Assembly: GCF_034702125.1 (NCBI RefSeq)
Contig: NC_085872.1
Location: 24,994,502-25,058,501, forward strand
DNA: 64,000 nt
Reading direction: 5' to 3'
Source: Engraulis encrasicolus
Taxonomy: Eukaryota; Chordata; Actinopteri; Clupeiformes; Engraulidae
A model generated the notes under the pieces. That model was not told where the DNA came from. It did no database searches and saw only the letters and a list, made by a program, of their open reading frames with translations. Positions 1-64,000 of the stretch are shown here, piece by piece (the stretch's first letter is position 1; each line of letters starts with the position of its first letter). A program made the translations under genes and the position numbers.

Positions 1-558
1 AAAATAGGCTCTGTCATTTCTTTTTTTTTCTCTTTACTTCTGGCGAAACAGTGCTGGCTTTAAAGGATAGAAATACCAAGGTGTTTACCACAGCCCTCAG
101 ACATCTTGTTGAAATACTATGGACTGCAGCCTGTCAGATGGTTGAGCAATATTACCAGCAAAATATTTGTTCTTTAAAAAAAAAAAAAAAAAGATGAATC
201 AGATGCTGTGAGGTCAAGTACTGATGTCGTCTTGCATACTGCCTCGAATTTTGAAGTGAACAGCTTTGAGGAGTTTACATCTAGTTATTGTCTCATCTAT
301 AATGCCGCTTAATGGCTGTCACTGCAATAACAAAGTGGGAAAAGATTGTCCATATTGAAAAGACTTATTTCATTCAAAGAGCTCTGAGCAAAGATAATAG
401 GCAATACCTGTTGCCTCATTGCATAGGCTCTCTCTGACGAGCAGCTGCACATAGTTCACACTTGGTTCACCTACACAAAAACACCATATTCCTGTGCGTG
501 CCTTTTGTGCTTCCCTTTTGTCTCCCTTGACTGACCACTCCAAGGCAGAGCCCTAACT

Positions 559-914
559 CAGTGGTTCCCAACCTATGGGTCGGGACCCAACCTGGGACCT
601 ATGGGTCGCCAAAGATCCACAGAGGGTCGCAGAGCCCTCTTGATTTTAGGGAGTTTAATTTAAATACCTTATATAGCCCATGTTGACTAACTGACAAAGC
701 ATAATATATGCATTGAAGCAACAAATTGTAAGTGCTACATCAAACATTTATTCTATATTTGACCGAAGACAAATTGAGGAATAAAATAACTAAAATGAGT
801 TTTCGCAGGAAACAGAGAGCATCATGTGACTCCCTCTCGTGCGGGTGCTCGAGCGGTTGGGTCACCAAAGCTTACAAAAGTAAAAACCCTGAAGAAAAAG
901 GTTGGGAACCACTG
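559..914. mobile_element. hAT-type MITE, 356 bp
   Basis: The ends are perfect inverted repeats (CAGTGGTTCCCAACCT and AGGTTGGGAACCACTG). The flanks are an 8-bp near-duplication, ccctaact at 551-558 and acctaact at 915-922. CAG...CTG ends and 8-bp target duplications are typical of hAT transposons. No transposase is encoded, so it is a non-autonomous copy inside inhba intron 1. Confidence 0.85.
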
Positions 915-2166
915 ACCTAACTAATATATCTGACCACACAAGACCACTTGTAAAGGCCAGTTGCGAAGCCGTACAGAAGTAAAGAGAGAGAGAGGGCCGT
1001 GTGAAAAGGCTGGCAGTCTGGCAGTCTATCTCTGCCTATGAGATCACAGAGGGGGTCCAAAACTGCGTAGATGCGCAACGTAGTGTAATCATTAACCAAA
1101 AACTATTTGACTCTCACGTAGGGGACTTGTTGCACAAATATCTGACCGTCTGTCTGTGTCTCTTTTTCATGAATGAACAAACAACATGAATTGAATAGTT
1201 TGGGAAAACGACGAGGCTTCCAGCCCGAAAGCTCAGGAGGATAGCATCACAGCTGTAAAGCTAGAGTGGGAGAAAAGCATCCTCATCGCACTTGGAACAG
1301 ATCAGCAGTGACATCGGAATGTCATTAATGATGTTTTTTTGATTCAGAGAAATGGGAAAGACTCTTTCTTTTTCTCTCCCTCTCTCTCCCTCTCTCTCTC
1401 CATCTCTCTCTCACACTCTCTCTCTCTCCCGCCATCCCAGTCTTTTCTTGTCGTTCCCTTCAGTGAGTGCGGACACTTTCAAAGAAACCCCCTCCATTCC
1501 CAGCTCAGCCAACACAGCCCAGAGTAATTACTGGGCCCCATATTTTGATGAATGGAGCAATTATGCCTGGCTAACAACCCTGTGGGTTTTGTATAGGGCT
1601 CAAACCCAGCAACCCCTCCTCTGAGCATCGTTAACGCCCACCGGCTTCGTCAAGAGCCTTTAAGGGGGCCTTTTTTAATCTAAGGTTCATTCAAAAGGGT
1701 TATTTATAGCAACACACCATTATGCACATTTATGCAAGCAAATGGCCGGCAAACAATATGCCGTAACATGCATTCCTGATGTGGCCACCAGAACACAAAG
1801 CTGATAGATGCAATTAAACGGCAAGCATTCTCATTAGGCACGGGTAGCACGGGGGACGTTTCGCTGGTCGGTCAGTCAGTGGGCGCGAGATGCGTATTGA
1901 CAAATGCCATGCTATGTTTAGCAACACACACCCCACAAAACATCCATACGTCATATAGCCTTTTGCTGGATCCTAGTGTCAGCAGAGGTTAGAGAGACTA
2001 GATATACAGTTGTGTGACAGCCACGCGGAGCCGAGCCTAAAACCGCAGAGTAAATGGGGACCATCTGGGTTTTTTTCTTTCATACTCAACCGCCCTGCAT
2101 TCAAAGTGGAAGATGGGGAAGATGGTCTTTCCAAAGCATGACTTGAACCCATACAGATTCACTCAG

Positions 2167-2170
<4 letters not shown>

Positions 2171-2247
<77 letters not shown>
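2171..2247. repeat. (CT)n microsatellite
   Basis: Nearly pure CT dinucleotide run inside inhba intron 1. Apparent long ORFs across it (poly Ser-Leu) are artefacts. Confidence 0.95.
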
Positions 2248-2250
<3 letters not shown>

Positions 2251-2570
2251 AGATATCAAGAGGTTTCCAGACAAATGGTCGAACCCATCACTTCAGTTAT
2301 TATGGCCTCTACTATGACAAAAAAAACAATGGTCGAAATGTCAAAGTATTTTTTAAGAGAAGTCAGAGTTCTGTGCTAACAGATAGATAGATTTTCTCAG
2401 GTCAGAGAAATCTGTTGTTGGGAGCTAGTTAAGGAGGAAATCATTTTTTCCGCTTTGCATCAAGAGCACAGTAGGCTCCGCAGTGGTAACAGCCTGCCCA
2501 GAGTGACGGCAGCAATGCAGCTCACATCTGTAGCGCATTTGTCCTCTCCTGTGAAACACAGTGGCATTTC

Positions 2571-2576
<6 letters not shown>

Positions 2577-2656
<80 letters not shown>
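2577..2656. repeat. (CT)n microsatellite
   Basis: Second nearly pure CT run in inhba intron 1, about 330 bp from the first. Confidence 0.95.
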
Positions 2657-2659
<3 letters not shown>

Positions 2660-2841
2660 ACTGCTCCTCTAGTTTGCCTCGTTCTGTCAATTTTCACTCT
2701 CTGCCTCCTCTTTTTCTCACATCCCTCTCTCACACACTCTTTCATGCATTCACATTTGATTCGCTTTTTTTCCACGTCTCAGGGAAGCTCAACTCCAGAC
2801 AGTCTCTCACTCACCCATACGGCACATTCATGAACACGAAC

Positions 2842-3003
<162 letters not shown>

Positions 3004-3741
3004 TCAGAAGCCTGTAGCCCCCATATTTGTTTTTAATAATCTTTCCTCAGGAGAGGCTGTGAGAAGTCGTACTCGACATCCGGCAACATCTGTTGCCTCG
3101 GACGCTTACAGCACACATGGTGCTCCCTCCCCATGCTTGGCCAGATACTTCAGCCAGCTCTCAAGCTTTAGCTAACATTTCACTGCTTGCAAATTTTTAA
3201 ATGTACACGTATAAACATTTTTTTCCCTCATAAAATCTTTTTCAAGTCTCGCACAAAAGGGCTGTTCACCACAGGGGCACTGGTTAATAATCACGCATAG
3301 GATTCTGTGAACTATGCCGCAAACATGAATTCTAGAACTTAATCCTTGCTCCCTTGACCAAAAAAATCCTGAATCAAGTAACGTGAAATTGCTGTGACAC
3401 ATTCCTGTTATCAGATTTCAGCTTTCAGGTGTGCCCCAGTGTGCACTTCAATATCAACAGGCGGCTGTGCATGTTTCATCCAGTATACCCTAATCTTTTC
3501 AACAGGTGTGTCTCAGCTCTGTGGACAATGTGCTCATGTTGTGCCAACATGCCCAAATCCTCTTTGACTAACATGGTAACTGCATTTTCTTTTCCTTACG
3601 TCCCGGGCACAGTTCCTTTCACAGTCATACAACCCTGCAACACATATAGGCACACTCTGTCTCTCTCCGTCACAGAAACATACGCCAACACACACTCACA
3701 CTCACACTCGCACAGACACATGCACAGTGCTCCAAACTTAC

Positions 3742-4315
3742 CAGGCTCGGCGAAGGTGATGATCTCGGCGGGCTGCTCGTCGCCCATCCCTCCCTGTGAG
3801 TGTCCGAGCCCGGCGGCGTCGTCCTCCATCTCCACGGAGCCGTCTTCTCCCACGCGGCCCACGTGCAGCTTGCGGATGGCGTTGAGCAGTGCGGCGCGCG
3901 GCACGGGCCGGGTGATGTTGGGCCGCGTGCTCAGGTGCAGCATGTTGAGGATGTGCCTCTTCACCGCCTCCACCATGTCCACCTGCTGCTGCGGCGCCGC
4001 CGTCTCCGCCTGCTCGCGCTGCACCTGGGCCAGCGCGCACGACGGGCAGAGCGCCTCGCCGCCCTCGGACCCTGCCCCTGCCCCTGCCCCTGCTCCGACA
4101 CCTGCTGCCCCTGTTCCCGCCCCGGCTGCTGCTGCTGCTGCTGCCCCTGTGTCTGCCTGCTTGGAGTCTGGGGGCGGCTGCTGCTGCTGCGGCTGCTGAG
4201 GTGGTGCCCGGCCCTGCTCCACTCCCTCCACAACGCCCAGCGCAGGGCTGCAGTCGCAGGAGAGGAGCCCGGAGACAAGCAACAACATTCCCGTCATCAA
4301 GGTGAGAGCAGACAT
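3742..4315 (-). CDS. inhba: inhibin beta A chain (activin A), coding exon 1 (partial gene)
   Basis: First coding exon of the TGF-beta-superfamily subunit that dimerises to activin A or inhibin A, a secreted regulator of FSH and of development. The ATG at 4315-4313 opens a hydrophobic signal peptide (core about residues 5-19). Then come a Gln/Pro tract (about 39-49), an Ala/Gly run (about 57-82), a CPSC motif (90-93), and the conserved activin propeptide block MVEAVKRHILNMLHL (114-128) with a glycosylation site at N133 (NIT). The exon ends at EIITFAEP plus one base, followed by a good donor GTAAGT (complement of 3736-3741), so 191 codons plus one base are present. MVEAVK and EIITFAE separate beta A from beta B. 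The mature domain is in a later exon outside the window. The low-complexity middle is longer than I know from mammals. Confidence 0.93.
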
Positions 4316-5110
4316 CCTTGCGTCTGGGAGTAAGCGAGTAGGTAAGTAACTAAGTAAAGAGCGAGATAGATGAAGATGTACGGGACGGCCGCGGATGGTC
4401 TCTCTGTCACACTGGTGCTGAGTTTTACAGCAGCACTGGCGATGCAGGTTTACAAACAGTTCTCTAATTAGCGACTTAGAGGATGGACACTGATGTGCGA
4501 GAGGAGCGCAAGAAGAAGAAGAACAACAAGAATAACAAGAAGGACTATAAGGAAATCAAAAACAGGAGGATAATTCCTTTCTCTGGAAAGTCATGGCTCT
4601 GAAGTGGTCAAAGCTCAGGAGTTAGTGGCGGCCGGTCTGTGGCTGTCTGTCAGTTTTGGTCCAGCTCAGGCAGTGGTGTGTGTGTGCGGGTCAGATCTGC
4701 TCCGAGTTCTTCGTGATCTTCTTTAAATCGGTCTATTTCTCTCTATCGATCTGTGAGATCAGGTTCGAGGCTGAGCCTTGACGCCTTGGCAGTGGTGCGC
4801 GTAGTCCCACGTGATGATTGAGGTGGTGGTCCAGATGACTGGTGCTGCCGGTAGAAGTGCTCCTTGCTGTGGGATCCTGCTGTTGAGTTGAGAGAGAGCG
4901 GTTTGCAGCAGAGGTGCAGAGCTCTGGAGAAGCCACACTGAGCACGGCTCACTCTGCCGGAGTTCAATGGTTTTGTGGGAAGTGGGCAGGGTTACACAGC
5001 TTCCTGACTCTGAATCTCTCTCTCTCTTTCTCTCTCTCTCTTTCTTTCTCTCTCACACACAACACACACACTCTCTCTCTCTCTCCCTCTGTGTGTCTCT
5101 CTCTTTCACT
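4316..5110 (-). promoter_or_regulatory. inhba: inhba 5' UTR and proximal upstream region
   Basis: Sequence immediately upstream of the inhba start codon. It includes a purine-rich AAG/AAC tract around 4500-4560 and, further upstream, a CT/CA-rich repeat block (about 5016-5107). No TATA box or transcription start could be fixed by eye, so the border between 5' UTR and promoter is unknown. Confidence 0.4.
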
Positions 5111-8100
5111 GTCTCCACACTGTTTGGAGCTTCTCTCGTCTCTCTCCCTGTAATTATACCTTCCTCCCTCCTTCATTCCTCCCTCTCTCCCTCCCAGTCT
5201 ATTACTATTTCTCTGCTCTTCTTCTGAGTCACCAACCCCTCCTACAGTGAACTGGTGAACGGCTCCACCACGGTTGAACTTCTACATCATGGAAGACATC
5301 TCCAAAAGGATATCCTTGTCCTCTCTTCAAATACATCCTAATTTCCCTTTATTTTCCTCTATTTTAGAGAGAATGTGTAGGAATAAAATATGTAGTTTGT
5401 GGTTGCTCAAGGAGGACCAAACTTGTTTGTTGTGTTTGTCTATTAATAAGATCCAGATTAAGAATGTCAACGTCCCTCACCAGAAAAAAACAAACATTTA
5501 AAAGAGTTTAGCTATCTCCATATTCTCAGTTCTTGAAATACCTATGCTATGTGTGCCGTGCCGTAAGCGATTCAGACGGACTCACTCTGTAGCCCAGTAA
5601 GCCCATCACCAACTCCCTCTAGTGGTCATAATTCAGAAGCAACAAATGTCAGTGTTCTTTTAAAGTGTTGAGCATCTAAATAACACAATACTATTTAAAA
5701 AAGAGTGTGATTTGATGGCAGACTATGATTTCTATAGTAACACAAAAAAACAACTTTTTTCGATCCTCTAAAAGTGTTTGTTTAGGAAATATAGGATGTA
5801 GCTCAAAAATATCTCATGGGACAACAAATGGGATTTGAACATATTATACCTTGCCATCATACCCGGGTGTGTGCAAAATGTAAAACGTGTATGTCAGCCT
5901 CTGAAAACTGGTGAAAGTTTGGTGCATGTTCTGGCCCTGTCTCTCCTTTGCAGTCTCTGACTCTTGCTCTCCCTTTCTGTTTCTCCAGCTCCCTTCTTCT
6001 CTCTTCCTCTCTTCCTCTCTCTCTCTCCCTCTTTCCCTCTCTACATTAGTATGCGTGCATGTGTAAGACAGACAAACAAAGAAAGAACACGCCTATTCCT
6101 CTGGAGAAAATGTGTATGTCTGTAGCCCCTGCAGTACATGTGTGTGAGCTCGCTTCAGTCCAGATGTGTCGAAATGAACTGGGCCTGATCCCACTGGCTG
6201 CATGCAGACTTTATTTCCCTGAGGGGCCACAAACCATCATCACTGTCTGCTTTTAAAATAGAAGTTTATGTGAGACTAGCTACAGGAACTGATACTACTC
6301 AAAAACTCCCCTACGTTACGATAGCATCATTCCTTTTGTTGAGCGAGTAGGCCATTTATTTTTGTTGTTTTGTTGGGGTGACAGAGTTTTGGCTTAAGAG
6401 TGACAGTCCAGCGGAATTAGACATTGCAGTGACCGGAGATATTTGGTCTCATTCTATTTTGAGTCGAGCAGATGTACATGATGCATTTCAGGCCAATACA
6501 AGTTGAGAAGATAATTCAACGCTGATGTTTATCGCACTATAGCACATAGAATAAATATGAGTGAACAGAATAAACGGTTCATTCATACCAGAATAAAGGA
6601 CTAAATGATGAATGTCTGAAAAGTTTCACTTTTTAGACACATGTTCATCTAATACACCATTTGTTGCAAACTCGAATGGTGGTAGTTCAAAGGTGAAACT
6701 CTCTCATGCTGCATGTGGGCTCACAGGGCCTAAGGATCCCAGGCCCTTTGGTCTTCACGCTGCATTTACTGTCATCTCTCTGTGTTTATTGCCTGTTAGA
6801 CATATTTCCAACACACATGGGAACTCTTTTTCAACTCTTGGGCTGAGGACACAGGTACATCTCATCTATTAGGCGAAAGTCAATAGGCTACAGTGTCCTT
6901 TCAATCACCTTGAAGATTGACAGGACTTACCATTTTGTCCTCTTAGGTGCTGTTTCCACATAGTGGGATATTTTTGGAAAGCGCATTGGTTTTGACCTTC
7001 CATCTCCACGTAAACAGAGTTTTAAAATCCACATATCAAAAATACGGCAGCACCTTAAACAGCACCTTAAACTGACAGTCAAAAAACTCAGTTGGCAAGT
7101 ACCTGGGTGTACTCATTGACTCTGGCGTACAATGTGGCAGATGAACAAAGTATTTGGTTACTGCTTTATTTTACTTGGGATAACTACAAAACTGATGAGT
7201 TACTATCAAAGACCCACGGCAGAATTAGACTAGATTTATATACATTTTTAACTTATGGCATATGCTTTACAGATAATTGTGCCAAGCATCACTTCACAAG
7301 GTACAATTAGCTCAAAATGCAGCAGCCAAATGTTGAATTGTAGATCAAGACAGCACATTACACATGTCAGCACACTGCACAATTTATAACGGAATAATAT
7401 ACTGGCTTACATAGGATAATAGGTGATTTAAAGTATATTTTTCAGTGCTTTGAACTTGCATTTTTGACAATGTGGCGTAACCCCAAAAGAAGAAGGTTGA
7501 ATGTTAAATAAGGTCATATTTTAACGGTTATCAGCTCTTTTTGGACAATGTTCATTTTTACACTAGTTTCTTAAAGATTCATCTAATGCATAGAACATTC
7601 ATGTCCACTGCTTCTCCTGTTTTTGAATCATACGGTTTCCCTGCAGCCTTAAGGAAATCTGATGAGACAGCGCAGACACTTAACCATGTTACAGCTTTCA
7701 TGAAACCAACTCATAGTTTGGCTCTATCAACCAATGTAATGTCAGACCTGTGTCATTAAGGACTTTCCTAAGTAGAAACTTCACTTTTCACTTAAAAATC
7801 AGACTTGAGCCCCTATTAGGGCAACATCCTCATTGTGAATAGTTGTTAGTCATAAAGACATCCGTAACAGCCAGACTTAGCAACTTCTTTCCCTTTTACA
7901 TTATTCAGCTCTTAGTCAGCTGTAGCCTCAGGAACTTGTCTGATATCTCGTCTGATCTAAGGTGATACAAGCATAACACAACAGATGAATGTATCATCGT
8001 CGTCACTTGGACCTATTCTTAGCCTCCACATGTTTTGCAGAGGCAGGGAAGTGTGTGTGCGTGCCTGCGTGTGTGTGTGTGTGTATATACGTCGTGAGTC

Positions 8101-9400
8101 TGCTGGGGTTTTTTTTATATATTATTCGCTTCAGTGCATCACTCATATGAAAGCATTGTCACACATCCCACTGCACCGTCCTGTTCTGACAGCGCTACCT
8201 CCACGCGCTCAGGCCGCCGCAGATGGAGGCTGGGGAAATGAGTAAGAGCTGAGGAGAGTGGTCAGTTCCTCTCATCACGAGCCACCAACTCCTGCATCAC
8301 CCCGTTTCCTCCTAGCGAGGCTGCTAGGTTTTTTTTTTCCCCCACCACAGATCTCGATGAGTTGTAGTTTACACCCAACCAGGGAGCCCCCCTAGAGCTG
8401 GGTTTTAAGAATTTATGTATGCATGGACTAATGGATGGATCTACTAATAGGGACGAGAACTTTTGCACAGACAGAAAAAGGTTTTGTGTTTTAGCCTCAG
8501 TTTGAACTCTTCTGTGTGCTGAGAGCAAAACCACACAAAAGGCTTACTCCGCAACTGACTGCCAGCCCTAGAGCAGTCAGATGCTTTTAAGCCCCTCCTC
8601 GTACCCACAGATATCTAAACACATTCTTTCGTCTCTACCACACATGGCAAACGTGGACTTGTTGAGTTTTTATGCAGGGCCGGAAAAACCTGGCTCCCGC
8701 AAAGAGGTGGGCGCGAGGGTGTTTTTTGGCAGGGAGAGTTCCCTCTTCCACCAACCACCGCTGCCACTTCTCGCCATTTCGCACTCTCTCAGTGAATCAG
8801 CCGAGCCAGCCGTGGAGCGTAGTGTAGTGAGTAGGCGGGATCCCTTGCTGGCCTCTCTCGCATCACTCTCTGTCCCCGAACGCAAAGGCTTTCATCATTG
8901 CCTTCGCTCGGCGACTGACTAATGCTCCCTCTCGCCCGTTCATGCCCTCCCCCCATCCTCCCCCCCCCCCCCTCCACAGTATCATCACCATCACCTAGCG
9001 CATCTTCACCCCATCCCACCCGACCCATCCCCCAACCCCCACCACCTCTCCCCCCCCCCCCCCCCGCCACCCACCTCTCCATTCCTGGCCCTTCATCTCG
9101 CATCTATACCTTTCTCCTCCAGACGCAGAGCGTTTCATCTCCCGCCATGTCAGCGGTGACTCACCTCATAATTAGTCTGTTCCGTCCTCCCACCTGCCTC
9201 TCTCTCTGAGGCGCACGCGGCCTTAATGTCTCCCCCAGTGCTCACAGGCCAGGAGTCAGCCAGCCAGCCGGCCACCGGCCACTGCTGCCTGCCGCAAACC
9301 TCTGACGCCCATCACCTGTGGGCCGCTCGCTCGCTCGCTCAACTGGATGGGGCCAGACTCTGGACGTCAGGCGCTCCCACTCTCGCTGCCGGCTATTTTT

Positions 9401-9457
9401 TTCTCTTCTCTTCTCTTCTCTTCTCTTCTCTTCTCTTCTCTTCTCTTCTCTTCTCTT
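9401..9457. repeat. (TTCTC)n pentanucleotide repeat
   Basis: Perfect TTCTC tandem run of about eleven units in the intergenic region. Confidence 0.95.
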
Positions 9458-9655
9458 CGCCCTTTTCTCTATTTGTGTGTGTGTGTGTTTTTTTTCCCAT
9501 CCGCCAAAATGAAATACACTGCTTCCCCTGAGGACCCCAGGGGATTACGCAACGCTGATTGGCTGATATAGTGACGCACACTGATGAGGCAATACAGCGC
9601 CACCTTCCACCTGACTGAAGGGACATCTCTACCTCCACCACTGCCCTCCCTCCCT

Positions 9656-9828
<173 letters not shown>

Positions 9829-11254
9829 CCCTGCACTGGCATGAGTCAGGCTGTGAGCCCACCTGTCGCACATGCGTCGGACTCTCCAGAGCATTTCCGT
9901 CAACGTCCAAGAGGCACGAGTCTGTGCATGTGGGTGGTTGACGGTGTGTCCTGACTGACTTACAGACGCGCGATCGCACGTACGCACACACAAGCGCTCG
10001 TTCGCTCACACACGCTCACTCACACAGCTGCTCACACACAACCGGGGGAAAGCCTCAGGAAGTGTGGGAGACACACATACGTCAAACTGACCACCTGGAG
10101 TGCGCGGAAGGATCCCGGAGTTGACGAATGTTTAGAGAGATCACAGTGTATCGTCTAGCCGACTCAACCCCGTGGCAATAAACTCTCCCTCTTTAGTAAT
10201 AAAAGGAACAGCCGCAACACACCAGATCAACTGACTTGAAGTTCGCAGCAAGAATTCATCAAAAGGCCGCCAGCAGGAGTCCTAGCAGACCACACCAGAC
10301 AATTAATCACTTAGTAATCCTCATTTCTTAAAGACAGATATAGAAGCTTTCACGTCTGATGACTCATCTTGGTAACAACACAAACACACACACCCTCACT
10401 CACTCGCAGTAGACGTGGTTTTTGAAGTCATCCATTACTAACAGCGCCTCACGTGTCGCACCTTCGGCAGGAAGCAGATGGCAGGCCAGCATGAGTGATG
10501 TCAGAGCGCAGGGGGAGAGCGGAGCGCGGCGAGCGGAGCAGAGTCTCCATTTTGTTGCTACCCGCGCCGCTGAGTCAGAGGGGGCGGCTGGGCTGGCGGA
10601 GGACGGGATCAGGAAACCCTCTCTTAGTCGTGTGTCACGTCGGCTATATGCGGCCCGAGGCAGGGGAGAGCTGAGCGGCCCGGTGGGAGGACTTGCTGAT
10701 TCACGTCGCCATGCTTGGGGGGGGGGTCTCTGGAGTTGGCCCACTACACTGCATTGCACTGCACTGCACTGGGGGGCCCCTCGGACCGCTGAGCCTCACT
10801 CATACTGATAAGACCACTAGGATCCCTGCTGCTACTGCTGGTATTACGGTACAGGGGATTGCTGGCAGACACCCTTTGGGGTCACCATGAGTAAGCATGA
10901 GGTGGGTTCCTGTGAGTGACCATACATGACATCACTGAGCATCACTGAGCTTTGTTCAGTAGTCGGTGTTGAATTTGAGTAGAGCGTGGAAAACTTAATA
11001 TTAGTGTGGAAATTCACTTTCTCCACAATCTTCAAAACATGCATTGTTTTGTTTTCTTTCTAGTCAGGAAGCATTCTTCTCTGTGGTATTGGGGTAGGCC
11101 CCCACTGGCAGGCAGTTTCAAGTTTTGAAAGAAAAATATGACCAACGCGCCCAGGCATGTCTGTGGACCAAGATCACCCTCTAGTGGCCAACTGTCACTC
11201 CCAGAAAAAGAGAAAGAAAAAAAGAGAGAAAGCAATCAAACAAAGTCATGAGCT

Positions 11255-12965
11255 AAATATATTTTAAATACATTTATTATTCTTTTCAACACATCAGATG
11301 ATGATGATCTTTCCACAGTGGAACAAAATAAACATTTACACATTATTTTACAGAAATCACTTCCAACAACTGGCTGGCACAAAAGATGGGAGGATATGGG
11401 TAATTTGTACACAGCTTGGCTTATAAATGATGATTTCAGACATAACAAGCTCCTATAACTAACATCATCCAAATGGCTGGAAGCTCTGGCACTCATGACA
11501 TCAAATCTCATCTGAAGGCCTTGACGTCTCTCCACTAAGTTGCATCTTCTGTGCAAAGACACATCAGATGAACATCACCACCAACTTAAGCTTAAAACAG
11601 GATCGAACTAAAATGGGATTCCAGGAACAAAAACAACACTAATTCTCTGACCTGAGTGAGTTACCAATAACTTCCAGGAACTCTCAAATGAAACTTGGTT
11701 TACACAAAGAAGAAAGAATGACTTTGCTTGTGTATCTGTATCGTCAGTGGAGTGATTGTTAAGTGCATGTTAATTGATCAACTTAAAAATAACAGGGACA
11801 TCAAGAATCCTAACAAATAGGGACATTCCTAGAACCCCTGATGAACACCCTGATGACTACAATATTTGTTTATGAATTAAAAATCAATCTGAGAGAAAAG
11901 CACAATTCAAAAGGAGGGGGTCTGTCGTGTCCATCCCATTGCCAAACATGTGTAACTCACTACAATAGGGTTTGCGTTTTTTGATTTTCAGTACATGTGC
12001 CAAGTGCTCAACTACCCTTGCAAGTGGAGCCTGATGGAAATGGAAATGTCTCTGTAAATGCAAACGCATGCAGTTCACAAGGTGTCACGAGATACCGTTA
12101 TTTTCCTTCTCATTCTCCCTGTCAAAGCAATACATTTATGCAGCCACTTCACAGAAGCAGTATATAGTATATCAGTGGTACACACTAACAAAATTGTAGT
12201 TTTAAATAATTAGGATTTTTGACTGATTCCATGAGTACATTCTCTGTCAATAGATGTGTTTAAATGCAAGTGCTTCTCCCCTGAATGAGCCGGTAAAGTT
12301 TCAGTCCTAGGTATGTAAGCATATGTACTATGACTGGGATGACCAGTCAAAAATCGACCAAGATCTTGAGGCGTTTGAGTAAAAATGTGGTGGTGAAATA
12401 TATAAATATACATACATACAGTATATGTATATTTTTTGTTTTGTTTTAGGTTTTGTTTGGAACTACAGTGTGCACTACAACAAAACAATTCACACCATTG
12501 CCTGCTGTCTCCTCTCGCAGCACACGTCATCAACAGCACAACAGACACAGAGCTAAAGTCATCCCTGCAAAGCACTGAAACCAACCTCCTGGGGAACACA
12601 GACATCTGACTTACTGGTGTCATGAGTGTCTCTTAACTGATTACTGACAAAGCAGATGTAGATATGGAAAAGTTCTCAACCACAAAGCATGGCCTTCCAC
12701 ATGTTGCCGTCCCTTACAAAACCAACTTCACATGGTCTCTCAACATCCGTGAGGGTCAAGGGACTCAGAAGGACTCTCAACTTGGCCATGGCTCATCCTC
12801 AACCTCATCTCCACATGTGTCTCTCCTAGCACCCAGGCCACTTCTCCTCATGGCTTTCAGCCCGTCATGTCTCACGTCTCCCCTTCGTGTGAAATCTCCC
12901 CCTGCAAAGGACAAGCAGGAGGAGGAGGAGGAAGAGGAGGAAGAGGAGGAGGAGGAGGAGGCCTT
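11255..12965 (-). other. afg3l2: afg3l2 3' untranslated region
   Basis: Runs from the stop codon of afg3l2 to just past the AATAAA signal at 11278-11273 (minus strand). A CTC/CTT-rich tract (complement of about 12917-12961) sits directly after the stop codon. The exact cleavage site is inferred to lie 10-25 bases beyond the signal. Confidence 0.6.
11273..11278 (-). terminator. afg3l2: polyadenylation signal AATAAA of afg3l2
   Basis: Canonical AATAAA on the minus strand, about 1.7 kb downstream of the afg3l2 stop, followed by an AT-rich stretch. It is a suitable signal at a plausible 3' UTR length. Usage was not tested. Confidence 0.55.
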
Positions 12966-30300
<17,335 letters not shown>

Positions 30301-30320
30301 AACAACCCTCTATTAGCGTC

Positions 30321-30407
30321 TCACAACTGAGACAGAAAATAAAGCAGAGACACGATTTGAGAAGAAGAGTTTTTGACACAATTCTCCTTCGCACCACTCT
30401 CCGCCAT
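30321..30407 (-). CDS. upstream ORF in the afg3l2 5' leader (28 codons)
   Basis: ATG at 30407-30405 (context GTGATGGCGG) opens a 28-residue frame ending TGA at 30323-30321, 20 bases before the afg3l2 ATG at 30300. It is in a different frame (107 bases upstream) and does not overlap the main ORF. It is only relevant if transcription starts upstream of 30407. The protein resembles nothing known to me, so any role would be translational control. Confidence 0.4.
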   Translation of the reverse strand: MAESGAKENCVKNSSSQIVSLLYFLSQL

Positions 30408-30440
30408 CACTAATCGACTACGTCACGACAGTTCCGGTTG
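30400..30440 (-). promoter_or_regulatory. afg3l2: probable afg3l2 core promoter (CRE, ETS and YY1-like motifs)
   Basis: Within 40 bases, minus-strand sense: CCGGAA (ETS type, complement of 30432-30437), TGACGTAG (CRE half-site, complement of about 30418-30425) and GATGGCGG (YY1-like, around 30401-30408). This combination is common in TATA-less promoters of mitochondrial genes. The start site was not measured. Confidence 0.5.
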
Positions 30441-30740
30441 GGTCTAAACAGCGCATGAGCGATGAGTGCAGGCAGGCATGCAGAACAACTTCAACTAGAG
30501 TTCTAATGTTACTTTCAGACCCCAGAAAAAGTGCCATGCTGCACCACCTAATGTTTTTTCCACAAGCACAACATTTAAAAAGAACAGTTAGAGAAGTCAC
30601 AATAAATTGCATTTTGAACATCTAGTTTATGTCATGTCAAAGAGGTGCAATAATTGGCCTAGTGGGAACTATTGTGTCCAATAAGCTAGGCCTACTGTTA
30701 GGAGAGCAGGGTCAATTAATGTTTTTCAGTACAAGTCATA

Positions 30741-31420
30741 GGCTGTGTCTCAAATGCCGCACTTGTGCACTTTGGGCACTGTTTTTCAGTGCCTAGGGTG
30801 CTCACGCTGAAAACTTCAGTTGAGCCAGTGCACTGAAAGTGCCAGGATGATCCCCTAACAATGGCGGAAAGATGCAGGCTGTGTCTCAAATGACGCACTT
30901 TTGTCAGTGCACTGACAGTCAGTGCACAGTGCACACAGTGCACTGAGGTCTTTAGTGCATAGTGTCGTGGAAAAATCTGAGCACTATGCACTGTGCCCTC
31001 GCTGGAAGTGACAGCTGAGCATGGCATTAGCTCGCCAAAATATGAGTTGGCTACTGTTCACATTGCACAGCGTCTGGTGCTTGTATTTCCATGTCCTTCA
31101 CCCCAAAGGACAACAATCACACATACAATACTTTGGTTGGCATGAAAAGGTTGGTGTCCCATCAATATTACAGAATTAGGAGACTATTGACCAAACTCTT
31201 CTACTGAACTGAATGCCACATTTCCTCCATGTGATTGTCAACATGGCCGCCGTTTAGTGCGTGCAGTGTCCATCATTGAAGCACTGCATTTTTCCGCCAT
31301 TGTTAGGGGATCATCCTGGCACTTTCAGTGCACTGGCTCAACTGAAATTCTCAGCGTGAGCGCCCTAGGCACTGAAAAACAGTGCCCGAAGTGCACAAGT
31401 GCGGCATTTGAGACATAGCC
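30741..31420. mobile_element. inverted-repeat element (GGCTGTGTCTCAAATG ends)
   Basis: Arms of about 140 bp (30741-30875 and 31277-31420) are complementary and start GGCTGTGTCTCAAATGCCGC. Between them lies sequence starting with a related end (30877, GGCTGTGTCTCAAATGACGC) whose reverse copy is at about 44020-44359. No target duplication or transposase identified. Confidence 0.65.
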
Positions 31421-33742
31421 GCAGTGCTTGAATGATGGGCTGTAGCAACCCAATGTAAGTAGGCTGCCGGATGTGAGTGCCCGGATATCCGCCCGAGTAT
31501 TTGCATGCATTTGCATTCATTTCCACCATCAGGAATGCTTTGCGGTACCACAGCTACCCTATGTGAGTCGCGCTGTGTCGCCTGACTGTCCCTTCTATAA
31601 TATGATTGTAGCCTACCGTAACAACTCGGCCTCGGCCCCCGCCGCAAATATCCACCACACCACCACGGGTCCTCTGGTGTTGTGACTGTTTAGGATCTTT
31701 TTTTCACATCCAATACTTGCACATTAAGAGTGACAATTCCATCATGGATGTTTAAACGATATGTGCGAATGCAGTCATGTTGAATTTAGGGTGGCCAAAC
31801 CATGCCATGTCATGAAGAACGTGCATCACATTATTTAAACAGCTCGTGTAAACAGTTATCCTGAGTGCCCGTGTCTTTTTGGAGATCGGAGGCTTGATGA
31901 GCAAAGAGATGGGAGAAATTAGGAAATTGTGCGCGCACACACACCTCTGCACAATATCCGGACACGAAGCTGGCTCCAATATTTCAGCGTCCCGTTTGAT
32001 TCTGTACTGACACTTTTAAGTTTACGTAGCACAATCAAATGAATAGGCTATGTCTAAATTATAGGCTAGTCTCCAATGTGCCTAGTTTCACGTGTTGTTG
32101 GCATCACCAAATAATCTGCACAATATGCGGCATAATTTTCGAGTGCTACATTTAGACCGGGTAAAGTATCGAGCATGGTCTTCAACAATATTAAGAGTGT
32201 CCCGTAACAACTCGGTCTCGGCCCGCGCCGCAAGTATCCTCCACCACGAAGGTCCTCTGATGTTGTGACCGTTTTAGGATATTTTCATATAATAGGCCTA
32301 CAGAAATAAGAGCGTGCGCGCGCGCCTCTGACTGTATCTAGACACGGAGGGAGAATGGCTCCAATGTTTATATTCAGCGCCCAGTTTAATTATGCACTGA
32401 CACTTTTAAATGTACATGGAACAATCAAATGAGTAGGCTATGTCTAAATGTACTAGGCAGGCTCTAGTCACCAATCTTTGTTGTTTCGGCATCACCAATA
32501 ATAATGGCACAATATGCGGCATGGTTTCGCGTGTTTTTGCACCACCAAATAATAACTAGGCCTACACAATGTGCGGCATAGCTGCTGTTTTCTAGCTCAG
32601 AGAGAAGGCTATGCCCAGATAGGCCTATTCTTTTAACTTGTAGGATATCCTGATGTTATGTTTCACTAATGTAAGGAGTAAAACTGCTAGCTACATTAGA
32701 CTGGGTAAACTCGTGACTTTAATGTCTTCCGAAACGGGCTATTCCAGTGTCTGTGACAGTGTATCTATTTTAGATTTAGATACTCTCTGGCGTCGCCGAA
32801 ACGGCGATGTGCTGTGGGCTCTTTACGCACGGCACCTAGGCCTATGTCCCTTCCATCTTCAGTCAGACTCAAATCGGACCGAAATCAAGTAGCTGAGGTT
32901 AAACTGTCGTAAATACACGACCGGTGTCCTGTCTGTATGAGCGACCCGTCGAGATGTGATTCTCTTCGCTACTGAGCATGCGCACGCATGCGCACACCCT
33001 CGCGGTGGTTTTCGCGGGTGATTGCCCATCGAATTGTGAGACCGCAAGTTACGATAGGACCCCCTGAGACTGTCAACTAGTGACTTAAACTGTAGCCTAT
33101 GTCCTCCTGAGGTTACCACCAGTCATCCATAGTCTAGTTGGCCTATAGACTGTCCACCGACTGTCATGGACTGAAAGTTACGATATATCCCCTGGGGGGA
33201 AAACGGGAAATAGCGTGGATCATCCAGCAGATCATTGGCGAAATAGCGTGGCCTCAAACATTTGCTACTTTGTTGCCTAACCGTATCGCTCACACACTCA
33301 GCCTCGAACATTGTAACATCGATCAGAAAATACTATTTATGTAGAGGAGGCGTTCTCATTGCAAAATGGAAAACATCGCCACCTCTGATTGAGCTGTCAA
33401 AATGCTCCCTCCACCCTTTTCACTCAAGAATTTGAATCGACTGCATTGTAAAATGCCTGAACATGGTAATAAGAAATGCACTGGTGGGGATGTTATGAAA
33501 ATATGATTCCGGTCATTAAAAGACAGACATCTGCCAAAACAAAGCCACAATACGCTATCTGCTATCTGGGAATAGGCCTATCTAAACCGCATCATCTAAA
33601 AGTACATGATTTCATGTAGCAATTTGCCTTGCGAGCCCACGTCGCATTGAAACCAAACCAACAGCAAATGACTGCATTAAACAACCCGTAGCCAGGCCCT
33701 GATCCCAAACACTTTCTCCAGTATTTGCGCAAACTCAACTCA
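31421..33742. other. repeat-rich non-coding region left of the 8 kb element
   Basis: Contains an arm at 31443-31501 that is near-perfectly repeated in inverse at 42113-42170. It also has an internal direct duplication (about 31615-32000 resembles 32200-32420, sharing CGTAACAACTCGG and GACACTTTTAA blocks). No gene seen. Confidence 0.6.
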
Positions 33743-33870
33743 CCCTGCCAACACACCCTTGTGGGTCCCATATGGGTTGAACGTGGGCTGCCCAGCTGGG
33801 CTCAAGTCGGTTTTGGCCGCAGGTTAAGCGGTGGCCCCATGTGGGCAAGCCCAGTTGGGCTAAAGGTGGG

Positions 33871-34250
33871 TTTCATATGGGCCCCAGCTAAAACCTACTC
33901 GGGCAACCCAGGTTTCCCCCATCTAGGTCCCACACCGAGTGGCCCCTTTATGGGTTCTTTATGGGTTTCATATGGGCCCCAGCTAAAACCTACTCGGGCA
34001 ACCCAGGTTTCCCCCATCTAGGTCCCACACCGAGTGGCCCCTTTATGGGTTCTTTATGGGTCTCATATGGGCCCCAGCTAAAACCTACTCGGGCAACCCA
34101 CGTTTCCCCCATCTAGGTCCCACACCAAGTGGCCCCTTTATGGGTTATTTATGGGTTTCATGTGGGCCCCAGCTAAAACCTACTTGGGCAGCACAGGTTT
34201 CTCCCATCTGGATCCCACACTTAGTGGCCCCATGCGGGCTCATTATGGGT
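33871..34250. repeat. 95-bp tandem array (four copies)
   Basis: Units begin near 33871, 33966, 34061 and 34156, each starting TTCATATGGGCCCCAGCTAA or a variant. The first three are almost identical and the fourth is diverged. The array sits just inside the left end of the 8 kb element. Confidence 0.95.
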
Positions 34251-34524
34251 CCCTGATTTTACCCGTTCAGGTATTGTGTGGGCATATTACAGTCAGCCCA
34301 GTTCTTTACACAAACAGCGATAAAATACTTTTACTTCAATTGCTAACAACTCTAAATACATGTTTTGCAAGCCAATATCTGAAAAGCTGAAACATAACAC
34401 TGACTCTTGAGAATGTGGTTACAACAGGCTTTAATTTTGTGTGTACGCCTGTATGCGTGAAAGAAAAAGAAAGAAATTAAAGCCGCAAGCGGCGATGGCG
34501 GGCCCTTCGGTGCTCGGGCTCTAA

Positions 34525-37500
34525 TTACATTTCTGGAGGAGCTACCACTCTGGCCTGACGGGCCTGTCTATTCCCCCCCCTGTCCCTAGCCCCAATCAGC
34601 CATTTGGAGACTGCCTTCTCCGCATCCTTCCTTGTGATGGTATGGGTCATTGTGTTCTTCTTCAAGGCTCCTGCAAGACATAAAATATAGCTCTCAGCCA
34701 AATATCGCGTTTCATATCTGAATATTTAATGGTAGGGGTGTGTACTTCAGTTAAATAAAAACAAAACAAGAACCATTGCCTTCTTAAAGCTGCAGTCTGC
34801 AGGATTTGTTGTTGTCATACGTTTTTTGCATTTTAGGAGTTGTACATGATCTATCAGAACGCTTGAAGTTGAAAGCGGTTACCTCCGTAGTCGCAAAATG
34901 CAAGAAATGCCTTATTTTGCACCGAAAAATAAAGTATTATTCAACTTCCTGTCCCGCCCCTCAAAACACATTCGGCCAGATGTACGTACACAACTCTTCA
35001 TTCCTAAACTCACCTGACATTTGCGAACACGGAATACACAGTAAGTATAGCCCATAATAAAGTAAAAATAAAATAAATGTAATAAATACTCAATACACAA
35101 TGTTTAGCGGTGATTGACAGGTAGCAGAGCCCACCTCATAACCTGATTGGTTACCTTTTACAGGGCCGGTCTTCAATTTTGTAAACAAACCCGCTGGCTT
35201 TGGAGGGAGCTAGCGGGACATAGGGGACCTATAGAAGTCGGGGTTTTTTTTCGTATTGGGGTATTTAATGTACTACTTTCAGAATCCCCGGACAGTTCCA
35301 GGCATTATGCTTAAAACAAAACAAAAACCTGCAGACTGCAGCTTTAACTACCCCAGCCATGACCAATGCCCACCCTTACACACCTGTAGTTGCATGATTG
35401 GTATTATCTATATTTCTTTTACTGTATTGTACACCTACCATAAAAGACTTCAAAAAGCTTCAGTGGCTTGAAGCTCCTCTTGCCATTTCTTCCCAAGAAA
35501 TTGTACTCCTGTGCCAATTTCTGCTCCAGGAGGAAGGCCATCATACGGCGGGTGGCCCCGTCAACAGTGGCCCCTCCAATGTCCGCCACAGCTGCAATCT
35601 GAGGGGTAACAAAGACAATACAAGGCACAAGGCAGGTTAATATTGGTCACTGGAGTAAACCTCTCAACATGGAAGAACTGCCATATATATGGATATGAGC
35701 ACACTTTGGAATACAATTTCGTATCTTCATCTAATTTATTTCATTTAATCTAGGCCAAAGTGTAATATTTTAACACTTTTTACACCACCATAAGTAAACT
35801 TTCCTCGACGAAAAAATATAAAAAGTATTTAATCTCAATTTTCCAAATTTTGCGCTGTGCAGATAAGTGCCTGACCCCCCAACCCCCTCCCCTCGCGCTT
35901 GTGAGGATAAAACAAATGGGCTTTTATATGTTAAATAACAGGCGTTCATAGGCTACAGGAAGCAACAGATTGATTCAGTTCACACATACATTTAAAATAC
36001 ATACCAGTTCTGACATGAAGGTAGGGTTCGCCAGCTTTTCCTCCATGCAGATGACATCATTAATTGTCTTGAGCGGGAAACCCTCAGGAGTACGAGTTAG
36101 GTCGGCCACGTTGTCTTGCTTTTGGAGAAGTGCTTGGAGAATCCTCCCATGGTTCAGCTGAGTGTCTTTCATGTTCTCAAGGAGGGTCAAAATGCGTCTA
36201 AACATGCCATCCCGCACGTTTTGTCTGGGGATTGAAGACTCATGGGTGGTAGGCGTTTCTGCAGCCTGCAGAGCCCCGGTGGCGCGATGAAGAGGTGGAG
36301 GCGTTTGCGGAGCCCCGGGTGGAGGCGTTTGCAGAGACCCGGGTGGAGGCGTTTGCTGAGACCCGGGTGGAGGCGTTTGCTGAGACCTGGGTGGAGGATG
36401 AAGAGGTGGAGGCATTTGCATGAATTGCAGAGTAGATGGAGGCCTTGGAAGTGGAGGCGGTTGCTGAGACCCGTGTGGAGGATGAAGAGGTGGAGGCATT
36501 TGCATGAATTGCAGAGTAGATGGAAGCCTCGGAAGTGAAGGAGATGCCTGTTCATGGATGTCATCATCATCCTCATCCTCGCTGGACATGACCACTGCCC
36601 TAAACATATATTATAATCAAACATATATTATAATCAAGCACAATCAATAAGTTAAAGCATTTCAGTTAACCCCTTAAGACGCGGCTTAATACATTTGTTG
36701 TTACCAGTATGGTAATGACCAAGTCGTGGTGCATTTCTAAAGGGCCTGTGTTGTGTCATAGTATTGTAGTGCTATGGTAGTTACATTTCAATGACTACAG
36801 CGTGCCACTGGAGGTACGGCACGCATTAAGGGGTTAAACTGCAACTACTTCAACTAAAGCATTAGCTCATATAAAGGAATTCACTAAGTCGGGCATCCGG
36901 GCATTTCTCATGTTTGCACCAAAATCAGGTGCCCACTATACTCAGTTGGGGGAAACCACAGGAGAATCGTAGGTTAGGTGTCTTATTTGAATGCAATTTG
37001 AACAGTGTTATGTTACATTATGTAAAGTGGTAATGAATGAACATGAAGGTAAGTTGTTGGGACATGGTAAGAAGTTATATCTACAAAAATTGGGACTTGA
37101 TTGGCATTGAAAAATTCCCCTACAAAATCACAGCATGTGCCGTTAATGTCCCCATTGGCGGGAGGCAGCAATACTACATACTACTCATGTGGTGGGAGGC
37201 AGCAATACTAAAATTTGCTAACTGTTTGATGACATTAAACTAAATTAATCATGTTCCTCCCATAGGCCCTAATGTAAATATCTCCCCAATTTCAATATAC
37301 TGTAGCTGTATTTTTGCAACGCGACAGTGACGACACGCCGACTTAGTGAATATACAGTAAACACTGTGTGTATATACCACCATATACATACAGTATAGGC
37401 CAAAAGTTTGGACACACAAGTTTGGCTGGGTATTTTTACTTGAAAATAGACAAAAAATAAGCTTGTTGAAACCCGTGGAACCATCAGTTGTGCTGTGTTG

Positions 37501-38302
37501 ACATTAGGTGGATAGACTGCTGACATCACTATTGGAAAACTGCTAGAATATAATAGAACACACAGATTTGATGCCCTCCACGAAAATCTACAATGTACTG
37601 CAAATAGCCATATATATAATTCAAATAGACTCACCTCCTTTTGCGCTTCCCTCGGCCCATATTGTCTGAACACTCGGGGTCAGTTGCTACATCAGAATTC
37701 CTGTGCTCCTCCTCCAGTAACTTTGCATGGGCAATGTCATATGTTGCTGTGGGAGACAGATAAATCAGTAGCAATTAGTTTCATTCAGATACAATTTTAA
37801 AGGGGCAGTGTGTAAGATTGTGGCCAAAGTAGGTATTGCAACTACTCTGTTCATTGAAAATGTGATGTCACATTTGATCTTTTCAGGAATATTTACTAAG
37901 TAATAAACTAATATTTGCTTGTATGACCAAATACAGTAAGTTTTCCAGCTAAAAATTCCCATTTCAGGAAATTCAAAAATGGCAAACAATGAAGATCCCA
38001 TCCTCATGTATGAAAAGTGCAATTTTCCCAGTCATAATGATGACTACATAGAATTTGATGGTGGTGGTAAGTATTTGTGAAAAATCCAAAACACATATGG
38101 GCGCATTACCGGCTTTTCTCCTCACAGTGACTTTGAACTTGACCCAGTCACTGGAAGGATCTCTTTCTTTCATCGCTGCCCTGGTGAAGTTTGTCTTCGG
38201 GGGTGGCCAGTAGCATTCGCCTTCGTCGGGTCCTGTAAACCACTTTGTGGATATTACCGCCAGTCCGTCGTTCGGGAACTCCACGACAGCAAAAGGTAAC
38301 AT
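34525..38302 (-). CDS. DUF4806-type protein, five exons, 401 residues, inside a mobile element
   Basis: Exons in transcript order: 38302-38110, 37746-37635, 36599-36005, 35598-35439, 34670-34525. All junctions are GT-AG, phases agree and no stop interrupts, so the frame is intact. The N-terminus MLPFAVVEFPNDG...CYWPP (1-34) and a basic linker ending RGKRKRR (about 95-102) are familiar from fish and insect proteins of this kind. Residues about 125-230 are a Pro/Gln repeat region. The DUF4806-like domain follows (about 270-350: FPLKTINDVICMEEKL, then GGATVDGATRRMMAFLLEQ and KRSFKPLKLFEV) and a basic C-terminal tail (ALKKNTMTHTITRKDAEKAV). Function is unknown; such genes are often multi-copy and repeat-linked. 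Intron 4 contains a MITE. Gene family call is from memory of the pattern, not a search. Confidence 0.75.
34784..35347. mobile_element. TTAA-flanked MITE, 564 bp
   Basis: Ends TTAAAGCTGCAGTCTGCAGG and CCTGCAGACTGCAGCTTTAA are perfect inverse copies including TTAA. Lies in intron 4 of the DUF4806 gene, so it inserted after that gene structure existed. Confidence 0.85.
36666..36837. mobile_element. TTAA-flanked MITE, 172 bp
   Basis: TTAACCCCTTAAGACGCG at the left and CGCATTAAGGGGTTAA at the right. The terminal CCCCTTAA and TTAA flanks suggest a piggyBac-like relative. Lies in intron 2 of the DUF4806 gene. Confidence 0.75.
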
Positions 38303-41029
38303 GCTTAAAAAAATAAAATAAATAATAATAATAAATGTTACTTTAAGCTGAACGTGGTTAACTTGGCACTCAAGGAAAGAACAGAATTTCAAAACGGTTG
38401 TACACATGACAGCTGCGCACGCTACAAAACTCATCAAAGTGGGGAAGCGTGGCGGGACGGAAGCGATTTCCACCGGCTGTGGCGAAAATACATGGAAACA
38501 GATCTGTCCTTACACACCGACTCGGCGGTAGTCGGGCGGGAGACGGCTCCGTCCCTCGCTGCTTTTGGAAAATAGAACGAGGGTGTCATCGTTGACAATT
38601 AATGATCATTATAACGATGCAATTCTGACCTTTCAAGATATGGCTTCACACGAGCCCTGTCGACATGGATGGTTGAAAAGGCCTTAGGAAATGTAGGCTA
38701 TTGACTATTACCGTAGTAGCCTACATTTTTAAACTTATTGGCAGAGGTGGAAAGAGTACAGAAAATGTGTACTCAAGTAAAAGTATCTTTACTTTGCTTA
38801 AATTCTACTCAAGTACAAGTAAAAGTACCTATCTAAAAATCTACTCAAGTAAAAGTAAAAAGTACTTCACTTAAAATGTAATTTGAGTAAAAAGTACTTA
38901 GTTACTTTTAATTAACTTTCCTCTTGAGAATGTCATGTTTATTTTTCTTGAATATCGTCCTCCATAACCTCTATCTCTTGCTTGGCACCAGCCATCATCC
39001 AATACATTGATACGAGATAGTAAAATAGTGTAAATGCTGTGTGCCATCCTGCACAATCTTTCATTTCTGGCAGATTGTGGCATTATTGTGCATGGCATTT
39101 TGTCTCTCAGTAATTTTTTTTTACTCAGTACTCAGGCCAGGTTCCAGTGTAATTGAGTAAAGTACTTGGGTCCAAATGTACTCAAGTACAAGTAAAAGTA
39201 TTAATTTAAAAATGTACTTAAAAAGTACAAAGTATTCATAAAAGCTACTCAAGTACAATATTGAGTAAAAGTAATAAGTTACTTTTCCACCCCTGCTTAT
39301 TTGCCCACAGCTTTGTCGTGTCACCCTTGAGGCTGCTGCACGTTGCGCTCTTGTTTTCTCCTAAACTTTTTCTAATGATTCCTCTGTCGCCTACCTGCAT
39401 AGATGCTTTGGCTTTTGGGCTGCAAGGCTCTTGTACACTTGTACACTGTCCATGTCGAATGAATTAGCTTGCTGTCAGCGCAAAAGTTAGCTTGTCAGTG
39501 CACTCGCGCGCCTGATATTAGAACGTCAAAAAATAGACAATACATTGCAAGGGTGCAGGCAGACAGAACAGTGTAAAATCAGCCACAGACTGACAAGAGC
39601 TGCGCGTGCAGCCTCTAATTAGCACTCAGTCGGCTGACTTCTTTTAGAACAATTGCAGTGGACTCAGTAGCTCCAAGCATACTTTTTAAGGTTTTACCAG
39701 ACAACATATTGGTATTCTGCTGCAGTATGTTTTTTTGGGACATTTGGGGGCAGATTCGGGATTCGGGAAAGCAGCTTAAAAATCGGGACTGTCCGGTCAC
39801 CCTAGTTCTAAGCACAGTACAAGCGATCCCTCAGCTAGAACTATGCCGTTAAGTCTTCCCCCGCCAGCCCTCACCTTTGCGCTTCTCAAGGTGTTTCTGA
39901 CTGGCACAAACATTGCTAATGGGAGCCCAGATCCTCTGGCCTTGAAAATATTGCTAACCTTCACGAATTTCACAGGTCATCTGCCTTACTGTTCTCTGTA
40001 TGGTGTTGCAAACAAACACTTTTCTCGTCTGACAAAATTAACACTTAAAGATGGAATCAATATCCAAAGTTTCAACCAAAGTTCGCTAACGACCAAAGTT
40101 AGCTAACCAAAGTTAGCTAACGACAGATAACTCGTTCATTTACATTAATAGGATCCTGTCCTTTTGGTTAACATGATGCAGTAATAACATAATTGTAGAA
40201 ATAGCAATAGCCAAAGTACACTCGTATCAGATGTTTACCAACCTTTTGTTAAGTAATCCAGCTCACTCGAGAGCTTCTCTTCAGTCAGTTACACTGAGGC
40301 AGCAGACAAAAGCCGGTCAGTTAGCAAGCACTCAGAAACGGCGCGAAATGTATCCATTTCCATGGGGTGGAGATTTCCCACGCAGTTTGCATTGCTTCTT
40401 GCTTTTGCTATCCTGCAGGAGTTGCACTGGAATATGCCTGCTTTCTTTTAGGTTATTGCAAACTTCGTTGTGCTCATCTGATTACTTTTATTTGTACATT
40501 TCAATTATTATTATTATTAAAAGACTAATAGTATTGCATATCAACTATATATGGTAATGCAAAGGCCCCCTTACAAAATTCTAGAAAAGTTTCCTTTCTC
40601 TTCCTTCTTGCAAAGTCATGTACTAACTCATCAAAGTTGAGCTGTTGCACAAACATTTTCTCCATATCGCACAACCCTATAACATTTCAGCTTTTCAGAT
40701 ATTTCCATGCAAAACATGTATTTGTTGTACAATGTACAATTTAAGTGGCCTAATTGTATTAATAGTCTTTTTGCTATTGCTTGTCTAAAGAACTGTAAAA
40801 TTAGGCCTGCATGGGCCCCAACAACTGGGCTTGCCCACATGGGGCCACTGTTTAAAATCAACTAAATTAGCAAATGTAACTTTCACAGTAGGCTACTGTA
40901 TGTGTAAAAACACAACTCTCAACTGGGAAGTAAAGCAAGAAATATGTGTTGCTTTGTTTATATATAGGCTATTATGCTATTACATCTCAACTGGTAGGTG
41001 GGAGGAAAACGTGTTTTTGAATTGAATTG
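38303..41029. other. non-coding interior of the 8 kb element
   Basis: Upstream side of the DUF4806 gene. Besides the hAT MITE it has a patch at 40803-40850 that repeats the left sub-terminal motif in inverse (GGGCCCCAACAACTGGGCTT). No further gene or transposase recognised. Confidence 0.6.
38742..39295. mobile_element. hAT-type MITE, 554 bp
   Basis: Left end CAGAGGTGGAAA, right end TTTCCACCCCTG, with an 8-bp flank duplication CTTATTGG / CTTATTTG (38734-38741, 39296-39303). Sub-terminal AGTACTTTTACTCAAGTA motifs are repeated at both ends. It sits 5' of the DUF4806 gene. Confidence 0.85.
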
Positions 41030-41039
41030 AATTGGAGCC

Positions 41040-41720
41040 TTGCTGGAACCCACTTCCTGTCCATGCTCAATTTAGCCCATTTAATGCCCACCCATTGCCC
41101 ATATGGGCTTCAACAACAAAGCCCACTTATTGCCCATGCTAAATAGCCCATTTAATGCCCACCAACAGCCCATGTGGGGCCCAACAACAAAGCCCACCTA
41201 TTGCCCATGTTAATTTAGCCCATTTAATGCCCACCCATTGTCCATATGGGCTCCAACAACAAAGCCCACTTATTGCCCATGCTAAATAGCCCATTTAATG
41301 CCCACCAACAGCCCATGTGGGGCTCAACAACAAAGCCCACCTATTGCCCATGTTAATTTAGCCCATTTAATGCCCACCCATTGTGCATATGGGCTCCAAC
41401 AACAAAGCCCACTTATTGCCCATGCTAAATAGCCCATTTAATGCCCACCAACAGCCCATGTGGGGCCCAACAACAAAGCCCACCTATTGCCCATGTTAAT
41501 TTAGCCCATTCAATGCCCACCCATTGCCCCTGTGGGGCCCAACAAAAAAGCCCACTTATTGCCCATGCTAAATAGCCCATTTAATGCCCACCAACAGCCC
41601 ATGTGGGGCCCAACAACAAAGCCCACCTATTGCCCATGTTAATTTAGCCCATTCAATGCCCACCCATTGCCCCTGTGGGTCCCAACAAAAAAGCCCACTC
41701 AAAGCCCATGCCCACCCGAA
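41040..41720. repeat. 143-bp tandem array of GCCCA-rich units
   Basis: The motif AAATAGCCCATTTAATGCCC recurs at 41141, 41284, 41427 and 41570, an exact 143-bp period. Each unit is itself two related halves of about 71 bp (GCCCACTTATTGCCCATGCT and GCCCACCTATTGCCCATGTT). Lies just inside the right end of the 8 kb element. Confidence 0.95.
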
Positions 41721-41775
41721 GCCCACCTAGCCCAAGTGAGACCCATGTGGGCCCCAACTGTATGTGTTTGCAGGG

Positions 41776-42761
41776 CAGTCTCTTTCATATGGCACGTTTC
41801 TTAACTTGCTCAAACGAGAGGCTGACGGTTGTCAGCAGCCGCATGTTCTTATTAAACTCGCTTGGCTATTAAACTATTAAATGCACGAACGATTGCACAC
41901 CCCTGTCCGTGAAATAAACAATGGTTATTAAAACAGTCCTACGTGGACCGATTGAAACGCCTTCCGCGGAAAGTCAAGGTCGCTCATTTAGATGAGGCAT
42001 CGCAAATCGATAGAACACCACTATCGAATAGGGCGACCGGTCGCTCATCTCGACGAGGCAACACATCTCGACAGAACACCGGAATCGAGTAGCTGAGGTA
42101 AAATAGACGTAAATACTCGGGCGGATATCCGGGCACTCACATCCGGCAGCCTACTTACATTGGGTTGCTACATGCTACATGGACACTGCACGCACTAAAC
42201 GGCGGCCATGTTGACAATGACACGGGGGAAATGTGGCATTCTAGTGCAGCAAATACCTCAAACAATCTTTCACTTGGTGATACAAGCATCACATTTGCTT
42301 CAGACCCTACTCTTTTAGAAAAGGTCGCTATCCAGGTGAAAAAACAAAATGGCGGCCATTTTTCCAAGATGGCCACCATGCAGATATGAATTAGCAACTG
42401 AAACAACTGTTCAAATGGTGATACAAGCACTGGAATTGTCATAGATACTCCTTAGACACACTTCTTTTGAAAAGGCATGCAGGCCACTTGAAATCCAAGA
42501 TAGCCGTCCATTTTCCTAGATGGCCACAATACTTTTTGCTTAAACTTAGATGACACGTTGGCTACCTAACCACTTAATTTATTGATTGCTTGTTATTTTT
42601 TATTTGTGCGTGTGGTCCTTTGTTTAAAACATATCTGCCTGCCTTCCCTCTCTCACACACTCAAGTCTTTCAAAAACTTTAAACAACAGCATGTGGAAAT
42701 GCCATTGGCTTTGGAGGGATACAGCTGTCAAAGTAGCCTACAAGTCATCAAGACTATAGGC
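41776..42761. other. repeat debris right of the 8 kb element
   Basis: 42113-42170 is the inverse of 31443-31501, and about 42175-42243 is the inverse of about 31201-31265. These are arms of a larger, older element into which the 8 kb element inserted. No gene. Confidence 0.6.
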
Positions 42762-43382
42762 CTACTGTACTGTACTGTGGCGAAGTGTACTCTGCTGTAC
42801 GGTACTGTATTGTACTGTACTGTACTATACTGTACTGTACGGTATGGTACTGTACTGTACTGTAATGTGATATACCACACTGTACTGTACTGTACTGCAC
42901 CGTACTATATGCTATTGTACTTTTACTTTACTATACTGCACCGTACTGTTGTATGCTACTGTACTGTACTGTACTGCACCGTACTGTATGCTACTGTACT
43001 GTGCTGTACTGTAGTGTACTGTACTGTACTATACTCTACTGTACTGTAATATACTTTACTATACTGCTCCGTACTGTATGCTACTGTACTGTACTGCAAT
43101 GTACTGTACTACACTCTACTGTACTGTATGCTACTGTACTTTACTGTACTGCACCATACTGTATGTTACTGTACTGTGCTGTACTGTACCGTACTGTATG
43201 CTACTTAACTTTACTGTACTGTACTGTACTGTATGCTACTGTACTGTACCGTACTGTATGCCACTGTACTGTTCTGTAGTGTACTCTACTCTACTGTATT
43301 ATACTCTACTGTACTGTACATTACTATACGGCACCATACTGTATGCTACTGTACTTTACTGTACTGTACTGTACAGTACAAC
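42762..43382. repeat. TACTG-based satellite, about 620 bp
   Basis: Degenerate tandem array of TACTG pentamers with a longer super-repeat (GTACTGTATGCTACTGTACT). ORFs across it (repeats of Leu-Tyr-Cys-Thr-Val) arise from the pentamer period and are not genes. Confidence 0.95.
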
Positions 43383-43514
43383 TACACAGAACTGAAACAT
43401 TTAGAGCATTCTGAGGTCATGTACAATATGATGCAAAAAGATGTAGTGGGAAGGAGTTATGTTACTGTTACCACTCAAAATCTTGAAGGTTAAAAAAGTC
43501 ATATGGCATTTTGT

Positions 43515-43515
43515 G

Positions 43516-43600
<85 letters not shown>
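43515..43600. repeat. (AT)n-(AG)n compound microsatellite
   Basis: A short AT run followed by about 60 bp of pure AG. Confidence 0.95.
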
Positions 43601-43603
<3 letters not shown>

Positions 43604-44019
43604 ATACCATATGAGAATTGTTTTTTAACATAGATATTTCTCTTAAAGGTGGCAAAGACCTACGGTAGGTAACATGTTGTCCATCAGCTGTCATTTTTGA
43701 AGTAGCAATTGAAATACTCAATGATTACTGAGTTTATTGTAATGCAACTTGTGACACAAGTACTAGGTGAGGACTTGTTTGCAAATTCAGGAGGGAAAAA
43801 AACTATTCTCACACCTCTGCCTACTTACTCAACACCTACTTAGAAATCATTCCCATTTGATTTGAACTGAAGATATAGCCTACATGTACTGTATATTGAG
43901 TGATCTGTAATGCCATTCTTAAAGACTGAAATGCAGTCACTATAGACATAATGCTACTTGTGAAAATTTAGAATTAGGTGATCTTATGGGTTCTTCATAC
44001 ACATGGAGAGGTATTGTCC

Positions 44020-44359
44020 TTTACCCTCTCTCATACACACTATTCAGTTCAGTAGAGTTTGGTCAACAGTCTCCTAATTCTGTAAGTAATGCTGATGGGA
44101 CACCAACCTTTTCATGCCAACCAAAGTATGTGTGATTGTTGTTCTTTGGGGTGAAGGACATAGAAATACAAGCACCATACGCTGTGCATGGTAAACAGTA
44201 GCCAACTCATATTTTGGCGAGCTAATGCCATGCTCAGCCGTCACTTCCAGCGAGGGTACAGTGTATAGTGCTCAAAATTTTCCACGACACTATGCACTAA
44301 AGACCTCAGTGCACTGTGTGCACTGTGCACTGACAAAAGTGTGTCATTTGAGACATAGC
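44020..44359. mobile_element. inverse copy of the 30877-31210 repeat
   Basis: Reads as the reverse complement of 30877-31210, including CACGACACTATGCACTAAAG and the end CATTTGAGACATAGCC. It may be the right arm of a large, heavily interrupted element whose left arm is at 30877. Confidence 0.65.
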
Positions 44360-44565
44360 CATAGAGGCAGTCGGCTCATATGTCCCACCTACCGAAAATC
44401 AGCAGGCGGAGCACTCGGAGGGTCACTCGCAGCATCAAAATGAATGGCAGTGAATGAGATGCCAGCACACTTTTAGACTTGTAATTGTCAGGAGCACTTT
44501 CATTCAAAGTCCACTGCCTGCGTCGTGAATCCAGGGAAACGACTATAAAGTGGCAGAACCATATA

Positions 44566-46182
44566 CAGTGCCCTCCATAATTATTGGCACCCCTGGTTGA
44601 GATGTGTTTTTTAGCTTCCAATTATTTTATTTTTTTTCTAAATAATATGGGACCTTAATGGAAAAAAAGAGAAAAATCCAACCTTCAATACAAGTGCATT
44701 TATTCAGTGGGGAAAAAATCCCACATAAAGAAATAATTATTTGACATCAAATAATGTGTGTCACAATTATTAGCACCCCTGGTGTTAATATTTTGTACAA
44801 CCCCCTTTTGCCAACAAAACAGCACCTAATCTTCTCCTATAATGTTTCACAAGATGGGAAAAGACAGAAAGAGGGATCTTCAGCCATTCCTCTTTGCAGA
44901 ATCTCTCTAAATCATCCAGAGACCTGGGTCCTCTCCTCTGTACTCTCCTCTTCAGCTCACCCCACAGGTTCTCAATGGGGTTGAGGTCAGGGGACTGAGA
45001 TGCCCATGGGAGGAGCTTGATTTTGTGTCTGGTGAACCATTTCTGTGTAGATTTGGCCATATGTTTAGGGTCATTGTCTTGCTGAAAGACCCAGTAACGA
45101 CCCAGCTTCAGCTTTCGGGCAGAGGGCAACAAATTTTGATTTAAAATGTCCTGGTATTTCAAAGCATTCATGATGCCATGCACCCTAAAAAGGTTCCCAG
45201 GGCCTTTGGAAGCGAAACAGCCCCACAGCATCACTGACCCACCCCCATACTTCACAGTGGGTATGAGGTGCTTTTCAGCATGCGCATCTTTCGTGGTACG
45301 CCAGACCCACTTAGAGTGTTTGTTGCCAAAAAGCTCAATCTTGGTCTCATCTGACCAAAGCACACGGTCCCAGTTGAAGCCCCAATACCGCTTGGCGAAC
45401 TCCAGACACTTGCGTTTATGATTGTGAGTGAGGAAAGGTTTTCTCCGTGCATGCCTCCCAAACAGCTTGTTGGCGTGTAGACAGCGCCTGATGGTTGATT
45501 TGGAGACTTTGTGACCCCAGGATGCTACCATTTGGTTTAATTCTGTAACAGTGAGCTTTGGAGATCTTTTGATTTCTCTTACCATCCTCCTCACTGTGCG
45601 TGGTGGCAAAATAAACTTGGGTCCTCGTCCAGGCTTGTTTACCACTGTTCCAGTTGTTTTGAACTTCTTAATTATTCCTCTCACAGTGGATATGGGCAGC
45701 TGCAGTTGAGTGGCAATCTTCTTGTAGCCTCTGCCTGACCTGTGAAGGTCGACGCACATCTGCCTCACTTGTATGCTGTGTTCCTTTGTCTTTCCCATGT
45801 TTAAGAGTGGATAAGAGAAATGGCCTCGGTGTCACGTCATATTTATACCCCAGGGAAACAGGAAGTGATGAATTACTAATTAAATGTTCCTACATACTCT
45901 GGTAAACTTTGTAAACTACTGTAGAAATGACAGAAATGCTTCAATTATATTTATTTCCTGGGAATTGTTAAGGGTGCCAATAATTGTGGAACAGGTGATT
46001 TAATGAAAAATAATTATTTTTTAGTCAGGGATTTTTTTATTTTCTTACAATTCATTTGAGTTGAAGGCTACATTTTCCTACAATTTTCAGTGTGACAGTA
46101 TTCTTCTGCAATAAACACTGAATTTATTTTAAGGCTTTTAACACATCTCAACCAGGGGTGCCAATAATTATGGAGGGCACTG
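44566..46182 (-). mobile_element. Tc1-like transposon, 1617 bp, apparently intact
   Basis: Terminal inverted repeats CAGTGCCCTCCATAATTATT and its complement are flanked by TA (44564-44565, 46183-46184). Related internal repeats (CACAATTATTAGCACCCC near 44762; the inverse of CCACAATTATTGGCACCC near 45970-45990) give the IR/DR layout with two sites per end. The transposase gene fills 44785-45798. Confidence 0.9.
44785..45798 (-). CDS. Tc1-like transposase, 337 residues, intact
   Basis: Cut-and-paste DDE transposase moving the 44566-46182 element into TA sites. It starts MGKTKEHS with paired helix-turn-helix DNA-binding regions (about residues 1-110: VRQMCVDLHRSGRGYKKIA...STVRGIIKKF) and a GRGPKF hinge. 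The catalytic triad is visible: D in WSDETKIE, D in QQDNDPKH, and E in SPDLNPIENLW with 34 residues between the last two (DD34E). The glycine-rich box KYGGGSVMLWGCF is present. Length matches the family (about 340). No stop or frameshift. Confidence 0.95.
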   Translation of the reverse strand: MGKTKEHSIQVRQMCVDLHRSGRGYKKIATQLQLPISTVRGIIKKFKTTGTVVNKPGRGPKFILPPRTVRRMVREIKRSPKLTVTELNQMVASWGHKVSKSTIRRCLHANKLFGRHARRKPFLTHNHKRKCLEFAKRYWGFNWDRVLWSDETKIELFGNKHSKWVWRTTKDAHAEKHLIPTVKYGGGSVMLWGCFASKGPGNLFRVHGIMNALKYQDILNQNLLPSARKLKLGRYWVFQQDNDPKHMAKSTQKWFTRHKIKLLPWASQSPDLNPIENLWGELKRRVQRRGPRSLDDLERFCKEEWLKIPLSVFSHLVKHYRRRLGAVLLAKGGCTKY

Positions 46183-46289
46183 TATATGTCCGAACGACCA
46201 TGAGCAATTGTGCAATCCACAGTCCCCCCACCAACACTCAGTCTGACAGCGCAGTGTTGGTTGTTTACTGTTGGTTGTTGCACTGTTTA

Positions 46290-48118
46290 CCTGCACTGCA
46301 ACACTTCATGAATTCACTCTACTCTCTGAAGAAGACGTTTCCAAACTCATCACAAGAAGCCGTCCCACTACCTGCCTACTAGACCCAGTGCCCACGAACC
46401 TTCTTCAAGACATTGCCCAAACAGTGGTCCCAGCGATCACATCCATCATGAACTCCTCACTCTCCTCAGGCACTGTCCCCTTCGCCTTCAAACAAGCAAG
46501 GGTGACACCACTACTGAAGAAGCCTACACTGAACCCTGCTCATGTAGAAAACTACAGACCGGTCTCACTGCTTCCCTTCCTATCCGAGACGCTAGAAAGG
46601 GCAGTTGCAAAGCCAACTTCCTAAACCAGAACAGATTACTGGACCCAAAACAATCTGGTTTCAGAAGTGGACACTCAACTGAAACTGCGTTACTCTCAGT
46701 GACTGAAGCTATAAGGACTGCAAGAACGGAAGGACTATCCTCAGTCCTCATCCTACTAGACCTGTCTGCAGCCTTTGACACAGTCAACCACAAGATCCTC
46801 CTGAGGATTCTCACGGCCATGGGAATCACTGGCGTTGTCAACTCCTATCTATCTGGACGCACCTTCAGTGTGTCATGGCAAGGGAAACTGTCTACGACAC
46901 ACACCCTCTCCACAGGCGTACCCCAAGAATCAGTGCTGGGACCCCTTCTGTTTGCAATATACACCTCCTCCCTGGGACGTGTCATTCAAATACATGGGTT
47001 CTCCTACCACTGCTATGCTGATGACACCCAGATGTACCTGTCGTTCCGTCCAGAGGACACCACGGTTTCGGCACGCATCTCTGCCTGCCTCACCGACTTG
47101 TCTACATGGATGAAGGACCCCCACCTACAGCTGAACCTGTCCAAGACAGAGCTCCTGGTGATCCCAGCTAAACAGTCTCAGTGACAACATCAACCTCAAG
47201 ATAGACTCCACCATTGTGACCCCAAACAAAGTCGCCAAAAACCTTGGCGTCATGATTGATGATGAGCTGTCATGCTCCAACTACATCAACTCAGTCACCC
47301 GGACCTGTCGATTCCAGATGTCCAACGTACGGAATATCAGACCTGTGCTGACACAATATTCTGCACAACGACTGGTCCAGGCCACGGTCCTGTCCCGCGT
47401 TGTCTACTGCAACTCACTCATGACAGGTCTACCTGCTTGTGCGCTAAAACCTTTACAGATGATCCAGAATGCGGCGGCACGGTTGATATTCAATCAACCC
47501 AAAAGGACCCATGTTACTCCTCTATTCATTGAGTTGCACTGGCTACCGATCGCCGCCCGGATCAATCACAAGGCATTGACCCTTGCCTACAAAACCATCA
47601 CAGGAACGGCCCCAGCTTATCTGAAGGACCTACTAACGCCGTATTTTACCGGAAGAGAACTGCGCTCATCCAGCACCAGCCATCTGGCTCTGCCATCCAG
47701 TCGCTGGAGGTACTCCCACTCAAGATTGTTCTCCGTTGTTGTACTCAAGTGGTGGAACGGTCTCCGAGAGGCAGCAAGACTGAGCACATCTCTTGCAGCC
47801 TTCAAGAAACAACTAAAGACCTTCCTCTTTCGAGAGTATCTAGACTAATGCTTGAGCTGGCCTAGCCCCAGGGCAGACTCTTGACATGATGTATAGTTTA
47901 GTTTGTGTGTGTTTGTGTGTGTGTACTCGTTATTTACTCTTTATTTACTCTTAAAAAAAAAAAAAAAAAAAAAAACTAACGCCTCTTTGCAACTGCACTT
48001 GTTGTTCTGTATATTTCCTGTGCGCTTTGTATTTGCTTGTGATGTTGGCTTGATTATGTCCTCTTTTGAAAGTCGCTTTGGTTGTAAAGCATCTGCCAAA
48101 TGCAATGTAATGTAATAA
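46290..48118 (+). mobile_element. L2-clade LINE, 5'-truncated, two frameshifts
   Basis: Reverse transcriptase of a non-LTR retrotransposon. Visible motifs: VENYRPVSLLPFLSETLER, ILLDLSAAFDTVNHKILL, GVPQESVLGPLLF and the catalytic YADD (in YHCYADDTQMYL), then the C-terminal region NAAARLIFNQPKRTHVTPL and LHWLPIAARI. The frame shifts near 46610 and again near 47180, so it is a dead copy. An A-run at 47952-47973 lies in the 3' UTR. The tail AGTCGCTTTGGTTGTAAAGC with a terminal AATGTAATGTAAT repeat is typical of fish L2 elements. Confidence 0.85.
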
Positions 48119-48402
48119 TGTAATGGTGGGGGCACTGTGGATTCTACTACTGCTTGTGGTCGTTCTGACATAGATATGGTTCTGCCACTTCATAGTCGTT
48201 TCCCTGGATTCACGACGCAGGCAGTGGACTTTGAATGAAAGTGCTCCCGACAATTACAAGTCTAAAAAAGCAGAGTTTACCCTCCAGTGCGCTGGCTTCT
48301 CATTCACTGCCATTCATTTTGATGCTGCGAGTGACCCTCCGAGTGCTCCTCCGCCTGCTTTTTTTTTCGGTAGGCGGGACATATGAGCCAACTGCCTCTA
48401 TG

Positions 48403-49118
48403 CCAGACACTGCTCTTCTGGCTGATTGGATGGTCTGAGCAGCAGGCACACTGTCGCACTAAACTCCCTTTGAACAGGGCGGGACGAGCAGGGCATTTAG
48501 GCCCAGGGTCCTCCCATATTGGTGGTAGGGTTCCTATCAGAGATTATTTAAGTATATAGAGATATGCCAATGTAATAGATTGCTATGGGCACCTAACATG
48601 ACCAGGTTCCGGTCTGCCTAAAGGGGCGTGTCATAATACTCCTAGCATTGAATAGAACAGTCATTAGGTCTGCCTAGGTCTGCCTAAAGGGGGATCCCCC
48701 CCCCTCCCGCTTGAAATAATAGAACCCGGAAACAATGGGCCAATGGAACCTCTCTCTCTCTACTCTCTCTGGTTCCTATTATGACCCTGGCAGGCCAGGC
48801 TGTATCGAGGCCATAGTGTTTTTCCCTTGTGTGCAATTGTTCCGCCACTGCTTTTGACTGATCATAAAGACCTGTATACACATGGTTAAACCAGGCCTAT
48901 GCAGTCGCCTTCGACTGTTAAAGGTATATCCCCAAAACGCGACGCTTCCATTCCCCCATCATTCCTACCACTCCAGTCCACCTTCTTGTAAACTTATATG
49001 TTAAATACAAAGTATAAAAGAAATATATTTAATATCTATACATAGATCAATGATGTGCATAGGCTTAAAACCAAACGACTGTTGTGAAAAAGACACACAA
49101 AAATATGGGGCAAATGGG
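48403..49118. other. unassigned non-coding sequence
   Basis: No gene or bounded repeat recognised. A GGTCTGCCTAAAGGGG motif occurs three times in variants between 48610 and 48690. Confidence 0.5.
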
Positions 49119-49389
49119 AACACTGTTTTAATGGTTCACTATAACAGTGAATCTACCACATTAGGTACAGTGTAATAACCAGTGTAAAAATAATTAATAC
49201 CATGTACCAGTGTAACATCATGTACCAATTTTGTACATCATGTATTTGTGTGTAAGTATTACATATCGCATATTGTTACACTGTTATTACACTAGTATTA
49301 CATGGTATTAAATATTGTTACACTGGTTATTACACTGTACCTAATGTGGTAGATCCACTGAAATGGTGAACTATTATAATAAAGTGTTA
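49119..49389. mobile_element. MITE with long arms, about 270 bp
   Basis: Arms 49135-49187 and 49318-49370 are near-perfect inverse copies (CCACATTAGGTACAGTGTAA in both), with weaker pairing continuing outward. No transposase. Confidence 0.75.
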
Positions 49390-50030
49390 CGGGGCAAATC
49401 AACCCACCCAGTCAGAAGTTGTGGGCCAAAGTGTTGGCCACCAAAATCTAATCAGCTCATGAATCTACCCTGGAACATTAACACACAGAATCTGGGCAAA
49501 TCCATCCAACTGGTCAGAAGTTATGGGCCAAACAAAAATTTGGCCATCTTGAATTCAGCCATCTTGAAAGTGCTGGCCTCCAACATCTAATCAGTTAATG
49601 GACCTACCCTAGAGCATTAACACACCGAATCTGGGACAAATCCATCCACCCGGTCAGTAGTTATGAGCCAAACAAAAATTCGGCAATCTTCAATTCAGCC
49701 ATCTTGAAAGTGTGAAAGTGTTGATCTCCAAACTCGAATCAGTTAATGAACCTACCCTAGAGCATTCACACACTGAATCTGAGACAAATCCATCCACCCG
49801 GTCGGAAGTTATGGGCCAAACAAAAATTCGTTCATCTTGAATTCAGCCATCTTGAAAGTGGTGATCTCCAAACTCGAATTAGTTCATGAACCTACCCTAG
49901 AGCATTAACACACCGAATCTGGGACAAGTCCATCCACCCGGTCAGAAGTCATGGGCCAAACAAAAAATCGGCCATATTGAATTCAGCCATCTTGAAAGTG
50001 TTGACCTCCAAACCAAAATCAGACAAGAGA
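49390..50030. repeat. tandem repeat of about 140-bp units
   Basis: The motif GGGACAAATCCATCCACCCG or a variant starts near 49391, 49494, 49633, 49780 and 49921, each followed by GTCAGAAGTTATGGGCCAAA-type and CATCTTGAATTCAGCCATCT blocks. A further partial unit lies near 50306-50395. Confidence 0.85.
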
Positions 50031-50799
50031 AAGATATGTTAAAACCCGCCCATCCAATGCAAAGGAGTGTGCTCAATATTCGGTCTACTAAGGGGGCGTT
50101 GTCTCTCCTCCTTCTTCTCTTTTTGTGGTGTTTGCACGAGACGTGCGCTACCGCCATCTACAGCGCTAAGGGAACTCCATTTATTCTCAACCTTAAGACT
50201 CCGAAGGACTCCTAATCGAAGGTCTCCTAGAGGGGCGTTCACCCGACAACACATGGATACTGGAAAAGAACCCGCCTGATTTATCTCTCTTATATACGAT
50301 TCTCTGTCCAAACTCAAATCAGTTCATGAATCTACTCTAGAGCATTCACACACCAAATCTGGGACAAATCCAACCATCTGTTCAAAGGTTATCATGTTAA
50401 CACGAAAGAGCTAACGCCGCGGACGCGGTGCAGGCAAAACGCTCCGCGTTTCTGGGATATAAATAGGGTCTATTGGAATACATGGCAGAGGGGTTGATGT
50501 TTCTGAAATTCATCTTGTCGATCATGGCGTAAGACTATGGCTACATAAGAAAGAATGAAACAAGTTTTTTTTTTTTTAAAGAATGCTTCTGTAAAACTGG
50601 GCCTATGCCAAGTTTCCCATAAAGATGAATGGGAATTAGCGTTTTTCTTCCGGTTTACAGGTCTAGTCCCACCCCTCGCCGTTGCTTCACTTCAGATTAG
50701 AACGTACGTTATCCCATCTATTCTGTATCATTTGGCTGTTTAAATGGAGAGGATTCCCAAGTCCACTTCCTCCAGTGGCTTGAAGGGGGCTCCACATAA
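50031..50799. other. unassigned repeat-like sequence
   Basis: 50040-50290 looks like a dispersed repeat inserted in the tandem array (array sequence resumes at about 50306). No gene supported. Confidence 0.45.
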
Positions 50800-51164
50800 T
50801 GCCGTGTCCAGACCAAGAGCGAACTATGCTGTCTGGTAGCGTGGGTAGCAGAAGAAGTTTCGCCTTGAATTCGCTGTATTCGCTCCAGACGCAGCATTGA
50901 CATGTTTGATTCAGCTAATCACATAACGGCTCTGGCTTGATAGCCTGGGACATTCGGAGTTATGAGCGTACCGATTGTTTTTTCGCCCAAACAGCATCAG
51001 AGCGAATTCGCCTACGATTAGATTGAGTTTAATCGTCAAAATTCGCTCTGGTCGCTCAAGAAGCTTCGGTCCTGACGAATTCGCTTTGGTAGTGCAGGTT
51101 GCGTGCCCTCGATAGAGAAATAATGACTTCCGTCGCTTTGTTCGCTCCTGGTCTGTACACGGCA
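50800..51164. mobile_element. PIF/Harbinger-like MITE, copy B
   Basis: Ends TGCCGTGTCCAGACCAAGAG and, inverse, TGCCGTGTACAGACCAGGAG, with TAA on the left (50797-50799) and TTA on the right (51165-51167). Internal sequence (CGAATTCAAGGCGAAACTTC-type and CAGGCTATCAAGCCAGAGCC-type blocks) is the inverse of copy A at 14263-14592. Confidence 0.75.
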
Positions 51165-51167
51165 TTA

Positions 51168-52509
51168 GGCCTCCAGCAATAAGGAGATATCCATGGGGGT
51201 ACCGTCTGTCTTAGAACCAGGCGTAAGTGTCTGGCACCTTTCATAAAGCGGCACACCAATTGGTGGGCACCCAAGGTTGTGGTGCCAATGCCCACATGGC
51301 ACGCAGAAATGGCCTCAATCCAAAAAGTCTTGGATAAAAGAGTACCACAGGTACCAATCATTGGAAAACTATTTCACCGCGTTGGTCATACCACCAGTCG
51401 AGAACAGCCCATTTAAGGTTGTACAGAGATCTGGTAGATTGGGCCCTGGCTCCCTGGATTTTCCTGATGACATTCTCAGGGAGCCCTGTGGCATCCAAGT
51501 TACAGTAAGACGTTCCCTAACTAGCCCGATGGAATTCCCAGCCTCTCGCCTAGGGACATGATTCACGTCTCTGGCCATTGAGGGGTGAGACAAGTGTTCG
51601 GGGGGAGGGTGGTGCCCTAACCTCCGTTTGACTTAATCTCTGTGGGTAAACTACCAGGGAGGATTCCAAAGATTGCATGCGTAACAGTTTACACTTCGCC
51701 CGCGGAACTCCAAGGGCGCCGCATCAACTGCTTGGACTGGGGGTGCAACACCTACCTCAATGGTAGTGGTCACCCTTTGTTTTGAGTAGCTCCCTCTGAG
51801 GACTGAGAGTTGTGTGTGTGTGCAGCTTTCCGCCTGAGGTGAAGCGTGTCGTGCCACTGGAGTGAACTCTTGGCCTGTCTCCACTGAGTCAACAATAGTT
51901 GAGAGTAGGTAAGGGCAAAGTGGGCTCAAATTATTCGAGCTGCCATGACTCGTAACCCAAATATACCAGCCTCGTCAGTCGGGGAGTATAAATCCGAGGA
52001 ACCGTGCGCATGCAGTGACCGTGCGTAAAGCTCTCCGGCCCTCTCCAAGGGCGGTTCATAATAATGCAAGGTTGTGACACCAAAACCTTGTGGTACAAGT
52101 GCAGAGCTCTGCCCCAGCGTATGGGGTCTGGCCATAGCCGAAATGTGCATCGGCCCTGAGTGTTCGGAAGAACTGTGCTGTGCATCAAGCAGAGTCTCGA
52201 ACCATCTTCATCAAACCGCTTACTGGAGGTGAGAGGTGAGCGTCTCGGAAACGACAGATCAGATTCACGCGTAGATGTATCAGAGCAAGCATGTGTGGTT
52301 CCAGTTACACTAAGAATACAGGACACCGGTGAGCCCTCGAGCAGGTCTGAGACCTACCTACCTCTGCTCATGGAAAGAGGGGAATCGCCAAAACGCTTCT
52401 GAACTGTGCTCGAATGTAAGGAAACGTGTGAAGCTTAAGTGCATCTCTACACATTCCACGTTCTACACTATTTTTAGTTAGGGGGCAATTGGATTCAGAG
52501 CAGGCTGAC
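51168..52509. other. unassigned, repeat-like sequence
   Basis: About 1.3 kb with several ORFs of 70-130 codons on the minus strand, none with motifs I recognise. It has the look of decayed retroelement sequence but I could not place it. Confidence 0.4.
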
Positions 52510-52915
52510 TGTTACGACCCCAGCTCGTTTTGAGGGCGCAACATGAAGAGGAGACCACACAAAGATTCAAAGTTCAATGATATTTTTATTGAACCACAAT
52601 AATCAATGAAACAGGTGTCTAGGGGAATGAATGAACGGGTGTGTGAGAGTGAATGATGTATGCAATGTGTGCGTCAGTATCAATATGTGAGCTGTAAAGA
52701 AAGAATCAAAAGAGTGAGGGTATAGAAGTGAGGAGAGCAAGAAAGAGCCAGTGGTGAGGTTGAGGTCAGAGTGCCTAATGAGAGAGAGGGAGAGGATGGC
52801 TTTTAAAGCCTACACCTGCCCGCAGGTGGAGGTAATCACAATTAGCCTAATCAGGCCATGGCTCTGCTGTGCACTATCATGCCACGGCTTGGAGATGACA
52901 CATGGGGTCGTCACA
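52510..52915 (-). repeat. 3' LTR
   Basis: Reads TGTGACGACCCC...GGGGTCGTAACA on the minus strand. It contains a TATA-like TTTAAA (around 52803) and AATAAA (complement of about 52571-52576), the usual order for an LTR. Confidence 0.92.
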
Positions 52916-53066
52916 CCTCCCTCCCTAAAAGAGGTTGGCTACAACCTCAACAACAAAAAAAACAAACATACTACACATCCATCCAACATCCTGGATCCTT
53001 GGGAAGCTGGATGGAAGCATGCAAACATGTGAGAAACACACCTCAGAAAAACAACACCAAAAATAC

Positions 53067-55157
53067 TTAAACACAAGATGATGCAGCGGTCACAACGTGG
53101 TCTTTCCCACCGGCGGGCCGATGCATTCTCCGTGTATGGTGGGAGTAGTACCTCCCCGCTACAGGGTAGTGACAGAGGGCTTCGCTTCGAGCCCCTACAG
53201 GTCGACCCTGTCCGCTTCCCAGTGCATTGCCAGGTTTACATACCTTAGCATGTGCAAACTCACATTTCAACTTCTGTACAGGACCGAAATTACAATGCTC
53301 AGCACCATCAGCAATGTTAACCTGTGCTTTACTCAACCGGGCATTCTCAGCAGGCCTACTTTTCTTCTGTTTCCTACGCCTGCGCTTCAGCACCGGTGAT
53401 GGTGAATAAGCAACATCTGCACCTGCAACCGCAGACCGCACCACACACGCTGGGGACACATCATGAGACAATACATTTGAATTAGGCCAGACCTTAGCCC
53501 CAGCCAAATCATTTCCCAAAATGAAAGAGACCCCAGCTACAGGGAGAGATTTACAAATGCCAACAGGCACATCAGCAGTGACCAATTCCGACACTAGGTG
53601 GACACGGTGCAGTGGCACACACCTAGGAGACATTTCAAAGCCCTTCACAGCAACCTTTCCTACGTATGAATGCTCCGATAGTGGTAAAACTCCGGAAAGT
53701 AAGAACGACTGGTCAGCCCCAGTATCCCTCAGTATGCGCACAGGAACACTGACAGGGGACTGACCAGGCAGTGAGACAAAGCCATGAGATATGAAAGGAC
53801 TATAATCAGTAGTACCCCTCCCTTTACTCATTTTAGCAGCCAGACATGAGCTCTTTGTAACTCCATCACTCTGCAAAGGTTTGGCGTTTTTGAGATCCAA
53901 ACAGTCACTGGCTTTATGGCCAACCTTGTGACAATTGAAGCAGGTTATGGGATGGGCATTGTAAACACCACTAGGTGGTTTTCTCTTGGGGAAAAACTTA
54001 CCCTGAGGATTAGGCCAGCGGCCATCAGACATGTCTTTATGAGTCAGAACGTATTTGTCAGCCAAGATAGCAGCTTGTTCTAAGGTGTTAACTTCATGTT
54101 CCTTGAGGTGTACAGCGACAGGATCAGGAAGACCATTCATAAAGTCTTCAAGAAGCAGAAGTTCTCTAAGGTCTTCCTTAGTTTTAGCACACTGTGCGCT
54201 GCACCACCTATCGAACAGACGCTCCTTTTCACGTGAATGTTCTACATACGTCTGCTGATCCGGCTTTCTAGCATCCCGGAACCTCTGACGGTATGCCTCA
54301 GGGACTAGCTCATAGACATGCATGACAGTTTTCTTCACTTTGTCATAATCCTGGGCCTCAGCTATGGGTAAAGCCGAGAACACCTCTCTTGCCTTTCCAG
54401 TGAAAACACATTGAAGTAAGAGGGTCCACACATCCTTGGGCCAGTTTAAAGTGGCAGCAACTCTCTCAAAATGATTGAAATATTTGTCTACATCCTTCTC
54501 AGTAAAGGTAGGAACAAGACGAATATTTTTACAAACATCAAATTTTGGGTCAGAAGAGGAAGGAGGAGAAGCAGGCTTTGAGGAAGGCACAGAAGGTGGC
54601 TTCACCTCCAACTCAAGCCTCCTCATAGCCAGTGCATGATCGTTGGCCATACGTTGGAGCTCTAACTGTTGGTGCAACTCCAGTTTACGGAGCTCTAGCT
54701 CTAGCTCCTTCTCACGCAGGCTTATGGCCCTTGAATCAATTTCACTTTTTGGCTTCTCAAGCTGCAAGCCCTCATCCTCATTAACCGGTTGCTCAATGTT
54801 AGGTGAAGCTGCAGTAGTAGCAGTCACCTCTTTCTCCTCTGAGAACACAACACCACCACCATCATCATTACCATCATGGTCATCATCATCATCATCATCA
54901 TCATCGTCGTCATCCTCAACATGCTCATCCTCCACCTCCTTTTTAATAATGGAATGAGCAATTAGTTGACGCTTGATGGAGTCAACCAATTTGTCCTTTG
55001 TCTTCTTCTCTTTAGCACTTATGGTTAAGCCATAGTGCTCTGCTACAGCCAGGAGCTGATCTTTGGTCAAAGCTGACAGCAGCTCCAAAGATGGCTGAGC
55101 AATAAATTCATCCACAGTTACCATCACTTCAAAGAAGAACTTACTCCAGGATAGCAT
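53067..55157 (-). CDS. Gag-protease polyprotein of LTR retrotransposon, 696 residues
   Basis: Capsid and protease of the 52510-56522 element. In order: a SAP-like helical segment (about 25-66, LSALTKDQLLAVAEHYGL), an acidic Asp run (82-93), a coiled coil rich in Glu/Leu (about 145-185), a SCAN-like Ty3-type capsid (about 210-375, with VPTFTEKDVDKYFNHFER and LLQCVFTGKAREVFSALP), a CCHC zinc knuckle CFNCHKVGHKASDC (406-419) and a retropepsin-like domain with the active-site DTGA (478-481). A basic RRRRKQKK patch follows near the C-terminus. The true start may be the internal methionine at residue 12. The frame is intact and ends about 150 bases before the 3' LTR, where polymerase would be expected. 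Confidence 0.88.
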   Translation of the reverse strand: MLSWSKFFFEVMVTVDEFIAQPSLELLSALTKDQLLAVAEHYGLTISAKEKKTKDKLVDSIKRQLIAHSIIKKEVEDEHVEDDDDDDDDDDDDHDGNDDGGGVVFSEEKEVTATTAASPNIEQPVNEDEGLQLEKPKSEIDSRAISLREKELELELRKLELHQQLELQRMANDHALAMRRLELEVKPPSVPSSKPASPPSSSDPKFDVCKNIRLVPTFTEKDVDKYFNHFERVAATLNWPKDVWTLLLQCVFTGKAREVFSALPIAEAQDYDKVKKTVMHVYELVPEAYRQRFRDARKPDQQTYVEHSREKERLFDRWCSAQCAKTKEDLRELLLLEDFMNGLPDPVAVHLKEHEVNTLEQAAILADKYVLTHKDMSDGRWPNPQGKFFPKRKPPSGVYNAHPITCFNCHKVGHKASDCLDLKNAKPLQSDGVTKSSCLAAKMSKGRGTTDYSPFISHGFVSLPGQSPVSVPVRILRDTGADQSFLLSGVLPLSEHSYVGKVAVKGFEMSPRCVPLHRVHLVSELVTADVPVGICKSLPVAGVSFILGNDLAGAKVWPNSNVLSHDVSPACVVRSAVAGADVAYSPSPVLKRRRRKQKKSRPAENARLSKAQVNIADGAEHCNFGPVQKLKCEFAHAKVCKPGNALGSGQGRPVGARSEALCHYPVAGRYYSHHTRRMHRPAGGKDHVVTAASSCV

Positions 55158-56116
55158 TCAATTTCAATTAATCAACAAAATGACGGAGCTATACAGCTGA
55201 CTAACGCCAAATACAGTGATTAATTTGATCAAGAGGACACTCACACCAAAAACAAATGAAAGAAAGAAAATGAGGCACAAAACCACCACTGGCAAACAAA
55301 ATATTCTCTCCAACAAAGGACAGCAGCTGCACCAAGCGCTTACTATGTATTACTCAAACAAGTTCACGATTACGTGACACTTAGAAAATACAACGCTACT
55401 GACCAATTAACCCAGACACTACAGCAGCGCAGTATGTCTGCACAATCACTCAACAGGCCAAGTTACAATTACAGTAGGAGAGGCCACCTCCTTCAGAGTA
55501 ACTCTTACAGCCTACGCGCAGCTTGCAAAAACAGCAGAAAGAGGGTTACACAATTATGAACGCTAAATGGAGCTAAAAATAGACCACGCGTTCCAACCCA
55601 ACACAACACAACCGTAAGCAAGCAAGCGCAACACAGCTCACTAACTGACAAACAAAATTCACTCACCAATCCAGCTGGCACGGCCAAATCACTCCACCTG
55701 CATCCAGATGAGAACGCTGCTTTGCTGAAATTCACAGGGTATGGTTACATCTACAGTCCTCTGGCGACCTGTCCTGCACAAGAAAACTTGCTTTGCCTAG
55801 CTAGTCTTCGGAGGCTTGCCGACCTCGGGGCGACTGGTTAACGCATGAACTCGATGCAATACAAGATTGCACGAAGCGTGCCCCCGACAGGAATGTAAAT
55901 TCCCGATCGGATTTACCTCTAAAAACAACAAACTTACAAACAGATCAAAACAACAAACAGTACTTCGAAGGAGAGGCAGAGCCAAGCTGAAGCACTCTTC
56001 CTAAACCAGAGACTGAATAGGCCTACCTAGTTAATTAAGAACAGCGTTCTCACCTGAATGAAAGCACAGCACCCAGCGCAATACCAGACAGGATCCCTGA
56101 CGAGAACCCCAATTCA
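55158..56116 (-). other. 5' leader of the LTR element
   Basis: About 960 bases between the 5' LTR and gag, carrying the probable primer-binding site at its start. No long ORF on the minus strand. Confidence 0.7.
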
Positions 56117-56522
56117 TGTTACGACCCCAGCTCGTTTTGAGGGCGCAACATGAAGAGGAGACCACACAAAGATTCAAAGTTCAATGATATTTTTATTGAA
56201 CCACAATAATCAATGAAACAGGTGTCTAGGGGAATGAATGAACGGGTGTGTGAGAGTGAATGATGTATGCAATGTGTGCGTCAGTATCAATATGTGAGCT
56301 GTAAAGAAAGAATCAAAAGAGTGAGGGTATAGAAGTGAGGAGAGCAAGAAAGAGCCAGTGGTGAGGTTGAGGTCAGAGTGCCTAATGAGAGAGAGGGAGA
56401 GGATGGCTTTTAAAGCCTACACCTGCCCGCAGGTGGAGGTAATCACAATTAGCCTAATCAGGCCATGGCTCTGCTGTGCACTAACATGCCACGGCTTGGA
56501 GATGACACATGGGGTCGTCACA
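56117..56522 (-). repeat. 5' LTR
   Basis: Same sequence as the 3' LTR apart from one base as read by eye. It supplies the promoter for the gag-protease frame. Confidence 0.92.
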
Positions 56523-56728
56523 CTGACTTTATGAGCATTTCCCCCTGTTGCCTAGGCCTTGAGTCATTTGTGGTTAACAGCTGCCCTCTAGCGGGGTTAT
56601 GACAAGCCGCATACAAGCGCTCGAGGGCATGTGAGCCTAACCGCGCGAATAGACCAGGCGTGATGCGATTCAAGCGACAGAGTGCAGCAGCAAGCGATAC
56701 GAGCGATTGAGGAGACTAGAGTATGTCC

Positions 56729-58717
56729 AGTGGCGTAACTATCGGTAAGCAGGGACTGCAGTTGCTTACGGGCCCACGAGCTCTCAGGGGCCCCCTTACG
56801 GACGCCTAGTAGGCCCCCATTGGTACTGGGAACTTGAATGTCTCTGCACACGCAGAAAATTCCCCGACAGCTCTTCTAATGATGAGTCGTTGACCGGACC
56901 GTGTTTATATCACAACAGATGCCACCGTCCAACATGATGGTGTGCCGTTTAAACACGACACCAATGGCAAAGCCATGCTACTATTAATACTGTGCTAATA
57001 ACTTTGTTTAGTTCATTAGACGGTTCTTTAAAAATACAGTCATATAATATGTTTCAAACTGCAATAAATATCTTAACAATACGGTGTATTTGAGTCTTTT
57101 ATTTTTTTTACATTACGACTTGGAATTATGGGTTATGATGAACTGATTGAACATGTTACGTAGCCTACGTAACGTGCGTGCATACAGGAAGAACTTTGGT
57201 GCAACGTGCAAGACGTCACATCACGTTAGACATAGAAGAAATCTGATCATATTATCTAAACTTTAACAATGTGTTGGCGACGATGGATAACAAAAAGAAG
57301 CACCGGAGCGGATTTCAAAAAAGAAAATGGAAAGAGGAGCTGCTGGAAGAACTGAAAAAAACTTCCGAAAATAAACTCCTTTCAAAGAGCCGCAGAGGGA
57401 AAGGTGGACGTTGTTCCTGCTAGCTACAGTGAAGATTGCGACCAAGAAGAGAACTAATGACAGAGGGGGGCTGTGAAAGTATCTAGCCCCCTTGTTGTGT
57501 TAGAAGCAGGGGGTCTGACTCTGACAGTGACAGCTCGTTACAGAAGATGACAACCTGGCCGGCTCAACACCGACGAGGGAGCACCCAACTGATATGGGAC
57601 ATTTCCCCGACAGCCTTGATGCAGACGTGAAAAGGGGAAAGAACAAGCAAAACAATGTTAGCACGCCACATATCCAGCTTGCTAGCCGCGGTGCGTGTGT
57701 TGAACTGTGGATTTAAGTCAAGTGGAATAATTGCAAGAAGCCCTGAGATCAAGACAGCGTTTTGTAAGGACATTTGGTTATTAATTTTGCCGGCCGTGGC
57801 ATAATGAGTTGGGTTTATTTTGCCTGGTGCGATTGTTGTCACAAGCCTGAAGTTGTCACAAGCCCGTTTTGAAGTGTGTTTGGCTAAATTGTTATTGCGC
57901 TATGTAGACGGACTCGGATGTTGTAACATTCTTTTTTCAAATTTCGTGCGCTTTAAATCGGTACCTGTGCTCGTCATGTTCTGTTTTTACATGTCTTCAT
58001 GAAGACTTTGGAAAATCTCCATATATGGCATTTCAATGCAGATATGCCAAAACGACAGAGGAGTAGGCTACTGCACATTCGTTGAAGGAAGGGGTGGTGC
58101 TTGAAAAGATATCGGTTGTTTATGCATTGGCGTGAATGTTTCACAGACATTTCAGACACAAGCTTAACCTGCTAGTGTCAATGTATTTGAATGATTAGTA
58201 CTGTGCCTAGCAATGACTGCATATCTGTCTGAAAGACTAACAATTAGTCTCTTGAGTTTCATTTTGGCAACATAGGAGGAGTTTTAGTGGGTTCCTGGAT
58301 TGGTCTGTCGCGCGTCTGTGTGGTCACTTTGCAGGTGTAAAGTGAACGTTTTAAATGCACTCAAATACACTGAGGTTTGGCTCGTCTGATTTTTTCGGGG
58401 TTTTATGATTACTGCCTACATCTGCCGTCACCTAGGCCTACGTGTTTTCGTGGATGTGTAGCGGTATACCAAATGTGTTTTCATGGACATGCATGGTGTG
58501 CCGTCAGCATGTTTTTGTTTATGTGGTGATGCGCTGTCATCAAATTTCCGTTCAAGGTGCGCTGTCACCATTTTTCTGTGTGTGATGTGTGATCAATACT
58601 TCTAAGAAGTGCATCATTTTATGTTCCTTTATGTGACCTTTATCACGTGTTGTACTTTATATGGGGCCCACAGAGATAATGTTGCTTACGGGCCTATTGC
58701 TGTGTCGTTACGCCACT
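56729..58717 (+). mobile_element. hAT-type element remnant, 2.0 kb
   Basis: Ends AGTGGCGTAAC and GTTACGCCACT are inverse and flanked by a direct repeat AGAGTATGTCC (56718-56728, 58718-58728). A second inner inverted motif is GCTTACGGGCC. Near 57282 a short frame starts MDNKKKHRSGFQKRKWKEEL, like the N-terminus of ZMYM-like hAT transposases, and a later frame reads HPTDMGHFPDSLDADVKR. Both break quickly, so this is an internally deleted dead copy. Confidence 0.7.
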
Positions 58718-58728
58718 AGAGTATGTCC

Positions 58729-59424
58729 GTACAGGCAGAAGGCAAAGCATTCAAGCATTCCCATTGGCTGTGGTCACTGACCTCTATACAGTCATTGGCT
58801 GTCGCGGTTTGTCGCCGAACCGCGTCATAGAAAGTTGAAAGGATTTCAACTTCAAACTGTCGCGCTCGTCTCCAGAATCGCTTTTGTCGTGCGACTCAAT
58901 ACAAAGTCAATTACTTCCGTCGCTCGCCTCGCTCTTGTCGCGGTAGGTGTATTTCTGCGGTAAGTCACGTGACCTCTCGGAGCCCGAGGCAAACTCTGTG
59001 GCCCTCCTTGCCTTAGTGAGGATGGGCTCGTCGAGAAAAGGGGTGATGACGGCTGCCAAAACAGCCACCTTATTATGTCTTTCCCAGGGCCAGTGTAAAG
59101 ATAAGACATATTTAACAGTGTGATGGTGTGTGGTGCTTTGCACTTCGCCTCCTTGAGGCATTTTAGCGTCCATTGCACACAAATCTTCAACACAAAGTGA
59201 GAGTCTGTCACCTGAAACCGCGTCAGTGATTACTCGCTCTCTTCGATTATTTTCATAACCACACTGATTACGCCTAAGTGCCTTGGCAGCTGGGCAGGCA
59301 TAGGGTCCTCTTCTTTTCTTGTTCGCAACAGAGGGAATAGAGAGAGTTCCAGTCTTTACCATGCTGAGTGGAGGAAAGAAGTTCGCAGCGAGCATTCACA
59401 GTACCGCTGTGCATGGAGGGGCAG
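58729..59424. other. unassigned sequence between the hAT and DIRS-like remnants
   Basis: A minus-strand frame of 162 codons (58907-59395) has no motif I recognise. No other content identified. Confidence 0.4.
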
Positions 59425-60558
59425 TCAAGGCTGCGACTGGCGGTGCCCAAGGCGCAGTGTGCAGCCCAACTTCACACCCGTGTGAAGCTTCCTCACTGTT
59501 TTCCCCCTCGTAGCTGGGTGTGCTGCTGTCTGTGTCTGGACCACAGTGGGCACAAAGAGGTGCCTGGCCCACGCCTTGGGTCGGGCTGCAGGTTCGGGGG
59601 TCGCTGCTCTCTCCTGGTGGGTGCCATGTTGCCCAGAGCTGGCGCCGTGGGAGAAGCAGGGTGTGGCATAAAGAGCTGGGAGCCAACGGTGCACGGGCCT
59701 ATGTCTCTGGGGTTGGGGGACCACTGTGTGCTTAAAGGTAGGTATCCCTTTGCCTTTCAGTGGGGGTTCCTGTAACATGGCTATGGCCTTTACGCCAAAG
59801 AGGCCTTCAGTTGCGACAGGGTAATCGAGCACCGCTCCCTTTTCTTTGTCCGGGACGTCAGACCAAGCCATAGGTTCCTTGCCCCTGTCACAGTCAAGCC
59901 GATGGAGTGTCCCGTCACCTGTGTGGTGCATCGGGACACCTTGAGGATGAGGTCCGTCGCGGTCAGGAAATCTGCCCAGACCTGCTCCATGAGGCTCTCC
60001 TCCTCCATGGCTGCGGTCATCCTCCAGAGCAGAGAGGTAGGCCACGAGCATAGTGGAGGTGTTGACTGAACTCCCTGCCTGTGCAGATGCACGGTAGGCC
60101 TTCTCACAGAGAGACAGCGTGAGCCGGTCCACTTTGGGCGCCAGCTTGGGGGCAGTGGAGGGGAGGCCCACACTGCCCGGGGCAGGCAGGAGGTGGTGGG
60201 CAACCTGTGGCTCCACAAGTGGCATCCTGTCCCGCCCTCTGTGCATATCCTCCATATCCAGCATGTGGAACCCCTATATGGGGACCCTTGCTGAATACAG
60301 GTGCGCGCCGGTCTTAGTGAGGTTGTCCATGGCGTCTGGGAAAGGTGGCAGTACCCGGTGTTCGGCCAGTGCCGTTTGTGGGAGGTAGCGGCCATCCAGG
60401 AATGAACAACGTGGGGTCAGGGGTGGGGCGGGCCAGGGCACACCCGACCTTGCCACCGCCCTCTTGCACGTGTTGTGCAGCTTAGCTGTCACTGATGGCG
60501 CTGGAGCCTTTTGGGTGGCCCTAGGCTCTCGGGGAGCCGGTGACAGACACCTGCACAA
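59425..60558 (-). pseudogene. DIRS-like retroelement gag fragment with one nonsense codon
   Basis: A minus-strand frame continuous from about 60558 to 59425 apart from a TAG at 60276-60274. Blocks such as KVDRLTLSLCEKAYRASAQA and STMLVAYLSALEDD, after a segment HHLLPAPGSVGLPSTAPKLA, resemble the gag region of fish DIRS-type elements (tyrosine-recombinase retrotransposons). No reverse transcriptase or recombinase follows, so it is a fragment. Assignment is from memory of the family pattern. Confidence 0.55.
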
Positions 60559-60788
60559 TATTCTCCGGGTTAATCGCCATCAGGACCAGTCGCGACCGAG
60601 GCGGCATCTGGCAAATCTGCCTCCAACTGCATGCTGTCCTGAATAATATAACACCAAGGAAGAATCAGTTGGTTTGCAGCTGAGCAAGGTGTTAAAAAGT
60701 AGCATGGAGCAATATTCTGCCCCATCTCGAGTTGATTTGGCGCAGGTCCACCATTTGGTCCACCATTTTTTGATTTTCACATATTTGC

Positions 60789-60845
60789 TAGCCTAGAAAT
60801 TTAGACGCCCCTAGCGACCACAAATTAAATTGGCTCGCCAGGCTA
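60789..60845. mobile_element. 57-bp mini-insertion with 9-bp target duplication
   Basis: Begins TAGCCTAG and ends CCAGGCTA (imperfect inverse), flanked on both sides by CATATTTGC (60780-60788 and 60846-60854). Confidence 0.6.
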
Positions 60846-60854
60846 CATATTTGC

Positions 60855-61832
60855 AGTATTTCCAAACATTATTCATGCATATCATTTGTGTCTATGTGTT
60901 TGCATTAGTTTAACAATATAGCCAAATTAAGCGTAGCAATGCAAGTCTATGGGAACAAACAAAACATTCTCAATTGGACTTATACACTAATTTAAAATTA
61001 ATGTGAAATTCAAAGTGCAAATTTAATCATGTCCTGTGGTCACTTGTGTCTTGATGCTAATGTTCCCATTCCAGTGAATATGCTAAGCTATGCTAATAAT
61101 TCTGATCCAATCAATCTAAATACTGAAAACACTGAGAAGAAAATGTCCCCAAAAAAATCAATTCTGAAACTGCATTCAGCCCATTTGCATCAGAGTTTCT
61201 CTGTAGCCCCAGATAGCCAGCCCTTGCTACTATTCTGTTACATTGTTGCCAATGCCATTTACAATCTTCTCAGCATGGGAGCAGTAATAGCATTTTCTCT
61301 GCGGAAATGCAATCTAGTGAAATTCTCCGCGTTAGCTTCCTTGAATTAGTTTTCTATTGAAGTACTCTTGTGCTATAGCAATTAAATATTCTGTCAATAA
61401 GACATAATCACTCGTCACAATTTCGATTGTGTTTGCCCTAATAACACTCAAAACAGAATGTTAGATCCGTGCGCCCATCGGTAGGTTGAAAACCGAAGTT
61501 GTCTGAAATGAACTGCACTAAACCTAGTTTTTCAGCCAATTAATGTTGAATGTCATTGTCATTTCTAGTCATGAGACTGTTCTTCACATAGTATTGCGTT
61601 TGGCTTCCATAAACTATGAACTGGGATTGGGAAACCATGCGATTCACTCGTAGACCGGGCCAAGAGTGAGCGGCATCTGAATGCACGATTGAAAAAGTCG
61701 TAGAGCTCTAGAAGCTAGTTCTACTTCTCCTCCCGGCCCAGGCAGCTCGGGTCTGCTAGTTGGCATCCGTGGTTCTACTTGGAGAGACGCTCCACTTGTC
61801 TCCAGTTCGACACGCGCCGCGACGCATCGCTG
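60855..61832. other. non-coding, possible promoter region at its right end
   Basis: No gene in 60855-61640. From about 61640 to 61832 the sequence becomes richer in GC and CpG (for example CACGCGCCGCGACGCATCGC), as expected near a transcription start. Confidence 0.4.
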
Positions 61833-61868
61833 ATGGCCGCGGAGGAGCCTAGAGGAATCCTCTTCGAG
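61833..61868 (+). CDS. possible first coding exon of an unidentified gene
   Basis: ATG GCC in a fair context follows a CpG-rich stretch and opens the frame MAAEEPRGILFE, ending exactly at GAG|GTAGGTAAA, a good splice donor (phase 0). The other exons would lie to the right of the window. I do not recognise the protein from 12 residues. Confidence 0.4.
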
Positions 61869-63690
61869 GTAGGTAAATCTAACTGTTAGAAGTTTTATAT
61901 AATGTGTAACCGGAAACCGGTTTTATATTTTGTAGAACCAGATTCAATGTTTGCTCCGCTGGGGTCATTATGTTGCGTAGCTACTGATTTGCCTAGTAGT
62001 CGTTGAATAGCGACAGCTAGCTAGCTTGCAAGCTAAGTGAAAAGTAAGAGCTAACGGGCTAGCTTCATTTGGTGTTTAGCTAGTAGATTTCCAACTTGGG
62101 GAACTGTTTCAAGCTAAGGTTACTTGAAGGTGTTTTTTTTCTCTCTCAGATCGGCCAGCTTGCTATGGTGCGTTTTGTGTGTATGGCTGTTCTGGTTCGT
62201 ATTCTGTTGAATGGCTTGCTCGGGAAATAAATTCACTTTGATGATTAAGCGAACAGAATGTGGTGCTGTCAGAAGTGGCTTTTGCCTAGCATTTTGGGCA
62301 GTTGTTGAAGATGGGAATGAGGCCCTGATGTGGATGAAGTAGATGAAATGTGGAATATATGCTATTCTAATTGGATGATTTCATAAACTTAGTTCTACTC
62401 CTCGTTGCTGTGAATATCCATTAACCATTGAAGTGGACTTCTGTGATGGAGATTGCTAGCTTTGATTGTTAGTAGCTACAGCTGGCTCTTTGTTTCATGT
62501 TTGTAATTAACCTACTAGCACAATGCAGACTGTCTAGTCATATCCTGCTGTTCGTAATTGGAGTGCAGTAAGTTGTGTTGTGATGATGCAGAAGTTTCAA
62601 TAACTCGTAAGGTTGAGTTGGGTGTTTTAGAGGAGGATGGAGGTGAATAAGAGTTGAGGTCAAGTTTGATCCCGTTACTTGTGTGGATACAACAAATGCA
62701 CTGCCCGTCTGCCACCAGTACCAAAGCAGTCCGACATGTGGGCCTTTTTGTTGTCAGACCTGTCACTCGATGGAAGAGATGTCTCCCCTTCTTTCCCTGA
62801 GTTTATTTTGTCGTGCTGGCCTTACCCCATGGAGACCTGCTGCAAGGATAGTCATACATTAGGGCCTGTAGTGTAATTAAGTCAAGTCAACTGCTTTAGG
62901 CTTATGAAACAAGTTTTGATGGAAGTTAACCACTTTGTTTTTTCTGTTGTTCGCTTGTTTAGTATAACTTAGTTTCAGTTATGAATTGGTATTCTATGTA
63001 ATGTAACATGTTAAGTGTTATTCTGTCACTGACACTGACAAGATGCTCTTGAAATCTGGTCCATCAAATACACATTCGTCATCCGTACACAATCATATAA
63101 AGTTATGTTGCCTATAGGGATCTTTGATTGATCAGCTGAAATGAGCAGATGCATTTGGCCTACTTCCACTGTAGACCATGACCTCTAAGCCACTACTGGT
63201 GACAAGCAAAAAAGGAAGTTCTTGACTATTATTATAAACTTTATTCACAGACTCAAGGCCCAGATAAGAACAAACAGTGCATTATAAAAGACATACAAAA
63301 CATAAAAATACCCCCCCCCCTTTGGCTACAGTTATCAGCTCACTGTCATTTAGATAAAAAGAAGGGAAGTGTAGCTTTTTATCCTCCTTAGTCCTATGTC
63401 TGTAAGGAGATGGATTACCATGAAAGCCGTAATCAATAAAACGCACTAATCGCACAGTCTTTCTTCACATGTCGAGTAAAATACAGTACATTACGGATTT
63501 TGTGCATATCCCTTTTATTGTTTAGAATAGTTTTATATTTTCTCTACTCTCTTTGCAAGAATGATGGGTTCTTCTGTAAGTTACTGGTAGAGGTGGGCAA
63601 CCATAGATGGCAGGGGGTAATACAGCCACAGAAAAAAAAATGAATAAGTTTTGGTACGCTTACCACTAGTCTTTCACATTGTTCTTGGTT
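61869..63690. other. non-coding (intron of the possible gene, or intergenic)
   Basis: No coding sequence or bounded mobile element identified. A short C-run lies at about 63310-63321. Confidence 0.45.
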
Positions 63691-64000
63691 GAACTTGACT
63701 TAATTCCAGGCCTGGTGGAATAATTCAAGTTGCTGACCTTGGGTATGGCTTGTGACCGTTTATCTTCCTTTTTAATCACACTCCAGATGTATCAATGGGG
63801 CTCTGGCCTGGGCTGGCCATGACAGGGTATTGAGCTGTGGTCCTCCATCCATACCTTGATTGACCAAGCTGTGTGGCTTGGAGCATTGTCCTACTGAAGA
63901 AGAAAAAAAAACAATTCTCAGAGTTCGGGGGCATTGTCAGAACCAGAAGGAAGCAAGTTTTGGTCCAAGATAACTTTGTATGTGGCTTCAGTCAAGTGTC
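63691..64000 (-). mobile_element. decayed Tc1-like transposase fragment
   Basis: Minus-strand translation in shifting frames gives TEATYKVILDQNLLPS, then QQDNAP-like and HTAW..W-like segments, corresponding to the part of Tc1-type transposases around the second catalytic Asp. It is interrupted by a poly-A/T slip and frameshifts and runs off the right edge of the window. Confidence 0.55.

Follow-up and report, generated by a model that had tools for sequence, protein, structure and literature searches.

Plant jumping genes offer the best-known cases so far of a protein that is carried by an element and grips its end arrays. In the En/Spm elements of maize and other plants, TNPA, a spliced DNA-binding protein, recognises the subterminal repeats and is required beside the transposase, and the maize protein is described as a suppressor and regulator as well (PMC2613891). 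The animal relatives of CACTA elements known as TRC have 2-bp target duplications and ends that start with CCC, which is suggested to be their core (PMC1636069). Among fish, a zebrafish CMC-EnSpm element with 'two full proteins' and the terminal inverted repeat CACTCAAAAAAAT gives a CACTA element described as two-protein; the description cited gives the second protein no name (PMC11202377).

The locus analysed here lies in a 64,000-nucleotide stretch of DNA (the window) from contig C16 of the 1.43-Gb Engraulis encrasicolus assembly. Its 8-kb element shares with the TRC elements (SmTRC1 of Schistosoma mansoni and its Tribolium and Aedes relatives) the CCC start, 2-bp target duplications (seen in 7 of 14 TRC copies), a tandem-repeat region and splicing, of transcripts there and of a gene here (PMC1636069). 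It differs in that TRC elements encode a Transposase_21 protein, which was found neither in the window element nor in its copies, whereas its own gene encodes a BEN/DUF4806 protein, none of which is named for TRC elements in the account cited (PMC1636069). From the plant elements it differs in its termini, which start with CCC rather than CACTA, and in its 2-bp duplication, which is 3 bp in a soybean element (PMC2613891). We consider it rather likely that this is a non-autonomous, CACTA-like element whose DUF4806/BEN protein binds boxes in the ends and pairs the ends for a transposase. The limits of the element are as follows.

33743..41775: whole element, 8,033 bp, with boundaries common to the copies on C12, C5 and C2
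33743..33755, plus strand: left terminal inverted repeat, CCCTGCCAACACA
41763..41775, minus strand: right terminal inverted repeat, CCCTGCAAACACA, read inward
33824..33857, plus strand: inner inverted repeat, partner at 40822-40855
34354..34392, plus strand: inner inverted repeat, partner at 40685-40723
33741..33742: target-site duplication, left copy (CA)
41776..41777: target-site duplication, right copy (CA)

A first-pass annotation of this DNA had described the ends as inverted repeats and had proposed searching the genome with them, holding that a mobile unit would be refuted if the ends were never found together. The termini do form an inverted repeat, imperfect over 13 bp, with longer inverted repeats farther inward, and the search found both ends, inverted, at four loci (C16, the window itself, and C12, C5 and C2). 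The left-end query returned at least eight matches and the right-end query at least six, and a pattern fitting both ends had at least 14 matches in the genome, its reversed control none. Position 33743 is the exact start of the match in five of the seven other left-end matches, and 41775 the exact stop in four of the five others on the right. Single left ends lie at C3, C7 and C21, single right ends at C13 and C18, and a cut left end at C398; the pattern also has a single match on C22. Three of the four paired-end copies are flanked by a 2-bp duplication (CA/CA in the window, AT/AT at C12, AC/AC at C5), and comparison of the flanks at C2 found none. The element is thus a real, mobile DNA transposon, with multiple copies, common ends and target duplications. 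Non-coding differences from the window, counted over ungapped columns, amount to 54 of 4,562 at C12, 62 of 3,305 at C2 and 54 of 2,107 at C5. The partial copies stand farther off (5.2% at C3, 3.3% at C13), as do the single ends at C7, C21 and C18 (about 8-14%), and the paired copies therefore appear to have spread fairly recently.

The arms of the element are built of short boxes in arrays.

33762..34260, plus strand: left subterminal region, with TGGG boxes at +20, +31 and +42 from the end and a period-95 array
41049..41756, minus strand: right subterminal region, with TGGG boxes at +20, +31 and +42 from the end and a period-143 array

The left array (33867-34231) has a period of 95, with 3.8 copies at 94% matches, and the right (41061-41711) one of 143, with 4.5 copies at 96% matches, a period of 71 being given for it too. 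Counted from the terminus, TGGG stands at +31 and +42 in all 13 arms read, which come from nine loci, and also at +20 in 12 of them. Where the outer stretches are non-repeated, neighbouring boxes are spaced by exactly 11 bp in four of seven cases on the left and 10 of 19 on the right, where random placement expects 0.30 and 0.92; the observed values were reached in 1 and 0 of 20,000 trials, respectively. Thus, the periods of 95 and 143 represent higher-order repeats with one helically phased motif in common. In each arm the box is more frequent than in shuffled sequence (left, 19 against a mean of 8; right, 57 against 27), with a mainly inward orientation in the right arm only (57 against 10) and about equal numbers in the left (19 against 20). 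The earlier description of two arrays of differing period accordingly stands, while the GGGCC/GCCCA theme that it saw in them is better replaced by TGGG boxes at an 11-bp pitch.

The interior holds a single recognised gene, on the minus strand.

38110..38302, minus strand: exon 1, most of the N-terminal domain
37635..37746, minus strand: exon 2, with a GRGKRKRR stretch at its end
36005..36599, minus strand: exon 3, with an acidic stretch, Pro-rich repeats, a long predicted helix and the start of the DUF4806 domain
35439..35598, minus strand: exon 4, DUF4806/BEN-fold domain
34525..34670, minus strand: exon 5, with the stop codon

All four introns are GT-AG, with phases 1, 2, 0 and 1, and the 401-residue product is identical (100%) to the NCBI model P0001 of the same species, which bears out the first-pass prediction of an intact five-exon gene in every splice site and phase. 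All five exons are intact only in the window copy: C12 lacks exon 5, C5 retains most of exon 1, C3 retains exon 5, C2 has lost exons 1 and 2 and carries an apparently frame-shifted exon 4, and C398 has a broken piece of exon 4. Differences from the window at the three codon positions number 5, 8 and 9 at C12 and 5, 5 and 6 at C2 (with some misalignment in the Pro-rich repeats); they are spread evenly, and the recent copies thus show no visible selection on the protein.

The same annotation had offered capture of a host gene as one of two options, and the distribution of the protein bears on it. A search of the genome with the protein gave 17 matches, all at six loci that share element sequence and none outside them. 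Scoring of 7,993 candidates from the protein database yielded 57 relatives; those that are named come from fish, and fish other than the anchovy carry related genes in multiple copies. One prediction, from Cirrhinus molitorella, begins with an array-like translated peptide that is followed by the gene's last exon, which suggests the same gene and array neighbourhood in a different order and offers a lead. A host DUF4806 gene taken up in the anchovy by a non-autonomous element would explain why introns are present and a transposase was not found, and zebrafish has annotated DUF4806 genes (PMC11075544). However, the confinement of the matches to element loci, the multicopy relatives, the array-like peptide adjoining the last exon in Cirrhinus and the CACTA-type transposases that adjoin BEN exons (below) make such a capture very improbable. 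NCBI lists the element genes P0001 and P0002 as 'bromodomain-containing protein 4-like' and 'YLP motif-containing protein 1-like', names that perhaps go back to the Pro-rich repeats and that serve as a warning that genes annotated in this way can be transposon genes.

Identity between some of the fish relatives is high. P0028 of the smelt Hypomesus and P0012 of Carassius are 91.3% identical in the N part and 94.9% in the C part, about as close as the two cyprinids Carassius (P0012) and Megalobrama (P0014), at 96.2% and 93.7%; against P0019 of Pimephales, P0028 has 84.6% identity in the N part. The closeness of smelt and Carassius may hint at horizontal transfer, or else at strong constraint.

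From its N-terminal domain the protein passes through a disordered Pro-rich stretch and a long predicted helix to a C-terminal DUF4806 domain. The DUF4806 model (PF16064) matches residues 276-352 at 25.1 bits, so that the 'DUF4806-type' label given earlier holds by a narrow 0.1 bits over the curated cut-off of 25; the Pfam BEN model (PF10523) was not listed for the protein up to E 1. The domain is predicted to have the BEN DNA-binding fold, with weak Foldseek E-values against BEN folds (best 0.04) and an identity to the host BEN proteins Insensitive, BANP and BEND6 of about 8-12% over the aligned domain. These three have the fold predicted here but are host proteins. The long helix before the domain is probably a coiled coil, and it is through a coiled coil that Insensitive and BANP multimerise (PMC6317261, PMC11472053), as we suspect for the element protein.

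Another way to view the gene is through the BEN exons found elsewhere in the same genome. The Pfam BEN model has 16 matches, three of them in one open frame on C19, which we take to be host BEND3, and 13 in dispersed single exons. Seven of these 13 (at C16, C12 twice, C3 twice, C8 and C7) have a divergently oriented CACTA-type transposase match within 15 kb, an eighth, at C1, has one at 33 kb, and for the remaining five no transposase match was listed within 60 kb. Random expectation for such pairing is about 0.001 per exon, although the C8 and C3 loci look like copies of one family and are not independent; at C7 a transposase in tandem lies nearer than the divergent one, which is 12.3 kb off, and at C16 both matches contain stops. 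The C12 transposase passes the Transposase_21 cut-off marginally (28.8 bits against 28.6) and can be aligned to a clearer transposase at C1078, and those at C8 and C3 were assigned through about 41% identity to it. The BEN exon at C12 scores 38.1 bits with BEN (E 1.8e-9) and, second, 14.3 bits with DUF4806, under the cut-off of 25. Further open reading frames on its strand contain, by eye, GRGKR, acidic and helix-like stretches, and a profile of the N-terminal domain of the DUF4806 gene, run over 2,547 open reading frames from four transposase regions, had its best match at C12, a weak one (E 0.064, the next being 3.7).

Three of these loci could be delimited as elements, at C8 and C3 from a reading of the end stretches only.

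C12:22914532-22924839: BEN-CACTA element, ends CCCTTACCAAAAA/CCCTTACGAAAAA, duplication CA
C8:25047182-25055963: BEN-CACTA element, ends CCCTTATC/CCCTTACC, duplication TA
C3:54280977-54287516: BEN-CACTA element, duplication TA

A fourth BEN/transposase pair, at C12:6.10 Mb, showed one possible left end and no matching right end. At C3:54279900-54293584, two BEN-CACTA loci of the same family stand head to head, with about 300 bp between their BEN-side ends. The three elements resemble the window element in their CCC ends, 2-bp duplications and BEN(-type) exon near one end, and C8 and C3 also in dense subterminal arrays, regularly spaced in one arm. In contrast to it, they have CCCTTA ends, their BEN domain is canonical and they include a divergent CACTA-type transposase. 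Their boxes differ too, being palindromes of the form CC(A/T-rich)GG where the window element has TGGG. At C8 and C3 these palindromes (CCTATAGG, CCAATAGG, CCAATTGG and similar) lie 19-22 bp apart in the transposase-side arm, the other arm being less regular; at C12 they are fewer, with six in one arm and one in the right arm. In Drosophila, the BEN protein Insensitive has CCAATTGG as its site and requires a multimerising region for binding (PMC6911014, PMC6317261). The window arrays contain hardly any palindromes of this type (1 and 2 hits), and the element protein's own site is therefore only putative.

Assignment to a superfamily can be judged against this background. The window element has the CCC-starting terminal repeats (at four paired loci), the 2-bp duplications and the subterminal arrays of animal CACTA elements. 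Five transposase pieces from four Transposase_21 loci of the genome found no match in the window or in the fetched copies, in agreement with the first-pass statement that no transposase is visible, and the Transposase_21-type gene by which animal CACTA elements are judged was found in neither. A query with the C12 transposase gave 64 listed matches at 44 loci, 62 of 202 candidates being scored, and none of those listed, nor any hit of the Transposase_21 search, is closer than 1 Mb to a locus that carries the element's ends. The superfamily thus rests on ends and layout, and because no transposase was found we file the element not as an autonomous CACTA but as what we infer to be a non-autonomous DNA transposon whose ends resemble those of the animal CACTA/EnSpm ('TRC') elements. 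The assignment is tentative, as one paper gives CA..TG termini for most CACTA-related lineages and notes that Harbinger relatives, too, can make 2-bp duplications (PMC12730594). The ends could instead belong to a Harbinger relative or an undescribed superfamily with 2-bp duplications, their likeness to CACTA being convergent: these exact ends are so far linked to no transposase, what they share with the BEN-CACTA elements, whose ends are CCCTTA, is mainly CCCT, the termini and duplications just mentioned would fit, and a Labeo prediction (P0049) fuses DUF4806 with a HARBI1 nuclease. We regard this as decidedly unlikely, since three elements that sit with CACTA-type transposases match the window element in their CCC ends, 2-bp duplications and BEN-type gene, and at least two of them in dense subterminal arrays as well, while joined gene predictions are frequently chimeric.

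We also looked at what the copies contain beyond the common sequence.

38742..39295: nested insertion, 554 bp, CAGAGGTGG...CCACCCCTG, with near-matching 8-bp flanks CTTATTGG/CTTATTTG

This insertion, presumably hAT-like judging by its ends, is missing from the C12 and C5 copies (at C2 the neighbouring stretch is replaced), and on this comparison it is outside the ancestral element. A 4.6-kb extra piece in the C2 copy was considered as the home of a transposase and rejected: it is itself nested, with an 8-bp duplication (GCCTTACT) and what we take to be hAT-type ends (TAGGGTTGCCACCTGTC...), and none of its open reading frames matched a transposase family above cut-off. Its contents include a long minisatellite and a transposase-like frame that is interrupted. 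Mutual comparison of 18 extra or outer pieces (matches of at least 80 bases) gave no common ancestral gene among the matches listed, which were a retroelement-like stretch of C2 and C398 (80%), C398 with itself, and a match between C7 and the outer part of C21; several open reading frames in such stretches resemble those of retroelements by eye. With no piece pointing to a lost common gene and the 554-bp insertion peculiar to the window, the ancestor would have been about 7.5 kb long, with one recognised gene.

How might such an element use its protein? The protein would, most likely as a multimer, bind the TGGG boxes of both arms, about one per helical turn, and so mark and pair the ends for a CACTA transposase, by analogy with TNPA in maize En/Spm. 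The transposase would be supplied in trans by a partner unseen in the assembly, or since lost. TNPA is not known to be a BEN protein. The other earlier option, that the DUF4806 protein has a part in mobilisation, possibly through binding of the arrays, gains indirect support from the predicted BEN fold, the helix preceding it and the BEN exons beside CACTA-type transposases. For array binding in particular, two BEN-CACTA elements with arrays of BEN-type palindromes argue in favour, and the near-absence of the palindrome from the window arrays against. The protein may instead be a repressor or regulator, kept by a deletion derivative to occupy the arrays and damp transposition. No copy was found with a transposase, a BEN protein on the arrays could block them equally well, and maize TNPA itself doubles in this way (PMC2613891). 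However, CACTA-type elements of the same genome retain a BEN exon beside the transposase, and relatives of the protein occur in many fish, which fits a regular component better than a by-product. A purely repressive protein is thus unlikely, although the two roles are not mutually exclusive.

Returning to the helper role, a broader proposal, for which we see the case as evenly balanced, is that BEN-fold proteins, DUF4806 among them, are to animals what TNPA is to plants, and form the standard second gene of fish CACTA elements. Such a protein would read helically phased boxes, its site shifting with the array (CCAATTGG-like palindromes in some, TGGGC boxes in others), and could keep spreading in elements that had lost their transposase. 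If so, some annotated DUF4806/BEN genes of fish are transposon genes or their derivatives. The proposal connects the role of these multicopy genes with the way in which animal CACTA elements recognise their repeat-rich ends, and it offers natural pairs of protein and array for reading BEN specificity.

Two further features of the window lie outside the element. A tandem array at 49428-50012 (period 140, 4.1 copies) is possibly the subterminal array of a different element, and a 348-residue open frame occupies 44788-45831 on the minus strand, its start resembling what we take to be a Tc1-type transposase.
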